A stretch of DNA of 64,000 nucleotides from Candidatus Cloacimonadota bacterium (GTDB lineage Bacteria > Cloacimonadota > Cloacimonadia > Cloacimonadales > TCS61). Of this stretch, positions 1 through 64,000 are shown in pieces. The stretch is taken from the NCBI GenBank assembly GCA_030445745.1, contig JASUTE010000005.1:1-64000 (forward strand), given 5' to 3'. The position numbers and the translations under genes are program-made. The notes under the pieces were generated by a model. The model saw only the letters and a list, made by a program, of their open reading frames with translations, did not search any database and had not been told where the DNA came from. Position 1 is the stretch's first letter, and each line of letters starts with the position of its first letter.

Positions 1-258
1 CTTTTTTCTATTTCACTGGGTGAAATTTCCCTCATTTCACATGGAAGTAATCTATAAATTGTTAATAAAAGTCTTATATTAACTTTATGTTTTTAATTAT
101 AGATTGCTTCACCCGATAAATCGGGATTTGCAAGGACAGGTCTATAAAATAGCTTTAGCGCTTAGGGTAGGAAGGGTTTTATCTCAAATTTATAAATAAT
201 TCAATTTCTAAACCGTCATGTAAGTGGCGGTTTTTATATTGCAGATTAGTTGCCAGAG
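1..258. other. Gene-free left edge with small hairpins
   Basis: No convincing coding frame is visible. The stretch holds small inverted repeats: TTTCA/TGAAA around 10-26, a perfect CCCGA/TCGGG hairpin with a 4-base loop at 112-125, and the terminator listed separately. The hairpin sits inside the phrase GCTTCACCCGATAAATCGGG, which has the look of a dispersed palindromic repeat; that is an impression, not a match. It lies just downstream of the integrase and may be part of the end of an integrated element extending off the left edge. Confidence 0.4.
210..235 (+). terminator. Intrinsic terminator-like hairpin
   Basis: A 9-bp stem (210-218 with 225-233, one G-U pair) with a 6-base loop runs straight into a T tract on the plus strand. 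It would stop plus-strand transcription entering the convergent integrase gene. No plus-strand gene is visible upstream, so it may serve a gene or RNA beyond the left edge. Confidence 0.5.
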
Positions 259-1368
259 TTATAGTACTGGTAGTTTCTTAATCGCTTCATCTTTTTTCTT
301 ATCAATAAGCTTAGCATAAATTTGAGTTACCTTGACATCTTTATGCCCTAAATATTTTGATAGGGTAAAGAGGTCCATGCCGCTGGTAATACATAGAGTT
401 GCAAAGGTATGTCTTCCACAATGGGGGGTAATGTGCTTATCGATACCAGCTTTTTCTATAATTTTCCTTAAATGATACCTAAACGTAGCTTCATGGGGAA
501 GATCGAATATATGTTCACCTCCATGAGATTTCTTTTCTTTTTTATATATTTTTTCCGCAGTAGGATGTAGGATGAATTTATTAAATCCGTTTGTTTTTTT
601 ATCTGAAAAAGCTAAATAATAGTTACCGTTTTCCTTGATAATATTTTTAAATTTTATACCGTACAAATCGCTTAAACGTAAGCCGGTAAAGCAGGAAAAG
701 ATGAAGGCTCTTTTAACGGTTTCGTTTATATAAGGCATCTCATATATCTTTGTTATCTCTTCAAAGGTAAGATATTCTCTTGTGCCATTTGTTTTACTAA
801 AGGAGAGCTTTTTGGCATAATTTCTAGGGATGATATCTTCTTCATAGGCCATGTTAATAGCAACCTTGAAGCGAGCGAAATAGGTGTGGGATGTATTATC
901 GTTAAGATCCTTACATTCTTTTAAGTATTTGTGAAAGCCCTCGCAAAACTCCTTTGTCACTCTTTTCAGCGGCATATCTTGTGGCTGGTAAATTTTTAAA
1001 TGACGAATTGTTTTTCTCCATATTGCCCTAGAATTGCTCTTAGTTTGCTTATTCATAAAGCCATCAAACCACTCATGCAAATAAATGGTTTTTTCTTTAT
1101 TGATTAGATGTCTATTCTTATTGACTAACTGCTCATATTTATTGCGGATGATAATTGCTTCATCAACCTTGTTCTTATCTTCATTGTAGGATTTCCTAGT
1201 GCCTACCAAATATATACCCAAAGATTTTCTTTCCCGATATTCCCTGCCATTTTCCATAAAACGGTAATCTAAAATGATGGAATATCGGCCACTTTTTAGT
1301 TTTTTAAACCTTATTTTCACCTTAAAGTTTTTGTTACTAAATCTTTTTCTTAATCTCTCTAAATTCAT
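259..1368 (-). CDS. Tyrosine recombinase / phage-type integrase
   Basis: A 369-residue site-specific recombinase expected to catalyse integration and excision of a mobile element. The N-terminal ~60 residues resemble an arm-binding domain. A SAM-like core-binding domain follows (~90-185), then the catalytic domain. The catalytic set is present: R231 in TGLRLSDLYG, K257/258, H316 and R319 in the HxxR motif, H342 in LGHKD and nucleophile Y351. Length and architecture fit phage or conjugative-element integrases rather than integron IntI. No tRNA target or other element genes are next to it, so the element either lies to the left or has decayed. The ATG start is followed upstream by direct repeats. 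Confidence 0.93.
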   Translation of the reverse strand: MNLERLRKRFSNKNFKVKIRFKKLKSGRYSIILDYRFMENGREYRERKSLGIYLVGTRKSYNEDKNKVDEAIIIRNKYEQLVNKNRHLINKEKTIYLHEWFDGFMNKQTKSNSRAIWRKTIRHLKIYQPQDMPLKRVTKEFCEGFHKYLKECKDLNDNTSHTYFARFKVAINMAYEEDIIPRNYAKKLSFSKTNGTREYLTFEEITKIYEMPYINETVKRAFIFSCFTGLRLSDLYGIKFKNIIKENGNYYLAFSDKKTNGFNKFILHPTAEKIYKKEKKSHGGEHIFDLPHEATFRYHLRKIIEKAGIDKHITPHCGRHTFATLCITSGMDLFTLSKYLGHKDVKVTQIYAKLIDKKKDEAIKKLPVL

Positions 1369-1382
1369 GGGACAATTTTGCG

Positions 1383-1402
1383 AGTGTCCAAAAAAGTGTC
1401 CA
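1383..1402. repeat. Direct repeats next to integrase start
   Basis: The octamer AGTGTCCA occurs at 1383-1390 and again at 1395-1402, 12 bp apart, immediately upstream of the integrase start codon. Small palindromes follow at about 1415-1428 and 1432-1459. Short direct repeats beside an integrase gene are the usual form of arm-type integrase sites or of an autoregulatory operator; which one applies here is inference. Confidence 0.5.
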
Positions 1403-1571
1403 GAATTTTCACAAAAATTGACAATTTAGGCAAAATCGAGAAAAATTGAGGTCGATTTTTTTATCTTGTAATTACCTATTATGTAAGAAGATAGAAATAA
1501 AAAGAAACACTATGAAAATATATGAAAACTGATAATTTAAGGTTGCGGTTCGAACCTATTATGAGACGAAC

Positions 1572-1664
1572 TTGGGTAAGATTCCTAACTGCTTTAAAAT
1601 CAATGAATTAGCGTCATCATTCTTACCCAAAATTTTGTTTATTTTACTTAAAATAGCAGTTAGG
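1572..1664. repeat. Two interleaved perfect inverted repeats
   Basis: Arm A (TTGGGTAAGA, 1572-1581) has its exact complement at 1621-1630. Arm B (CCTAACTGCT, 1584-1593) has its exact complement at 1655-1664. The order is A-B-A'-B', so the two stems cross rather than nest. A further small hairpin (AGGCA/TGCCT, 1662-1678) overlaps the end. This may be a pseudoknotted RNA, a recombination site or a relic of an element end. The gene-free stretch 1369-2012 holds otherwise only the weak small ORF listed next. Confidence 0.6.
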
Positions 1665-1709
1665 CATTTCCTTTGCCTGAGATGTTCTCTATTTCCAACT
1701 TTAATACCA

Positions 1710-1856
1710 CTACATTTTTAAGATAATCCTCGATATAATTTCGCCTTCTATTTTAAGTTGGGGAGCATATTTCTTTACCAAAAGTTGCAAGCCAGTTAGC
1801 TTTTCAGTATCATTCTTCACGGCAGAGTCAAGTCCAAAAAGTTGTAAATTTCTCAT
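1710..1856 (-). CDS. Possible 48-codon ORF, likely a remnant
   Basis: A short frame begins MRNLQLFGLDSAV and ends IISRIILKM. Just upstream, in another frame, a 13-codon piece starts MEADNKKRSEKKL and then stops. Joining the two would need a frameshift, so this may be a broken small gene left by the mobile element. The composition looks protein-like, but I do not recognise the family and no clear ribosome-binding site precedes it. Confidence 0.3.
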   Translation of the reverse strand: MRNLQLFGLDSAVKNDTEKLTGLQLLVKKYAPQLKIEGEIISRIILKM

Positions 1857-2012
1857 AAAGGAAGCAAGTACTTTTCAGTTATAGCTTCTTTTCACTTCTT
1901 TTCTTATTATCTGCTTCCATATCTAAATTAATTTTACACCACTTTCTGGAAGTTAGCGGGTTCGTGTCTCCACGGAGGTAGCATGTGTTTTAGGAAGATT
2001 GTAATCTTTTTC

Positions 2013-3293
2013 TCAACTCTGTACTACCGGCAATTCATTCCAGCAGGTAGTGTAGCGTGGCGAAAGCTGTTCCCGGCGCATTTTCCAATCTTGCTCTACT
2101 CCGGAGCTCGCCAATTGAATGGTATCTCGGCCAAATTTATCATTTATTCTGTCACTAAAATCGGCCAGTGTTTTGCGCTCATCATCCAAATAGCAGGGAG
2201 CAAACAAATCCAAAGGCGCATATTTGTGGGAAATAATATCGGAAATCATCACACCTGCTTTTTGGTAATTATAGCCTGGCCGGAATATCTCTGTCAGCAT
2301 TTTGTTGGCAATTTTTACGAAATCGGGAGTATAAGCCGAAGGAGTTTCCAACCTGGCACTGCGATAATTGGCATATTGTGCTTCCTGGCGAAAACGATTG
2401 GTTTGTATAAAAACCATTATCTGGTAGGCTAAAGAATTTTGCTGGCGCAATTTCTCTACAGCTCGGGTTGTGTATTGGGAAACAGCATGTTTCAATTTAG
2501 ATAGGTCGGTTACTAGTTTGCCAAAAGATTTGGAAGAAACGATATTTTTTCGCGGCATTATATCTAATTCCAAATCTATACAGGAAATTCCTCGCAGTTC
2601 TTTCACCAAGCGCAGTCCTGTTATAGTCGTCATTTTTTCTATCCATTTATCTTCGCATTGAGAAAGCTGCCAGGCATCATGAATACCGTAGCGTTGCAAT
2701 TTTTCGGCATAGCGCCGGCCTATACCCCATATTTTGGGGGTAGGAATACTCTGTAACACTTGCTTGAATTTGGGATGGGCGACTAAATTGAAAACGCCGT
2801 TGAACTTTTTATAGCGTTTAGCGACGGTATTGGCCAATTTTGCCAGGGTTTTGGTAGAGGCTATACCCACCGACACCGGAATTCCTGTCCATTTTTCCAC
2901 ACTTGCTTTTATTTTTTGTCCATACTGCTGCCAATTTGGGCAATTGATGCCTGTTAACTCCAGAAAAGCTTCGTCGATTGAGTAAACTTCCAAATTTGGG
3001 GTAAATTTTTCCAAACTACGCATTACCCTGGCAGACATATCGCCATACAAGGCATAGTTGGAAGAAAATAAGTGGATATCGTACTTTTTCAGCAGATGTT
3101 TTATTTTAAAAGCTGGGGTACCGCGCCCTATATGCAAAGCTTTCAATTCGGCCGAAGCAGCTACAATTATGCCATCGTTATTGGAAAGCACGCCTACTGG
3201 TTTTTGTGCTAGATCAGGCCGAAAAACTCGTTCACAGGAAACATAGAAACTGTTACAATCCACCAAGGCAAAAACTTTGTTTTGGGCTAACAT
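2013..3293 (-). CDS. umuC: Y-family DNA polymerase, UmuC type
   Basis: Catalytic subunit of an error-prone translesion polymerase (Pol V type), about 426 residues from the chosen start. It begins with the palm motif VDCNSFYVSCERVF, which carries a metal-binding Asp and the tyrosine steric-gate region. The second active-site motif YSIDEAFLEL follows. Helix-hairpin-helix and little-finger regions come next, and the C-terminus ends in the SPRYTT-W-ELP block typical of UmuC tails (DUF4113). The frame is open 17 codons further upstream, but the ATG at 3293 is preceded by GGAAAG and lies 11 bases after the umuD stop, so it is preferred. It forms an operon with umuD. Confidence 0.95.
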   Translation of the reverse strand: MLAQNKVFALVDCNSFYVSCERVFRPDLAQKPVGVLSNNDGIIVAASAELKALHIGRGTPAFKIKHLLKKYDIHLFSSNYALYGDMSARVMRSLEKFTPNLEVYSIDEAFLELTGINCPNWQQYGQKIKASVEKWTGIPVSVGIASTKTLAKLANTVAKRYKKFNGVFNLVAHPKFKQVLQSIPTPKIWGIGRRYAEKLQRYGIHDAWQLSQCEDKWIEKMTTITGLRLVKELRGISCIDLELDIMPRKNIVSSKSFGKLVTDLSKLKHAVSQYTTRAVEKLRQQNSLAYQIMVFIQTNRFRQEAQYANYRSARLETPSAYTPDFVKIANKMLTEIFRPGYNYQKAGVMISDIISHKYAPLDLFAPCYLDDERKTLADFSDRINDKFGRDTIQLASSGVEQDWKMRREQLSPRYTTCWNELPVVQS

Positions 3294-3304
3294 TTTCTTT
3301 CCTT

Positions 3305-3760
3305 TCAAAATAATTTGTGAATAGCATAGGTAACCACGCCCCAAATAGAAAAATCGGTATCTTCATCGATTTCAATAGGCTTATAATCATCGTTTTGTGG
3401 GAGTAAATACCAGCGGTTCTTGCAGATATGTAGTTGTTTAACAGTTAATTCTCCTTCCAAGGCAGCTATCACAATTTTTTTATTCGTGGCTGGCAGGGCT
3501 CTATCTACTATCAATATATCGCCCTCATAAATACCTGCATCTATCATAGAATCACCGGATACTTTCACAAAAAAAGTGGCTGCTTCGTGTAAAATAAGCT
3601 GTCGGTTCAAATCTAAATTAGCTTCTATGTAGTCTTGGGCTGGTGAAGGAAAACCAGCAGCAATTTCAGTACCCAAAAGCGGGCGTTGCAGCTCTAAACC
3701 GTTTTCTAAAATTCCTATACTGCTTATGTTGGCGCCATACGATAATTTTTTCCCGCTCAT
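3305..3760 (-). CDS. umuD: UmuD-type self-cleaving protein (S24)
   Basis: A 151-residue S24 peptidase-fold protein that on cleavage becomes the accessory subunit of the UmuC polymerase. The cleavage site is A35-G36 (EIAAGFPSPA). The catalytic dyad is S71 in VSGDSM and K108 in LTVKQL. Spacings from cleavage site to Ser and Lys (36 and 73) equal those of E. coli UmuD (C24-G25, S60, K97), which is strong support. AGGAG precedes the ATG. It is first in the operon, with umuC 11 bases downstream, and is divergent from an S24 repressor with a shared 97-bp control region. Confidence 0.95.
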   Translation of the reverse strand: MSGKKLSYGANISSIGILENGLELQRPLLGTEIAAGFPSPAQDYIEANLDLNRQLILHEAATFFVKVSGDSMIDAGIYEGDILIVDRALPATNKKIVIAALEGELTVKQLHICKNRWYLLPQNDDYKPIEIDEDTDFSIWGVVTYAIHKLF

Positions 3761-3857
3761 AAAATTCTCCTTTCTAACTTCAAAAACAATTTTTAACTGG
3801 ACAGATAAGATGTCAATCTTTATTTTGTCTCTATAGTTAAAAAATAAGGAGGGAGAG
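3761..3857. promoter_or_regulatory. Divergent umuDC / repressor control region
   Basis: This gap separates umuDC (leftward) from the HTH-S24 repressor (rightward). A leftward -35 box TTGACA lies at 3816-3811. A dyad GACA-N7-TGTC (3800-3814) overlaps it and is a candidate repressor operator. A perfect 9-bp inverted repeat (3790-3798 with 3835-3843) places AGTTAAAAA as a possible -10 region on each side. Ribosome-binding sites flank both starts (AGGAG leftward, AAGGAGGG rightward). Box assignments are inferred; the palindromes are directly visible. Confidence 0.6.
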
Positions 3858-4505
3858 ATGAGTTTAGGACAAAGATTGCAGCAGCTTTTACAGGAAATGG
3901 GGTTAACTCAGACTGCTTTAGCAAAAGAGTTAGAGACTTCCAATGTGGTGGTGAATCGCTACATAAACAATCGCACTAACCCCGATTACAATTTCTTGCA
4001 TAAGCTAGCGCTTAACTACAAGGTTAACATAAACTGGTTGTTAACTGGGCAAGGTGCTATGTTCGGCGAAGAGCAAGTAAAGATGGTAGCGGGCAAAGAG
4101 TATTTTAATTTGCCTATTGTAGCGGCCGTAAGCTGTGGTTCGCCTGAAGAGATACAGGCAGCCGAAGTGGATGATTATATTATGGTAGATCGCGATACTC
4201 TACCGGGAGATTTTCAAGATTATTTTGCTTTTTTTGCCAACGGAGAAAGTATGCATCCCTATATTTCTCATGGCGATGTGGTAATAGTGAAGCACAGCAA
4301 CAATTGGCAAGAGGCAGATGAGAGGGTTTGTGTGGTAAATTACGATGGCGAGGTTACCCTGAAGAAGGTTAAATTGTTTTCAGAAGGCAAAAAAATTCTG
4401 CTTTCACCCTATAATACCGAGTTTACACCAATATTGCTCGATAAAAATCAGCTTAAGAATACCCAGCTGGTGGGAATAGCAGTGATGGCGGTTCGGAATT
4501 TGTAG
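3858..4505 (+). CDS. CI/LexA-like HTH-S24 repressor
   Basis: A 215-residue transcriptional repressor. The N-terminal XRE-type helix-turn-helix (~residues 4-66) contains LTQTALAKELETSNVVVNRY. The C-terminal S24 domain has S131 in ANGESMHPYISHGDVV and a lysine at 169 or 170 in EVTLKKVKL. A Cys93-Gly94 pair (VSCGSP) is the likely self-cleavage site, as in several phage repressors. By analogy RecA-dependent self-cleavage would lift repression of the divergent umuDC. AAGGAGGG precedes the ATG. It could be a stand-alone SOS regulator or a captured prophage repressor; no phage genes are nearby. Confidence 0.88.
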   Translation: MSLGQRLQQLLQEMGLTQTALAKELETSNVVVNRYINNRTNPDYNFLHKLALNYKVNINWLLTGQGAMFGEEQVKMVAGKEYFNLPIVAAVSCGSPEEIQAAEVDDYIMVDRDTLPGDFQDYFAFFANGESMHPYISHGDVVIVKHSNNWQEADERVCVVNYDGEVTLKKVKLFSEGKKILLSPYNTEFTPILLDKNQLKNTQLVGIAVMAVRNL

Positions 4506-4561
4506 AATTAATTTGACAGCTATTCAAGCCGAAGCTATGTTACCAAAAAAAAGAGTAAATA

Positions 4562-6751
4562 GTGAATCAAAAAGAGAATTTCCTGGCGAAAATAAAAGCA
4601 TTGAGGCCAGATTTAAAGTTAAAGCCTCTGCAGCAGGCTTATGAATTTAGCCAAAAAGCTCACCAGGGACAGAACCGGTATTCCCGTCAACCCTTTATAG
4701 AGCATCCAGCTTCTACTGCACTTATATTAGCCGAACTGAATGTGGATATTAACTGTATTATTGCCGGTCTTCTCCACGATACTTTGGAAGATACAGCTAT
4801 CGAATTTTCTCAGTTAGAAGATAGATTTGGAAAGGAAACAGCTCAGCTGGTAGAAGGGGTTACCAAGCTCGATACCTACAGCTATCAGGAGAAACGTACC
4901 CATCGGAATAATCAGGCTGAGAATTTTAGGAAGCTGCTGGTTTCTATTACCAAAGATATTCGTGTTATACTGATTAAACTAGCTGATCGCCTACACAATA
5001 TGCGCACTTTGGAGCATCTACCTGTTTCCAAACAAAAAAAAATAGCTACAGAAACACTGGATATCTATGCTCCCTTGGCTAATAGGTTTGGATTGGCTAA
5101 AATAAAATGGGAACTGGAAGATCTTTGCCTTAAATATCTGTATCCAGATGAATATACCAAGATTCGCAGCATTATTAAAACTCAAAAAGCTGGCCGTGAT
5201 CGGTTTATCGGTGCTTTTATCGATTCAGTTCGCAAGATATTGAAAAAAAATTCGATCAATGCAGAAATTACTGGGCGCACCAAACACCTCTATAGTATTT
5301 TTCGTAAACATAAATTAGATCGCCTTCCCTACAGTGATATATATGATCTGGCAGCTATCCGCATCATTGTAGATAGTGTGGAGAAGTGTTATACTGTTTT
5401 AGGAATTATCCACGCCAATTTTCAACCTGTTGAAAACAGTTTCCGAGATTTTATCGCTCGGCCTAAACCCAATAATTATCAGTCGTTGCACACTGTTGTA
5501 ATAACTTCTGCTGGGCGTAAAGTGGAAATACAAATTCGGACTCTGAAAATGCATTGGATAGCCGAAGAAGGTATTGCTGCTCATTGGAAATACAAAGAGT
5601 TGCAAGATTATCGTTTGCGGTTTTGGAAAAAACGTAGTAAAAGCGACCAGATAGTGCAAACCAATTTCGAAAAGCAACTTACCTGGATCCGTACTTTTTT
5701 GAAACAGCCAGAAGCAGAAACATCGGAAAATTTTATCGAATTACTCAAACTCGATTTGTATCCAGATATCATTATCGCTATTTCGCCTCAGGGAGATCTT
5801 ATCCAGCTTCCAAAAGGTTCCACTGCCCTTGATTTTGCCTTTGCTATCCACACCGATGTAGGATTTCACTGTGAAGGAACCCAGGTGAATGGGAGATTAG
5901 TTCCTATTCGCACTGAACTAAAAAGTGGCGATATAGTAAAAGTTATTACCAATCCCCAGGCGCATCCCAGCCAAGATTGGCTGCAATTTTTGCGCACTTC
6001 GCGCTCTCGCCAGAAAGTTAGAGCTTATTTCAGGGAAAAAGAGCAACAGGAAGCTATCGAATTAGGCCGAGAAATATTTGAGAAAAAGGCGCGTAAATAT
6101 CATTTAAAATTCAAAACTGAAGCCCAGATATTGGAATTAGCTCGCCAACTGAAAGTTCACGATTTGAAAACATTTTATGCTCAACTGGGCAGGGGAGAGC
6201 TGCTCTTTTCCGATATTATAAAACAGATTTCGCCACCAGAAGCTCAAGCAGAAGCAGTTTCCCCAAAAAATGATAGACTGGGAAGCTTGCGCGAGCAGGC
6301 CCATGGCATTCGCATAGGAGATGTTGATAGTTTGCTTTTGCATTATGCTAAGTGTTGTCAACCAGTGCCAGGCGATAAGATCTTGGGATATATTACCCGG
6401 GGGAGAGGTATTACCATTCACAAGAGCACTTGTAAAAATCCCGGTTTTTTGAATTTACAGAAAAAAGAACCGGAACGGGTTATTAAATTGCAATGGGATT
6501 ACGAGAGCAAACAGACCGAGCCTTTCCCAGTAAAAATGAAAATTGTAGGCTTAAATCGGCGAAATTTCTATTTAGATGTTTTGAATGTATTTTCTAAACT
6601 GAATATCGATATCAGCGATACCAATATGCGGGCAGTGAAAAAAAGAATTATTGGAAATTTTAAATTTTATATCGACAGTAAACAAAAATATGATTTATTA
6701 AGGAAAAGCTTGCAAAAAATTTCGGGTTTGATAAGTATTGATAAATTCTGA
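4562..6751 (+). CDS. rel: Bifunctional (p)ppGpp synthetase/hydrolase
   Basis: Stringent-response enzyme of 729 residues that makes and degrades (p)ppGpp. The HD hydrolase domain is intact, with IEHP, the HDTLEDT metal site and KLADRLHNMRT. The synthetase domain contains DIYDLAAIRI, PKPNNYQSLHT and EIQIRT. Where long Rel enzymes often carry R-F-K-D before the synthetase core, this protein reads S-F-R-D, a small departure. A TGS domain (DLYPDIIIAISPQGDLIQLP) and a C-terminal ACT domain follow. The start is GTG with a weak ribosome-binding site (AAGAG); no better in-frame start is visible. Full length for the family. Confidence 0.95.
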   Translation: MNQKENFLAKIKALRPDLKLKPLQQAYEFSQKAHQGQNRYSRQPFIEHPASTALILAELNVDINCIIAGLLHDTLEDTAIEFSQLEDRFGKETAQLVEGVTKLDTYSYQEKRTHRNNQAENFRKLLVSITKDIRVILIKLADRLHNMRTLEHLPVSKQKKIATETLDIYAPLANRFGLAKIKWELEDLCLKYLYPDEYTKIRSIIKTQKAGRDRFIGAFIDSVRKILKKNSINAEITGRTKHLYSIFRKHKLDRLPYSDIYDLAAIRIIVDSVEKCYTVLGIIHANFQPVENSFRDFIARPKPNNYQSLHTVVITSAGRKVEIQIRTLKMHWIAEEGIAAHWKYKELQDYRLRFWKKRSKSDQIVQTNFEKQLTWIRTFLKQPEAETSENFIELLKLDLYPDIIIAISPQGDLIQLPKGSTALDFAFAIHTDVGFHCEGTQVNGRLVPIRTELKSGDIVKVITNPQAHPSQDWLQFLRTSRSRQKVRAYFREKEQQEAIELGREIFEKKARKYHLKFKTEAQILELARQLKVHDLKTFYAQLGRGELLFSDIIKQISPPEAQAEAVSPKNDRLGSLREQAHGIRIGDVDSLLLHYAKCCQPVPGDKILGYITRGRGITIHKSTCKNPGFLNLQKKEPERVIKLQWDYESKQTEPFPVKMKIVGLNRRNFYLDVLNVFSKLNIDISDTNMRAVKKRIIGNFKFYIDSKQKYDLLRKSLQKISGLISIDKF

Positions 6752-6778
6752 ATTTATTAGTTTTTAAGAGGGATATGG

Positions 6779-9340
6779 ATGAAAAAAAGTATACTATTAC
6801 TACTATTACTTTTTTTGTTATCAATTTTAGCTGCTGAAACTGTGGAAATCGGCATATTGGCCACAGAAGGAAAGGCAGAATGTATTGAGCGCTGGTGTGG
6901 CTTAGCGAAATATTTAAACGACAGACTACCACAGTATGAATTCCAAATAATTCCTATAGATTATGCCAGTGTGGAAAAGATAGCAAAAACTAAAAACGTC
7001 GATTTTTTGCTAATAAACCCCTATTATTATGTTCTAATGGAGGAAAAATACCAGGCAACCCGCCTTGCCACAGTAGAGACAAATATTAAAGGCAAGCCTT
7101 ACAACGAATATGCAGGTGTAATTTTTTGTAGAGCAGATAACCAGCAGATAAATTCTCTTACAGATATTAAGGGCAAAAGCTTTAGCGCTGTTTCACCCCA
7201 ATCTTTTGGTGGTTATTTAATAACCCGTTATTTGTTTTCCAAATTCAAGATAAATACTAGCAAAGATTTAAAAATTAGTTTCGCTGGTAGCCATCGCGCG
7301 GTAGTATACGAAGTTATGTCTGGTAAAAGTGAAGCTGGAAGTGTGCGCAGCGGAGTTTTAGAAAGAATGGCTGCCGATAAATTGGTTGATCTCGATGATA
7401 TTAAAATTATTTCTGAGGAGAAAGATTGTTCCGATTTTCCACTACTACATTCAACCTGCTTATTTCCGGAATGGCCTTTAGCAAAACTACAGCACACTAG
7501 CAAAGATATTGCCAAGCAGGTAACTATAGAGTTATTTGAAATGAGCTCAGAATCTGCTGCTGCCAAACAAGCCGGTATTTGGGGCTGGACTTTTCCCAGT
7601 AACTACCAACCAGTACACCAAGTTTTGCAGAATTTGCAAATTGCGCCTTACGAAAAGCAGGATATATCTATTTTAAATTTGATTATTCAACAACATTTAG
7701 CGGAAGCTATTGTTATAATCATTTTTATTATTGCTGTTGCTTTTCTGGTTGTGAAACTGCTTAGTATTCGTACTAAGCAAAAATTAGAAACAGCAGTGGT
7801 AGAGCAAGTTCGTAATGATCTACAAAGTTCACAGGCAAATTTGCAAGCGCTGATAGAAAGCACTGACGATGTTATAGTATCTTTCGATCGGGAGGGCAAA
7901 CTGCTTACTTTTAATAACAAATTTGCAGAAGTTGTAAAAAAATCGAGCGGCCTCGATATAAAGCCTGGTATGGATTTGTTGAAAATTACTCCACCTGACC
8001 AGAAAAAATTCTGGGAAAGTGTGTATAAAAGAGCATTAAACGGTAAAAGATTTAGTGAAGTAATGGCCTATCACAAAGATTCTGCTAATCCACATTATTA
8101 TCACATTACTTTTAATCCTATTATCGAAGATGGTAAAGTAGTTGGTTTCACAGAATTTTCTCGCGATCTAAGCGAATTGAAGAAAACTGAAAATGAGTTA
8201 CGCAAAATGTATATGGCTGTGGAACAGGGAGCAAATGCGATTATTATAACAGATACAGAAGGTAAAATTGAATTTGTTAATCCTAAATTTTGTGAATTAA
8301 CCGGTTATAGCAGAGAAGAAGTTATTGGGAAAAATCCTAATATATTAAAAAGTGGCAATCAAGATAGAAACTTTTACCAAAATATGTGGGATACCATTAA
8401 AGCTGGTAAAAACTGGCACGGTGAACTTTTGAATAAGAAAAAAAATGGCGAATTCTATTGGGAATGGGCCACTATAGCACCCATAAAGAATGAAGATGGG
8501 GAAATAATTAACTTCATAGCAATAAACGAAGATATAACCAAGCGTAAACAAGCCCAGCAACAACTGCAGGAAGCCAACCAAAAACTACGTGAACTTTCCG
8601 CAAATTTGGAAGAAAAAGTAGATAAGGCAGTTGCCGAGATCCAGGAAAAAGAACACATGCTTATTGCGCAATCTAGGCAGGCAGCCATGGGTGAGATGAT
8701 AGCCAACATAGCACATCAGTGGCGGCAGCCTCTTAGCGCTGTAGCAGCTATTGTGCAAGATATCGAAGATGCTTATGAATTTGATGAACTGGATACAGAA
8801 TATTTGGAAAATTCAGTCAAAAAAACAATGGAACAAATACAGTATATGTCACAAACCATCGATGATTTTAGGAATTTCTTTAATCCCAATAAATCCAAAC
8901 AAAAGTTCAATATCAGAGAGAAAATAGAAAAAATTCTCACATTTCTGAATTCCAGCGTTAAGCAGTACAATATCAAGATAGATTTAGAAATCGACGAAAA
9001 CTGTACTTGTCATGGCTATCCCAATGAATTTTCTCAAGTAGTTTTGAACATTTTAAATAATGCTAAAGATGCTATTAAAGAAAATAAACCGGAAAATCCC
9101 TTTATCAAGATAAGCTGTAAGGTAAATTCAGAAGGTAAGAATATTATAAAAATAAGTAACAATGGCGGCAAAATTCCAGAAGATAAGATAGAAAAAATCT
9201 TCCAACCCTATTTTACTACCAAAAAAGATGGAACCGGCCTGGGGCTTTATATGAGTAAAATGATAGTGGAAAGAAATCTAAAAGGCAGGATAGAATTACA
9301 AAATATAGAAAATGGAGTCGAATTTAAAATTGAAATCTAA
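6779..9340 (+). CDS. PhnD-like sensor histidine kinase with two PAS domains
   Basis: An 853-residue membrane sensor kinase. Order: signal peptide (1-19); a periplasmic PhnD/phosphonate-type substrate-binding domain (~20-295; GILATEGKAECIERW, a DFLLINPYYY pocket strand and a SGKSEAGSVRSGVLE loop); one transmembrane helix (~308-330); two PAS domains (~350-465 and ~470-590); a coiled coil; a kinase core with phospho-acceptor H646 in IAHQWRQPL; and an HATPase domain (NILNNAKDAI, DGTGLGLYMSK). No response regulator gene adjoins, so it is an orphan kinase. The ligand is unknown; other oxyanions or small molecules are bound by relatives. GAGGG precedes the ATG. Confidence 0.92.
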   Translation: MKKSILLLLLLFLLSILAAETVEIGILATEGKAECIERWCGLAKYLNDRLPQYEFQIIPIDYASVEKIAKTKNVDFLLINPYYYVLMEEKYQATRLATVETNIKGKPYNEYAGVIFCRADNQQINSLTDIKGKSFSAVSPQSFGGYLITRYLFSKFKINTSKDLKISFAGSHRAVVYEVMSGKSEAGSVRSGVLERMAADKLVDLDDIKIISEEKDCSDFPLLHSTCLFPEWPLAKLQHTSKDIAKQVTIELFEMSSESAAAKQAGIWGWTFPSNYQPVHQVLQNLQIAPYEKQDISILNLIIQQHLAEAIVIIIFIIAVAFLVVKLLSIRTKQKLETAVVEQVRNDLQSSQANLQALIESTDDVIVSFDREGKLLTFNNKFAEVVKKSSGLDIKPGMDLLKITPPDQKKFWESVYKRALNGKRFSEVMAYHKDSANPHYYHITFNPIIEDGKVVGFTEFSRDLSELKKTENELRKMYMAVEQGANAIIITDTEGKIEFVNPKFCELTGYSREEVIGKNPNILKSGNQDRNFYQNMWDTIKAGKNWHGELLNKKKNGEFYWEWATIAPIKNEDGEIINFIAINEDITKRKQAQQQLQEANQKLRELSANLEEKVDKAVAEIQEKEHMLIAQSRQAAMGEMIANIAHQWRQPLSAVAAIVQDIEDAYEFDELDTEYLENSVKKTMEQIQYMSQTIDDFRNFFNPNKSKQKFNIREKIEKILTFLNSSVKQYNIKIDLEIDENCTCHGYPNEFSQVVLNILNNAKDAIKENKPENPFIKISCKVNSEGKNIIKISNNGGKIPEDKIEKIFQPYFTTKKDGTGLGLYMSKMIVERNLKGRIELQNIENGVEFKIEI

Positions 9341-9370
9341 CAACTATACAAATTATTTTTAGGAAAATTT

Positions 9371-9577
9371 ATGGCTGATAAATTTAATTTTGCTTCCAAT
9401 GTAATCGCCAAAGTTGGTGGAGAAGATAGGACTGTTACTGTAAAAGTGGAAAACAACCATATCTGTGTTACCGATTTCAAAACAAAAAAGCAGATCATAG
9501 AATTCGATATTATCAATACTACCGCTGAAAATCCCATAATTTTTGTGGTTTCCAAAGATGAAAAGCTTGACTCGTGA
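9371..9577 (+). CDS. Small 68-residue protein of unknown function
   Basis: A short soluble protein, rich in beta-forming residues (VIAKVGGEDRTVTVKVENNH). It has no signal peptide and no cysteine pair resembling a zinc site. AGGAAAA precedes the ATG. It sits 30 bases after the sensor kinase and 42 bases before the deacetylase on the same strand, so it is probably in the same transcription unit. The opposite-strand frame over the same bases has weaker features. I do not recognise the family; its position suggests a partner of the kinase, but that is a guess. Confidence 0.7.
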   Translation: MADKFNFASNVIAKVGGEDRTVTVKVENNHICVTDFKTKKQIIEFDIINTTAENPIIFVVSKDEKLDS

Positions 9578-9619
9578 CGCCTAGTTTGAAATTTAACCTA
9601 AAAAAATAGGAACAAAAAT

Positions 9620-10786
9620 ATGGCCAAAAAGCGCAAAAAAAAGAAAAAAAGTTATCAAGGTTACCTCTATCTCTTTTTGTTTTTAGTTATCTTGGCATTA
9701 GCTGGTTATTTTGTATTTACTCATTATAATATAAAACTAGTTCCTAAAGAAGAATCTCAAGCATTGCAGGTAAAAGAGCTGGAAACAAAACAATCGGTAG
9801 ATGGAGTGATAGCAGAGGCTATTAAGTTATTGGGAATTCCGCAGCGACTCTATTCCCATCGCATCAAAAAAGATGCAGTCTATTTTTACATCGGTATAAA
9901 TAAGAACGAGATGGATTTAAACTTTGCCAACTTGGTTATTAGTGGCAAAGTGGAAGAAAACGGGGGTGAGATAATTTCGGGAGAAGAGATAGGCGATGGT
10001 TGGAAGCAGATTCTTACTTTCAAAGACCCCCAAGATGAGCAGCTTTACAAAGTGGTTATTTATTATGCAGAATCGGCTGAATACGATGAAAAAAAAGCGC
10101 AGATGGCTATTGTGGTAGATGATTTTGGCTATTTTGCCGGGAAATTATTAGAAGACTTCAATGAACTGCATCCACACCTTACCTATTCTATTTTACCAGG
10201 GTTATCGCATTCCCAAGAAGTGATGCAGAAAGCTGCTGCTACTGGCCATGAAACTATTATTCATATTCCCATGGAGCCCATAAGTTATCCCAAAGCTGAT
10301 CCAGGGAAAAATGCCATCTTTGTGCAGCTTTCTGAAAAAGAGATAATAAAGCGGGTGCAAAATTATATAGATGAACTGCCTTTGTGCAAAGGCGCAAATA
10401 ATCATATGGGATCGTTAGCTACCGCGGATAAAGATGTGATGACTGTGGTGCTAAAAGTACTGAAGGATAACGATAAATATTTTATAGATAGTCGCACTAC
10501 CTCTTCTTCTGTAGCTTACGATACAGCCCAGCATCTACTTATGCCATCTTTGGAAAACCAGATGTTTTTGGACAGTCCCGATATTAGCGATAAAACTCTG
10601 AACACCAAAGTAAGGCGTGTGAAGAAATTGGTTGAACAGAAAGATAAATTTGTGATAATAACGCACTGTACTAACCGTGAAAAATATGAATATTTAAAAG
10701 AATTTCTTAGAAGAATTAAGAAGCTAGACGTGGAGATTGTACCAGCTTCCAAATTGCTTCACAATAAATGGGCGGAGATTAGCTGA
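9620..10786 (+). CDS. Divergent polysaccharide deacetylase (YibQ-like)
   Basis: A 388-residue membrane-anchored member of the divergent polysaccharide deacetylase family. A lysine-rich cytoplasmic tail (KKRKKKKKSY) precedes one N-terminal transmembrane helix (~14-32), so the catalytic domain should face the periplasm. Family motifs are MAIVVDDFGYF with its Asp pair, HIPMEP-SYP, NNHMGS and YFIDSRTTSSS near the C-terminal half. Substrates of this family are poorly defined; a role in envelope glycan or peptidoglycan modification is likely. Its stop overlaps the uppP start (TGATG), fitting an envelope-linked operon. Confidence 0.88.
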   Translation: MAKKRKKKKKSYQGYLYLFLFLVILALAGYFVFTHYNIKLVPKEESQALQVKELETKQSVDGVIAEAIKLLGIPQRLYSHRIKKDAVYFYIGINKNEMDLNFANLVISGKVEENGGEIISGEEIGDGWKQILTFKDPQDEQLYKVVIYYAESAEYDEKKAQMAIVVDDFGYFAGKLLEDFNELHPHLTYSILPGLSHSQEVMQKAAATGHETIIHIPMEPISYPKADPGKNAIFVQLSEKEIIKRVQNYIDELPLCKGANNHMGSLATADKDVMTVVLKVLKDNDKYFIDSRTTSSSVAYDTAQHLLMPSLENQMFLDSPDISDKTLNTKVRRVKKLVEQKDKFVIITHCTNREKYEYLKEFLRRIKKLDVEIVPASKLLHNKWAEIS

Positions 10787-11586
10787 TGCAGTTTTTCAAG
10801 GCGATAATTTTGGGGATAATACAGGGATTAACCGAATTTCTACCAGTAAGCAGCTCCGGGCATTTGGTATTAGCAGGACACTTTTTAGATTTTCAAAAAC
10901 CCAATATTAGTTTTGAAATTTTTCTACACTTTGGTTCTCTGTTAGCTGTACTCATTTTCTTTCGTAAAGATATTTGGAGTTTGTTGGAATCTCTCTGGCA
11001 TTTTCAGAAAACGGACGAAACCCACACAAATAACCGCAAAGTAGTGTGGTTTTTGTTGATTGCTACTGTGGTTACTGGTGCTATTGGCTTGGTATTAGAA
11101 GATTTCTTTGAATCAATCTTTTCTTCGATATATTTAGTGGCTTCCATGCTGCTGGTTACTGGAATCATCCTATTTATTTCCGACAAATTTAACAGCCAGA
11201 GATTCGCAATGCCTAAAATCGGGTGGAAACGTTCGGTAATTATTGGATTAGGACAAAGCTTTGCAATGTTTCCGGGTCTCTCACGCTCTGGTACTACTAT
11301 TGCGGTAGGTATTTTCAGTGGTTTAAAAAGAGAAGATGCGGCTCGGTTTTCTTTCCTACTTTCAGTTCCTGCTATTTTGGGTGCAAATATTTTAAAAATT
11401 TCAGAACTTTCCCAGCTGTCAGCAGAATATGTTCCCAGTTATTTGGGAGGAGCGATAGCTGCTTTCATATCTGGGTATGCAGTTATTTCTTGGCTGCTTA
11501 AACTTGTGAAAAAGAGTAAACTGAAATATTTTTCTTACTATTGTTGGCTGCTAGCAATAATTAGCATAGTTATATACAGTTTATGA
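10786..11586 (+). CDS. uppP: Undecaprenyl-diphosphatase (BacA/UppP)
   Basis: A 266-residue polytopic membrane enzyme that recycles undecaprenyl diphosphate to the monophosphate carrier used for peptidoglycan and surface glycans. Both signature blocks are present: GLTEFLPVSSSGHLVL near the N-terminus and FAMFPGLSRSGTT in the middle. About seven to eight hydrophobic helices are visible. Its ATG overlaps the preceding stop (TGATG) and its own stop overlaps the holA start by 4 bases, so translation is coupled. It should supply lipid carrier for the glycan operon at 25690-40308. Confidence 0.95.
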   Translation: MQFFKAIILGIIQGLTEFLPVSSSGHLVLAGHFLDFQKPNISFEIFLHFGSLLAVLIFFRKDIWSLLESLWHFQKTDETHTNNRKVVWFLLIATVVTGAIGLVLEDFFESIFSSIYLVASMLLVTGIILFISDKFNSQRFAMPKIGWKRSVIIGLGQSFAMFPGLSRSGTTIAVGIFSGLKREDAARFSFLLSVPAILGANILKISELSQLSAEYVPSYLGGAIAAFISGYAVISWLLKLVKKSKLKYFSYYCWLLAIISIVIYSL

Positions 11587-12593
11587 AGAATAATTTAAGA
11601 CACTACGAATTTCTACGCCAGATAAAGAAGATACGTAAACCAGCTGCTTTCGCTGTAGTTGGCGAAGAACAATTTCTGAAGGATAAGGTAACCGAGGCAA
11701 TTTTGCAGAAATATAGTTCTAATAATAATGAATTTGACCTGCATAGTTTTTATGGAGATGAAGCTAATGGATTGCAAATAGTGGAAGAGCTGGAAACACT
11801 CCCCTTTATGGCTAAATATAAAATTGTTCTCTTAAAAAACTATCATCAACTAAATGCCAAAGAAAAATCTTATCTTGCTTCCTATTTGGAAAATCCCTAC
11901 AATTCTTCTATCTTTATTTTAACTACCGATAAATTAGATAAACGCCAAAAAGTTGATAAAATTGTTGCACAAAAAGCTTTAAACGTGATATGTAAAAAAC
12001 CATATGGGCCAATTGATATTGAGCGCTGGTTAGAAGCAGAGTTGCGTAGCCGCAATAAAAGTATGGATAGACAGGGTGTGCAATTTTTCAGTAGTCGCAT
12101 CGATTTGGATTTTCTGGTAGCAGCGAATGAGCTGGAAAAACTTATTATCTTCACTAAAGATGCGCAACATATTAGCTATTTGGAAGTAAAAGAATGCCTG
12201 GGACGCTCTCGTGTTAACGATATCTTCGAACTGCAAAAAGCGCTGGGACAGAAAAAGCTTTCTCTCACTTTTAAAATTTTGGAAAATATGATGCAAAACG
12301 AGAGTTCAGCAGTTTTCATTGTTACAATGCTTACCAGATTTTTTACTCAACTTTGGAAGATAAACAGTCTGCGTGCTCAAAATTTTTCTGATAGCGATAT
12401 CAGCCAGAGATACTTACCAGAGATTTACTATAAATTCCGCAGTGAATACCTGCAAGCTGCTAACAATTTCAATATGAGCAAGATAAAGCACATTTTCTCG
12501 TTATTGCTACAGGCAGATATAGACTTGAAATCGCTGAATATGAGTGAAACGATAATTTTGGAACTACTATTCTACAAAATTTTGAATGATTAA
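11583..12593 (+). CDS. holA: DNA polymerase III subunit delta
   Basis: A 336-residue clamp-loader subunit. The N-terminal AAA+-like domain opens with AFAVVGEEQFLKDK and includes the family's weakly conserved LPFMAKYKIVLLKNY strand. The middle and C-terminal helical domains contain the AANELEKLI and DIFELQKALG segments typical of delta. Length matches the family. The start overlaps the uppP stop by 4 bases (ATGA), and era follows 3 bases after the stop, giving a tight uppP-holA-era block. Confidence 0.88.
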   Translation: MKNNLRHYEFLRQIKKIRKPAAFAVVGEEQFLKDKVTEAILQKYSSNNNEFDLHSFYGDEANGLQIVEELETLPFMAKYKIVLLKNYHQLNAKEKSYLASYLENPYNSSIFILTTDKLDKRQKVDKIVAQKALNVICKKPYGPIDIERWLEAELRSRNKSMDRQGVQFFSSRIDLDFLVAANELEKLIIFTKDAQHISYLEVKECLGRSRVNDIFELQKALGQKKLSLTFKILENMMQNESSAVFIVTMLTRFFTQLWKINSLRAQNFSDSDISQRYLPEIYYKFRSEYLQAANNFNMSKIKHIFSLLLQADIDLKSLNMSETIILELLFYKILND

Positions 12594-12596
12594 GAA

Positions 12597-13478
12597 ATGG
12601 ATAATTTTAAAAGCGGGTTTGTATCTATTGTGGGCAAACCAAATGTGGGGAAATCTACCCTGATAAATAAGATCTTGGGAGAAAAGATCTCGATAGTTAC
12701 CCCCAAGCCACAAACTACTCGTCAGCAAATAAAGGGTATCTACAACGACGAGGAGAGCCAGATAATTTTTCTGGATACACCCGGTTTTCTGCAGCCACGT
12801 TATGAATTGCAACACAAGATGGTGGAATATATCAATCAATCGCTCAAAGATTCCGACTTGATATTATATATCTGCGATGCTAACTACTATCCTACCGATT
12901 ACGATAGAAAAATTTATGAAAATATTGCTAAAATGAATATTCCGAAGCTGGCGTTATTAAATAAAATCGACCTGGTTAGCAATGATAAATTAGCTAATCT
13001 TAAAAAACAGATGCAAGAGCTTAATTTCGAAGAAGTTATTCCCGTTAGCCTTACACAAGCAACCGAAGTACAAGGTATCCTTACTAAAATTAAGCGATTT
13101 TTACCCTATGGCCCACCATTTTACGATCCCGACGATATCTCCGATCTACCTGTACGCTTTTTTATTCAAGAGATCATTCGCGAACAAATATTCCTGCACC
13201 TGCGCGATGAACTACCCTATGCTTCTACTGTGGTGGTAGAGCAGTTTAAAGAAACTGAAAATAAAATCGAAATAGCAGCCAATATTTGGTTAGAACGCAA
13301 AAGCCAAAAAATCATCATTATTGGCAAACAGGGACAAATGATAAAAAAAATCCGCATCGCTTCCGAAAAAGAGATTCACAGAATTATGGGTAAAAGAATA
13401 AAATTAAGTTTGTGGATCAAAATAAAACCAAACTGGCGTAATAAAAAAAATGCACTAAAAGAATTCGGTTATCGCTAA
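12597..13478 (+). CDS. era: GTPase Era
   Basis: A 293-residue GTPase for 16S rRNA maturation and 30S assembly. G1 GKPNVGKST is near residue 13, G3 is DTPG in FLDTPGF, and G4 is LLNKIDLV. The C-terminal KH RNA-binding domain contains IIIGKQGQMIKKIR and GKRIKLSLWIK. Length is normal for Era. It begins 3 bases after holA. Its stop codon overlaps the final stop of a decayed gene on the opposite strand, so the two converge without any terminator between them. Confidence 0.96.
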   Translation: MDNFKSGFVSIVGKPNVGKSTLINKILGEKISIVTPKPQTTRQQIKGIYNDEESQIIFLDTPGFLQPRYELQHKMVEYINQSLKDSDLILYICDANYYPTDYDRKIYENIAKMNIPKLALLNKIDLVSNDKLANLKKQMQELNFEEVIPVSLTQATEVQGILTKIKRFLPYGPPFYDPDDISDLPVRFFIQEIIREQIFLHLRDELPYASTVVVEQFKETENKIEIAANIWLERKSQKIIIIGKQGQMIKKIRIASEKEIHRIMGKRIKLSLWIKIKPNWRNKKNALKEFGYR

Positions 13479-13864
13479 ACTAATTTCAGCCAGTTATAAA
13501 TGCCAGTTTTCATACTTTCCAATTCGATTTTGTAAAATAATGCACTGCCTATTACCCAGTTAATCGTATATACAAAAATGAGCTTAACTAACTATAATAG
13601 CCATAAATCTGCTAAAAAAATAAGAGCTGGTATTATTATAAGAGTTTCTACCAGATTATAAACATAAGCACTTCTTAATTTTATCGGAGTAAAAAGGCCT
13701 AGAAGGCAATTCCAACCGCATAATTAGCCCTCTATATTTACCTTGATGTTAGTAAAAACTAACGATTACGCATAAATTAACATGCATTTAATCATTATAA
13801 TATCATCTTGCTGCTGGTATTTATAGCCGAATTTTTCTAGCATTTGAATTAATTTATCTTTCAT
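13475..13864 (-). pseudogene. Decayed membrane-protein gene, three in-frame stops
   Basis: One unbroken minus-strand frame of 130 codons reads as a plausible protein except for three stops (TAA at 13768-13766, TAA at 13726-13724, TAG at 13594-13592). It starts with a good ribosome-binding site (AAAGGGG, ATG at 13864) and the residues MKDKLIQMLEKFGYKYQQQ. Later pieces include GLFTPIKLRSAYVYNLVE, hydrophobic TLIIIPALIFLADLWLL, and TINWVIGSALFYKIELESMK. Two membrane helices would be present. The family is not recognised. No frameshift is needed, so decay was by point mutation only; stop readthrough is possible but less likely. The first 32 codons could still yield a short peptide. Confidence 0.65.
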
Positions 13865-13951
13865 AATTATCCCCTTTGTAAACTTAATCAGACCTATTTA
13901 TTTAATAGCTGTCAAGTTTTTTTAAAAAGTTGACGTTTTTTCTTAAATTAG

Positions 13952-13980
13952 TTGACAGCGTAAGTAGCAGAAAATTATTT
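13952..13980 (+). promoter_or_regulatory. Promoter of the tRNA-Ser/Gln cluster
   Basis: A perfect -35 box TTGACA (13952-13957) and a weak -10 box TTATTT (13975-13980) are separated by 17 bases. They end 14 bases before the first tRNA. The placement and spacing fit a sigma-70 promoter for tRNA-Ser(TGA) and the two tRNAs behind it. Confidence 0.6.
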
Positions 13981-13994
13981 GTACAATCCCGAAG

Positions 13995-14080
13995 GGAGGA
14001 TTAGTCCTAATTGGTAAGGCAGCGGTCTTGAAAACCGCCGGGCTCTGCCCTTGGGGGTTCGAGTCCCTCATCCTCCGCCA
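13995..14080 (+). tRNA. tRNA-Ser (anticodon TGA)
   Basis: A 7-bp acceptor stem (GGAGGAT) pairs with the 3' end, and CCA is encoded. The anticodon loop reads CTTGAAA with anticodon TGA. The long variable arm, typical of serine tRNAs, and the T loop GGTTCGAGTCC are visible. It is first of three tRNAs transcribed together. Confidence 0.95.
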
Positions 14081-14093
14081 TAGAGATCTTTCT

Positions 14094-14186
<93 letters not shown>

Positions 14187-14200
14187 GATATATAGTTTGT

Positions 14201-14275
14201 TGGGTCGTCGCCAAGTGGTAAGGCACATGGTTTTGGTCCATGCATACGGGGGTTCGAATCCTCCCGGCCCAACCA
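14201..14275 (+). tRNA. tRNA-Gln (anticodon TTG)
   Basis: The acceptor stem TGGGTCG pairs with CGGCCCA (one G-U), followed by ACCA. The anticodon stem CATGG/CCATG encloses TTTTGGT, giving anticodon TTG. An intrinsic terminator follows directly, so it is the last member of this tRNA transcript. Confidence 0.95.
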
Positions 14276-14280
14276 TTTTT

Positions 14281-14307
14281 AACCGAAGTGCCTAGCTTCG
14301 GTTTTTG
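14281..14307 (+). terminator. Intrinsic terminator after tRNA-Gln(TTG)
   Basis: AACCGAAG (14281-14288) pairs with CTTCGGTT (14296-14303) over a 7-base loop and runs into a T tract. It separates the first three tRNAs from the separately promoted tRNA-Gln(CTG). Confidence 0.85.
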
Positions 14308-14325
14308 TAATGTAAAACAAAAAGT

Positions 14326-14354
14326 TTGACATCATTTCAAACCTGTTGTTTTAT
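14326..14354 (+). promoter_or_regulatory. Promoter of tRNA-Gln(CTG)
   Basis: A -35 box TTGACA (14326-14331) and -10-like TTTTAT (14349-14354) with 17-bp spacing end 12 bases before the tRNA. It follows the terminator at 14281-14307, so this tRNA appears to be transcribed on its own. Confidence 0.55.
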
Positions 14355-14366
14355 TCATTAAGATGT

Positions 14367-14440
14367 TGGGGTGTCGTCTAACGGTAGGACAGCGGATTCT
14401 GGTTCCGTCAGTGAGGGTTCGATTCCTTCCATCCCAACCA
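14367..14440 (+). tRNA. tRNA-Gln (anticodon CTG)
   Basis: The acceptor stem TGGGGTG pairs with CATCCCA (one G-U), followed by ACCA. The anticodon stem GCGGA/TCCGT encloses TTCTGGT, giving anticodon CTG. The T loop GGTTCGATTCC is intact. It complements the neighbouring TTG-decoding tRNA-Gln. Confidence 0.94.
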
Positions 14441-14465
14441 TTTATTTTATCAAGGATTTAGAAAA

Positions 14466-14528
14466 ATGAAACAGGTGGTTCGTATAGATAAAATTAAGAT
14501 CCAAAATTCTTTGGAAGTAGACCGCTGA
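14466..14528 (+). CDS. Possible 20-codon leader ORF
   Basis: A short frame (MKQVVRIDKIKIQNSLEVDR) starts 26 bases after tRNA-Gln(CTG), with AAGGA nine bases upstream of the ATG, and ends 45 bases before glgP. It could be a leader peptide or a remnant. At this length chance alone could produce it, and I recognise nothing. Confidence 0.2.
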   Translation: MKQVVRIDKIKIQNSLEVDR

Positions 14529-14573
14529 TGTTTCTAAAAATTAATAACAATTTATACAATGTGGAGGATTTTT

Positions 14574-17126
14574 ATGCCTGAACCGATCAATTTTAAAGAT
14601 ATTTATGTTAAACCAAAGCTTCCTAGTAATTTACAGAAATTAGCTGAGTTAGCGCAGAATATTTGGAGTACCTGGGACACCGATGCTTATCGGCTTTACA
14701 GTCGCATCGACCCTCATTTATTTCGTAAATTCCAGCATAATCCCATTAAACTGCTGCAGATGATACCTGAAAGCAGGTTACAAGAACTTTCTGAGCAAAA
14801 GGGTTTCTTGCACGAGCTGGATAGTGTTTATGAAAAGTTTCAGCGCTATTTGGAATACAAGGGAAGTTTTACAACCGAAAGTGGTGAACAACAAGATTAT
14901 GACAGCAGTAAGCAGATAGCCTATTTTTCTATGGAATTTGGTTTACACGAATCGGTGCCGATCTATTCAGGTGGTTTAGGTATACTCTCTGGTGATCATC
15001 TAAAAGCAGCTTCTGATCTCGGTTTACCGCTTGTGGGTTTTGGTTTGCTGTATCGCTATGGCTATTTTTTCCAAAAGATAGACATAAGTGGCAACCAGCA
15101 AGAGATTTATGAAGAAAATGAATGGTATTCGAAACCGGTAAGCAAAGTTAAAGATAAAAATGGTGATGACCTCACCTTGCAGATTACAATTTGTAATAAA
15201 CCTCTCTATATGAAAGTTTGGAAAATAGAAGTTGGAAAAATTCCTCTCTATCTTTTAGATACTAACTTGAAAAAAAACTCTGCTGAATTTCAAAAAATCA
15301 CCGATTATCTCTATGTTTCCGATAAAGAAACGCGCATTTTACAAGAGATCGTATTAGCTTTTGGCTCGCTGGAGTTAATAAAAAAATTACACATAGATCC
15401 CGTTATTTACCACATGAACGAAGGACATTCAGCTTTTATAATTATCAAGCGGCTTTTGCAGCTTATGGAGGATAAAAAATTTAGTTTGGAAACTGCTGCC
15501 AATTATGTTCGTAGTAGTAGTGTTTTTACGACCCATACTCCAGTTGCCGCTGGGAACGAAAAATTCGCATCGGAGTTAATAGAAAAATATCTGAAAAACC
15601 AGATAGAAAAACTGGGTATCTCTTTTGCCGAATTTAGCAAATACGCTATGGTTAACAATGAGAAAGCGTTTTCGTTACCTGCATTGGCGCTACGTTTTTC
15701 CAATTTTATTAATGGAGTTTCTAAATTACACAGTCAGGTATCGCAGGCTATGTGGCACGATATTTATCCTAAGATTTACGAAAAAGAGATGCCGATAACA
15801 GCCATCACGAATGGGGTTCATACGCAATCGTGGCTCAGCCGCCCCGTTACTAGGCTTTTCGATCGCTATTTAGGTACTGAATACATCCATACTGGTTACA
15901 AAGAAAGCATCTGGAATAATATTAAGGCAATCCCCGATATAGAAATATGGGAAGCTCATCAACAGCGCAAAGAACAGATGGTCAGTTTTATTCGCAATAT
16001 TCTAAAGAACAGTTTGATGAACAAGGGAGCTGGTCGTAGTAGTTCTGAGATTATTAATAATGCTTTGAACCCTGCTCATTTAACTGTGGGTTTCGCTCGT
16101 CGCTTTGCTACCTACAAAAGAGCTAACCTCATTTTGCAAGACAAAGCGCGGCTTTTGCAACTGCTGTTAAATACAGAGCATCCAATTCAGTTTGTTTTTG
16201 CCGGGAAAGCGCATCCTGCTGATGATAAAGGAAAGGCTATGATAAAAAATATTATCGATTTTGCTAAAGCTAACAATGTGCAGGACAGATTTGTATTTTT
16301 GGAAAACTACGATATGAATATTGCCAGACATCTGGTACAGGGTGTGGATGTGTGGTTAAATAATCCTATAAAACCCCTGGAAGCCAGTGGTACTTCTGGC
16401 ATGAAAGCAGGTATGAATGGTGCTTTGAACCTGAGTGTGCTGGATGGGTGGTGGCCAGAATGTTACAACCAAGAAAATGGTTGGGCAATTACTGCTGGCG
16501 AAGATATAGAAAATGAAAATGTGCGAGATACTTTGGAGGCGAACCAGATTTACGAGCTTTTGGAAAACGAGGTGTTACCATTATATTACGAACGTGATCA
16601 GAATAATATTCCCCATAATTGGATTGAAAAAATGCGTAATTCCATGTTTGATGTAAGCCGTAATTTCAATATTCACAAAATGTTACAAAATTATATCAGG
16701 AAATTTTATCTTCCAGGTATTGAATTGATGCAGCAAATACAAACCGATAACTATGCGAAATTGAAAGAATTTGAAAAAGTGGAAACTGAAATATTGCAAG
16801 CATGGCCAAAGGTTAACATTGTCGATTTCCAAATAAATCTTCAAGAAAAATCAATTGTTGATAGCGGTAAGCAAGTTGAAGCAAAAGCAACGATAGATAT
16901 GGCTGAACTTTCAGCTGAATTAATTGAAGTAGAGCTATTTTATAAAATCGGGGAAAATAATTTTAAATTAATTCCGCTGCAGTTACAAAAGCAAAATAAT
17001 AATCAAGCAGATTTTAGCTGCAGCTTCCAACTAGTTGGTTCTGGTAAGCAAAGTTTCAACCTTAGGATCAAACCCCAAAAAATCTGTTGCAAAAAATTTT
17101 ACGAATACATTAAATGGTATTTTTAA
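14574..17126 (+). CDS. glgP: Alpha-glucan (glycogen/maltodextrin) phosphorylase
   Basis: An 850-residue GT35 enzyme that releases glucose-1-phosphate from alpha-1,4-glucans with PLP. It is the bacterial/archaeal type with an N-terminal DUF3417-like segment (LAELAQNIWSTWDTDAYRLY). Substrate-site blocks such as FSMEFGLHESVPIYSGGLG and YHMNEGHSAF are clear. The PLP lysine is about K611 in GTSGMKAGMNGALNLS. The frame is open from 14559, but GGAGG lies inside that extension and fits the ATG at 14574. About 100 C-terminal residues look beta-rich and are less conserved. It is first in a glycogen-metabolism operon. Confidence 0.94.
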   Translation: MPEPINFKDIYVKPKLPSNLQKLAELAQNIWSTWDTDAYRLYSRIDPHLFRKFQHNPIKLLQMIPESRLQELSEQKGFLHELDSVYEKFQRYLEYKGSFTTESGEQQDYDSSKQIAYFSMEFGLHESVPIYSGGLGILSGDHLKAASDLGLPLVGFGLLYRYGYFFQKIDISGNQQEIYEENEWYSKPVSKVKDKNGDDLTLQITICNKPLYMKVWKIEVGKIPLYLLDTNLKKNSAEFQKITDYLYVSDKETRILQEIVLAFGSLELIKKLHIDPVIYHMNEGHSAFIIIKRLLQLMEDKKFSLETAANYVRSSSVFTTHTPVAAGNEKFASELIEKYLKNQIEKLGISFAEFSKYAMVNNEKAFSLPALALRFSNFINGVSKLHSQVSQAMWHDIYPKIYEKEMPITAITNGVHTQSWLSRPVTRLFDRYLGTEYIHTGYKESIWNNIKAIPDIEIWEAHQQRKEQMVSFIRNILKNSLMNKGAGRSSSEIINNALNPAHLTVGFARRFATYKRANLILQDKARLLQLLLNTEHPIQFVFAGKAHPADDKGKAMIKNIIDFAKANNVQDRFVFLENYDMNIARHLVQGVDVWLNNPIKPLEASGTSGMKAGMNGALNLSVLDGWWPECYNQENGWAITAGEDIENENVRDTLEANQIYELLENEVLPLYYERDQNNIPHNWIEKMRNSMFDVSRNFNIHKMLQNYIRKFYLPGIELMQQIQTDNYAKLKEFEKVETEILQAWPKVNIVDFQINLQEKSIVDSGKQVEAKATIDMAELSAELIEVELFYKIGENNFKLIPLQLQKQNNNQADFSCSFQLVGSGKQSFNLRIKPQKICCKKFYEYIKWYF

Positions 17127-17128
17127 GT

Positions 17129-20100
17129 ATGAAGAAATCTATTTTATTGAACCAGGAAGCAAAAAAACGGTACAACTTACCAGCAGATCCTATCTTAGAA
17201 GTAACTGGTAGAATCAGTTTGCACCAGATTGTAAATAAGATAAATCAAGAGAAGATTAAGCAAGGAGAGCAGGTTTTCAAAGCTTCCGAACTGAACATCA
17301 TAATGCTGCTGAATACAATTTTTCAAAAGGTAATGGATAGCTATCAAACCCAAAATCTGTTTCAGAAATTTTATAGAGAAGTTAAAAAGGAACTGCCAGC
17401 TCAGGAGCTTGCTTCTCTGTTCCAAAAATATAAGGATAGTTTTGGGCTAAAACAAAAATCGCCAACTGAGTTGATTCCTGAAATGTTGAAAACCTGGCTA
17501 CATAATTCGAATCCGGCTGCACATAATTACCGTGAGCTGTATTCCGATATTTCATTACGTTATTCAATATATGAAGAATTTCTAAATCAAATACAAATTT
17601 TTTTTGCTGAACAAAAAACGCTTACAACCGGCAAGAGCCTGATCGAATTATTGCAAGAACCATTTTTGAAATATCCCGATTCTTTGCAGAAACAATTGAG
17701 TTATATTCGTGATAACTGGGGCCATTGGCTTGGTGATGATATGGTTGAGTTGCTTTCAGCGCTCGATTTTGTGAAAGAGGAAACCAAACCCAGGTTTTTG
17801 GGACCAGCTGCCGCTACTGTGTATAACTTCGATGATGAAGACGACTATGAGCGCTTTTCGGAAGATAGTAGTTGGATGACCAAATTGGTTATGATCGCCA
17901 AAAGTACCTATGTGTGGTTGGATCAGTTGAGCCAAAAATACAACAGAGATATCACTCGCTTAGATGATATTCCAGAAGAAGAGCTGAAATCTTTATCTGA
18001 ACAAGGTTTTACAGGTTTATGGCTGATAGGAATTTGGCAGCGCAGTGCTGCTTCCCAGAAAATTAAGCACCTTACTGGCAACGAAGATGCTATAGCTTCT
18101 GCCTATTCACTCTACGATTACCAGATAGCAGAAGACTTGGGTGGAGAAGCAGCAATAGAGGAGTTATCCCACAAAGCTTGGAAATATGGCATACGCTTGG
18201 GCTGCGATATGGTGCCAAATCATGTAGGAATAGATTCCAAGTGGATCTATCAGCATCCAGAGTGGTTTATTCAAACTGAGCGCTCTCCTTTTCCTAACTA
18301 TATCTTTTCCAGTTTAAACCTTTCCAGTCATCCAGATTTCGAGATTTATTTGGAAGAACATTATTTCGATAGAACAGATGCAGCTGTAGTTTTCAAAATG
18401 CACGATCATGTGAACCACAAAATTCGCTATATCTATCATGGCAATGATGGTACCAGTTTCCCTTGGAACGATACAGCTCAATTGAACTATCTTTTACCAC
18501 AGGTACGTAGTGCGGTTATCGAAGAGATAAAAAAAATCGCTCGTAGATTCCCAATAATTCGCTTCGATGCTGCCATGACACTTACCAAAAAACATTTTCA
18601 GCGGCTTTGGTATCCACAGCCGGGCACAGGCGGAGATATTCCTTCCCGCTCTCAGTTCGCTATGACAAAAAAAGAATTCAATAGGCATATGCCAATAGAG
18701 TTTTGGCAGCAGGTAGTAGACGAAATTAACAAGGAGTTGCCGGATACACTTTTGTTAGCAGAAGCTTTTTGGATGATGGAAAGTTATTTTGTGCGTAATT
18801 TAGGAATGCATCGAGTTTATAATAGTGCTTTTATGAATATGCTGAAAGATGAGGAAAACGAGAAATACAGACAGTCGATAATCAATGTCCTTAAGTTCAA
18901 TCCCCAAATATTAAAACGTTTTGTAAATTTTATGAGTAATCCAGATGAAGAGACAGCTATTGCTCAGTTTGGTAGCGATGACAAATATTTTGGTATTTGC
19001 GTAATGATGAGCACACTACCAGGTTTGCCTATGTTTGCCCATGGTCAAATCGAAGGTTATAAAGAGCATTATGGTATGGAATTTGTACGTGCTAAATGGC
19101 AAGAACAAATCAATGATAAATTAGTGCAAAGACATTGGCAAGAGATATTTCCTATCCTAAAAAAACGCTATCTTTTTGCTAATGTAGAAAATTTCCGATT
19201 GCTAAACTTTGAAACCGAACCAAATAATACCTATAAAGATGTTTTTGCTTACAGCAATTCCAATGATAATGAAATCGCTTTGGTACTCTATCATAATCGC
19301 TATGCGGAAGTTTTTGGCAGAGTGTATTCTGGCTACGATCATCAGAATAAAACTGAGGTGAAATTAGGCGATATTTTGCAGATTCCTAACCATGCTGATA
19401 GCTTTGTAATCTTTTACGACCTGGCGCATAGGTTGGAATACATTTACAATTGTGCTGAAATTCACCAAAAGGGACTTCCAGTGCATTTACAAGCTTATAA
19501 ATTCCGTGTTTTCCTTAAAAGTAGGATTGTGAGTTATAGCGCTCTGTATCGACAGGCATGGCAGCAATTGCAGGGCAAAGGAACTGAAAATATAGACCAA
19601 TTTGTAGCAACTATAAAGTTGCAGCCACTATTAAAATCGTTTGCTAAGTTGTTAACTAAAGAAGATGTTCATAAACTGATCGATAGTGAAGATTATATAG
19701 AAACAAGTAATTATTTGAAAAAAGATTTTAACCCGCGCTTGCAACAATTTCTGCAAGAATTACAAAAACAGATAGATAAAAAAATTAGTATAACTGAAAG
19801 AATCTATAGCATCAACAAAGAGCTTTTGTTTGCAGTTCAAACCAGCAGTTATGTTAAATGCAAAGATATTTCTTGGCTGCAGTTATCACCCATGTTATGG
19901 CAAATTTTAAAAAAAATTGAAGCCCACTCAGAACAAGATTATCTGATATTTTACTGGATAATTTTGCAAAATTTGGAAACAGACCAAATTGATGCTTTAA
20001 GTATATTGGAAGAAAAACGCCTGAAAACAATCATTTTGAATAAACTGGGAAATATTAACTCTGAATCTGCTTTGGAAAGACTAAAAATAGCTCTAACAAC

Positions 20101-20404
20101 AGAAAACGTATGGCAACAATTGGAATCTCAAACTTATTTCACAGTGGTACGAAGTCTATTTAACAACGATATTATTCGCAAATATTTAGAGATAAACGAA
20201 TATGAAAATACTCTCTGGTTCAGGCAAGAAAAATTTGAATACTTTTTCTTAACACTTTTTTCGGTTAATTGGTTCAATCTATCTTTCCGAGAATTAAAAC
20301 AACAATACAAAACTTTCGAGAAATTTATGGTAAATTTATGGGAAGCTAAGCAACAATCGCAGTTTAAGGTAGAAGAGTTATTAAATTATTTTAAGAAAGG
20401 GTAA
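17129..20404 (+). CDS. Large GH13 alpha-amylase-family enzyme
   Basis: A ~1091-residue protein with a GH13 (beta/alpha)8 barrel in its middle. The barrel runs from about residue 275 (LDQLSQKYNRDITRLDDIPE). It includes GCDMVPNHVGIDS (region I), nucleophile D480 in IIRFDAAMT, acid/base E545 in LLAEAFWMME and a later FAHGQIEGYKEHYG. About 270 N-terminal and 350 C-terminal residues are mostly helical and unassigned. No signal peptide, so it is cytoplasmic. Lying between phosphorylase and glycogen synthase where no GlgB or GlgX is present, it may branch, debranch or disproportionate glycogen. The start could also be ATG 17114; neither has a strong ribosome-binding site. Confidence 0.88.
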   Translation: MKKSILLNQEAKKRYNLPADPILEVTGRISLHQIVNKINQEKIKQGEQVFKASELNIIMLLNTIFQKVMDSYQTQNLFQKFYREVKKELPAQELASLFQKYKDSFGLKQKSPTELIPEMLKTWLHNSNPAAHNYRELYSDISLRYSIYEEFLNQIQIFFAEQKTLTTGKSLIELLQEPFLKYPDSLQKQLSYIRDNWGHWLGDDMVELLSALDFVKEETKPRFLGPAAATVYNFDDEDDYERFSEDSSWMTKLVMIAKSTYVWLDQLSQKYNRDITRLDDIPEEELKSLSEQGFTGLWLIGIWQRSAASQKIKHLTGNEDAIASAYSLYDYQIAEDLGGEAAIEELSHKAWKYGIRLGCDMVPNHVGIDSKWIYQHPEWFIQTERSPFPNYIFSSLNLSSHPDFEIYLEEHYFDRTDAAVVFKMHDHVNHKIRYIYHGNDGTSFPWNDTAQLNYLLPQVRSAVIEEIKKIARRFPIIRFDAAMTLTKKHFQRLWYPQPGTGGDIPSRSQFAMTKKEFNRHMPIEFWQQVVDEINKELPDTLLLAEAFWMMESYFVRNLGMHRVYNSAFMNMLKDEENEKYRQSIINVLKFNPQILKRFVNFMSNPDEETAIAQFGSDDKYFGICVMMSTLPGLPMFAHGQIEGYKEHYGMEFVRAKWQEQINDKLVQRHWQEIFPILKKRYLFANVENFRLLNFETEPNNTYKDVFAYSNSNDNEIALVLYHNRYAEVFGRVYSGYDHQNKTEVKLGDILQIPNHADSFVIFYDLAHRLEYIYNCAEIHQKGLPVHLQAYKFRVFLKSRIVSYSALYRQAWQQLQGKGTENIDQFVATIKLQPLLKSFAKLLTKEDVHKLIDSEDYIETSNYLKKDFNPRLQQFLQELQKQIDKKISITERIYSINKELLFAVQTSSYVKCKDISWLQLSPMLWQILKKIEAHSEQDYLIFYWIILQNLETDQIDALSILEEKRLKTIILNKLGNINSESALERLKIALTTENVWQQLESQTYFTVVRSLFNNDIIRKYLEINEYENTLWFRQEKFEYFFLTLFSVNWFNLSFRELKQQYKTFEKFMVNLWEAKQQSQFKVEELLNYFKKG

Positions 20405-20407
20405 ATA

Positions 20408-21958
20408 ATGCCACAAACAGAAGCTATGGAAGAGATAAATCAGGAATACCAAAAACTGATGCCAAAATCTCACAAGCCCAAAATTCTTATATGTACCCCC
20501 GAAATTACCGAATTGCCCGAAGGTATGGGAAATGCTGCCAATTTAGTAGCGGCTAAAGGCGGCGGTATGGGCGATATTTCTGCCAGCCTTATCCGTTATT
20601 TGCAAGAGAGTGGTGATTACGAACTGCATATCGTCTTACCCAAATACGATAATAAAATTCGCAATATTGCCAAGTTTACCAACAAACAGCTTGATCGCCT
20701 CGCCATAATTTTAAGTGGAAAAGGCATTCATTTAGTAAACGATAGCGCTTTTTCCTATATTAATGATCCTTACGAGGATAATAAATTGCATTCCCGAGTT
20801 AGGCGGGCATTAGTTTTTCAAAGATTTATTATTAACGATCTGCTGGATTGGATTCAACCAGATGTAGTGCATTGTAACGACTGGATGACAGCCTTAGTTC
20901 CAGCAGCAGCAAAAAGTAAGGGAATTAAATCGCTATTTACTCTACACAATATTTTTACAGAGAAACAGACCTTGATGAACATAGAATTAAGTGGATTGAA
21001 ACCACTTGAGTTTGCTGAACACCTCTACTTTGAGAAATTTCCTGAAAATATTACCCAGAATTGGCAAAAACATTTCAGCACAAATCGTGTAGATTTCACT
21101 GCTAGCGGCATTTTAGCCTGTGATTATTTTAACACAGTTAGTGAAACATTTTTGAAAGAATTGATAAATAACTATTATCCAGATATTGTTCCGACTTCTA
21201 TTTACCAAACCATAAAAGATAAATACGACCAGGGACGCGCTGTGGGCATACTGAATGCACCCAATGACACGGTAAATCCTAAAATAATGCCCCATATCAT
21301 CAATTTTAATAAACACACTATGCCGCAGAAAAAAGCGGAAAACAAGGCACTCTTCCAAAAGAAAATGGGTTTACCTTTGCAGCCAGAAGTACCACTTTTC
21401 TTCTGGCCGAATCGCCTCTATTTCCAAAAAGCACCCGATCTTTTATTAGATAATTTGCAATATTTTATTGAGAAATACAAATTCCAACTGGCAGTAGTGG
21501 CAAATGGCGATACCAAATATGAAAACCAAATCAAAAAAATGGCAGCTAAATATCCTAATGTGGCCTATCGCTCTTTCCAGGAAAATTTAAGTAATTTAGG
21601 AAAAGCTGGCTCAGATTTCATTCTGATGCCATCACGCTATGAACCATGTGGTTTACCCCAGATGGAGGTTTTGCGTTTTGGCACCTTGCCTATTGTGCGT
21701 TCTACAGGCGGCTTGAAAGATACAATTCAGCACCTGGATTTTGAAAAAAGCAAGGGTAATGGATTTGTGTTCCTAATGGCAGACCGACAGGGTTTGGAAT
21801 ACGGGATCTCGGAAGCTTTAAAGTTTTATAAACAACCAAAAGAGATAAAAATTCGTGAGTTGAGAAGAATAATGAGTAGTTCGAAGCGGCAGTTTAGCCT
21901 GAAAAACACTGCCCAAAAATATATGAAAATTTATAGTCAATTGATTTCAGAAAAATGA
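20408..21958 (+). CDS. glgA: Glycogen synthase (GT5)
   Basis: A 516-residue glycosyltransferase that extends alpha-1,4-glucan from ADP- or UDP-glucose. The N-terminal domain has the KxGG substrate motif as AAKGGGMGDISASL, with VHCNDWMTALVPA and LFTLHNIF behind it. The C-terminal GT-B domain carries LMPSRYEPCGLPQMEVLRFG and VRSTGGLKDTI, the nucleotide-sugar binding block. It starts 3 bases after the GH13 gene with AAAGGG upstream. Family members of this form are often named starch synthase; the sugar donor cannot be decided from sequence alone. Confidence 0.93.
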   Translation: MPQTEAMEEINQEYQKLMPKSHKPKILICTPEITELPEGMGNAANLVAAKGGGMGDISASLIRYLQESGDYELHIVLPKYDNKIRNIAKFTNKQLDRLAIILSGKGIHLVNDSAFSYINDPYEDNKLHSRVRRALVFQRFIINDLLDWIQPDVVHCNDWMTALVPAAAKSKGIKSLFTLHNIFTEKQTLMNIELSGLKPLEFAEHLYFEKFPENITQNWQKHFSTNRVDFTASGILACDYFNTVSETFLKELINNYYPDIVPTSIYQTIKDKYDQGRAVGILNAPNDTVNPKIMPHIINFNKHTMPQKKAENKALFQKKMGLPLQPEVPLFFWPNRLYFQKAPDLLLDNLQYFIEKYKFQLAVVANGDTKYENQIKKMAAKYPNVAYRSFQENLSNLGKAGSDFILMPSRYEPCGLPQMEVLRFGTLPIVRSTGGLKDTIQHLDFEKSKGNGFVFLMADRQGLEYGISEALKFYKQPKEIKIRELRRIMSSSKRQFSLKNTAQKYMKIYSQLISEK

Positions 21959-21964
21959 GGTATT

Positions 21965-23431
21965 ATGAAATTTGAGCGAGCAAGTGGTATTTTAATGCAT
22001 ATAACATCATTACCTGGCGACCATGGTATTGGCAGTTTAGGGAAGTCAGCGTTTGATTTTATAGATTTTTTAGTAGCTGCAAAACAGAAACTTTGGCAGA
22101 TATTCCCATTAGGCCCCACAGGATATGGTGATTCTCCTTATCAAACTTTTTCCGTTTTTGCTGGCAATCCTTTGTTGATAGATATGCAAGATCTGATAAA
22201 AAGAGGTTTGTTGGCACAAAAAGATTTGGAAAATATGCCTGCCAATACAGCTAGCGTTGATTTTGGTGCTGTATTTAAAGCAAAACACCAGGTATTGCAA
22301 AAAGCTTACCAAAAGTTTACAGCTACCAGCGAATATGAAGAATTTTGTAAGCAAAACAATTTTTGGTTGGAAAACTACGCTACTTTTATGGCAATAAAAG
22401 ATAATAAAAATGGCCAACCTTGGAATAAATGGGACGAAAAGTTGAAACAACGCGATTTTGGGAAATTGCAGGAAATAAAAACAAATTTAGCTAAGCAAAT
22501 CGGGTATTACAAATTTTTACAGTACATATTTTACGATCAATGGCGCAAGATACAAGATTACGCCCATAGTAAAAATATTAAAATAATCGGAGATATACCT
22601 ATATATGTTGCTTTTGATAGTGCTGATGCCTGGGCAAATCCTGAATATTTTCTCTTTGATGAAAACAAGCAGCCCACCCATGTGGCGGGAGTACCGCCAG
22701 ATGCTTTCACCGAAACAGGACAGCTTTGGGGAAATCCACTTTACGACTGGAAAACCATGCAGGAGGATGGTTTCAAATGGTGGATTAATCGCTTTAAAAT
22801 TACCTTATCATGCTGTGATATTATTCGCTTAGATCATTTCTTAGGATTAGTAAATTACTGGGCCGTGCCTGCAGAAGACGATACAGCAATAAATGGAACT
22901 TGGCAACCAGCCTTGGGAAGAGAAATGCTGGAAGCTGTGTTGAAAGCATTAGGAGAGTTACCAGTCATAGCAGAAGATCTGGGGGCTGTAACACCACCAG
23001 TGGAGCAATTGCGCGATGATTTTAATCTACCTGGTATGAAAATTTTACAATTTGCCTTTGGCTCGGGCGACGATAATCCATTCCTACCCCATAATTTTCC
23101 TGAAAATTGTGTGGTTTATACTGGTACTCATGACAACGAAACTACTCGGGGCTGGTATGAAAATATTCCTCAACCTGTAAAAGACCATCTGCACCACTAC
23201 TTGCAGTTCGATGGTAGCAATGTAGCTTGGAAGTTGATCGAAACAGCTTGGCATTCACGGGCAGTGATGGCATTAGCTCCTATGCAGGATTTTTTGAATT
23301 TGGATAACTCAGCTCGTATGAATACACCCGGTACTTTAGGTGATAACTGGAAATGGCGGGTGTTGCCAGAGCAACTTTCCCCAGAACTGCAAAATAAAAT
23401 TGCTGAACTTACTACAGCAGCCGGTCGTTAA
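21965..23431 (+). CDS. malQ: 4-alpha-glucanotransferase (GH77)
   Basis: A 488-residue amylomaltase of normal family length that disproportionates maltodextrins. The N-terminus has SGILMHITSLPGDHGIGSLG and GPTGYGDSPYQTFS, both family hallmarks. Catalytic regions are IIRLDHFLGLVNYW (nucleophile Asp), VIAEDLGAVTP (acid/base Glu) and YTGTHDNETTRGWY. It lies 6 bases after glgA and closes the glycogen operon: phosphorylase and glucanotransferase would work together on linear dextrins. No clear terminator follows. Confidence 0.95.
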   Translation: MKFERASGILMHITSLPGDHGIGSLGKSAFDFIDFLVAAKQKLWQIFPLGPTGYGDSPYQTFSVFAGNPLLIDMQDLIKRGLLAQKDLENMPANTASVDFGAVFKAKHQVLQKAYQKFTATSEYEEFCKQNNFWLENYATFMAIKDNKNGQPWNKWDEKLKQRDFGKLQEIKTNLAKQIGYYKFLQYIFYDQWRKIQDYAHSKNIKIIGDIPIYVAFDSADAWANPEYFLFDENKQPTHVAGVPPDAFTETGQLWGNPLYDWKTMQEDGFKWWINRFKITLSCCDIIRLDHFLGLVNYWAVPAEDDTAINGTWQPALGREMLEAVLKALGELPVIAEDLGAVTPPVEQLRDDFNLPGMKILQFAFGSGDDNPFLPHNFPENCVVYTGTHDNETTRGWYENIPQPVKDHLHHYLQFDGSNVAWKLIETAWHSRAVMALAPMQDFLNLDNSARMNTPGTLGDNWKWRVLPEQLSPELQNKIAELTTAAGR

Positions 23432-23534
23432 AAAAGTTGAGAATAAACTGCAATCGTAATTCTTCCTTGACACGCTATGAGCGCATAATAGTTTCAAAAA
23501 TAAGCAAATACGTTACATTAATCGGGAGGAATTT

Positions 23535-24161
23535 ATGTATATTTTAAAGAACAAATTTATGTATGTTTTAGCTTTTATGTTTTTGCTAACCATTTTTGTG
23601 AACATTACCGCTGATGAGGTGGAAGATTTTATTGAAAAGGGACGTAAAGCCTATTTACAAGAAGATTATAAGCAAGCACATCAGATGCTACAAAAAGCCG
23701 TTGCTGCCATCAGCGAAAATATTTCTGCTGCCTTCACGCCTTTTTTACCAGCTGCACCATCTGGTTGGCAGAAGGGTGAAGTAGAGACAAATACAACCTC
23801 AATGCCAACAGCGGAAGGCGATGTACGAGTTACCGAAGCAGGATGCGAATATAAAAAAAGCGAATCTGATGAAGAAGTAGAAATTTATTTTACTAACTCA
23901 CCTCAAATAGTACAACCATACCAGCAAATGGCAGCAAGAAGTGATATGATGAAAGGAATTATGAAACAGCGCGGGTTAGAAGTTAAAGAAAAAAAAGGTT
24001 GGTTCATTGTCATAGAAAAACGAGGTGAAGCAGATCATGAGTTAACTGCTGTGCAACAAGCAGTTGCAATAAAAATTCAACGAGCTTCAAATCAGGAAAC
24101 TGCTCAACTATTTTTTGATGCTATCGATCTAAATGGTTTGCTGCAAGCTGCTAAACAGTAA
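23535..24161 (+). CDS. Exported protein of unknown function
   Basis: A 208-residue protein with a signal peptide (hydrophobic ~8-24, ending NITA). One TPR-like helix pair follows (RKAYLQEDYKQAHQMLQKAV). The rest has beta-strand character with YKKSESDEEVEIYFTNSPQ and KEKKGWFIVIEKRGE, followed by a helix ending in a short tail. GGGAGGA precedes the ATG, and a TTGACA at 23467 may be a -35 box, so it probably has its own promoter. I do not recognise the family; a periplasmic role is the only safe statement. Confidence 0.8.
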   Translation: MYILKNKFMYVLAFMFLLTIFVNITADEVEDFIEKGRKAYLQEDYKQAHQMLQKAVAAISENISAAFTPFLPAAPSGWQKGEVETNTTSMPTAEGDVRVTEAGCEYKKSESDEEVEIYFTNSPQIVQPYQQMAARSDMMKGIMKQRGLEVKEKKGWFIVIEKRGEADHELTAVQQAVAIKIQRASNQETAQLFFDAIDLNGLLQAAKQ

Positions 24162-24181
24162 ACAAGTAGCAAATAATTAAA

Positions 24182-24466
24182 ATACTTTTCCCTTTTAATA
24201 GCTTTTTAGGTAAGCTTAGCCGTAACCCTACTCCACCATCTTATTTTGATAGGTGTTTCCATATAGTCTACCAAACCGCCTTCCAATTTGGTTTGGGACT
24301 AGGTGTAACACTAATTATTCTTAAATTTTGGATAAAAGAGGCAGATAACTTTTCTAAACTAGGTAAATTGCCGTTAACTATTTGAAATATTCTCTTTACG
24401 AGTGTTGCTAGCTTCCTAATTTTGGTTCAAAATAAATATTTTGAAGGAGCATGCTATGAAGTATAG
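24182..24466 (+). pseudogene. Decayed membrane-protein C-terminus
   Basis: One plus-strand frame reads as a protein fragment broken by a single TGA at 24383-24385. Pieces include NPTPPSYFDR, the hydrophobic FQFGLGLGVTLIILKFWIKE, KLGKLPLTI, the stop, then NILFTSVASFLILVQNKYF. Two membrane helices are evident. It has no start codon, so the N-terminal part is lost. Its end overlaps the first codons of the M42 peptidase gene, as if it was once translationally coupled to it. The TGA stands where a TGG tryptophan would fit, suggesting one substitution. The family is not recognised. A CCAAACC/GGTTTGG inverted repeat (24271-24296) lies within it. Confidence 0.5.
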
Positions 24467-25517
24467 GGATCTATTGCAGGAACTAACACTTTTACCAGGA
24501 ATATCTGGTTATGAAAGACGTATTGCGCGGTATTTAGAAAAAGAACTAGCAGCAGATTGTAGCTTTAGTAAAGACAATATGGGAAGTGTTCTCTGCGAGT
24601 ACGAAGGCAGCCAAAGCACTCCTAAAATTATGTTCATAGCTCACATGGATGAAGTAGGATTCATAGTCTCCGATATTCATCCAGATGGTTTTATTAAATT
24701 CCACAATATCGGTGGTTGGAATCCAAATACATTACTTTCTTCGCCGGTGGAGGTTTTTAATTCCCAGAATGAAAGTTTTCCAGGTATTATTGGTTCGATC
24801 CCGAAACATTTTAAAGTCAAAGAAAAGAAGTTAGAAATTGCTGATATGTTTATCGATGTGGGAGCAACCTCTGCTGCAGACCTGAAAGAAAATTTTGGGA
24901 TCAAGATCGGCGACCCCATTGTTCCGGTAGCCAATTTTCATTATTCGGAAAAAAATAATAGGATGTTTTCCAAAGCCTTCGACGACCGAGTTGGTGTGGC
25001 GGCGCTTATTGCACTGGGAAAGAAAATGAGAGAAATTTCTCATCCTAATACTGTTATTTTAGCAGGAAGCGTGCAAGAAGAAGTTGGTACCAGAGGCTCA
25101 GCTTCCCTTGCCAATAGAACCGATGCCGATATCTGCATAGTTTTGGAAGGTGCTCCAGCAGATGATATACCAGGTATTCCCGGAAATTCGCAAACTGCTG
25201 TCGGCAAAGGTGCCCAGGTGCGACTTTTTGATCCTACCATGATAGTGAAACCAGAAATGCGCAACTTCATTTGCAATCTAGCTGAAGAAAATAATATCAC
25301 ATATCAGACTACTGTGCGTAAAGGTGGTGGTACAGATGGCCGCAACATGCATATTGCCAATATGGGAATTCCCACTATTGTGCTGGGCTGTCCTGTTCGT
25401 TATGCTCATAGCCATAATTGCTTGATCAGTTTGAACGATTTTGAAGAGCTAATGAAACTGATAACGGCAATTGTGGAAAATATGAATGCTGAAACTTGTA
25501 AACAGATCCAAAATTAA
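24456..25517 (+). CDS. M42 family metallo-aminopeptidase
   Basis: A 353-residue cytosolic co-catalytic zinc peptidase of the M42 (glutamyl aminopeptidase/TET) family. Ligand and catalytic motifs are all present: IAHMDEVGF, KAFDDRVGVAAL, VQEEVGTRGS with the general base Glu, VLEGAPADDIPG and the late histidine in YAHSHN. GGTDGRNMH also matches the family. The frame is open from 24441, but GAAGGAG seven bases upstream supports the ATG at 24456. It is followed by a convergent tRNA-Gly. Confidence 0.95.
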   Translation: MKYRDLLQELTLLPGISGYERRIARYLEKELAADCSFSKDNMGSVLCEYEGSQSTPKIMFIAHMDEVGFIVSDIHPDGFIKFHNIGGWNPNTLLSSPVEVFNSQNESFPGIIGSIPKHFKVKEKKLEIADMFIDVGATSAADLKENFGIKIGDPIVPVANFHYSEKNNRMFSKAFDDRVGVAALIALGKKMREISHPNTVILAGSVQEEVGTRGSASLANRTDADICIVLEGAPADDIPGIPGNSQTAVGKGAQVRLFDPTMIVKPEMRNFICNLAEENNITYQTTVRKGGGTDGRNMHIANMGIPTIVLGCPVRYAHSHNCLISLNDFEELMKLITAIVENMNAETCKQIQN

Positions 25518-25523
25518 GAAAAA

Positions 25524-25599
25524 TGGAGCGGATAACGGGACTCGAACCCGCGACATTCAGCTTGGGAAGCTGACACTCTACCAACTGAGTTATATCCGC
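25524..25599 (-). tRNA. tRNA-Gly (anticodon CCC)
   Basis: On the minus strand the acceptor GCGGATA pairs with TATCCGC, then A and an encoded CCA. The anticodon stem TCAGC/GCTGA encloses TTCCCAA, giving anticodon CCC. D and T arms are complete. It points towards the M42 gene with only 6 bases between them. Confidence 0.95.
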
Positions 25600-25689
25600 T
25601 TGCAGCAAATTCGCAGAAAAATGTATAATTTGGCAAGATTTTTCTAGTTTAATTTATATGGGAATAAGTATAAAAAGGGAAAATAATAG

Positions 25690-27483
25690 GTGATAGCGAT
25701 ATTTATCGACCATAAATTGCAAAGATACGAAAATCAAATTAAATTCGCTTTTAATTTTATTTTCAGAACTTTAGGCTACGAATATAAATTCGCTTCCAAT
25801 CAGAAAGAGATCGGTAAACACGATATTGTTTTCTATTATGCAGAAACAGAGCTTTCCGATAAGGGCAAATTGCAATTAGGAAAAGACCGCCTACTTTGCT
25901 TTATCCCTTGTTTTAAAGAATTGCTTATACCCGGCAAAATTCCCAAAACCAAGCTTCGTGAATATACGCAGCAAATCAACATCGGCGATCCACTTCCTAT
26001 AATTTGTGATTGGCAGTTTAGAAATCCTATTATCTATTTGAAAAATGAGCAAGTTTTTTATGTAAAATTCCATTTTGACCTGCTGGCTAATGTGTTTTTT
26101 AACCTTTGTAACTACGAAACAGTAAATGCTGAGAGAGATAGTTTAGGCAGAATCCCCGATAGTGAATACTTGCACCATGATTTCTTTTATTATCCATATG
26201 TAAATGCTATGTTGTGGTTCATAGAACAAGTTCTTAAGGACGCAGTAACCCGCAGCGGACGTTGTTTTTTAACTAAAAAAGAGATGTGGCCAGCTGCCCA
26301 AGATTATGGTTTTGCGGTTTCCCATCAGCTAGATAGGTTACAAAAATGGACTGTGGGACGCTTTTTTAAAAGTTTTTTCAAAGATTTATTACTTATTATA
26401 CACGTAAAATATGTGTGTAAAAATCTATATAGCAAATTGAAATATATTCTTACCAATATAGAAGAATACTGGAACTTCGACGAAATTGAAGAGATAGAAA
26501 ACGAAACTGAATTTAAATCTACCTTTTTTTTGGGAAGCGAACACGAAAATGAATATGATGTGGACTATGACTTAGATGATAGAGATCTTTTGGAAGAATT
26601 GGAGAGAATAGAAAAACAAAATAAAGAGATAGCTCTGTTAGGTTCTTACCAATCTGCTAAATCTGATATTTTAAGTCACCAAAAACATTCTATTAGTCAA
26701 CTTATCAATAAACATAAAATAGGGATACGTCAGATTTGTTTTCGTTATTTTCCTGAATTTACTGCTGAATATCATTATAAACACAGCTTTTTTTACGACA
26801 GCTCGCAAACCTTACTTACAAGACCAGGTTTTAAATGTGGTATTGCCTTACCGTATCACCCTTATGCTGTGAATGATGCTACAGAATTAATACCAAAGCT
26901 AGCGTTAGTTCGCGATACTATTTTGGAACTACCATTAGCTTTTCGAGCTTCTAGCCTAAAAAAATCGCCTTTTAGTATTATAGAAAAACAGGAGGCTAAA
27001 AAGCTGTTTAACCATACTATAAAGGGAGTGAAACAGTATGGCGGCTTTTATAGTATGGATTTTACCTGTGCCGATTTTGCTGAGATCGATTATTTGAAAG
27101 GATTTTATAGCGAAATTCTACAGCAGGTAGATAAAGATAATTGCTATAAAGCTACTTATAAACAAATCGCTGACTGGTGGAAGAAACGAGAAAATGTGCA
27201 AATCACCGATTCCAAAGATGATATAATCATTCATTTCCCCGATCATTTACCAGAATTTGTACTTACAATTGTAGGAAATAATAGTTTCGACAGTGTGGAA
27301 AATGATAAAAATCGTGAAGATGAAAACCAAATTTTCTTACCCTACTACGACAAACAGAATACATTTGAATTTAATGGGACTAAGGTAAAATTCGCAAAAG
27401 ACCGAATATTTTTTAGCGAAATAAAACCTGATACCAGGCTGCGCATCAAGCTTTCCAAAAAGGAAATTGAGAAGGAAGCATGA
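25690..27483 (+). CDS. Polysaccharide deacetylase-like protein (DUF7033-like)
   Basis: A 597-residue cytoplasmic protein opening the glycan operon. Its layout resembles the DUF7033 plus degenerate NodB-deacetylase proteins of Bacteroidota clusters. The N-terminal domain (~1-120) is followed by GFAVSHQLDRLQKW at the place of the first metal-binding Asp. Later GFKCGIALPYHPYA and DTILELPLAFRASSL match the family's second half. A central acidic stretch (~260-310) looks disordered. The NodB His ligands are not obvious, so activity is doubtful. The start is GTG with AAGGG upstream, and the stop overlaps the next gene by 4 bases. Confidence 0.7.
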   Translation: MIAIFIDHKLQRYENQIKFAFNFIFRTLGYEYKFASNQKEIGKHDIVFYYAETELSDKGKLQLGKDRLLCFIPCFKELLIPGKIPKTKLREYTQQINIGDPLPIICDWQFRNPIIYLKNEQVFYVKFHFDLLANVFFNLCNYETVNAERDSLGRIPDSEYLHHDFFYYPYVNAMLWFIEQVLKDAVTRSGRCFLTKKEMWPAAQDYGFAVSHQLDRLQKWTVGRFFKSFFKDLLLIIHVKYVCKNLYSKLKYILTNIEEYWNFDEIEEIENETEFKSTFFLGSEHENEYDVDYDLDDRDLLEELERIEKQNKEIALLGSYQSAKSDILSHQKHSISQLINKHKIGIRQICFRYFPEFTAEYHYKHSFFYDSSQTLLTRPGFKCGIALPYHPYAVNDATELIPKLALVRDTILELPLAFRASSLKKSPFSIIEKQEAKKLFNHTIKGVKQYGGFYSMDFTCADFAEIDYLKGFYSEILQQVDKDNCYKATYKQIADWWKKRENVQITDSKDDIIIHFPDHLPEFVLTIVGNNSFDSVENDKNREDENQIFLPYYDKQNTFEFNGTKVKFAKDRIFFSEIKPDTRLRIKLSKKEIEKEA

Positions 27484-28724
27484 AGGACTTACTTTTGATA
27501 TCCTATTTTTTCCCACCATTGGGGGGGCCGGGTGTGCAAAGAGTTCAAAAATTTGCTAAATATCTTGGAAAATTTGGTTGGCGACCTGTGGTACTCACTG
27601 TAAAAGATATCGAGTATGTAGCTTACGACCCCACCTTATTAACCGAGATTTCCGATATTCCTATCTATCGTAGCGGCTCTGCCGATCCCATGCGGATTTT
27701 ACATATTTTGGAAAAAATGAGGGGAAAGAGGAAACGACTTTATACCGAAGTGAAAGAGGAACGCAAAAAGTTATGGCGCGATATCTTTCCTATAGATTCT
27801 AAAATAGGATGGTTACCTTTTGCGGTTAATAAAGGTGTAGCACTTGGGAAAATTTATAATTTTAAAGCTGTCTATGCTACTTTACTTCCTTATAGTTCAG
27901 CTCTGGTCGGTTACAAAATAGCAAAAAAATTGCAACTACCCCTTATTTTAGATTATCGTGATTTATGGCTGGGAAAACCAGAGATCAGTTTCTTTTCAGA
28001 ATGGCATAAAAAGTTAGCAAAGAAATGGGAAGCGAAAATACTACAATTTGCCAGTAAAGTAATTATGAATACTCATCGTGCCAAAGACAAAATAAAAGAG
28101 ATCTATCCTCAAATCGATTCGCAGAAATTTCAGGTTATATACAACGGCTACGATAGCCAGGATTTTGAAGAAAATATCCAAACCCATGATGATAAGATAA
28201 TTTTTACTTATACAGGAGGTTTCTATGGCGAGCGTACACCAGAGTATTTTTTGCAAGCTTTAGAAACCATGGAAATCCCAGAAAATGTAGTTTTTCGGTT
28301 TGTAGGAAATTATTTCAAACATATAAAAGAAATGTTCAAAAAAAGTGGTAAAAAGCAACATTTACAGATTATTCCTCAGGTAAATCATCGGGAAAGTGTA
28401 CGTTATTTGCAACAAAGCGATTTTCTGTTACTATTTATTGCTAAGCACAAAAGCGAGATAGTGATTCCAGCAAAAGTCTTTGAATATTTAGCTGCTCGCC
28501 GACCAATTTTGGCAATGATACCACCCCAGGGAGAAGCGGCTGAGTTAATTTCACAGCACAAAGCTGGCCTTATTTGCCCTATCGATGCAGTTAGCCAAAT
28601 TCAAAAAAATATAAAAGAGATGATATCCGGCAATAACAATTTTAAACTGGACACACAAGATTACAGCATTTATTCTAGAAAAAGTTTAACTCGTAAATTG
28701 GCTGATATCCTGGAGGAAGTGTGA
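27480..28724 (+). CDS. GT4 glycosyltransferase
   Basis: A 414-residue GT-B fold transferase for surface glycan assembly. The N-terminal nucleotide-free domain begins ISYFFPPLGGPGVQRVQKF, which contains the glycine-rich acceptor loop. The donor domain has FTYTGGFYGERTPEYFL and VIPAKVFEYLAARRPILAM, the place of the family's E-x7-E. No membrane helices. Coupled at both ends: its ATG overlaps the previous stop (ATGA) and its stop overlaps the next GTG start (GTGTGA). Sugar specificity cannot be read from the sequence. Confidence 0.88.
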   Translation: MKDLLLISYFFPPLGGPGVQRVQKFAKYLGKFGWRPVVLTVKDIEYVAYDPTLLTEISDIPIYRSGSADPMRILHILEKMRGKRKRLYTEVKEERKKLWRDIFPIDSKIGWLPFAVNKGVALGKIYNFKAVYATLLPYSSALVGYKIAKKLQLPLILDYRDLWLGKPEISFFSEWHKKLAKKWEAKILQFASKVIMNTHRAKDKIKEIYPQIDSQKFQVIYNGYDSQDFEENIQTHDDKIIFTYTGGFYGERTPEYFLQALETMEIPENVVFRFVGNYFKHIKEMFKKSGKKQHLQIIPQVNHRESVRYLQQSDFLLLFIAKHKSEIVIPAKVFEYLAARRPILAMIPPQGEAAELISQHKAGLICPIDAVSQIQKNIKEMISGNNNFKLDTQDYSIYSRKSLTRKLADILEEV

Positions 28725-29818
28725 AAAAAGTAGCCCATATACAGATTTTACCGATCTTAGCTGGCGGGCAGCGGGTACTTTTAGATATTTTGTCTGCTTT
28801 GCCAGAAACTGCTTATGAAAAATATGTGATAACTCGCAGTGGTGGTATTTTAGTAGAAAAGGTAAAGCAATTGGGTTACACTCACATCTCTGCTAATTTT
28901 CTCTATCGCAAATTTACTCCGTTAGATATTGTAGCCTTTTTTCAGCTTTTTTTCATTTTCCGAAAATACAAATTCGATATTGTGCATACTCATGCTTCCA
29001 AAACAGGTATTTTAGGAAGATTAGCCGCTAAATTGGCAGGTGTACCGGTTATTTTTCATACTGTACATGGTTTCAGTTTCCATCCTTATCAGAACCAATT
29101 GGTAAATAAATTTTATCAATTCGCCGAGAAATTTACAGCAAAATTTAGCGATAAAATTGTGTTTGTTAATAACTACGAGCGTCAGCTAGCTCTACAAAAA
29201 AATATTGTGAATGCCAAACAAGCCGTAACAATCTACAATGGGGTAGAAGTAGCTAAACAACAGCGGCAAAAACCTGATGATTTTAAAGATTTTTTTGTGA
29301 TTGGCAGCACTTTACGCTTCGAACCTCAAAAAAATATTGTTGATACCGTAAAGGTAGCAATTATTTCTGCTAAATTGAATCCGAAACTAAAATTTGTGTT
29401 TGTGGGTGCTGGTTCACTTTTGAACAAAGCTCAGCATTTGGTACGCAAAAATCGGATGGAGCATCGAATAATTTTACCGGGCTGGCAGAAGGATATAAAC
29501 TGGTGGTTGCGTAGTTTCGATGCCTTTCTGCTGTTTTCCAAATGGGAAGGTCTGCCACTTTCTATTTTGGAAGCAATGGCGCATGGATTACCGATAATTG
29601 CTTCCGATATTAAAGGTAATGACGAATTGGTAGATCAGCGCAATGGTGTGCTTGTATCTGTAAATCATATTGACAAATTGGTTCAGGTATTAAGAACTTT
29701 ACCGCAGAATAAGAATTTGCAAAAGTGGCAAGAAGGTTCCTTGTGGAAAGTACAGCAAATTTTCAGCCACGAAAAATTTATTAAAAAATACCGAGATTTA
29801 TACGATGGTGCAGAATAA
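28721..29818 (+). CDS. GT4 glycosyltransferase
   Basis: A 365-residue glycosyltransferase related to the WcoF/EpsD-like group. HIQILPILAGGQRVLLDIL holds the acceptor loop, VHTHASKTGILGRLAAKLAG the central strand, and HTVHGFSFHPYQN the following loop. The donor site is SKWEGLPLSILEAMAHGLPI with both glutamates. The start is GTG preceded by GGAGGA and overlaps the upstream stop. The end overlaps the sugar transferase gene by 14 bases. Confidence 0.9.
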   Translation: MKKVAHIQILPILAGGQRVLLDILSALPETAYEKYVITRSGGILVEKVKQLGYTHISANFLYRKFTPLDIVAFFQLFFIFRKYKFDIVHTHASKTGILGRLAAKLAGVPVIFHTVHGFSFHPYQNQLVNKFYQFAEKFTAKFSDKIVFVNNYERQLALQKNIVNAKQAVTIYNGVEVAKQQRQKPDDFKDFFVIGSTLRFEPQKNIVDTVKVAIISAKLNPKLKFVFVGAGSLLNKAQHLVRKNRMEHRIILPGWQKDINWWLRSFDAFLLFSKWEGLPLSILEAMAHGLPIIASDIKGNDELVDQRNGVLVSVNHIDKLVQVLRTLPQNKNLQKWQEGSLWKVQQIFSHEKFIKKYRDLYDGAE

Positions 29819-31163
29819 AATTAAACAGTTCATATTACTGCTGGGGGATCTGGTAGTTTTCTATGGATCACTCTATTTAACTCTATTTGTGCGTTATGGG
29901 CAGCTTCCTTCAAAGCAGTTGTGGCAACAACATTTTTTGCCATTTACTGCTGTTTTTGTTGTTTGGATCATCATCTTCTATATTTCCGAACTCTATAATT
30001 TAAATTTCGCAATTAATAATCGTAAATTTTATCGTCTTTCTTTTCGTAGTTTCTTTTCTGGCGGTTTGATAGCTGCCCTATTCTTCTATTTAAATCCACA
30101 TATAGATATTACTCCCAAAACCAATTTGGCTATTTTTGTTGTTATTTTTGCAATTTTTTTCCTACTATGGCGTAATTTTTATAATTGGTCTTTGAAATCT
30201 TATCTACCTAAAGAACATCTGGCAATTGTGGGTTACAACGAGCTGGTAGGTGAGCTGGTTGCAGATTTGAAGAATAAACCACATTTAGGATACCAGATAG
30301 ATTTTTTGGTGAGTGAGCAGCAAGTTGACCAAGCTGGGCTCCCCGTATATTCCAATTTAGAAAATTTAAAAAAATATCTTGGCCAAAAGAAAATCTCTAC
30401 AGTAGTTTTAGCCAGTGATCCAATAAGGTCGGAAAAACTTAACACAATTTTGTTCGAATGTCTTTCTTTAAAGCTAAATTTTATTAATCTTTCCCATTTT
30501 TATGAAAATATGACGGGGAAAGTGCCTATCGATATTATTAATAAAAGTTGGTTTTTAGAAAACTTAACAGAAGGGAATAAAAGCTTTTACGATATTTCCA
30601 AGCGTATATTTGATATTTTGTTGAGCATTATTCTGCTGCCATTCTTATTTATTTTAGCACCATTTATAGCAATCATTATAAAGCTGGACAGTAAAGGACC
30701 AGTCTTTTTTAAGCAACTTCGGTTAGGAAAAATGGGTAAGCGAATAAATGTGGTGAAGTTTAGAACTATGCACTATAATGCCAACTCTACGAAACCCACC
30801 GATGAAAATGATGAACGTATCACAAATTTCGGTAGATTTCTACGCAAAACCAGACTGGACGAACTTCCGCAAATTGTGAATGTGCTGAAAGGTGAAATGA
30901 GTTTTGTGGGACCGCGACCAGAAAGACCAGAATTGGTGAAGGAATTGGAAAAAGTTGTGCCTTTTTACAAAGAACGGATGTTGGTGAAACCCGGAATTAC
31001 CGGCTGGGATCAGATAAGCAATGAATACCATTCACCTTCCTATAAAGATACTATGAAGAAATTGCAGTACGACCTTTTTTATATAAAAAACAGAGCACTG
31101 TCTTTGGATATTTCGATAATTTTGAAAACTTTAACTACGATGTTGGCTCGCAGTGGACGCTAA
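29805..31163 (+). CDS. Polyprenyl-phosphate sugar-1-phosphate transferase
   Basis: A 452-residue membrane enzyme of the WbaP/EpsE type. It should start glycan synthesis by placing a sugar-1-phosphate on undecaprenyl phosphate. Four N-terminal membrane helices (~8-120) and a Rossmann-like CoA-binding-type domain (~140-250) precede the bacterial sugar transferase domain. That domain contains a membrane helix ([20 protein letters not shown]), [26 protein letters not shown] and [13 protein letters not shown]. It is the committed initiating enzyme of this operon and depends on the lipid carrier recycled by UppP. Confidence 0.92.
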
Positions 31164-31182
31164 CCCGAAGAAGGAGAAGAAA

Positions 31183-33579
31183 ATGAAAAGGATATTTTTG
31201 TTAGCACTGATTTTAACTGTTAACTTTCTATTTGCTCAGAAAAATTGGCAGGTTTATACCAATAAAACTCATATTTATCAGATGGAAGAGACAGAAGAGG
31301 GTATATATTTGGCTACCTGGGGTGGATTAGTTCTGTATGATTCTAATTCAAATACATTTACCAAAACCTACACTACTATAAATGGTTTATCTGACCAGGA
31401 TATAAGAGCTGTCACCTTCCAAGAAAGCTCCGGGATTTTTTGCGCTGGAACCAAAAATGAAGGAATTAACAGAATTCAAAATAATAGATTTATAATGCCG
31501 ATAAAAGAAGATATTGGCCTGATGAGTAACACTGTAAATGCCATAGTTGATAACGATAGTCTGCTTATAGCTGCCACTAAAGAGGGTGTTAGTGTTTTCA
31601 AAAATAGCGATGAGCTTCCTTTCCCTTTTTTATTTCATAATTTGAATATTATTAATGGGCTAAGCTCAAATAATATAACTTCTCTGCAGTTGACTGATAA
31701 CGGCTATCTTTATTGCGGTAGTGCCGCTGGCTTAGATTTTGCTCCTCTCGATTCCCTGCAGTACAGCAGTGCCTGGCAAAGTTGGAATTCTGAAAACTCG
31801 GAACTACCTTCTAGTAAAATTTCTGATATATCTGCCAATGGGAATATGCTGGCAGTTGCTACTGAAAATGGCTTAGTAGCATTTGATCTTAGTGGTATGC
31901 AACCACCTTTGGTTTATGAGCAGAGTGCTATTTATCCCATTTTTGTGGATTCACAGTCCAGAATTTGGTATGGATATGGAATTTGGGATGATATGTTTCT
32001 GGAAGTGATAGACGCTGGTGATATAGCAATAAAATGCCTGGACGCCGATGAGCTTCAAATATGGGAAATTTCCGATTTAGATATAAACACTAATGCAATA
32101 ATGGGTTTTAGGGAATTTGAAGATAAGATCTATGCTTACACCTGGGGAGATGGCTTCATTACTTATGAAAATGGCAATTGGGGAGAGCAGCGTAAACCTA
32201 ATACTATTTTAGCTAATCTGGTTACCGACATAGAACTGGATATGAATAACAAATTGTGGGTTAGCAATGGGCACGCCGGTGGAGGTGCAATAAGTAAGGG
32301 TACAAAGGGAGTTTCTAGTTTCAATGGCCAGGTATGGGAAAATTATACGATTGAAAATAGCGGTTTACAAGGCCATAATATTTTTACAATTGGCCTTGAT
32401 AAGCAGAACCGAAAATGGTTTGGAGCATGGACAGGTGGGTCTTCTGAAGGTTGGCAGGCAGGCATTAGCATTTTAGATGAATCAGTTCAGCCCCATAAAT
32501 GGGAATATCTGAATACTTCAAATAGCGCTATGACTAGCAATTGCATTTCCAATATAACTCTAGGTCCAGAAGGTTATATCTGGGTTTGCGGATACGATCA
32601 TAATATAGAGGTAATCTCAACTGAAGAGGAAGAACTGGAGATAGTGCATAGTTTTAGTGCAGAAGCTTATGACGTGGATAAAAAAGTGATGTTAACACAT
32701 TTTGCCAATAATGGTGAGATCTATTTTGGTTCTTACTATTTTGGTTTAGGAATTTGGACAGGTGAAGGTTGGCCAGAAACAAATGACTATTCCCATTGGA
32801 AAACACCGCCTTTTACCGAGTTAACTGGGTGTAGAATTTACGATATCGAGGAGCGACAAACTGCTTTTGAGAATGAAATATGGATTGCTGCTGCCGAAGG
32901 TTTATTTATGCGTGATTCACAAACCTGGTGGCGTTATGGAACTCAGATAAAAAAACAAGAATGGCGTGGATATTGGTACGATGAATTTACTCCTGAATAT
33001 CGCTACATTGAAGGGCAAGAGCGCCTATATGGTTCGGTTCCTACATATCCTACAGCTTTGTTTATAGATAATTTTGATCGAATTTGGATAGGAACAGATA
33101 GCCATGGAATTACTGTTTTTGAACCAGCAAAAGATAAATTTACCAACTATCATAGGGAAAACAGCCCTCTGGTATCAAATACTATTACCGATTTTTGTTA
33201 TGATGAGATAGATGGAAAGCTTTATATTGGTACTCCCGAAGGTTTGATGAGTGTGGAGATAGGCATTTATCCAGACAATAACACTGAAGAAGATTTGGCA
33301 AAAACTCGTGCATTTCCCAATCCTTTTTATCCAGATAAAGGTGAAGAGCTTTTTATAGAAAATGTGGGCAAACTTACCATGCCAAAAGGGGAAACTAAAT
33401 GCAATATCTACGACCTGGCAGGAGATTTAGTGTTAACATTAGAAAAAAATATCTACGAACAATTTACCTGGAATGGTTTGAATAAAGAGGGGAAAAAATG
33501 TTCATCAGGAATGTATTTTTATGTTGTTTATACTGCTGATGGACAAACTTCTCAAGGTAAAGTAGTTCTTATCCGATGA
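31183..33579 (+). CDS. Secreted beta-propeller protein with C-terminal sorting domain
   Basis: A ~798-residue exported protein. A signal peptide (MKRIFLLALILTVNFLFA) is followed by repeated two-component-regulator-propeller blades (for example GLSDQDIRAVTF, GLSSNNITSLQL, SNTITDFCYDEIDGKLYIGT). The C-terminal ~85 residues form a FlgD-like/type A sorting domain: AFPNPFYPDKG, CNIYDLAGDLV, FTWNGLNKEGK, SGMYFYVV and a final GKVVLIR. Such domains direct proteins through the type IX system to the cell surface. No kinase is fused. The frame is open from 31153, but AAGGAG supports ATG 31183. It is the only operon member preceded by a gap (19 bases); its own stop overlaps the next start. Confidence 0.9.
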   Translation: MKRIFLLALILTVNFLFAQKNWQVYTNKTHIYQMEETEEGIYLATWGGLVLYDSNSNTFTKTYTTINGLSDQDIRAVTFQESSGIFCAGTKNEGINRIQNNRFIMPIKEDIGLMSNTVNAIVDNDSLLIAATKEGVSVFKNSDELPFPFLFHNLNIINGLSSNNITSLQLTDNGYLYCGSAAGLDFAPLDSLQYSSAWQSWNSENSELPSSKISDISANGNMLAVATENGLVAFDLSGMQPPLVYEQSAIYPIFVDSQSRIWYGYGIWDDMFLEVIDAGDIAIKCLDADELQIWEISDLDINTNAIMGFREFEDKIYAYTWGDGFITYENGNWGEQRKPNTILANLVTDIELDMNNKLWVSNGHAGGGAISKGTKGVSSFNGQVWENYTIENSGLQGHNIFTIGLDKQNRKWFGAWTGGSSEGWQAGISILDESVQPHKWEYLNTSNSAMTSNCISNITLGPEGYIWVCGYDHNIEVISTEEEELEIVHSFSAEAYDVDKKVMLTHFANNGEIYFGSYYFGLGIWTGEGWPETNDYSHWKTPPFTELTGCRIYDIEERQTAFENEIWIAAAEGLFMRDSQTWWRYGTQIKKQEWRGYWYDEFTPEYRYIEGQERLYGSVPTYPTALFIDNFDRIWIGTDSHGITVFEPAKDKFTNYHRENSPLVSNTITDFCYDEIDGKLYIGTPEGLMSVEIGIYPDNNTEEDLAKTRAFPNPFYPDKGEELFIENVGKLTMPKGETKCNIYDLAGDLVLTLEKNIYEQFTWNGLNKEGKKCSSGMYFYVVYTADGQTSQGKVVLIR

Positions 33580-34553
33580 AAAAAGTAGCTGTAGTTTCTG
33601 CATATCAGAAAACTTTTATTGAACAGGATATTAAAGCTTTAAAAGATGAATTTGAAGTTCTAAAATTACAGCTACCGCAAAAAAATCTGAGAAATATACT
33701 TCAATTACTACGTATAATTCAGCAGACAGATCTGGTTTTAATCTGGTTTGCCGATTTTTGGGCTATGCTAGCTGTTTTTCTATCTAAAATATTGGGGAAA
33801 AAAACAGTAGTGGTTGTTGGAGGCTATGAACTAGCTGCTTTACCAGATTTAAATTATGGTGGTTTATTAAGAAAAAGAACCTACCGAATGGTGAGTTATA
33901 TATTAAAAAATGCTGATCGTGTGCTATTTGTAGACGATTCCTTACGACAGGAAGCTCGAAGTAAATTACACTTAAATCTCGAGTCTTTTCAAGTGGTTCC
34001 TTCTGGCATTGATACCAATTTTTTTGTAGAAGCTGGAGCAAAAAAGAATATGGTTTTAACTGTAGCAGCTTGCCACACTACAGAAATAGCTATTTTGAAA
34101 GGATTAGATAAATTTGCAGATGTGGCAAAGCTGTTACCAGAAATAACATTTTGCATAGTGGGAGCAGAAGCAGAAGCAGCCCAATGGCTGCGTGCACTAA
34201 AAGTAAAAAATCTGAAAATTGTAAATCAACTGCCTCCTCTGGAATTACTGAAATATTATCAACAGGCATCTGTTTATTGCCAATTATCGGTAAGAGAAGG
34301 TTTACCGAATGCTCTTTGTGAAGCAATGCTATGTGGGTGTGTGCCAGTAGGAAGTAATGTAAATGGCATACCAACCGCTATCGGCAATACCGGGGTTATA
34401 TGTCCCGATCGAGAATTGATAACCATTTACAATTGCATTAAAACAGCAATGGAAATGGGAAAAACCAGCAAGCCTCGTTTACGGATAAAGGAAAATTTTT
34501 CCTTACAACTACGCAAAAAAAAGCTGAAAGAGATATTTGAGGAACTGCTGTGA
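33576..34553 (+). CDS. GT4 glycosyltransferase
   Basis: A 325-residue, slightly short GT4 enzyme. KKTVVVVGGYELAALPDLNYG and VPSGIDTNFF mark the N-terminal domain and linker. SVREGLPNALCEAMLCGCVPV is the donor-site E-x7-E motif. No membrane segments. Its ATG overlaps the stop of the secreted propeller gene (ATGA), so expression of the two is coupled, and its stop overlaps the next GTG start. Confidence 0.88.
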   Translation: MKKVAVVSAYQKTFIEQDIKALKDEFEVLKLQLPQKNLRNILQLLRIIQQTDLVLIWFADFWAMLAVFLSKILGKKTVVVVGGYELAALPDLNYGGLLRKRTYRMVSYILKNADRVLFVDDSLRQEARSKLHLNLESFQVVPSGIDTNFFVEAGAKKNMVLTVAACHTTEIAILKGLDKFADVAKLLPEITFCIVGAEAEAAQWLRALKVKNLKIVNQLPPLELLKYYQQASVYCQLSVREGLPNALCEAMLCGCVPVGSNVNGIPTAIGNTGVICPDRELITIYNCIKTAMEMGKTSKPRLRIKENFSLQLRKKKLKEIFEELL

Positions 34554-35971
34554 CCAAATTGCATATAAATAAGTTAACACCCGCTTGGAAGATTATATTA
34601 AACCAAATCGGTTTGCCATATACCGAAACAGATTCAGTAGAAGCTGAGCTGGTGTTAATGAATACCTATTCAGCAGGAATGGAGAATCTGCAGCAGCCAG
34701 GTATTATTTTAACTCCCAAAGTAGCTTCCCAGTTTCTAAAATACAAAATATATCCCCAAAAAAGTATATTTTTACAAGGTGAGTTTGCTGATCTGAACCC
34801 ATTGGATTTACATACCAATTTTTATCTGTTTAAAGAAGCTAAACTGTTAAAATCTGGTATACAAAGGTATAAAAACTTTTGGATATTGCCATTTGCTATT
34901 GAAGATGTTATTATAAAAAACAAAAATCAGCGTAAGAAATTTTATGCAGAGCGCTACGAGTTGCCTTCTGAAATTGTTTCTAAAGTTAGTAAAGGAAATA
35001 TCCGGCGCTGGCTGCAGCGGGTTTTCCTAAAAATATTGCAGGAAAATCACAAAATTTATGTTAGATACTCTCATCTACCGCAACCAGAGCAAAATTTATT
35101 TATATTTCGTATTGACACCGATTTTGCCAATTTGAACGAGGTTGAACAGCTGTATGAGCTATTAGAAAAATATGAGATAAAAGCTTCATGGTACATCGAG
35201 GCAACTGCAGAAACTAAGCTAATGAAATTTTATCGTAAATTGCAGGAAAATAATCACGAGGTTGGCTTGCACTGCTTCAGGCATAGAGTTTTTAAAGATT
35301 ATGATAGAAATTTACAGAATATGCTGCAAGGGAAAACGATTTTGCAAAAAAATGGTATTTTCCCGCGCGGATTTGTGGCTCCCTTTGGAGAATGGAACGA
35401 AAATCTGGATTTGGCAATACAGGAATTGGGTTTTGACTACAGTTCCGAATTTTCTTTAAATTACGATGATTTACCATTTTATCCTTATACCGGTAATAAA
35501 TTTTCTGCAAACTTACAAATTCCTATTCATCCCATTAGTATAGGCAGGTTACGCCGTTCTCATTTCACAGAACAGGAAATGATAGAGTATTTTAGATTCG
35601 TTTTAAAGCAAAAAGGTGCATATCAGGAACCGCTGATAATCTATCATCATCCAGGGCATAAACATTGGCAGGTGTTGGAAGCTATTTTTCAGGAAGTACA
35701 AGCTTGGCCTAAACAAACTATGTTAGAATATGCTAACTGGTGGCGACAGCGCCAAGAAGCAGAAATTTTGAATGAAACCACAGAAATTCCATTTTATATG
35801 CAAAAAGAAGATAAATATACTTATACAAAAGATCTAAAAGTAACTACTTCCAAATTGAATTGGCAGCTGGTAAAGAGCGGAAAACCTGTGATGAACCCAA
35901 ACCTGAGGAAATGGAGCTGGCGCGATTGGTTGTATAATTTTGAAGCTTGGCGCGGAAAGGTGAAAAAATGA
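34550..35971 (+). CDS. Polysaccharide deacetylase family protein
   Basis: A 473-residue protein with a NodB-like domain in its middle. FRIDTDFANLNEV supplies the Asp pair, HEVGLHCFRHR the metal-binding His-x3-His type motif, and GFVAPFGEWNENL the next block. A late IIYHHPGHK holds the C-terminal His. No signal peptide, so it may act on cytoplasmic lipid-linked sugars, or be non-catalytic. The N-terminal ~170 residues are not assigned. Starts at GTG overlapping the preceding stop. Confidence 0.78.
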   Translation: MTKLHINKLTPAWKIILNQIGLPYTETDSVEAELVLMNTYSAGMENLQQPGIILTPKVASQFLKYKIYPQKSIFLQGEFADLNPLDLHTNFYLFKEAKLLKSGIQRYKNFWILPFAIEDVIIKNKNQRKKFYAERYELPSEIVSKVSKGNIRRWLQRVFLKILQENHKIYVRYSHLPQPEQNLFIFRIDTDFANLNEVEQLYELLEKYEIKASWYIEATAETKLMKFYRKLQENNHEVGLHCFRHRVFKDYDRNLQNMLQGKTILQKNGIFPRGFVAPFGEWNENLDLAIQELGFDYSSEFSLNYDDLPFYPYTGNKFSANLQIPIHPISIGRLRRSHFTEQEMIEYFRFVLKQKGAYQEPLIIYHHPGHKHWQVLEAIFQEVQAWPKQTMLEYANWWRQRQEAEILNETTEIPFYMQKEDKYTYTKDLKVTTSKLNWQLVKSGKPVMNPNLRKWSWRDWLYNFEAWRGKVKK

Positions 35972-37011
35972 AAATATATTTTGCTACTTATCAAGCTCTT
36001 TTAATGAATAAAGGAGGTCCTACCTACAAGATTTTCTCTTTGCAGAAAAATTTGCTGAAATTAGGTATCGAAGTTCATCTTTATAACATGTGGAATTTAG
36101 AGCAACAGCCTACCAATAAAGATCTTGTCCACCTTTTTACAGCTAATTTAAATACCTATCCACTAGCACGTAATCTACAAGTAGCCGGCATTCCCTATGT
36201 GGTTAATCCAATATTTTTTAGTAATCATAAGGCTGGAATGATAAGAAAATATTTATCATTGGAAAAAATAGCTGGGAAACTGCTGAAACGTTCCTACTCA
36301 GATTATACAATTACTCAGAAAATATGCCAGCAGTCACAAAAAGTGCTTCCTAATACTAAAGCTGAAGCTGAACTCCTGCAGCAAGCTTTGGCTATTGCAC
36401 CAGAAATAACCGAGGTAATTCACAATGGAGTGGAAAAACGTTTTGCTGCAGCGAACTCAGCTGAATTTAAAAAGAAATTTGGTTTGGAAGATTTTGTATT
36501 ATATGTGGGCCATTTAGGTTCACTGCGCAAAAATGGAGTAAATATTGTAAAAGCACTGCAGAAAATGGATGTACCAGCTGTGATAATTGCTGATGTTTTA
36601 CAAACTCCTCAGGGAATTTGGTGTGAAGAGCAGATAGCTGCCAGCAATAATATCACTCTGATAAAATGGATAGAACACGAGGATTCCCTGCTGGCTTCTG
36701 CTTATGCTGCCTGTCATACTTTTATTTTACCTACTAAATTTGAAACTCCCGGAAGAGCTGCTTTGGAAGCAGGTTTAGCAGGAGCAAATATAGTAATAAC
36801 TCCACACGGTGGCACCAAGGAATATTTTGAAGATATGGCCGAATATGCACAACCAAATTCAGTAAACGATATCGTGCGGGCTACCGAAAAGATGCTAAAT
36901 AAAAGAAAAAATGATAAGTTAAAACAGCATATATTAAATAATTTCACTTGGGAAAAAATAGCTGATCAAACCTGGCAGCTTTACAAAAAAATTGGAAAAG
37001 AGCGCAGTTGA
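35968..37011 (+). CDS. GT4 glycosyltransferase
   Basis: A 347-residue GT4 transferase. MNKGGPTYKIFSLQKNLLKL carries the acceptor loop and EVIHNGVEKRF the linker. KFETPGRAALEAGLAGANIV holds the donor-site region, with Glu at both expected positions. The frame is open from a TTG at 35947, but ATG 35968, after AAAGGTG and overlapping the previous stop, is the better start. It overlaps the radical SAM gene's TTG by 4 bases. Confidence 0.88.
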   Translation: MKIYFATYQALLMNKGGPTYKIFSLQKNLLKLGIEVHLYNMWNLEQQPTNKDLVHLFTANLNTYPLARNLQVAGIPYVVNPIFFSNHKAGMIRKYLSLEKIAGKLLKRSYSDYTITQKICQQSQKVLPNTKAEAELLQQALAIAPEITEVIHNGVEKRFAAANSAEFKKKFGLEDFVLYVGHLGSLRKNGVNIVKALQKMDVPAVIIADVLQTPQGIWCEEQIAASNNITLIKWIEHEDSLLASAYAACHTFILPTKFETPGRAALEAGLAGANIVITPHGGTKEYFEDMAEYAQPNSVNDIVRATEKMLNKRKNDKLKQHILNNFTWEKIADQTWQLYKKIGKERS

Positions 37012-37856
37012 TTCTATTAGAAAAATTTAAAACTTGGGAAGCTACCCGCAAAAATTTGGGATATAAACTGAGCAAATTCTATCTGCACAATCTGAAAATA
37101 AGATTTTTTAGGAAATTTAAACTAAAAAATCAACAAAAAAGATATGGCCTGGTATCCACAAATTTAGAAACATACGCCTACTGTAATCGTAAATGTAGTT
37201 TTTGCTTTAATAACGAACGTTTTCCTCAACGTAGTAAAGGTGAACTTTCCACCTACTTTTGGCAGCAGATAATTGACCAACTAGCAGAGATAAACTTTGC
37301 TGGGCGTATATCTCCACATTTTTATGGAGAACCGCTACTGGATAAAAGATTACCTGAACTTTTAGCTTATGCCCGCCAAAAACTACCTTGGGCTCATATC
37401 GTCGTAGTAACAAATGGTGATTTTTTGAATGAAACTAAACTGCGCCAGCTAATCGAAGTGGGTGTAGATCATTTTGCAGTAACTAATTACGATGATTGTG
37501 AGCGACCGATTTTGCAAGAATTGCAAAAAAAGTTTCCTCTGCACATCCATGTACGCAGCTATAAAGATTATCCCAAAACCGATCGCACTGGCGAAATTTT
37601 CCATAAAAATAAATTAGTACAAAAACCTTGCTTGCGTCCAACATCCCAACTGGTTATAAATTGGCAGGGTCAGGTATTACTTTGCTGTATGGATTATTAT
37701 GCTAAAGAAGTTATGGGAAATATTAAAACTAATAAGTTATGGGAAATTTGGAATTCGCCTAAATTCCAAAAATATCGCAGAATTTTGCAACAAGGGCAAC
37801 GACAGAAAATAGGAATTTGCAAACATTGCGACGATCCTGGAGTAATTCCATGGTAA
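37008..37856 (+). CDS. Radical SAM protein with SPASM-like C-terminus
   Basis: A 282-residue radical SAM enzyme. The [4Fe-4S] motif is C59-x3-C63-x2-C66 (YCNRKCSFCF). C-terminal cysteines occur in PCLRPTSQL, LLCCMDYY and ICKHCDDPG, as in short SPASM/Twitch domains with an auxiliary cluster. GEPLLDKRLPELL is the usual SAM-binding neighbour. It starts at TTG within a TTGA overlap. Embedded among glycosyltransferases, it could modify a sugar or a lipid-linked intermediate; relatives in capsule clusters are uncharacterised. Confidence 0.85.
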   Translation: MILLEKFKTWEATRKNLGYKLSKFYLHNLKIRFFRKFKLKNQQKRYGLVSTNLETYAYCNRKCSFCFNNERFPQRSKGELSTYFWQQIIDQLAEINFAGRISPHFYGEPLLDKRLPELLAYARQKLPWAHIVVVTNGDFLNETKLRQLIEVGVDHFAVTNYDDCERPILQELQKKFPLHIHVRSYKDYPKTDRTGEIFHKNKLVQKPCLRPTSQLVINWQGQVLLCCMDYYAKEVMGNIKTNKLWEIWNSPKFQKYRRILQQGQRQKIGICKHCDDPGVIPW

Positions 37857-39328
37857 AAACAGGCTTATTCCGCAAAATTTTGCACTATTCTTTTGCCACT
37901 TTAGTTAGTAAGGGACTGGTTTTTCTTATTTTGCCCTTTCTCACTTATTATTTATTACCCAGTCAATACGCTATCTACTCGCTGCTAATGTTTTTTGCTG
38001 CTCTAATGAGCATGTTCTACCAATTTGGACTGCAACAGTCGCTTATGACTCTCTATCATCGTCAGCATACTGAGGCAGAAAAATTTAAATTGGTAACTAC
38101 AATTTATATAGCAATTTTTTCCATTGCAACGCTGGGTACCGTGGTGTTGCTTATTTGGCGGCAATCACTGCTTAAATTTATCTTACACATTCCTTTAACA
38201 CCGCAGCTGGAACAGATTTTTATTCTTACAGTTTTTTTTATTATTATCGATTTATTTACGGCTGTCACCCTTATCTTACTTAATATTCGTCAAGATTCAC
38301 GTCGTTTTTCCTATTTAGCACTAACCAAAAATCTCGTTTTTTTCTTACTCATAATTCTAGGCGCTGTTACCCAGAGATTGAGTTTATTTTACCTTTTTGC
38401 TTCATTATTGGTAGCTGCGATTTGTTCTGCTTTGCACGCCACCAACTATTTTGGCAAGATATTGAAAGAACTTAAAACTTCCGAACAAAAGATTAAACTG
38501 TTTTCTCTTCCTATTCTAAAAGAGGTTTTGCGTTTTGGAATCTATATGCTGCCAGCCACATTTGCTGTGCTTATTTTGCAATCTTCCGATCGCTATATGT
38601 TGAACTTACTTTCACCTAACAAATTACAAGATGTAGGAATTTATGCAGCAGCTTATAAGATAGGGATGTTGATGAGTTTGCTAACAAGCATTTTCGATTT
38701 AGTATTTTTTCCGTATATATTACAGCAGGCTGAATCGGGAAGAGTAAAAATAATGTTGCGACGGTTATTTTTATTATACAACATACTCGGTGGCGCGATT
38801 GCTTTGTTAATTATTTTGTTTTCATCGGAAATCTTTCTAATTTTAGATTCTAATTATGCTTTAGGCGGGAAGATAGTGTTCTTCAGTGTTATTTCCATGT
38901 TTCTGCGAGGTATTTTTAATCTGATAAATTTAGGGTTTTATATCTTGAAGCGTTCCAGAAGTATAGCTTTGGGCGTAGTTTTGGGTGCTTTTATCAATTT
39001 GCTTTTGAATTATTTTTTAATACCAAAATGGGGGATGTTCGGCGCTGGTTTTGCTTCTATTTTAGCTTATATGTTTATAGTTTTCTTCAATTATGCCGCT
39101 GTACAAAAAGCCTTTCCTGTTCAGTATAATTTCTGGTTTTTGGCTGCTAATATAGTTATTTTGGCCTTTTCAGCTTGGATAAACTATTTCCAAATAAGTT
39201 GGCAGTTGTTATTGATAAAAGTGGCGATAGCCCTGGTGATATGTGGTATAAGCGGGGTATTAATAATGCGTTCACCCAAATTTGAAAAATTCAAAGAAAT
39301 TCTGCTGGGAAAGGAAATTGAAAGATGA
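37850..39328 (+). CDS. Polysaccharide flippase (Wzx / MATE-like)
   Basis: A 493-residue integral membrane protein with about fourteen hydrophobic helices, belonging to the oligosaccharide flippase superfamily. The start SKGLVFLILPFLTYYLLPSQ, and ILQSSDRYMLNLLSPNKLQD at about 250, match the family. It should move undecaprenyl-linked repeat units across the inner membrane. The ATG at 37850 overlaps the radical SAM stop (ATGGTAA); an upstream in-frame TTG at 37817 is unlikely. No Wzy polymerase is evident in the operon, so polymerisation may be encoded elsewhere. Confidence 0.9.
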   Translation: MVKTGLFRKILHYSFATLVSKGLVFLILPFLTYYLLPSQYAIYSLLMFFAALMSMFYQFGLQQSLMTLYHRQHTEAEKFKLVTTIYIAIFSIATLGTVVLLIWRQSLLKFILHIPLTPQLEQIFILTVFFIIIDLFTAVTLILLNIRQDSRRFSYLALTKNLVFFLLIILGAVTQRLSLFYLFASLLVAAICSALHATNYFGKILKELKTSEQKIKLFSLPILKEVLRFGIYMLPATFAVLILQSSDRYMLNLLSPNKLQDVGIYAAAYKIGMLMSLLTSIFDLVFFPYILQQAESGRVKIMLRRLFLLYNILGGAIALLIILFSSEIFLILDSNYALGGKIVFFSVISMFLRGIFNLINLGFYILKRSRSIALGVVLGAFINLLLNYFLIPKWGMFGAGFASILAYMFIVFFNYAAVQKAFPVQYNFWFLAANIVILAFSAWINYFQISWQLLLIKVAIALVICGISGVLIMRSPKFEKFKEILLGKEIER

Positions 39329-40308
39329 AGAAGATTTGGCCAAATGAAATTATATTTGGAAACAGTACAAACTTTCCCAAATTAGGTAAAATTTATGTTG
39401 TCGATAACAAACTACATCAACTGTATCCTAATAAAATTGAAAAAATTACAGCAGAAGGGGCTGTATTAAATATAGAAGTTTCGGAAAAAAACAAAAATTT
39501 ACAAACTTTGCAAAAAATCTTTAAATTTTTCTTAAAACATGATGTTACCCGAGAAGATATGGTTGTTGCTATCGGCGGAGGCATTCTTACCGATATCACT
39601 GCCTTAGCGGCTTCACTTTTTAAACGTGGTTGCCAGCTGGCGTTTGTTCCTACCACTCTTCTGGCTATGGTAGATGCTGCTGTAGGTGGGAAAACTGCGG
39701 TAAATTTTACAGGATATAAAAATATTTTGGGTAACTTCTATCCTGCCCACAAAATTATTATCGATTTAGATTTCTTAGATAAATTACCTGAATCTGAATT
39801 TGATAATGGCTATATTGAAATAAAAAAAATTGCCTTGCTTGCTGACAGTGGACTTTTAGAGATGATAAAAGAAAAAGCGCCACTACAGGCTCTTATTGAA
39901 AAAGCCATTTTAACTAAAAAGGAGTTTTGCCTACAAGATCCTAACGATATGGGGGAGAGGCGCTTTTTAAACTTAGGTCACACCTTTGCGCATCTCATCG
40001 AAACTGCCACAAATTTTAACTTTCCACATGGTTTGGCAGTAGCCAAGGGAATTATGTTAGCCGCAGCCTATAGCGTATTTTTGGGAAAATTATCGCAAGA
40101 TGAATTTAACCAGATATCTCTTCTTTTCGAGCCATATCAGCTTCCCAATTTTCCGTTATTAAATTTTACTGAATTTAAAAAAATTATCCGTAAAGATAAA
40201 AAAAAGGGTAAGGAAGTTAATTTAATACTATTGGAGAGTATTTATAAACCATTCCTATTTCCGGAAGCTAACTTAAAAAGATTGTATAATTTTATATATC
40301 AAAAATAA
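39325..40308 (+). CDS. AroB-like sugar-phosphate cyclase
   Basis: A 327-residue member of the 3-dehydroquinate synthase family. NAD- and metal-site blocks are clear: GGGILTDITALAASLFKRG, VPTTLLAMVDAAVGGKTAVN and FLNLGHTFAHLIETATNF with zinc-type histidines. Departures from housekeeping AroB are EIKKIALL where AEVIKYGL is usual, and HGLAVAKG where HGEAVAxG is usual. It is last in the glycan operon, coupled by ATGA. It may be the cell's AroB or a cyclase making a cyclitol-like building block; the sequence alone does not decide. A palindromic terminator follows. Confidence 0.82.
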   Translation: MKKIWPNEIIFGNSTNFPKLGKIYVVDNKLHQLYPNKIEKITAEGAVLNIEVSEKNKNLQTLQKIFKFFLKHDVTREDMVVAIGGGILTDITALAASLFKRGCQLAFVPTTLLAMVDAAVGGKTAVNFTGYKNILGNFYPAHKIIIDLDFLDKLPESEFDNGYIEIKKIALLADSGLLEMIKEKAPLQALIEKAILTKKEFCLQDPNDMGERRFLNLGHTFAHLIETATNFNFPHGLAVAKGIMLAAAYSVFLGKLSQDEFNQISLLFEPYQLPNFPLLNFTEFKKIIRKDKKKGKEVNLILLESIYKPFLFPEANLKRLYNFIYQK

Positions 40309-40378
40309 TATTTGACAACTTGTTATTTAAAAATAAGTTATCGCTATGCTTACGGAAACGTGAGAGAGGAATTAACAT

Positions 40379-40404
40379 AGGGAGTCCGAATATTCGGACT
40401 CCCT
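40379..40404. terminator. Bidirectional terminator, perfect 26-bp palindrome
   Basis: The 13-base arm AGGGAGTCCGAAT is followed immediately by its exact complement. It lies between the end of the glycan operon and the end of the convergent rubrerythrin gene. T-richness after it is modest, but the strong stem and position fit a shared transcription end. Confidence 0.75.
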
Positions 40405-40417
40405 ATTCTACTAATTA

Positions 40418-40891
40418 TCAGTATTCCATCAATCCATCCAGTTCAGATTCATCAAACCACATCATAGTGCCCTCCATTTTATCCAACATATTTTGCAAAA
40501 GGGCATGATGGTCCGCTTCCTCTTTGGCTAAATGGTTAAAAAGTTCTTTTACTTTAGGGTCTTTGGAACTATTTGCCAGTTCTAAATAGCCTTCTTTAGC
40601 TGTGTCTTCACGTTGTTGTGCAAATAATATAGCTGCGCGTGGTTCATCTATCTTATTATTGGAATCTAAGTGGGGTAGCATTGTGGAATCTACTTGCAAC
40701 TTGCTGTAGGGATACTCTTTATGAAAAAGTTTTCTTAATTTTTCCTCATGGATCTTTTCCAGAGGTACTAAATTTTTGAAAGTTTCGCCAGAATCACTTT
40801 GTCTAAATGCTTTGGCCATCTTTTTGTATAAATTCTGAGATTTTATCTCGTTTTGAATAGCATACTGAATAGCATCTTTTCTAGATAACAT
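40418..40891 (-). CDS. Rubrerythrin-like di-iron protein
   Basis: A 157-residue ferritin-like four-helix protein with the rubrerythrin carboxylate/His ligand pattern: NEIKSQNLY, LEKIHEEKL, QREDTAKEGYLEL and AKEEADHHALL. It lacks a C-terminal rubredoxin domain. It probably acts in peroxide defence or iron handling, as expected for an anaerobe or microaerobe. AGGAGG precedes the ATG. It is the most downstream gene of a minus-strand group and faces the glycan operon terminator. Confidence 0.9.
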   Translation of the reverse strand: MLSRKDAIQYAIQNEIKSQNLYKKMAKAFRQSDSGETFKNLVPLEKIHEEKLRKLFHKEYPYSKLQVDSTMLPHLDSNNKIDEPRAAILFAQQREDTAKEGYLELANSSKDPKVKELFNHLAKEEADHHALLQNMLDKMEGTMMWFDESELDGLMEY

Positions 40892-40900
40892 CTTTTCCTC

Positions 40901-41416
40901 CTATAAATAAAATATACTTACAACTATAAGCGTTATTATGACTCCCAATATCTGCCGGAAATTTACCCTTTCTTTAAAGATTAATACTGATGGGGGGATA
41001 ATAAGTACAGGTACATTAGCAATAATTGTGGAAGCTACACCAGTTTGTTGAATAGCTAAAAGCGAAAAGGAAATCACTAAAAAAGGTCCAAAAAATGCGC
41101 CTGCTCCAATTCGTCTTAAAACCGGTTTGTTTTTGATTGCTATTTTTATATTATCCCACTTTCTTAAAAAAGAAAAGATCAGTACAAATCCCACTATTCC
41201 ACTTATTACTCTTATTTGTGTAGCAGCAAAAGCGTTGAAATCACCCATTCCATACTTGCTTAAAACCAATCCAGCGGCCTGGCCTAATGCTCCTAAAAGA
41301 GCAAATATAATTCCATGTAATGAATGGCTTAAGTGTAGTTTTTCCCTCTCTTTTTTAATATTAATAAACAAATACCCACAATTGTGATCGCCATTCCCAA
41401 AATTGTTTTGGCTCAT
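40901..41416 (-). pseudogene. Truncated EamA (DMT) transporter
   Basis: A 171-codon frame containing only the second of the two EamA repeats, five helices from GIIFALLGALGQAAGLVLSK to LGVIITLIVVSIFYL. Full-length relatives have about ten helices. The last helix of the missing first repeat survives in a different frame at 41409-41332 (KTILGMAITIVGICLLILKK). So the first ~20 residues of the annotated frame are out-of-frame translation, and an indel in the A/G run near 41340-41356 is implied. The upstream msrC stop abuts the relic directly. This looks like a deletion junction, not a functional short transporter. Confidence 0.75.
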
Positions 41417-41874
41417 TTGGAGTAGATAAGTTTTGTTATTTTCTGCAAGTTTTCAGCATCGATTTCATCAAATGCATCAAAATCGCGGCTATCTATATCT
41501 AACACAGCCACTATCTTGTCATTTTTCCGCACAGGTACCACGATTTCCGAATTGGAACGGCTGTCGCAGGCGATATGCCCAGGGAATTCGTGCACATTAG
41601 GCACAATTATAGTTTTTTGTTTGTTAACTGCTTCCCAGCAAACCCCTTTAACTGGTTGCAAGCTTAGGCAGGCAAGTGGTCCCTGATAGCAGTTCACTAA
41701 AAGCTTATCTTTTTTTAAATCATAAAAACCAGTCCAGAAAAAGTGTTGGAATTTATTATGCAGTAGTGCTGTAATTGTTGCCATAGAACTTTGAGGATTT
41801 TGCACCGGCTCTATTAGTTTTTCTAACTGCTGATAAATTCTAACGTATCTGAATTGCTTAACTTTTTTTTTCAT
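41413..41874 (-). CDS. msrC: Free methionine-(R)-sulfoxide reductase (GAF)
   Basis: A 153-residue GAF-fold enzyme that reduces free Met-R-SO. The three catalytic/resolving cysteines C69, C79 and C103 have the spacing of E. coli fRMsr (84, 94, 118). Around them lie QGPLACLSLQPVKGVCWEAV and VHEFPGHIACDSRSNSEIVV, both strongly family-like. It is in an apparent minus-strand operon with nuclease genes, suggesting a stress-repair group. Its stop overlaps the frame of the truncated transporter by 4 bases. Confidence 0.92.
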   Translation of the reverse strand: MKKKVKQFRYVRIYQQLEKLIEPVQNPQSSMATITALLHNKFQHFFWTGFYDLKKDKLLVNCYQGPLACLSLQPVKGVCWEAVNKQKTIIVPNVHEFPGHIACDSRSNSEIVVPVRKNDKIVAVLDIDSRDFDAFDEIDAENLQKITKLIYSK

Positions 41875-41883
41875 CTGTTTGCT

Positions 41884-42816
41884 CTATACATATTCAATTG
41901 TATCGTCATGATCTTTTAACCAGGAATACACTATATTAGCTCTGTCCAGTATTTGGCGCTCATCATCATTGGAAAGTAAGTCATTTGTAAAAATATCTAT
42001 GTCATCTTCATCTATTTCACCTTGAAATTTATAAGCTATTTGACCTTTGTGGAAAAGAAAACTAAGTTCTTGGCTTTTCAAAATTAGGGTTTTATTCTTA
42101 AAATTTTGGAAAAATGCCATTTTTTTACAAAAATGTCTTAAATAACCTTTGCTGTTTTCTAAATTAGCTGCTTTTTCATATTCTAAATCTTCGGAAGCCG
42201 CTTTTATAGCACGTTTTATTATCTTTTTAAATAATTTTTCGCAATTTCCTTTTAAAAAATCACGTATCTCCTCGATAATTTTGTTATATTCAGGTGCTGT
42301 AATTTTTCCTAAACAGGGTCCTAAACATTTATTTAAACTATAATTAATACATTTCCGTCGGGGTGTTTTATCACGGCATTGCCTTATTTTAAAGATAGAA
42401 TAGATAAGTCTTTCTATTTTTTGAGCTTTAAAGCGGTCTTCGAAGGGTCCGTAAAGTTCTCCATCTACTTTTTCTTGTTCGTCTACAATTTTTAAAGTAG
42501 GAAACTCATCTTTAGTGATGTACAGATAGCAGTAGGAAGGGTAATCTTTCTGTTTTTTATTATATTCCGGACGATATTTCTTGATCATTTTATCTTCCAA
42601 AAGCAAGGCTTCCAGTTCATTTCTGGTTTGTTTAATTTTAACATTCCTAATAGCTCGTTTCATCTCTTTAGAACGATTTTTATCGTTGCTGTTATTATGA
42701 AAATAGGAAGCTACTCGTTGCTTTAAATTTTTACTCTTCCCTACATATATTACCTGCTTTTGCCGATTGAAAAATAGATAGATGCCTGAAGTATTGGGTA
42801 AGTTTTTAATTTCCAT
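41884..42816 (-). CDS. Cho-like UvrC homologue
   Basis: A 310-residue nuclease with the N-terminal half of UvrC only. The GIY-YIG domain reads SGIYLFFNRQKQVIYVGKSK (residues 10-29). Four cysteines (QCRDKTPRRKC, KCLGPCLG) fit the UvrC iron-sulfur site, and a UVR-like helical segment follows (AASEDLEYEKAANLEN). The RNase H-like and (HhH)2 C-terminal half of UvrC is absent. It should therefore make only the 3' incision in nucleotide excision repair, like E. coli Cho. It overlaps the SbcD-like gene by 11 bases. Confidence 0.85.
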   Translation of the reverse strand: MEIKNLPNTSGIYLFFNRQKQVIYVGKSKNLKQRVASYFHNNSNDKNRSKEMKRAIRNVKIKQTRNELEALLLEDKMIKKYRPEYNKKQKDYPSYCYLYITKDEFPTLKIVDEQEKVDGELYGPFEDRFKAQKIERLIYSIFKIRQCRDKTPRRKCINYSLNKCLGPCLGKITAPEYNKIIEEIRDFLKGNCEKLFKKIIKRAIKAASEDLEYEKAANLENSKGYLRHFCKKMAFFQNFKNKTLILKSQELSFLFHKGQIAYKFQGEIDEDDIDIFTNDLLSNDDERQILDRANIVYSWLKDHDDTIEYV

Positions 42817-43789
42817 AAGATTTCCGTGATATCGGAGCTAACCGATAACTCATTGTATTGGGAAAGATATTCTGCAGTAATTCCGCTTTTAGCAGTTTAC
42901 GTGTTTGAGGAATATCGCATTTCAAGCGCACTACAGCCTCTTGAGGAAATTCCTGAATATGCGCTTGGAGCCAATTGACTACTCTTTGTTCATCTTCACT
43001 GTAAAAATCCACCTCCAGGTTATACATGGGGCGGGTTGGTAATTTTTCGAAATTATATTTCAAACCATCTTGATCGAGTTCCAAATATACAAAACCTTTC
43101 TGTTCATCTTTTTCCACTATGGAAGTTTTTTCGGTAGAGCCGGGGTATATTGCTGTTAAATTTTTATGTTGCAGCACCTGAGCGCGATGGATATGACCGC
43201 TTAAAACAGAATCTATGTGTTCTGGTATGTATTCTAATGGCAGCACATCCCGGCCATAGCGGAAGGTGAAATTTTTAATATTAGCCCCCTGTAAGGTTTG
43301 ATGACAGCATAAGAAGCGATGATCACAGTCGTTAATACCTTCACTGGCCTGTTCTATAATATGTAGGAAATTATCGCGAATATTAGCGCGTTCATTGGGA
43401 AAACCTACAAACTGAACATAGATGTCGTTTTCTATAAAACCGTAAGTTTTGGGCTCATCAAAAATATAGATATTGGGATGCTTGGTAAAGATAGAATCCG
43501 GCAAGATAGAGCGTTCATGATTACCAGGAACCAGGATAATTTTAATACCATTCTCTGCTGTAGCGAATAGCATCTTGTAGGTCTTATTAACAACCAATGC
43601 AGGTACTTTGCTACGATGAAATAAATCACCGCCATGCACTAAAAAATCTGCCTTTTGTGAGCGTGCAAATTGCAATACTTTGGCAAAATTATTAAAGAAA
43701 TCATTTCCCCGCCTTCGGTGTGAAGTACGGGGAAATATTGGCATATCAAAACCGAGATGTGTATCGGCACAGAAAACGATTTTTATCAT
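42806..43789 (-). CDS. SbcD/Mre11-like metallophosphoesterase
   Basis: A 327-residue calcineurin-like nuclease. Metal motifs are in order: CADTHLGF (D9, H11), HGGDLFH, VPGNHERS, CHQTLQGA and SGHIHRAQ. The phrase RTSHRRRGNDFFNNF after the first motif and YPGSTEKTSIVEKDE after the last are usual in SbcD/Mre11 exonucleases. No SbcC/Rad50 gene is adjacent; instead the Cho-like gene overlaps its end. The pair probably acts in DNA repair. It starts 1 base after the DUF3332 gene with no clear ribosome-binding site. Confidence 0.88.
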   Translation of the reverse strand: MIKIVFCADTHLGFDMPIFPRTSHRRRGNDFFNNFAKVLQFARSQKADFLVHGGDLFHRSKVPALVVNKTYKMLFATAENGIKIILVPGNHERSILPDSIFTKHPNIYIFDEPKTYGFIENDIYVQFVGFPNERANIRDNFLHIIEQASEGINDCDHRFLCCHQTLQGANIKNFTFRYGRDVLPLEYIPEHIDSVLSGHIHRAQVLQHKNLTAIYPGSTEKTSIVEKDEQKGFVYLELDQDGLKYNFEKLPTRPMYNLEVDFYSEDEQRVVNWLQAHIQEFPQEAVVRLKCDIPQTRKLLKAELLQNIFPNTMSYRLAPISRKSYGN

Positions 43790-43790
43790 T

Positions 43791-44306
43791 TTAATCTAAT
43801 CTTAGATCTGTTTTGTAAACTGAACCATCTGGATACACTAGTTCTAGTCTGCTGCCTTCGATTTGGGCTATAGTAGAAATATGGCCATCAGCCTGCAATT
43901 TCCAAGCATTTACTACCGGATCGTAGATAACAGCAACGCTTTTGCCTTTATCTTTACCTTCTACCACTGTGATATCGTAGCGATTCTTAGTAGCCTTTAT
44001 TTCATAGGTGTTGTCTTCGGATGCTACTTTCTGAATATCTACTTCATTCTCGTTCATTGTCACTGGATTTTGTCCAGACCAAAACTCAATAGTGTTCAGA
44101 ACTACTACGTCCAAAAATCCGCATACTTCATATACTGGTATGATCATCATTGCCCACATTACTGCAGTATTTGCCCATTTATTACCAATAGATTGATTCT
44201 TATTGTAAACTTTACGGGTTAGAGCAAAATTACCAAAACAACCGCTCAACATAACTACTACGAGAAGTAATGCAATGATTGTACTAATTTTTCTTAATTT
44301 TTTCAT
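43791..44306 (-). CDS. DUF3332 family lipoprotein
   Basis: A 171-residue lipoprotein with signal peptide and lipobox (VVMLSGCFG, Cys at ~23). NFALTRKVYNKNQSIGNKW and LDVVVLNTIEFWSGQNPV match the DUF3332 family, whose function is unknown. The C-terminal half is beta-rich. AAGGAGGAG precedes the ATG. It heads the nuclease gene group, though a shared function is not implied. Confidence 0.85.
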   Translation of the reverse strand: MKKLRKISTIIALLLVVVMLSGCFGNFALTRKVYNKNQSIGNKWANTAVMWAMMIIPVYEVCGFLDVVVLNTIEFWSGQNPVTMNENEVDIQKVASEDNTYEIKATKNRYDITVVEGKDKGKSVAVIYDPVVNAWKLQADGHISTIAQIEGSRLELVYPDGSVYKTDLRLD

Positions 44307-44360
44307 GTCTCCTCCTTTGTTTTTTCGGTGTTCCCTTCTAAATCAATTTATATTAATTTC

Positions 44361-45116
44361 TTAAAAACCGTTGATGGTAAATCCGCCATCCACAGGTAAA
44401 CATTGGCCAGTGATATAAGCTGCGGCTGGCATGCAGAGGAACGCAACCGCACCTGCTACATCTTCTGTTTCTCCTATCTTATTTAAAGGTGTCCGCTCTA
44501 ACACATTGCTAAGGTAACTTTTATCCTTCAGTACAGATTCTACCAGTGGTGTAAGAATATACCACGGCGCTACAGCATTCACTCTGATGTTATCTTCAGC
44601 CCACTCAACAGCCAGATTTTTGGTTAATTGGATAATAGCTGCTTTGGTCATGCCATATATACTACCAGAACGCACATGGGTGAGGCCAGCAGTTGAAGCT
44701 ATATTTACAATATTTCCCTGAGATGAATTTTTTAATAATGGATAGCAGAGTCTACACATATCAAAAGCAGAATGAAGGTTGGTGTCCATAATCTCGTTAT
44801 ACTCTTTTTCTGTATAATCAATAGTAGGTTTCCGAATGTTCATACCTACATTGTTTACCAGAATATCCAGGCTGTCCCAGCGCTCTTGTATGTAGTCGCA
44901 AACTTCATTGCGAGCTTCTATTTCGCTGATATCAGCACTAATTCCATCAACATTTTCATGTTTTTTACTGAGAAATTCTACATCATCTTTGGTGCGGGAC
45001 ACCACCATTACTTCAGCACCCAGATGCAGAAACTCTTGTAAAATAGCCATACCAATTCCCTTGGTACCGCCAGTAATTACTGCTTTTTTCCCCTGTAAAT
45101 TCCAACGATTGTCCAT
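44361..45116 (-). CDS. SDR family oxidoreductase
   Basis: A 251-residue short-chain dehydrogenase/reductase. The cofactor motif is TGGTKGIG, NNVG follows in DILVNNVGMN, and the catalytic set is S in NIASTAGL plus Y and K in SIYGMTKAA. The C-terminus ends PVDGGFTINGF, close to tropinone-reductase-like and gluconate 5-dehydrogenase-like SDRs. TRTKDD after strand two, with a basic residue, suggests NADP(H). Substrate is unknown. AGGAGAG precedes the ATG and overlaps the end of a decayed gene just upstream. Confidence 0.92.
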   Translation of the reverse strand: MDNRWNLQGKKAVITGGTKGIGMAILQEFLHLGAEVMVVSRTKDDVEFLSKKHENVDGISADISEIEARNEVCDYIQERWDSLDILVNNVGMNIRKPTIDYTEKEYNEIMDTNLHSAFDMCRLCYPLLKNSSQGNIVNIASTAGLTHVRSGSIYGMTKAAIIQLTKNLAVEWAEDNIRVNAVAPWYILTPLVESVLKDKSYLSNVLERTPLNKIGETEDVAGAVAFLCMPAAAYITGQCLPVDGGFTINGF

Positions 45117-45137
45117 CTTTTACTCTCCTAATGCTGC

Positions 45138-45362
45138 TTACTTAAATCCAAAACCTTCAATAATTCCCAATTTAAGATTCTTCAACTATACCGAAATTCC
45201 TCTATTGGGTGCATATTCTGTTGCGTAAACATAATCTTTTAAGGCTATTTTGTAAAGAAAGAATTAAATTTCTATCTTTTCCAAGTTGGAATAACCATTA
45301 ACTTCAAAACCTTCACTCTACGCTTCAATAAATAAAATGCATGCGCACAGACATTGGGCTAT
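45138..45362 (-). pseudogene. Decayed gene end, beta-barrel-like, three in-frame stops
   Basis: One minus-strand frame reads as protein with stops at 45320-45318 (TAG), 45266-45264 (TAA) and 45188-45186 (TAG), ending at TAA 45140-45138. Pieces are SEGFEVNGYSNLEKIEI, FFLYKIALKDYVYATEYA with PNRGISV, and LKNLKLGIIEGFGFK. The alternating pattern and aromatic-rich end resemble an outer-membrane beta-barrel C-terminus. It ends 21 bases before the SDR start, where a coupled gene would sit. No frameshift is needed over 75 codons. The family is not identified, and the N-terminal part is not visible. Confidence 0.55.
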
Positions 45363-45403
45363 TTATAAGAATGATAAAAGTAATAAGAATAATTTTTCTC
45401 AAT

Positions 45404-46183
45404 TTAACTTCCTATACTAGATGAATTACCTCTTTTTTCCAGATAATTTGAAACAACTACAATGGAAACATCGTCTTGCGCCCCATTTTCTCGTGCAATT
45501 TTATACAATTTATCTACTATTTTATCTAAACTTTTTTGTTTATTAAATATCATCTCGATCTCATCATCAATACTTACATCGGTTAAACCGTCTGAACATA
45601 ATAAGAAACAGAAATTTTCTGGTAGAATGAACTCCTTTATTTGAATATCTAAATTCATTTCGAATCCCATAGCCTGGGTAATGAGATTTTTTATAGAACT
45701 GGAAATTATATCGTCTTTTTCAATAAGATTTTTTTCATATTGTTCCCATACCAGGGAATGGTCATCTGTTAGTTGTTGAAGCTGGGAGTTTTCATAGATA
45801 TAAATACGACTGTCGCCTACATTGAAGGTATAAGCTTTATTATCTTTTATAAGCAGGGCAGTAAGAGTAGTGGACATTTTATGCAGGTCATTTTTCTGGC
45901 CGTGTTCTATAATATATTTATTTATCTGCTGAATTTTGGTTTGAAACCAGCCTTTTATCTCGTCTTGTTTTTCTTCATAATAGGCATTTATAAGTTTGGA
46001 ACAACAAAGTTTGCTGGCAATTTCTCCACCTTCATAGCCTCCAACTCCATCGCAAACAGCAAAAAGGTAACCTTTTTTTTGTAATAAGGATGTGTTTATT
46101 TCTGTGGGAAGGGCAAGTGAATCTTGGTTGACAGAGCGATAAGTTCCTTGTTTGGAAAGATAACTATATTTCAATTTATTCAT
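45404..46183 (-). CDS. PP2C-family protein phosphatase
   Basis: A 259-residue metal-dependent Ser/Thr phosphatase (PPM). Metal and core motifs are VNQDSLAL, FAVCDGVGGYEGGEIAS, TALLIKDNKAYTFNVGDSRI, LCSDGLTD and GAQDDVSIVVV. Cytoplasmic and single-domain. Such phosphatases usually partner with Hanks-type kinases, but none is in this window. Its start overlaps the upstream YedY-like gene by 8 bases, so the two are co-translated. Confidence 0.92.
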   Translation of the reverse strand: MNKLKYSYLSKQGTYRSVNQDSLALPTEINTSLLQKKGYLFAVCDGVGGYEGGEIASKLCCSKLINAYYEEKQDEIKGWFQTKIQQINKYIIEHGQKNDLHKMSTTLTALLIKDNKAYTFNVGDSRIYIYENSQLQQLTDDHSLVWEQYEKNLIEKDDIISSSIKNLITQAMGFEMNLDIQIKEFILPENFCFLLCSDGLTDVSIDDEIEMIFNKQKSLDKIVDKLYKIARENGAQDDVSIVVVSNYLEKRGNSSSIGS

Positions 46184-46781
46184 CTAAAAATTCCTTTACT
46201 TCTCCAGCTGGAATAGTGCGGATTTTTCCACCGTTATTGATATCGCGCATTACACCTGCTTCAATTTTACCAGAATCGGAGTAGCCACGTTTTTCCCAAA
46301 ATCCGGGAATATAGTGGTTTAACAACTCTATTTTTACTACACTTTTAGCAGATTTATAGCCCCAAAGATAGGGACAAAACACTCTAACAGGGCCACCATA
46401 ATCTTCTTGCAAATATTGTCCATTAAATTCATAAGCAAGCAGTGATTTTTCCTGTTTGGCCACTGAGATAGGCATAGAAGTATCGTATATTTTGCCTACC
46501 GACCAGAAACGGAGGTATTTCACAGTGGAATCAGCTTTTACTGCTTCCAATATATTTGCAAGCTGCACACCGCCCCAATTACCCCGAACCGACCAGCGGG
46601 TGACACTGGTTAATCTTGCGTCTACTATTGTTTTAGGAAATTTTTTTAACTGTTGCCAACTAAGAGATTGCGGCATTTGGCACAAACCGGTAACTTCTAT
46701 TTGCCAGCTTTCTCTTTTCAATTCTCCTGGATGTCCCTCAGCCCAAAATATTGGTGTATTCATTTTATGAAGATCACTCAT
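46176..46781 (-). CDS. Molybdopterin-oxidoreductase-fold protein, Mo-ligand Cys missing
   Basis: A ~201-residue protein with the sulfite oxidase/YedY fold (WQIEVTGLC, LSWQQLKKFP, WGGVQLANIL, EDYGGPVRVFCPYLWGYK, SAKSVVKIELL). The residue that normally binds molybdenum, the Cys in the strand VxATLxC / HCVTRWS, reads Ser here (ARLTSVTRWS). So it may not be a working molybdoenzyme. No signal peptide is visible. AGGAGGA supports the ATG at 46781; the frame extends 19 codons further upstream to 46838 without a good site. It overlaps the PP2C gene. Confidence 0.78.
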   Translation of the reverse strand: MSDLHKMNTPIFWAEGHPGELKRESWQIEVTGLCQMPQSLSWQQLKKFPKTIVDARLTSVTRWSVRGNWGGVQLANILEAVKADSTVKYLRFWSVGKIYDTSMPISVAKQEKSLLAYEFNGQYLQEDYGGPVRVFCPYLWGYKSAKSVVKIELLNHYIPGFWEKRGYSDSGKIEAGVMRDINNGGKIRTIPAGEVKEFLDE

Positions 46782-46935
46782 TGCTTCCTCCTGATATTCT
46801 TCAATACCCTGGTAATATAAAAAACATAATAAAGGCAAAGTTACCTATTTCTACTCACCTTTGCAAAATAGATTTTTAAAATAATAATTGCAAGAAATAA
46901 ATGTAAAAAAATATTAGTAAGCAGGAGGAGGTAAG

Positions 46936-47409
46936 ATGAAAAAACTGAAAAATCCATATTTAGAAATGCCAGGATTTAACTGTTTTGGTTGTGCCCAAGA
47001 TAATAACTGCGGTTTGCAGATGCAATTTTACGAAGATGGAGAAAACATTATTTCATATTGGAATCCCCGAGAGCATTGGCAAGGATATTTTGATATTTTG
47101 CATGGTGGGGTACAAGCTACTTTGCTGGATGAAGTAGCCAGTTGGGTAGTATTTGTAAAACTGAAAACAGCTGGCGTTACTTCTAAATTGGAAATTAAGT
47201 ATAAAAGACCGATCTCTACCAAGGAAGGTAGTTTGAGGATCGAAGCAAATTTAGTGCAAATGAAACGTAATATTGCCATCATTGAAGCTAGAATTTTTAC
47301 AGCTGAGGAACAGTTAGGGACCATGGCAACCGTACAATATTTCACCTTTTCCCAGCAAAAAGCAGCAGATCAATTTAAATATCCGGGGTTAGAAAAATTC
47401 TATGAATAA
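46936..47409 (+). CDS. Hotdog-fold thioesterase (PaaI-like)
   Basis: A 157-residue hotdog protein likely to hydrolyse acyl-CoA. The N-terminal CFGCAQDNNCGLQMQFY and the active-site helix HGGVQATLLDEVASWVVF are typical of the PaaI/FcoT-like group; LEIKYKRPI follows as the next conserved strand. AGGAGGAGG precedes the ATG. It is divergent from the YedY-like gene and overlaps the cupin gene downstream by 8 bases. Confidence 0.9.
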   Translation: MKKLKNPYLEMPGFNCFGCAQDNNCGLQMQFYEDGENIISYWNPREHWQGYFDILHGGVQATLLDEVASWVVFVKLKTAGVTSKLEIKYKRPISTKEGSLRIEANLVQMKRNIAIIEARIFTAEEQLGTMATVQYFTFSQQKAADQFKYPGLEKFYE

Positions 47410-47713
47410 TCTTTTTTCAGGAATTCCTCCAAAACTTCCAGAAGAACTCAATGAAACTCTGCTGCAAAATGAGAAATTGCGCTTAGAGAGAATTGTTTCT
47501 TACGGGCATAACTCAGCACCAGGTTTTTGGTACGATCAAGAAGAATCTGAATGGGTGATTTTACTGAGCGGAAGTGCTGAAATAGAATTTGCTAATGGCA
47601 AGATTGCGAATTTACATGCAGGAGATTATCTATTGATACCAGCGCATACAAAACACAGGGTAAAAAGCACTAGCAAGAAAGAAAAAAGCGTATGGTTAGC
47701 GCTGTTTTTTTAA
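47402..47713 (+). CDS. Small cupin-domain protein
   Basis: A 103-residue single-cupin protein. EWVILLSGSAEIEFANGK and GDYLLIPAHTKHRVKS are the two cupin motifs, with only part of the usual metal-ligand set. It begins within the end of the thioesterase gene and converges with the PLD gene, the two stops overlapping by 4 bases. Function unknown. Confidence 0.88.
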   Translation: MNNLFSGIPPKLPEELNETLLQNEKLRLERIVSYGHNSAPGFWYDQEESEWVILLSGSAEIEFANGKIANLHAGDYLLIPAHTKHRVKSTSKKEKSVWLALFF

Positions 47714-48987
47714 GAAAAAATATTTTCGAAAAAAGCTAAGAAACTGTTATATTGCAGTTGCTCTGCTTTTCTAATCAATTGGCTCTGCTGGCGATGCTTG
47801 GTTAAGTTTTTCTGCAGTTTAGGCAATATGGCACTACCTGGTAAATCGATAAGCACATTTGTTTCCTGCATTTTTTCCAATGAAACCGAATTCAAGTTGG
47901 AAGAGCCTAGCAGCAAATAGTTATTGTCCACCAGGATAAGTTTAGCATGTAACATTTTTTTATGTAGATATATTTGTGGCTTGTAAGCACTATGTTCCAA
48001 TAACCAGCGCATCGATTTTAAGTTAAGATCGGTTTGTAGATTGGCAGTTTGGGGAAGGAATATCTGTACATGAACTCCGCGGTTGGCTGTTTCGGCTAAA
48101 CGTTGTAGTACGTCCTTATCGCCCCAGTAAGAGTTTTGTATTATCACTGAATTTTGCGCTGTTCGTAGTAAGCTTAATATTTTGCTTTTTACTTCAAACT
48201 GCCGCACTGGCTTAAATTTATTAACAACAAATTCCACCTCGCTGTTACTGGTTACGTGCTCACCGTTTAATTCCTGTAAAAATTGCTTTACAAAATTTCT
48301 GCCATCGAGCTCAATCATATAATCGCTGTATTCGCGGCCAGCCGCATCAAAAAAAACTTCTTTATCTTCAATGTTCACACTTCCTAAAACCAAAGTTTTG
48401 TTATCAAAAATAAAGTATTTGGAATGGTCGTTTTTAATCTGATTGGCAGAAACGGTGATATTAGGATGAGCAGTTAACTTGCCAGCATAAGAAATTTCTG
48501 GCTTTTGTCCAAATTTCCCAGGATGAGCATAGAGCTTTTCCAAGAAAAATTGTTTTATCCACAGAGAGGGAATGGCTTTCTTATGGAAAAAACTGAGTTT
48601 ATTCTCCTCTGTTTTTTCGTGCAGAGCACCTAGTTTATCTTTTTCTATTATTATCTGAACACCGCGGTCGGCAGCTTCCAAAAGCTGTTTTGCTAACATA
48701 TTTCCCACTTTGTCGTCTCGCCAGATGAAACTATGTATCAAAATAGTGTTTTTTGCCTCTTGAATATGGTTAAAAATTGCTGCGAAGGTTTCTTTACCAT
48801 CGATAAGAAGTCTGGCATTGGTGCGTAAATCAGCTGGTAAGTAATCGTGGGAAGCTAAAATTACTTCTTTATTTAAGCTGGGTATATTATTGGGAGTATC
48901 GTAAGCGAAAAATACCAAATAAACGATGAAGATTAGAATCATGACAAAAATGAAGAGAAGTGGGAAAATAATAGTTTTATTTTTCAT
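47710..48987 (-). CDS. Phospholipase D-like protein (cardiolipin synthase type)
   Basis: A 425-residue membrane-anchored protein with two PLD half-sites. The first HKD motif is in NDHSKYFIFDNKTLVLGSVN, the second in LHAKLILVDNNYLLLGSSN. One N-terminal membrane helix (~6-27) anchors it. It may transfer phosphatidyl groups (cardiolipin synthesis) or act as a phosphodiesterase. The two-site layout and length fit ClsA-like enzymes with a single anchor. Its start overlaps the CDF transporter gene by 11 bases. Confidence 0.88.
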   Translation of the reverse strand: MKNKTIIFPLLFIFVMILIFIVYLVFFAYDTPNNIPSLNKEVILASHDYLPADLRTNARLLIDGKETFAAIFNHIQEAKNTILIHSFIWRDDKVGNMLAKQLLEAADRGVQIIIEKDKLGALHEKTEENKLSFFHKKAIPSLWIKQFFLEKLYAHPGKFGQKPEISYAGKLTAHPNITVSANQIKNDHSKYFIFDNKTLVLGSVNIEDKEVFFDAAGREYSDYMIELDGRNFVKQFLQELNGEHVTSNSEVEFVVNKFKPVRQFEVKSKILSLLRTAQNSVIIQNSYWGDKDVLQRLAETANRGVHVQIFLPQTANLQTDLNLKSMRWLLEHSAYKPQIYLHKKMLHAKLILVDNNYLLLGSSNLNSVSLEKMQETNVLIDLPGSAILPKLQKNLTKHRQQSQLIRKAEQLQYNSFLAFFENIFS

Positions 48988-49852
48988 AGGGATCGAAGTG
49001 GATGGTAGCGTTTATGCCATATTCTTCTAACAGTTTTTTTTCTAATTTTTTAGAAATTTTATGACCTTCGCCGATCGTCATGTCGGCTGGCAGTTTAATA
49101 TGGAATGTCATCTCTTTATGTTCTCCATACATGTGCATATGAATATGATGCAGATATACTCTAAAATCAAGTTGAGAACAAATAAATTCTTCCAATTTTT
49201 GTTTAAAATCATCATCCATTTTGGTACCTAGTAGTGAGTTGATCGATTGAGAAAGAACTTCATAGGCAGCATAGAAAAGCATAAAAGAAACGATAACACC
49301 AAGCAGGCTATCAATCCACCAAACGTATCTTCCCAGAAAAATACCAGCTAGTATAAGCAGTGAAGAAAGAGCATCGGAACGATGATGCCAGCCATCTGCT
49401 TTAATTAATTCAGAATTTAATTTTTTTCCTAAATGGGTAGCATATCTTGCCATCGCTTCTTTGAAAATTATGGAAATTATTGTAACAATTATAGCAAGAA
49501 GCCCAAAATTGGCAGATTCATTATTGAAAAAGCGTTGCACCGATTCTACCACAAAATTAACACCAATGACGCCTAAAATTACTCCTATAATAACAGCCGC
49601 TATCAGTTCCATTCTGCCATGACCGTAGGGATGTTTTTTATCTGGTCCGCGATTGGATATTTTGAAACCAAAGAAAAGAATAATAGAGGAAAAAGAATCG
49701 GAAAGTGTGTGCCACGCATCGGCCATTAAAGCTACTGAAGCACTTCTAATTCCTACCCAAAATTTTAAGCCAAACAAGAGAACGTTCAAGATTATCGATA
49801 ATTTAGATTCGGTATAGGCTTGTCTGGTTCTTTCATTTAGGGTTTTATGCAT
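48977..49852 (-). CDS. Cation diffusion facilitator transporter
   Basis: A 291-residue CDF exporter for divalent metals such as Zn, Mn or Fe. Six membrane helices are followed by a cytoplasmic histidine-containing domain (HHIHMHMYGEHKEMTFHIKL). The metal site is ADAWHTLSD in helix 2 and ADGWHHRSDALSS in helix 5 (D-H and H-D pairs). The second His doublet and basic loop fit the MamM/FieF-like branch. Lies between the acyl-CoA synthetase and PLD genes on the same strand. Confidence 0.93.
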   Translation of the reverse strand: MHKTLNERTRQAYTESKLSIILNVLLFGLKFWVGIRSASVALMADAWHTLSDSFSSIILFFGFKISNRGPDKKHPYGHGRMELIAAVIIGVILGVIGVNFVVESVQRFFNNESANFGLLAIIVTIISIIFKEAMARYATHLGKKLNSELIKADGWHHRSDALSSLLILAGIFLGRYVWWIDSLLGVIVSFMLFYAAYEVLSQSINSLLGTKMDDDFKQKLEEFICSQLDFRVYLHHIHMHMYGEHKEMTFHIKLPADMTIGEGHKISKKLEKKLLEEYGINATIHFDPYEK

Positions 49853-49861
49853 TTTTATATT

Positions 49862-51520
49862 CTACTCTTTACTCGCAATAGTGTACAAGAATCGCTTGAT
49901 CTTTTTAGTAGGTGTTTTTTCAAACTCTTCGGGATAGATCTCTAAATTATTTATATGACTGTAAGCTGGCAATTGTTCGTTCAATTTTTTTCGATTATTT
50001 TCCATTATTATTTTCAGCTTTTCATCGCTTATTTTGCGGGAGTCCACAGTTTCTATATCTGGGTAAACCAGAGCGGTTAGTTTATTTTTATGTTCTATGA
50101 TTAAAGATTCTTGGACCAAAGGCATATTGTTCAGGCGTGATTCAATCTCTTCGGGATATATGTTTTGTCCGGAAGGTCCCAGGATCATATTTTTGCAGCG
50201 TCCTTTGATGTAGATAAAGCCATCTTCGTCTAAGATGCCCATATCACCGGTATGTAGCCATCCTTCCTTATCTATAGCAGCTTTGGTTGCTGCTTCATTT
50301 TTATAGTAACCTTGCATCACATTTTCGCCGCGTACTAAAATCTCGCCAGGTTTATTGTGTGGGTCTTCAGAATCGATTTTTACTTCCAATGTGTCCACGA
50401 ATTTCCCTACTCCTTGCAAACGGTGAATTTTATGATTAGGTGAAAAGCTTACCCAGGGCCCGCACTCTGTCATTCCATAGCCCACAGTGAAGGGGAATTT
50501 AATCTCATGCAGAAATTTTTCTGTTTCCTTATTAAAAGCTGCTCCCCCGAGAACAATTTCATGGAAATTACCTCCGAACAATTCAACAAGTCTATTCTTG
50601 ATAGATTTTTTTACCATCTTGCTGATAATAGGCAGTTTAGAAAGGGTTTTTAGCGGCTGCGAATTCAGTTTGGGCTTAATTTGCTTTGTATATATTTTTT
50701 CAATAATTAACGGAACAGTTAAAATTAACTGTGGCCTAACCTCCTGAAGTGCTTTTATAATAATCTTGGGAGATGGTGTTTTATCTAGAAAAATAACATG
50801 GCAGCCCACAGAGAATGGGTACAGAAACCCAACAGTGCAGCCATAGGAGTGTGCCAAGGGCAAGAAATTCAAAATTGAATCTCCAGTTTTAAGCGGCATA
50901 TTATTTTGGGCATTAACAAGATTGGCAGCTAAGCTGTTATGTGGTAGCATTACACCTTTAGAAAAGCCAGTCGTGCCAGAAGTATAAGAAATTTCCGCTA
51001 ATTTTTCATTAGGAATTTTCGGTAATGAGAATGTTTCAGCAGATACATCCAGCTTTTTACCCTTGTTTTTTTGCAAATGCAAATATTGCTTTAATGTTTT
51101 TTTCCTTGTGAAAAGTAGTTCAAAGTTTTCCAGAGAAAAGATTGAATCCAGAGCTGGCATATTAGATTCATCCAGTTTTTCGTAGATAATTTCCGAGCAA
51201 AAGAATAATTTGGAATCGGAATGATTTACAATGTGGTGAATATCATCAGTTTTGAAATCGGGTAGGATAGGCACCACTACAGCGCCATAAGACATCGTGG
51301 CTAAGCAGGTAACAGCCCAATTAGTCGAATTTTTTCCTAGCAATGCTATCTTATCACCAGGCTGTAGATGGTTTTTTCGGAATAAATCGTGAAACCAAGC
51401 AATTTTAGCTGCTACATCACCAAATGTTATAGGTTTTTTTTGAAAATCGGATAACGCATTTAATGTCCAATTCTTTTTTATACTTACTTCTAATAGTTCC
51501 ACAAAATTTTCTTTCATCAT
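49862..51520 (-). CDS. Long-chain acyl-CoA synthetase (AMP-binding)
   Basis: A 552-residue ANL-superfamily ligase that activates a fatty acid by adenylation. Core motifs: SYTSGTTGFSKGVMLPHN (A3), GYGMTECGPW (A5), WLHTGDMGILDEDGFIYIKG (A7-A8). The catalytic lysine near the C-terminus falls in PTKKIKRFL. Soluble. GGAG supports the ATG at 51520, with a second ATG in the next codon. A role in phospholipid or lipid-anchor metabolism is likely. Confidence 0.92.
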   Translation of the reverse strand: MMKENFVELLEVSIKKNWTLNALSDFQKKPITFGDVAAKIAWFHDLFRKNHLQPGDKIALLGKNSTNWAVTCLATMSYGAVVVPILPDFKTDDIHHIVNHSDSKLFFCSEIIYEKLDESNMPALDSIFSLENFELLFTRKKTLKQYLHLQKNKGKKLDVSAETFSLPKIPNEKLAEISYTSGTTGFSKGVMLPHNSLAANLVNAQNNMPLKTGDSILNFLPLAHSYGCTVGFLYPFSVGCHVIFLDKTPSPKIIIKALQEVRPQLILTVPLIIEKIYTKQIKPKLNSQPLKTLSKLPIISKMVKKSIKNRLVELFGGNFHEIVLGGAAFNKETEKFLHEIKFPFTVGYGMTECGPWVSFSPNHKIHRLQGVGKFVDTLEVKIDSEDPHNKPGEILVRGENVMQGYYKNEAATKAAIDKEGWLHTGDMGILDEDGFIYIKGRCKNMILGPSGQNIYPEEIESRLNNMPLVQESLIIEHKNKLTALVYPDIETVDSRKISDEKLKIIMENNRKKLNEQLPAYSHINNLEIYPEEFEKTPTKKIKRFLYTIASKE

Positions 51521-51637
51521 AACATAACTCCTATTTTGTAATTTTATATACTTTTTTAAAATCGATCCCTAAATCCTTAAATTAATAATGAACATTATTC
51601 ATAAATAGAGTTTGAAAAAATTTTAAGCAAGGATTTT

Positions 51638-52225
51638 TTAAAACCAACCAAATTTAAACGCCAGATTAGCAGTAAAGCCACCTAAGTCCTTTTCGCTGAT
51701 GTAGGTGTTTTTTAATTTGTCTATATACCGGTAAGTTATACCAGAAGCAACATGGCAAATGTCGGTTAGGTTTATTTTTAAGAAAATACCTGGTTCAAAG
51801 ATAAAAAAATCTTCCTCCTCAATATTTTTATTTTTATTCAGAAGTATATCTAATCCACCGAAACCTACTAAATTATAAATGGAAAAATGAACTGGTTGGA
51901 AGGGAAAGAAGTTATACTCAATTTCTAATCCGCCATATTCAGATTTAGCGTAATAGGAAGAATCTGGGTGAGCTTGGTATATTTTGGGATAAGATAAATT
52001 CCAGTTATAACTACTTCCAATAATAAGTTTGTGATTAATAACCCAACCCAGGCGCGGGCCTAGGTGAAAATTAGCTTCAGAATTTATAGTAGAGAGACGG
52101 GCATGGGGAGCAATAAAAAATCCATTTTCAAGGTAAACAAGACTGGGGAAAATACCGTAAGTAATTTCGGCATTAGCGATTATGGATATGCAAATAAACA
52201 GAAAAACCAGAAGAATCTTTTTCAT
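51638..52225 (-). CDS. Outer-membrane-like beta-barrel protein
   Basis: A 195-residue exported protein. Signal peptide MKKILLVFLFICISIIANA is followed by alternating strands ending in an aromatic (ANLAFKFGWF), a typical barrel terminus. Segments such as GPRLGWVINHKLIIGSSYNW look like transmembrane strands. It resembles small eight- to ten-stranded barrels of the FCB group. AGGAG precedes the ATG. Function unknown. Confidence 0.78.
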   Translation of the reverse strand: MKKILLVFLFICISIIANAEITYGIFPSLVYLENGFFIAPHARLSTINSEANFHLGPRLGWVINHKLIIGSSYNWNLSYPKIYQAHPDSSYYAKSEYGGLEIEYNFFPFQPVHFSIYNLVGFGGLDILLNKNKNIEEEDFFIFEPGIFLKINLTDICHVASGITYRYIDKLKNTYISEKDLGGFTANLAFKFGWF

Positions 52226-52261
52226 ATTAACTCCTATGAAAAAAAATAAAGTTTGGAAAAA

Positions 52262-53212
52262 TTAGTCAACTGAATTGTTTGGAATCAGGTGGTGAATAGT
52301 AATTTCGGGAGGGCAATTAAAACGAATATTCATACCGGAACAACCGCAGCCGTTCGAGGTATAACCTTTCATTTCTTCGTAATGCCAATTTCCACGGCAA
52401 AATATGTTTTTTGCTCTGGCATTCATAAATATTGGTTTGCCATCAGGCCAGCATATCTGCCCACCATGAGTATGGCCACATAGATAGAGGTCAACCATTT
52501 TGCTATTTGCCTGAGAGATATATTCCGGCGAATGAATAAGTAAGATCTTACATAAATTATTATGATGTTGAGGCAGAGCTTCGTTTATATCGGCATTACG
52601 GTAGAAATGTTGATCGTCTAAGCCAACAAAACAGAGAGGGGTTTTTTGCTGATAGATGATTTTGTGTTCATTTATTAAAAATTCTATTCCTAATTCCTCT
52701 AACAGAGGTACAATTTCAATAAAATCATGATTTCCTAACACAGCCAAAATGCCATCTTTACCTTTATTTATATAGGGAAGCAGCTCTTCCATACTGTTTA
52801 TTACTGGCTGGAGTTCACCAGAAGTGCGATACCTGAAATCACCGGTAAGCACACATATGTCATAATCCAGATTCTGTAATTTATCGGCTAAATTTTGCAA
52901 AAGCAGAGGGTTGCCATCGATATGTAAGTCACTGAGATGCAAAATTTTATAATTACGAAATTCTTTTGGCAGTTTCCTCAGAACAATTTGGTTATGATTA
53001 ATTTGGATATCTAAAGCATTACGATATCCACTGTCGTAACTATTGAAGGCTTTCAGCAGATAGCGACCTAACCGAAAAATCACAGAGAAATTCTCTATAT
53101 TAATGTGCTCATAGCTGATGATGTCGCTGGAATGATTTACTTGGCGTATTAGCCTGTTTTGTAGTTTTTTTTCACCTAAGCGTTTTTTTAAAATCTCATA
53201 AACATCATCCAT
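52262..53212 (-). CDS. Calcineurin-like phosphoesterase (YkuE-type)
   Basis: A 316-residue metallophosphoesterase. Metal motifs: LHLSDLHIDG, LTGDFRYR, VLGNHDFIE, LLIHSPEYI and LCGHTHGGQICWP. The last motif and length resemble YkuE-like phosphohydrolases, some of which act on UDP-diacylglucosamine-type substrates. No membrane helix is visible; the N-terminal ~85 residues are unassigned. It begins one base after the ABC-F stop. Confidence 0.88.
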   Translation of the reverse strand: MDDVYEILKKRLGEKKLQNRLIRQVNHSSDIISYEHINIENFSVIFRLGRYLLKAFNSYDSGYRNALDIQINHNQIVLRKLPKEFRNYKILHLSDLHIDGNPLLLQNLADKLQNLDYDICVLTGDFRYRTSGELQPVINSMEELLPYINKGKDGILAVLGNHDFIEIVPLLEELGIEFLINEHKIIYQQKTPLCFVGLDDQHFYRNADINEALPQHHNNLCKILLIHSPEYISQANSKMVDLYLCGHTHGGQICWPDGKPIFMNARAKNIFCRGNWHYEEMKGYTSNGCGCSGMNIRFNCPPEITIHHLIPNNSVD

Positions 53213-53213
53213 A

Positions 53214-55097
53214 CTACACCTTCTGCAAATAATCTTCTTCTAAAATATCGATCTCTTCTCTTAATCTGTTTATATTATCTTTTATATTCTTTATTTCGCT
53301 GTTTATTTTTTTTAGTTTTTGTGGCCTGTTATAAATATTTGGGTCATAAAACTCACTTTGAAGAGAAATTAACTCTTCTTCTAACTTTTCCAAATCGGAA
53401 TTTTTGTTCTCTATCTCCTGCAGTTTTTTTTTCAAAATAATGGGATTTGTTTTAGTGGATTTTTTTGGTTTATCAGCACTATTTCTTTTTGCATTTTGAA
53501 AAGTTTGAGCGCGGCCAATTTGGGCAAAAATATCTTCCAAGTTAGCTGAAGTTTCTCTTATAGTACCGTTTTCAAAACTCCATTTTTTGGAAGCTACTTT
53601 TTCTATGAAATAACGGTCGTGGGATACAAACAACACGGTGCCTTCATAATCTTGCAGAGCGGTCTCCAGACTATCTATCATATCCAGATCCAAGTGGTTA
53701 GTAGGCTCATCCAAAATTAGGAAATTAGGATGTTCGTGTAATAGTTTGGCCAGATATAATCTGGCTTTTTCCCCGCCACTAAGCACACTTACAGGTTTTT
53801 CCACATTATCGCCCCGAAATCCAAATTTAGCCAAGTATCCCAGAACATAACCTTGATCTGCGGTTGGAGCTAACTGCCAAATAGTTTCTTTTACTGTTAA
53901 AGAATCGTTTAAGCTTAAATGCATCTGGTCGTAAAACCCAATCTGTAAGCCAGTACCAAGTTTTATCTTACCGCTCAAAGGTTTCAGCTCTTGGTTTATG
54001 ATCTTAAGAAGAGTGGTTTTACCACAGCCATTTGGTCCTACAACAGCGATTTTATCCTGATAGAAAAGTTCCAGGTTGATATTATGTGCTAAGATGTTGT
54101 CTGGATAGCCGATAGCTACCTGATGTAATTTGCAAACATCATTGCCGCTACGAGATTTAGAGTTTATGTTCAATTTGATCTTTTTCTCAACTTCCGGTTT
54201 CTCTATAACATCCATTTTAGCTAGCATTTTTTGGCGTGATTTAGCTTGATTCACCTTTTGGCCCGCCATATTTTTTTGAATAAAATCTTGGGTTTTCTTG
54301 ATGAATTTTTGCTGACGTTCATATTGCTTAGATTGCAATTCAATATTGTTTTTTTTTGCTGTTTTATAGTTAGTGTAATTGCAGTTATATTGGTGTAGAC
54401 GGCAGTTTTCTAACTCAAATATCTTGGTAATAGTGTTGTCCAGAAAATAACGATCGTGTGAGATGATTATATAGGGCTGTTCGATTTTTCTTAGATAATT
54501 TTCCAGCCAAAATATCATAGCAAGGTCCAAATGATTAGTGGGTTCATCTAAAAGCAGTAAATTAAAAGGTTCCAGTAGGATCTTTGCTAGCTGAATGCGA
54601 GTTTTTTCCCCACCACTAAAATTAGCGATTGGTTTTTTCCAAACAGATTGCGGGAATTTTAAATTGGTAAGTACTAACTTTATTTGTGTTGTATAGTTAT
54701 AGCCATCTATTATTTCAAATTGTTGTTGCAATTTGGCCAGGTTTTGCATATTTTTTTCGGAACTATCTTCACTGAGATTATGTTCTGCCTGGCGCAGTTT
54801 TGCTTCTAATTCCAAATAGTCTGGGCGAGATTGTACCACAAAATCGTAGAGTTTCATTGCTTCTGGTAGGTTGGGTTCCTGGGTTAGGTAGGAAATTTTT
54901 ATTTTTTTTGTGTAAGAAAGTTTTCCCTTGTGAGGTAAAATATTTCCGCTGATTATATTAAAAAGCGTACTTTTACCACTTCCATTTTTACCTATTAAAC
55001 CTATTCTGCTGTTCTTTTCCACAGAAAAGCTGATATTTTTGAAAATATCTATATCGCCAAAATTATGGGAAAGATTTTCTACTTTTAACAAACTCAT
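53214..55097 (-). CDS. ABC-F ATPase (Uup-like)
   Basis: A 627-residue soluble twin-ABC protein acting on ribosomes. Walker A motifs are GLIGKNGSGKSTLF and VVGPNGCGKTTLL; signature loops are NFSGGEKTRIQLA and LSGGEKARLYLA; Walker B sites are LLLDEPTNHLDLA and LILDEPTNHLDLD. The linker between domains is ABC-F-like. A C-terminal coiled coil (~560-627) is the DNA/RNA-binding extension of the Uup branch. Full length and intact. GAGG precedes the ATG. Confidence 0.93.
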   Translation of the reverse strand: MSLLKVENLSHNFGDIDIFKNISFSVEKNSRIGLIGKNGSGKSTLFNIISGNILPHKGKLSYTKKIKISYLTQEPNLPEAMKLYDFVVQSRPDYLELEAKLRQAEHNLSEDSSEKNMQNLAKLQQQFEIIDGYNYTTQIKLVLTNLKFPQSVWKKPIANFSGGEKTRIQLAKILLEPFNLLLLDEPTNHLDLAMIFWLENYLRKIEQPYIIISHDRYFLDNTITKIFELENCRLHQYNCNYTNYKTAKKNNIELQSKQYERQQKFIKKTQDFIQKNMAGQKVNQAKSRQKMLAKMDVIEKPEVEKKIKLNINSKSRSGNDVCKLHQVAIGYPDNILAHNINLELFYQDKIAVVGPNGCGKTTLLKIINQELKPLSGKIKLGTGLQIGFYDQMHLSLNDSLTVKETIWQLAPTADQGYVLGYLAKFGFRGDNVEKPVSVLSGGEKARLYLAKLLHEHPNFLILDEPTNHLDLDMIDSLETALQDYEGTVLFVSHDRYFIEKVASKKWSFENGTIRETSANLEDIFAQIGRAQTFQNAKRNSADKPKKSTKTNPIILKKKLQEIENKNSDLEKLEEELISLQSEFYDPNIYNRPQKLKKINSEIKNIKDNINRLREEIDILEEDYLQKV

Positions 55098-55277
55098 TTC
55101 TACCTCTTACTCTATTCAAATTCCTAAAAATTCTATAGAAGGTGATTTGTCAATTTTTAATCAACTTAGCTTTGGCATTTTGTATCAATAAAAATAATTA
55201 AATAGATATTGAATTTTATTGTAGCTTCAGAAAAAAAACTTGTCATGAAAAGCAAAATTAAGAAACCTGTCACTAGT

Positions 55278-55355
55278 CGGGATGTGGCGCAGTTCGGTTA
55301 GCGCGTTCGTCTGGGGGGCGAAAGGTCGTTGGTTCAAATCCAATCATCCCGACCA
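55278..55355 (+). tRNA. tRNA-Pro (anticodon GGG)
   Basis: The acceptor CGGGATG pairs with CATCCCG before ACCA. The anticodon stem TTCGT/GCGAA (one wobble) encloses CTGGGGG, giving anticodon GGG. T loop GGTTCAAATCC is present. It stands alone between the ABC-F gene (divergent) and nth. Confidence 0.95.
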
Positions 55356-55520
55356 TTTTCATTTCTTGTTAGTTAGGAAATTCCAAAATTATTGCCAACA
55401 ATATGGGGAATAGGAACTAATTTTAGTTTGGGAAATTTAAACTACTTTAAACTACTTTTTAGAGGGTAAAACATATAAAATAGCATGGAAAGAAGAGTTT
55501 TCTTAGTTTTCGTCCCATTT

Positions 55521-55628
55521 TTATGAAGTTCATCGTTTTTAAATTATGAGGATGGTCAACGACTTCATAATCTTGTCCTCTCTCGATCACGGTCCCGTGA
55601 GCTGCTTCGCCGTAGGGGGGGAGCAGCT
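55521..55628. other. Cluster of three hairpins upstream of nth
   Basis: The gene-free stretch 55356-55696 contains three successive inverted repeats. The first is a two-part stem (TTATGAAGT 55521-55529 with ACTTCATAA 55562-55570, and CGTT with AACG inside). The second is a tight TCACGG/CCGTGA hairpin (55587-55600). The third is AGCTGCT/AGCAGCT (55600-55606 with 55622-55628) around a G7 run. It is more GC-rich than its surroundings. It could be a structured RNA, a 5' leader of nth or a dispersed intergenic repeat. A decameric direct repeat AAACTACTTT lies at about 55437-55457. Confidence 0.4.
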
Positions 55629-55696
55629 TGCGAATTTTGTGTGTAATTAATTGACAACAACTTTTATATTTTCAATTTGGCGGTTAGAGGAAAAAA

Positions 55697-56350
55697 ATGA
55701 ATATTGATAAGGTTTATAAGAGATTAGAAGAGGAATTCAGCAAATTCAAAGCTCCAATAGTAGATTTGATAGAGGCCCAAACGAAGGACCCTTTCAAGGT
55801 TTTAGTAGGAACAATTTTAAGCGCTAGAACCAAAGACCAAACCACTTCAATGGTTGCTAATAAGCTATTTTCGGTAATAGATAATTATAAAGATTTGAAG
55901 AAATTAAGTATAGCTGAAATAGAAAAATTAATCTATCCAGCCGGATTTTACCGCAACAAAGCCAAATATCTCAAAAAATTACCGCAAGTATTGGAAAAAG
56001 AATTTGCTGGGGAAGTACCCTCCGAAATAGAGGATCTTTTGAAACTGCCTGGTGTAGGCAGGAAAACCGCAAATTTAGTAAGAACAATTGCCTTTCGGCA
56101 GCCAGCTATGTGTGTAGATGTACACGTGCACCGTATTTGTAATCGCTGGGGCTATGTAGAGACCAAAAATCCCCATGAAACGGAAATGGCATTACGCCAA
56201 AAGCTTCCCCAGCAATATTGGCAGAACTTTAATTCCTATGTAGTTGCTTTTGGCCAGAACCATTGCACTCCGCGCAATCCTAAATGTTCTAGTTGTCCCA
56301 TCTATGATGAGTGTGAGCGAATAGGAGTAAAAACAAAATATGACAGATGA
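55697..56350 (+). CDS. nth: Endonuclease III
   Basis: A 217-residue bifunctional DNA glycosylase/AP lyase for oxidised pyrimidines. The helix-hairpin-helix LPGVGRKTANLV carries the catalytic Lys, and the Asp is in CVDVHVHRICNRWG. A C-terminal iron-sulfur site has the C-x6-C-x2-C-x5-C pattern (CTPRNPKCSSCPIYDEC). Full length. GAGG precedes the ATG. Its end overlaps the following asparagine-synthase-like pseudogene by 11 bases. Confidence 0.96.
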   Translation: MNIDKVYKRLEEEFSKFKAPIVDLIEAQTKDPFKVLVGTILSARTKDQTTSMVANKLFSVIDNYKDLKKLSIAEIEKLIYPAGFYRNKAKYLKKLPQVLEKEFAGEVPSEIEDLLKLPGVGRKTANLVRTIAFRQPAMCVDVHVHRICNRWGYVETKNPHETEMALRQKLPQQYWQNFNSYVVAFGQNHCTPRNPKCSSCPIYDECERIGVKTKYDR

Positions 56351-57091
56351 GTTTAAACTGGAAAATAGTAGTGTATCTATATATTTGACATTAGGAAAAG
56401 ATGTTGATATTTTTGAATATAAAACAAAAAAAATAACAACTATTGTTTATGGATATCCTTATCACCTCGAGCAAGAAACTTGGTTAACAGCTGAAGCAAT
56501 ACTGAAAATAGATCAACAAAAAGGATTGTCTTTCACAGACAACATCGATGGTGTTTTTTCAATAGTAATCTTAGGAAAGGAAAATGTTTTAATTACTGAT
56601 CCGATTGGTGTTTATAATCTTTTTTTGTTAAGAAAAGAAGGTAGAGTTTTAGTTTCCAACCAATTAAAATATTTGATTCAACATGATTCTTCAAAAAGTA
56701 TTGATGAAAAAGGAATTAATGATTTCATATACTTAGGATATATAATTGGTGAAAATACAATTTTTTCGAACATCAAGAAATCACTGCCAGGAACAATAGA
56801 ATATCTTGGCAGCCCTAATAAAGCTGAAAGATACTTTGAATTAGTAGAAATGAACAGTTCTTTACAAGAGTTAAGACAATTTTTAATTCACATCTAGACT
56901 TGGGTCTTGAATTGAGTGAAAAAATAATATTACCACTAACTGCAGGATTAGATAGTAGAGTTATTTTATCGAAACTAATAAAAAGTAAATATAAGAATTT
57001 TTCTACTTTTACCCATGAAACGAATGGTTTAGATGATATTAAAACGGCTACATTTAAAACAGAAACTATAAATTATTTGACGATTATCTAA
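56340..57091 (+). pseudogene. Truncated, frameshifted asparagine-synthase-like gene
   Basis: Two frames together encode the front part of an asparagine synthase-like protein of the type found in glycan clusters. The first (56340-56897) has a glutaminase-like domain: NIDGVFSIVILGKENVLITD, PIGVYNLFLLRKEG, GYIIGENTIFSNIKKSLPG. The second (to 57091) has the ATP-pyrophosphatase loop LPLTAGLDSRVILSKL. One missing T in the run at 56880-56884 would rejoin them. The gene then breaks off where the convergent gtrA ends; hundreds of residues are missing. So it is a real truncation even if the frameshift were a sequencing error. The N-terminal nucleophile Cys is also not seen. Confidence 0.75.
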
Positions 57092-57098
57092 ACAAATC

Positions 57099-57512
57099 TC
57101 ATTTGGATGAAACACTCTTTATAAATATAAACTTCTCACTTGCAAAAAAGCTAAATAACCCAGAAAAACATAATGCAATTAAATTACTAATAAGGATATA
57201 AAAATTAAATATTTCATTGATTGCAGCTAACACTATTATTTTTATAATAAGAGAAATTATTAGGGCAAAGTTATAGTAAATTAATCGTCTTAAAAAATCA
57301 GATTTACCCTTATTAACTCTATTATTCCATATCCAGTAATAGCAAATAATATATGTTACAACAATTCCAACTTCATAGGAGATTGCCGGAGATAATACAT
57401 ATTTTGTGAAATAGGAATGGAAAAAAAGTGTTGTAAGCACCCATAACACAAATGTATCGACAACTGCTCCGGCAACTCCTCTTATTACAAACTTGATGAA
57501 ATTTCTAAACAT
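57099..57512 (-). CDS. GtrA-family membrane protein
   Basis: A 137-residue protein with four hydrophobic helices. VIRGVAGAVVDTFVLWVLT, the second helix after VGIVVTYIICYYWIWNNR, and FASEKFIFI fit the GtrA family, thought to flip lipid-linked glucose or related polyprenyl sugars. Weak ribosome-binding site. It lies at the junction with the broken asparagine-synthase-like gene and downstream of a radical SAM gene on its own strand. Confidence 0.85.
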   Translation of the reverse strand: MFRNFIKFVIRGVAGAVVDTFVLWVLTTLFFHSYFTKYVLSPAISYEVGIVVTYIICYYWIWNNRVNKGKSDFLRRLIYYNFALIISLIIKIIVLAAINEIFNFYILISNLIALCFSGLFSFFASEKFIFIKSVSSK

Positions 57513-57562
57513 ATCATCTCATTAATTCAAGCATTAATTCTTAATTATTGAACATTATTTAT

Positions 57563-59017
57563 TCACTTTTTATCCTCATTTTTTTCACGATATTTTTCTT
57601 CCCAGATAGGATCGAGGTGCTCAGCAAGTTCTTCATCATATTGGATCATTTTATTGTAATAATCCTGATCATGCAAACAAACAGCTGCAGAATCATATCC
57701 GGGTTTTGCTTTAGTTTTTTCGAACAAATCGTGAGCAACTTGGTGATGGTCTCGTATAAAGCAAGGTCTGATTTCATTACCGCGAGTATTAGGAGGACAC
57801 ATATAATTATATGATAATTGCCAGTCACGAACGCCTTTGAATAAATCAGAGTATAAAGCATCTGTTAGGTTTTTTCCCTGTTTCTTGAGATCATGAATAT
57901 TGTCTTCCCAGAAGGGAACAAAAACACAAGGGTAAATATTTCCATTCCAATCAATATAGAGATAACCTCCTGATCGACCACCAGCCAGGCAACCGGAAGA
58001 AAAAGTACCACCATTCCAGAAATCAGCGAGAAATTTTCGTTCTTTCCGAACTATCTCTTGTTCCCGAGACCACATTTTTGTGCGCAGTTCGGGAGAAACC
58101 TGATGCTCAACATTCACACCTCGTCCTATCGGCATATATTGGAAAACCCATTCATAAAGTGCTCCCTGCTCTTCAAAGTAAAAATTAATCATTTCTTTGG
58201 AGATGAGAAGTTCTGCATTATCGGGTGTGGCAGTAACAGAAATACCAAAAGGAACACCAGCATTTCGCAGATTTTCAAAGGCAGCAAGAATTCTTTTGTA
58301 TGTCCCCTTTCCTCTTCGTTCGTCAGTTTCCTTTTCAAATCCTTCCACAGAAATGGCTGGTGTGATGTTTCCAACTTCTGCCAATCTTTTTGCTCTTTCT
58401 TCATTAATGAGTGTACCATTTGTATACATAAGAAAATATTGTTCTGGATGCCGTCTTGCTATTTCGATGATATCAATATCTCCATCATGCCAAAGTAATG
58501 GTTCTCCTCCTGAAACAACAGTAAACCAGCTTCCCCATTTTTCATATTTTTCTTTAAGGATTTGTTCTACATCTTCAAAAGAAAGAGAAGGTAACCCTTT
58601 GGCAACGCTGGCGGCATAACAATCTTTGCAACGAAGGTTACAATTACCTTCGGGTGAAATAGCCAGAAAGCTTGGTGGCATTACGCCATATTCTTCTTCA
58701 AATTTTTTCATTTTTTCTTTAGTGTCGCTATTTGTTAGAAACTGTTTGATAAATAGATTAACAATCCGATCACGTACAGCAGGTGAACCGTTATCATACG
58801 CTTTAAATGAAGCCCTTACTGCATTTGACGCTATATAGAATTTATCTTCCCGTTCTTGTCGCGGACCTACTTTGATAGGATCGCCTTTATTCACAAAATA
58901 TTTGTATGCTCTTTTTTCAAGAGGTGGTAAAATGACCTTCCATGCCTTTGTAATAGAATTTAGATTTGCGACATGCTTTGCGATAAATTCGCTTAATTTC
59001 TTTTCATTTTTTTCCAT
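57563..59017 (-). CDS. Radical SAM/SPASM-type enzyme
   Basis: A 484-residue radical SAM protein. The cluster motif is C126-x3-C130-x2-C133 (NCNLRCKDCYAAS). VVSGGEPLLW is the SAM-binding GGE-type motif, and VSATPDNAE and SVEGFEKETDERRGKG are usual later strands. The C-terminal third has cysteines in SSGCLAGG, YPCVFV, YMCPPN, IRPCFI and AVCLH, consistent with auxiliary clusters. The first ~110 residues are helical and unassigned. AAAGGAG precedes the ATG. It lies in an apparent tetR-GNAT-(26-codon ORF)-rSAM-gtrA transcript. Substrate unknown: a peptide or lipid target is possible. Confidence 0.88.
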   Translation of the reverse strand: MEKNEKKLSEFIAKHVANLNSITKAWKVILPPLEKRAYKYFVNKGDPIKVGPRQEREDKFYIASNAVRASFKAYDNGSPAVRDRIVNLFIKQFLTNSDTKEKMKKFEEEYGVMPPSFLAISPEGNCNLRCKDCYAASVAKGLPSLSFEDVEQILKEKYEKWGSWFTVVSGGEPLLWHDGDIDIIEIARRHPEQYFLMYTNGTLINEERAKRLAEVGNITPAISVEGFEKETDERRGKGTYKRILAAFENLRNAGVPFGISVTATPDNAELLISKEMINFYFEEQGALYEWVFQYMPIGRGVNVEHQVSPELRTKMWSREQEIVRKERKFLADFWNGGTFSSGCLAGGRSGGYLYIDWNGNIYPCVFVPFWEDNIHDLKKQGKNLTDALYSDLFKGVRDWQLSYNYMCPPNTRGNEIRPCFIRDHHQVAHDLFEKTKAKPGYDSAAVCLHDQDYYNKMIQYDEELAEHLDPIWEEKYREKNEDKK

Positions 59018-59065
59018 GATTAACTCCTTTCATTTATTTTAAATCATTTATTTTAAAAAACTATC

Positions 59066-59107
59066 TAATTATATTATAATCAATTAATTATATTAAGCAT
59101 AATCAAT
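59066..59107. repeat. Two direct repeats upstream of the radical SAM gene
   Basis: The 11-mer TAATTATATTA occurs at 59066-59076 and 59085-59095. Each copy is followed by ATAATCAAT (59076-59084 and 59099-59107), and ATAATCAA recurs at 59141-59148. They lie 50-130 bases upstream of the enzyme start. They may be regulator-binding sites, for example for the TetR protein nearby, or simply low-complexity AT sequence. Confidence 0.4.
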
Positions 59108-59144
59108 ATTACATATTTTGCTGTTTAACTTTTTTGATAAATAA

Positions 59145-59225
59145 TCAACACATACTATCTATTATCATGAAACCAGTAAATTCTCCAATGCGATATCTTG
59201 TAAGTAATTCTGCTGCTCTTTTCAT
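59145..59225 (-). CDS. 26-codon ORF between GNAT and radical SAM genes
   Basis: The frame encodes MKRAAELLTRYRIGEFTGFM followed by IIDSMC. GGAG lies eight bases upstream of the ATG. It begins 34 bases after the GNAT stop and ends 127 bases before the radical SAM start, on the same strand. A short peptide ending in Cys beside a SPASM-type enzyme could be a modified-peptide precursor. Chance occurrence of such a short frame is also quite possible. I do not recognise it. Confidence 0.35.
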   Translation of the reverse strand: MKRAAELLTRYRIGEFTGFMIIDSMC

Positions 59226-59259
59226 ACTTTTATTCTCCATTTAATTTTTATAATACAAA

Positions 59260-60381
59260 TCATAAATGTTTAATAAAACACCTTCTTCTTTTATGCTGGC
59301 GATGTTCAAATAATTCCCATTGAGCCTGAACTTTAATGTTGGTTTCCAGTTCGATATTCGTCTCAGCTTTCTCTATTTTATTGTCTATATAAGTTTGGAT
59401 TAATTCTTTAAACAAGAGACTATTAACACCCTTTCCTTGCAAATCGGGACGAACTGCAATTAAGTATAGATCGACAAGATCGTTATGTTTTAATGCTTTC
59501 AGGATATGAAGGAAACCAAAAGGTAACAGTTTTCCGTATGCTTTTTGGAAAGCTTTAGAAAGAGATGGCATCGTAATTCCAAAAGCAGCAATTTTACCGG
59601 ATTCATCGAGGATAAGAGAGATAAATTTATGGGGAATGAACTCCAGATAATGTTTGATATATTTTTCGACCTGTGTTTCCGTTAAAGGAACAACACCGTA
59701 AAGAGGTTCAAAAGCACTGTTTAAAACTTTGAAAAATTCTTTACCATAAGGTTTCAGGTCTTTTGAGCTCTTAGTTTTTAAGGCTGTTAATTTATATTTT
59801 TTCTTAACGATATTAGCGATCCTTTCGATTTTTTCAGGAACTTTCTCCGGCATTTTAACTTCAAATTCAATCCAATCTATATCCTTTGTATATCCGTATT
59901 TTTCAAGATGCTGGGAATAATAGGGATAATTATAGATCGTTGCGATTGTTCCCAGTTCTTCGAATCCTTCGATTAGCATTCCTTCAGGATCGAGGTCGGT
60001 AAAACCGAGAGGACCGTGAATCGCTTCCATTCCATTTTCTCTCCCCCAATTTTCCACTGTCTCGAGCAGAGCTTTTGATACCTCCTCATCATCGATAAAA
60101 TCTATCCAGCCAAAACGAGCATATTTGTTTTGCCACTTTTCGATGTAACGAGGATTTATGATACCGGCAATTCTTCCCACAACTTTTTCGTTTTTAAGAG
60201 CAAGCCATAATTTAACATTGCAAAATGTAAAGGCAGGATTTTTCTCTTTATCAAGGAGATCAAATTCATCATTCCTTAAAGGAGGAATCCAAAATTGATT
60301 TCCCTTGTAAAGTTTATAAGGTAACGAGATGAATTTTTTCAAGTCTTTTTTATTTTGAACTTCTTTTATGATAATGTTCAT
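59260..60381 (-). CDS. GNAT-like acyltransferase protein
   Basis: A 373-residue protein related to the large GNAT-fold proteins seen in Bacteroidota and Clostridia. NIIIKEVQNKKDLKKFI opens the fold and WLALKNEKVVGRIAGIINP is the first core strand. GPLGFTDLDPEGMLIEGFEE and YNYPYYSQHLEKYGYTKDID are hallmark segments. A second GNAT half at ~210-360 contains LYLIAVRPDLQGKGVNSLLF, the acetyl-CoA loop. Substrate unknown. It lies between tetR and the radical SAM gene; GAGG precedes the ATG. Confidence 0.82.
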   Translation of the reverse strand: MNIIIKEVQNKKDLKKFISLPYKLYKGNQFWIPPLRNDEFDLLDKEKNPAFTFCNVKLWLALKNEKVVGRIAGIINPRYIEKWQNKYARFGWIDFIDDEEVSKALLETVENWGRENGMEAIHGPLGFTDLDPEGMLIEGFEELGTIATIYNYPYYSQHLEKYGYTKDIDWIEFEVKMPEKVPEKIERIANIVKKKYKLTALKTKSSKDLKPYGKEFFKVLNSAFEPLYGVVPLTETQVEKYIKHYLEFIPHKFISLILDESGKIAAFGITMPSLSKAFQKAYGKLLPFGFLHILKALKHNDLVDLYLIAVRPDLQGKGVNSLLFKELIQTYIDNKIEKAETNIELETNIKVQAQWELFEHRQHKRRRCFIKHL

Positions 60382-60443
60382 CTTTCCTCACTTCAATGTG
60401 CGACCATATCGGTTTTGTATTCGCGGTTTAGTTAAAAAATATA

Positions 60444-61022
60444 TCATCTCTTCACTATTCCTTTGAAAACTATTTCCAAAAGTTTATCGACATTTGATTC
60501 AATTTCCGGAAAAGAAATATTTAGCGACCACGTAACTTCCAAGCCTTTTAAAGCGGTCGCTATGGCGAAAGCTGTCAATTCAATATCGTTTATCTCAAAG
60601 ATTCCTTTATCTTCTCCATCCTGCAGAATTTCCCGAATTGTTAGCAGTTCTCCACGGTTGTTCTTATCCCGGATTTTTTTAATGAAAGCGTAATGTTCCA
60701 AGTAGTCATCTTTAAGCGCACTATGAATATTAGCGAGTTCTTTCAGATATTCCATTTTCTTGATAATATAAATTTTCAATTTCTTTTGAGGAGAATCTTC
60801 ATTGGTGATTGCTTCCCTGGTCTTTTCTTTCAGGAATTGGTACTCTTGCTCGACGACCTCTTTAAATATATCTTCTTTACCCTTGAAATAATGATATAAA
60901 GAAGCTTTTCCCATTCGTGCTGCTTGGGCGATTTCAGCGATAGTTGTTTTTATTAAACCATATTGGGAAAATATTTTTTGAGCAACCTGCGTGATGATTT
61001 TCTTTTTTTCATCAGCTTTCAA
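60444..61022 (-). CDS. TetR/AcrR-family regulator
   Basis: A ~192-residue repressor. The N-terminal helix-turn-helix is IFSQYGLIKTTIAEIAQAAR with MGKASLYHYFKGKEDIFKEV directly after. The C-terminal domain is helical and likely ligand-binding. No ATG exists; the frame is open to 61061, but GGAGG four bases before a TTG at 61022 makes that the likeliest start. It heads the GNAT-radical SAM group and probably regulates it. The 300 bases upstream (to 61323) show no gene; a short GC-rich patch lies at 61120-61156. Confidence 0.88.
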   Translation of the reverse strand: MKADEKKKIITQVAQKIFSQYGLIKTTIAEIAQAARMGKASLYHYFKGKEDIFKEVVEQEYQFLKEKTREAITNEDSPQKKLKIYIIKKMEYLKELANIHSALKDDYLEHYAFIKKIRDKNNRGELLTIREILQDGEDKGIFEINDIELTAFAIATALKGLEVTWSLNISFPEIESNVDKLLEIVFKGIVKR

Positions 61023-61323
61023 TTTTCCTCCAATTCTCGAACAATATCGTTCTAGATTCAAAAAAAAGTTTCGGACTACCTTTCGTCAATCTTTTTTTAT
61101 TCTGAGTAGTAACTAATATTTGGCATGCACGACGCTTGGCCGTCACTGGCGGGCTCTATTTGATTCTCTTCCAATCTGAAAGTGGAGTAGTATATTTATC
61201 GTATCTTTTGTAGTTTATTTATTTCAAGTTATCTGACCTACCCCTAAATTTTTTCAATAAATTTCATCATAAATCTGCTTTTTCTCGGGGTAGGCGTAAA
61301 AATGAAAAAACCATAGAATAAAC

Positions 61324-61352
61324 AAAAAAAGAGGGCAAGTATACTTGCCCTC
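61324..61352 (-). terminator. Intrinsic terminator of groEL
   Basis: GAGGGCAAGTA and its exact complement form a 22-bp palindrome (61331-61352), followed on the minus strand by seven T residues. It lies 23 bases past the groEL stop. Confidence 0.9.
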
Positions 61353-61374
61353 TATATTTCAGTTTTTTAACTTA

Positions 61375-63024
<1,650 letters not shown>

Positions 63025-63048
63025 TTAATTCCTCCTATTATGATGAAT

Positions 63049-63075
63049 TTAGCAATCTATATCTCTGAGTGCTAA
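63049..63075 (-). promoter_or_regulatory. CIRCE element (HrcA operator) of groEL
   Basis: The plus strand reads TTAGCAATC-N9-GAGTGCTAA, the reverse complement of the consensus TTAGCACTC-N9-GAGTGCTAA with one mismatch. It lies 27-54 bases upstream of the groEL start. A minus-strand TTGACA at 63102-63097 is a likely -35 box. This predicts heat-shock control by HrcA. Confidence 0.93.
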
Positions 63076-63186
63076 AAATTAAAGTAATTCTTTTTTTGTC
63101 AAATAAAAATAATTTTTTAAAAATAGATTGATTTTTTTGTTAGAGTATGAGAAAAAGCCCTTAATTAAAGCAAGTGAGGTAAAACT

Positions 63187-64000
63187 ATGAAAAAATACTT
63201 TATTATTTTGTTAATTATTTCGTCTACAATCATTTGGGCTCATCCTAAGTTTTATAATTTGGAGGAATATAGCCTAAATTATAGCGTAAAGGCCGATTCG
63301 ACTCATGGATTTGATGTCATTTCGTATGATATTTCAGTAACAATAGATGATGAAAATGAATTTGTAAACGGTAGTGTAGCAGCAGTTGTGGAAGCTGAAG
63401 AAAATTTGAACCAGATAACTTATGAATTGGAAGAATTGAATGTTAGTTCGGTGCAGGTTAATGGCAGCGAAGCGGTTTTTAGCCACAACAACGGAGAATT
63501 GCAAATTCAGTTGGGAAGTATAGCGCCTGGTGAGCAATTTACCACTTTGGTGAATTACAGTGGTAACCCGCAAACTAGTGACGATGTGTATAACATCGGT
63601 ATGATTTTCAACCAAAATTTTGTCTTCACACTTTCCGATCCCAGCGGTTGTCGCTGGTGGTGGCCGGCTTACGATCATCCTTGGGATAAGGCGATAATAA
63701 ATTATAGCATAACGGTGCGCGAAGATTGGCTGGTAGCCTGCAATGGATTGCGAATTTCCATAGAAGATAATGGCGATGGCACTAGAACTCATAATTGGGA
63801 AGGAGAAAATCCGATGGCAACTTATTTAAGCTGTATTCATGCTGCTGGTTATGAGGAATTGAATCAGAGTTATGGAGATTTACCGATTCAGAATTTTGTG
63901 ATGCCCAGCCAGTATGAGAACGCAAGCGAAGATTTTTCCAACCTACCTTTTATGATAGAGGTTTATTCACAGGCCTATGGCCCTTATCCCTTTGAAAAAT
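63187..64000 (+). CDS. Exported M1-family aminopeptidase, N-terminal part
   Basis: The frame is open to the window edge, 271 codons. A signal peptide (MKKYFIILLIISSTIIWA) is followed by the N-terminal beta-sandwich of the M1/aminopeptidase N family: FDVISYDISVTIDDENEFVN, CRWWWPAYDHPWDKAIINYS, and DWLVACNGLR. The region that precedes the catalytic GxMEN block begins as FYSQAYGPYPFE-like residues at the edge (VYSQAYGPYPFEK). The HEXXH zinc motif lies beyond the window. GAGG precedes the ATG. It is divergent from groEL. Family members of this form often carry a type IX sorting domain, which cannot be checked here. Confidence 0.9.
   Translation, partial: MKKYFIILLIISSTIIWAHPKFYNLEEYSLNYSVKADSTHGFDVISYDISVTIDDENEFVNGSVAAVVEAEENLNQITYELEELNVSSVQVNGSEAVFSHNNGELQIQLGSIAPGEQFTTLVNYSGNPQTSDDVYNIGMIFNQNFVFTLSDPSGCRWWWPAYDHPWDKAIINYSITVREDWLVACNGLRISIEDNGDGTRTHNWEGENPMATYLSCIHAAGYEELNQSYGDLPIQNFVMPSQYENASEDFSNLPFMIEVYSQAYGPYPFEK

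Follow-up and report, generated by a model that had tools for sequence, protein, structure and literature searches.

Why does a polysaccharide operon of a Candidatus Cloacimonadota bacterium also encode a protein that resembles a component of the type IX secretion system? The gene in question occupies positions 31183-33579 on the forward strand of the window, by which we mean the whole 64,000-nucleotide stretch analysed here (positions 1-64000 of contig 15 in a genome of 2.04 Mb that is 99.3% complete). A preliminary description of this DNA had recognised its product as a propeller protein that bears a type IX-like domain at its C-terminus and is encoded between an initiating sugar transferase and a coupled glycosyltransferase, and had proposed that the operon makes a glycan anchor of which the protein is a client. 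The domain assignment and the position are both borne out. The proposed pairing stands in part: the presence of type IX genes in the genome and the conservation of the propeller gene in synteny make a link between the glycan and type IX secretion the best reading of the locus, whereas the role of client is not supported, the protein resembling PorZ.

The open reading frame starts with an ATG at 31183, preceded by a Shine-Dalgarno-like GAAGGAG, stops at 33577-33579 and encodes 798 aa. Read by eye, the N-terminus is signal-peptide-like (MKRIFLLALILTVNFLFA/Q); two beta-propellers follow, and a C-terminal sorting-type domain covers approximately residues 710-798 (33310-33576, forward strand). This last domain scores over the cut-offs of TIGR04183 (27.3 bits, cut-off 23), which places it among the type A sorting domains, and of CHU_C (29.2 bits, cut-off 27), and it stays below the PF18962 cut-off of 27, with 18.4 bits in the protein scan and 22.1 bits in the genome scan. 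The propeller family Reg_prop (48.4 bits) and PorZ_N (PF21544, 35.5 bits, cut-off 27) are likewise matched over their Pfam cut-offs. The gene is not a chance reading frame, since a search with its protein was positive in 56 of 59 genomes, counting its own (G020, G047 and G054 gave no match), mostly with one match per genome, the additional matches being contig pieces or short and weak.

The NCBIfam model of PorZ, NF052228 (T9SS_PorZ), gives 159 bits (E 1.6e-46) on this protein; as this is under the curated cut-off of 260, we name it PorZ-like and do not file it under NF052228. All 37 aligned PorZ-like proteins (the window's own and 36 from the 39 fetched relatives, where three truncated proteins were excluded) match this model and no other NCBIfam family at 1e-10. 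In the bacterium's own genome the propeller part of the model is matched by the focal gene alone (101 bits over model positions 282-753 and 51 bits over 1-199), the other 53 of the 55 matches covering the C-terminal domain or little more. An AlphaFold2 model of the protein (pLDDT 89.8, pTM 0.88) found PorZ of Porphyromonas gingivalis (PG1604, PDB 5m11) as its best Foldseek match (E 1e-30, TM 0.68/0.72), and VIA-align superposed residues 20-798 on residues 29-776 of 5m11, C-terminal domain included (Z 30.7, 687 residues, 5.0 Å). The model, aligned in this way, has the architecture of PorZ, a pair of beta-propellers with a sorting-type domain behind them at the C-terminus, at the level of whole propellers rather than counted blades. 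The two proteins thus share their architecture, a similar length and a structural match over their full length; they differ in sequence, with 16-18% identity in the structural alignments and a focal score below the NCBIfam PorZ cut-off.

Propellers of this kind might instead read or shape polysaccharide, in the manner of the sensor parts of hybrid two-component systems, the sorting domain serving only for delivery to the surface and no protein being anchored. A sensor or assembly factor of this sort would be at home in a polysaccharide operon, and by sequence the PorZ-family profile places sensors slightly ahead of PorZ itself (143.6 bits for the heparin sensor 4a2l and 135.5 for 3v9f, against 128 for 5m11). 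Since sensors score level with or above PorZ, the name PorZ-like is kept, and the assignment of function rests on fold and context together. Yet VIA-align of the focal model with 4a2l, a BT4663-type sensor, superposes 557 residues at 18 Å rmsd and leaves the C-terminal domain unaligned (Z 31.5), Pfam and NCBIfam scans found no kinase domain in the focal protein, and in three loci of relatives it is the type IX gene Sov/SprA that lies directly upstream of PorZ. We consider a role as glycan sensor or assembly factor unlikely.

The genes around the PorZ-like gene all lie on the forward strand. After a DUF7033 protein (25690-27483, treated below) come two GT4-type glycosyltransferases (27480-28724 and 28721-29818, both PF00534/PF13439) and an initiating phosphoglycosyl transferase of the WcaJ type (29805-31163; PF02397, E 9.1e-64; TIGR03025, 371 bits, over cut-off), which ends 19 bp before the PorZ-like ATG. 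Directly downstream, the stop of the PorZ-like gene and the start of another GT4-type glycosyltransferase (33576-34553, PF13692/PF00534) share 4 bp, ATGA, at 33576-33579. There follow an apparently ordinary CE4 polysaccharide deacetylase (34550-35971; PF01522, 37.8 bits), which, by synteny, occupies the corresponding position in many loci of the same family, a GT4-type glycosyltransferase (35947-37011; PF00534, 43.6 bits), a radical SAM/SPASM protein (37008-37856; PF04055, PF13186), a Wzx-type flippase (37817-39328; PF01943, 69.3 bits) and a dehydroquinate-synthase-like cyclase (39325-40308; TIGR01357, 253 bits, cut-off 305; TIGR04425, 245 bits, cut-off 400). Pfam scans identified no Wzy or ligase among the operon genes, and no VimA-like (PF13480) gene was seen among those scanned with Pfam; two proteins of the O-antigen-ligase family (PF04932) are encoded on other contigs, outside the operon.

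Within the anchor pathway, the cyclase might act on a sugar. It is also the genome's only aroB match, below the aroB cut-off, and in six relatives (L062, L063, L067, L068, L074 and L078) a dehydroquinate-synthase-like gene lies directly downstream of PorZ. Far upstream, the window contains what we take, from motifs seen by eye, to be a tyrosine-recombinase-like gene (259-1368) and a UmuC/UmuD-like pair (2013-3760).

The preliminary description had named type IX genes elsewhere in the genome as a check on its proposal, and a PorU-like sortase, Sov/SprA and the PorV family are all present. The PorU-like protein (C21:58551-60713) scores 394 bits with NF033707, below the cut-off of 420, and is PorU-like by that model; its His (in YIGHG) and Cys (in GSC) align with those of PorU (6za2), and we take them to be the catalytic residues. 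Sov/SprA reaches 502 bits with TIGR04189 when read with its neighbours in frame (cut-off 200), and five PorV-family genes exceed their cut-off, though one does so only when read in this same way. The best PorQ score was 120.5 bits against a cut-off of 220, the strongest matched places being PorV-family genes as well. The PorU model was matched in all 20 genomes searched, own included (nine over cut-off; the best match in G007 is confined to the C-terminal part). The bacterium's own genome encodes a second PorU-like protein at C16:87236-91789, in an open frame of 1672 aa adjoined by a PorV-family gene. A possible type IX system in Cloacimonadota has already been mentioned in print, in a passage of PMC11285876.

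Is the propeller protein then ordinary cargo of this system, itself attached to the glycan of its operon? Its TIGR04183 domain over cut-off speaks for this, and the genome holds 67 Por_Secre_tail matches, of which the 66 others suggest a working cargo system. The two weakest of the 67, though, are PorU (23.7 bits) and, lowest of all, the focal protein (22.1 bits), and cargo would not be expected to combine its conservation across the 56 genomes, mostly as one match, with a PorZ-specific match over the propellers and a fold match to PorZ that continues through the C-terminal domain. In P. gingivalis, moreover, PorZ and PorU keep their C-terminal domains, which are not replaced by the anchor, according to parts of PMC11285876 and, for PorZ, of PMC5121618. 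The weak score of the focal domain fits a similar retention on the surface form, as far as the sequence can suggest it. The role of client therefore seems to us improbable; the protein is probably the counterpart of PorZ in this lineage of Cloacimonadota, and so a part of the machinery and not cargo, and, like PorZ, its gene is single-copy in a genome with a PorU-like sortase. The remaining C-terminal-domain matches, of which the genome has approximately 65 at other places, are likely to include the clients of the system.

The second check named at the outset was whether the propeller gene keeps its place in the syntenic operons of other genomes, and it does. Flanks were fetched for 39 of the other 55 genomes with a match. 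A same-strand gene lies directly upstream of PorZ in 38 of these 39 loci, the remaining one (L059) ending at a contig edge. In a Pfam scan of 35 of the upstream genes, leaving out the contig-edge fragments of L053 and L056 and a 2086-aa gene of L075, 28 were PF00953 and six PF02397 transferases, and one (L071) was neither. That last locus is intact; the gene upstream of PorZ (L071:11345-12472, the same gene as in L112) encodes a 376-aa protein with no Pfam match.

A further set was named, of 54 loci with long matches (L089-L143 minus L141), nearly all titled Cloacimonadota, Cloacimonetes or Cloacimonas and covering largely the same genomes as the fetched relatives; one locus has no PorZ match and ten lie at a contig edge, which leaves 43 assessable. 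By purpose-built profiles, the same-strand gene immediately upstream of PorZ is a transferase in 38 of the 43 (34 of the PF00953 and four of the PF02397 type), though many of these loci are the ones behind the profile, so that a profile match there is not independent, as the 35-gene Pfam scan is. In 25 of the 38, the transferase gene overlaps PorZ by 4 bp. In three other loci (L118, L134 and L142), Sov/SprA is directly upstream of PorZ and the transferase and DUF7033 genes are the next two on the other side, in a convergent orientation that is seen in L075, which is the same contig as L118. Overall, a phosphoglycosyl transferase adjoins PorZ in 41 of the 43 assessable loci; the failures are L112, not counted among the positives as the upstream-transferase profile, built without the L071 member, does not match the L071/L112 gene, and the fragment L131 (L222, which repeats L136, was not counted). 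This adjacency persists at 31-51% identity of the PorZ-like protein to that of the window. Two loci titled Armatimonadetes or Armatimonadota (L089 and L090) carry the Cloacimonadota operon; the matching contigs of G009 and G021 are placed in the window's own family, and the titles look wrong.

The enzyme next to PorZ is not always of one kind. When 27 PorZ-like proteins (26 labelled) are placed on a tree, the class of the adjoining transferase changes six times, at least five of these changes being forced by well-supported branches, and the PF00953 and PF02397 classes are unrelated folds. The slot is kept and the enzyme in it changes. Transferase class does not cluster on the PorZ tree, with six changes compared with a mean of 5.5 after shuffling. 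Both this result and the switching of class while PorZ stays tell against recognition of the first sugar by PorZ, which the data do not support.

A second gene accompanies PorZ. The DUF7033 protein at 25690-27483 (25.1 bits, below the cut-off of 27) has a homologue near PorZ in 30 of the 39 fetched relative loci, and its family aligns by hhalign (probability 100, E 5.9e-44) with a family of relatives that we call CE4-like from its motifs. The Zixibacteriota member of the latter has no Pfam match. We aligned 21 of the 31 available Cloacimonadota companion proteins and 16 of the 21 available from other phyla: the catalytic Asp that comes first in HDxD is missing in 20 of the 21, and none of the 21 has the metal-binding His of the second motif, whereas all 16 from other phyla retain both. 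From motif loss together with hhalign and synteny, the window's protein is probably a dead CE4-like enzyme that accompanies PorZ, a candidate conserved pseudo-enzyme.

We then compared other phyla. PorZ is found at 1e-50 in 58 of 80 Bacteroidota genomes, and the Bacteroidota control comprised 41 loci: L219 and 40 others whose flanks, truncated in some cases by the end of the contig, reached up to ~5 kb. No phosphoglycosyl transferase was found directly adjoining PorZ in the 41 by profiles and by Pfam with 25 of 92 families listed, a control that may undercount, the PF02397-type profile having missed a fused transferase domain in L240 that Pfam found; the linkage with PorZ is thus not a general PorZ rule. 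Within the same 25 of 92 families, the commonest among 76 of the 77 immediate neighbours of at least 80 aa were lumazine synthase (10), recO (9) and ABC-transporter ATPase (8), and four neighbour proteins matched glycosyltransferase family 2. Elsewhere in the stretch, the profiles found a phosphoglycosyl transferase in four of the 41 loci. In L240, PorZ is directly followed by a GT2 gene and then by a GT2-transferase fusion, and clustering places the first of this pair in L242 and L250 as well. As a control of another kind, the transferase profiles matched nothing in 10 PorU and Sov loci (L034-L041, L081 and L292).

In a Zixibacteriota genome (L220:8001-13536), PorZ, a GNAT-family protein, a CE4-like protein and a GT4 stand in a row, in an order that recalls vimA-vimE-vimF. 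This CE4-like protein is matched by the DUF7033 profile at 3.6e-30, and in a Latescibacterota genome a GNAT-family gene lies close downstream of PorZ. In Bacteroidota, PorZ occurs in 21 of the 22 genomes that have the Zixibacteriota CE4-like protein versus 37 of the 58 without it (Fisher p 0.004, uncorrected for kinship). The idea that these Bacteroidota proteins are VimE was dropped: among 30 scanned of their 38 neighbours of at least 100 aa the families are mixed, and PF13480 occurs in only four of 32 scanned proteins, two being the added L220 and L221 genes. In two of the 22 loci (L269 and L275), the CE4-like gene was not recovered by ORF calling.

The same comparisons bear on whether the PorZ-like gene sits in the polysaccharide locus simply by inheritance, unlinked to the glycan made there. 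One might think so from the way in which the class of the initiating enzyme changes without PorZ following, and from Bacteroidota, where PorZ often adjoins unrelated genes such as ribH and recO. A mere passenger, however, would hardly have kept its neighbour down to 31-51% protein identity, across at least five class changes and, in three loci, after the transferase had moved to its other side; glycan genes also recur near PorZ in the Zixibacteriota genome and, in one or more of the 41 Bacteroidota loci, follow it immediately. We regard inheritance without a functional link as very unlikely.

Passages of PMC8545088 describe P. gingivalis PorZ as binding anchor lipopolysaccharide, by which its binding to PorU is strengthened. 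We think it likely that the PorZ-like protein of the window is similarly a member of a surface attachment complex and presents the anchor glycan to PorU, the operon building that glycan or its variable part, a reading that rests on gene linkage and homology. Directly observed are the match in domains and fold, the conserved linkage, and the presence of Sov, PorV and a PorU-like protein that has the His/Cys pair; from these we infer the binding of glycan, its transfer to PorU, the identity of the operon's product as the anchor, and every enzyme specificity. In the proposed pathway, the WcaJ-type transferase (29805) would put the first sugar on a lipid carrier, GT4 enzymes would lengthen the glycan, the CE4 deacetylase (34550) may free an amine, and the flippase (37817) would carry the glycan across the inner membrane; one of the two O-antigen-ligase-family proteins coded elsewhere may, by analogy, join it to lipid A-core. 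Sov would export the PorZ-like protein across the outer membrane, the protein would bind the anchor glycan and pass it to PorU, and PorU would cut the C-terminal domains from cargo and attach the glycan.

Two known systems invite comparison, apart from PorZ itself, with which the focal protein contrasts in being encoded inside a glycan operon, no phosphoglycosyl transferase having been found directly adjoining PorZ in the 41 Bacteroidota loci examined. In the Wbp/Vim pathway of P. gingivalis and Tannerella forsythia, as parts of PMC7468200 present it, a CE4-type deacetylase (VimE) and glycosyltransferases help to make the sugar that is joined to cargo, and in P. gingivalis a deacetylase and an amino-acid transferase are believed to contribute to the synthesis of the linking sugar. 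By its gene order and protein families, the Zixibacteriota row resembles this pathway, whereas the focal operon has no PF13480 among its Pfam-scanned genes and its CE4-like relative at 25690 has lost the catalytic motifs. Wzx/Wzy O-antigen loci share with the focal operon an initiating transferase, GT4 enzymes, a Wzx flippase and a gene content that varies around fixed genes; they differ in that a gene like those of the type IX attachment complex is fixed here, and in that no Wzy or ligase was identified within the operon, the PF04932 proteins being on other contigs.

PorZ and anchor glycans are already known; genetic work on P. gingivalis reportedly arrived separately at porZ and at the genes for the anchor glycan, and we know of no experimental type IX work in the present lineage. 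Full-text searches, judged by titles and the starts of abstracts, found no report of a linkage between PorZ and an initiating transferase across a phylum, of the class switching or of the dead CE4-like companion. A linkage that holds phylum-wide would point directly to the anchor pathway in Cloacimonadota, would allow gene order to serve as a marker of anchor loci in further phyla, and would make the rule that PorZ reads the anchor glycan testable outside pathogens. More tentatively, and as a possibility that we hold to be somewhat less than even, the type IX anchor of Cloacimonadota may be a variable, O-antigen-like glycan, with a locus core made of the initiating-transferase slot and PorZ, usually joined by the dead CE4-like relative, in which the first sugar is swapped and PorZ is kept. 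If this is true, the secreted proteins that coat the surface can be given a different anchor while cargo and sortase both stay as they are.
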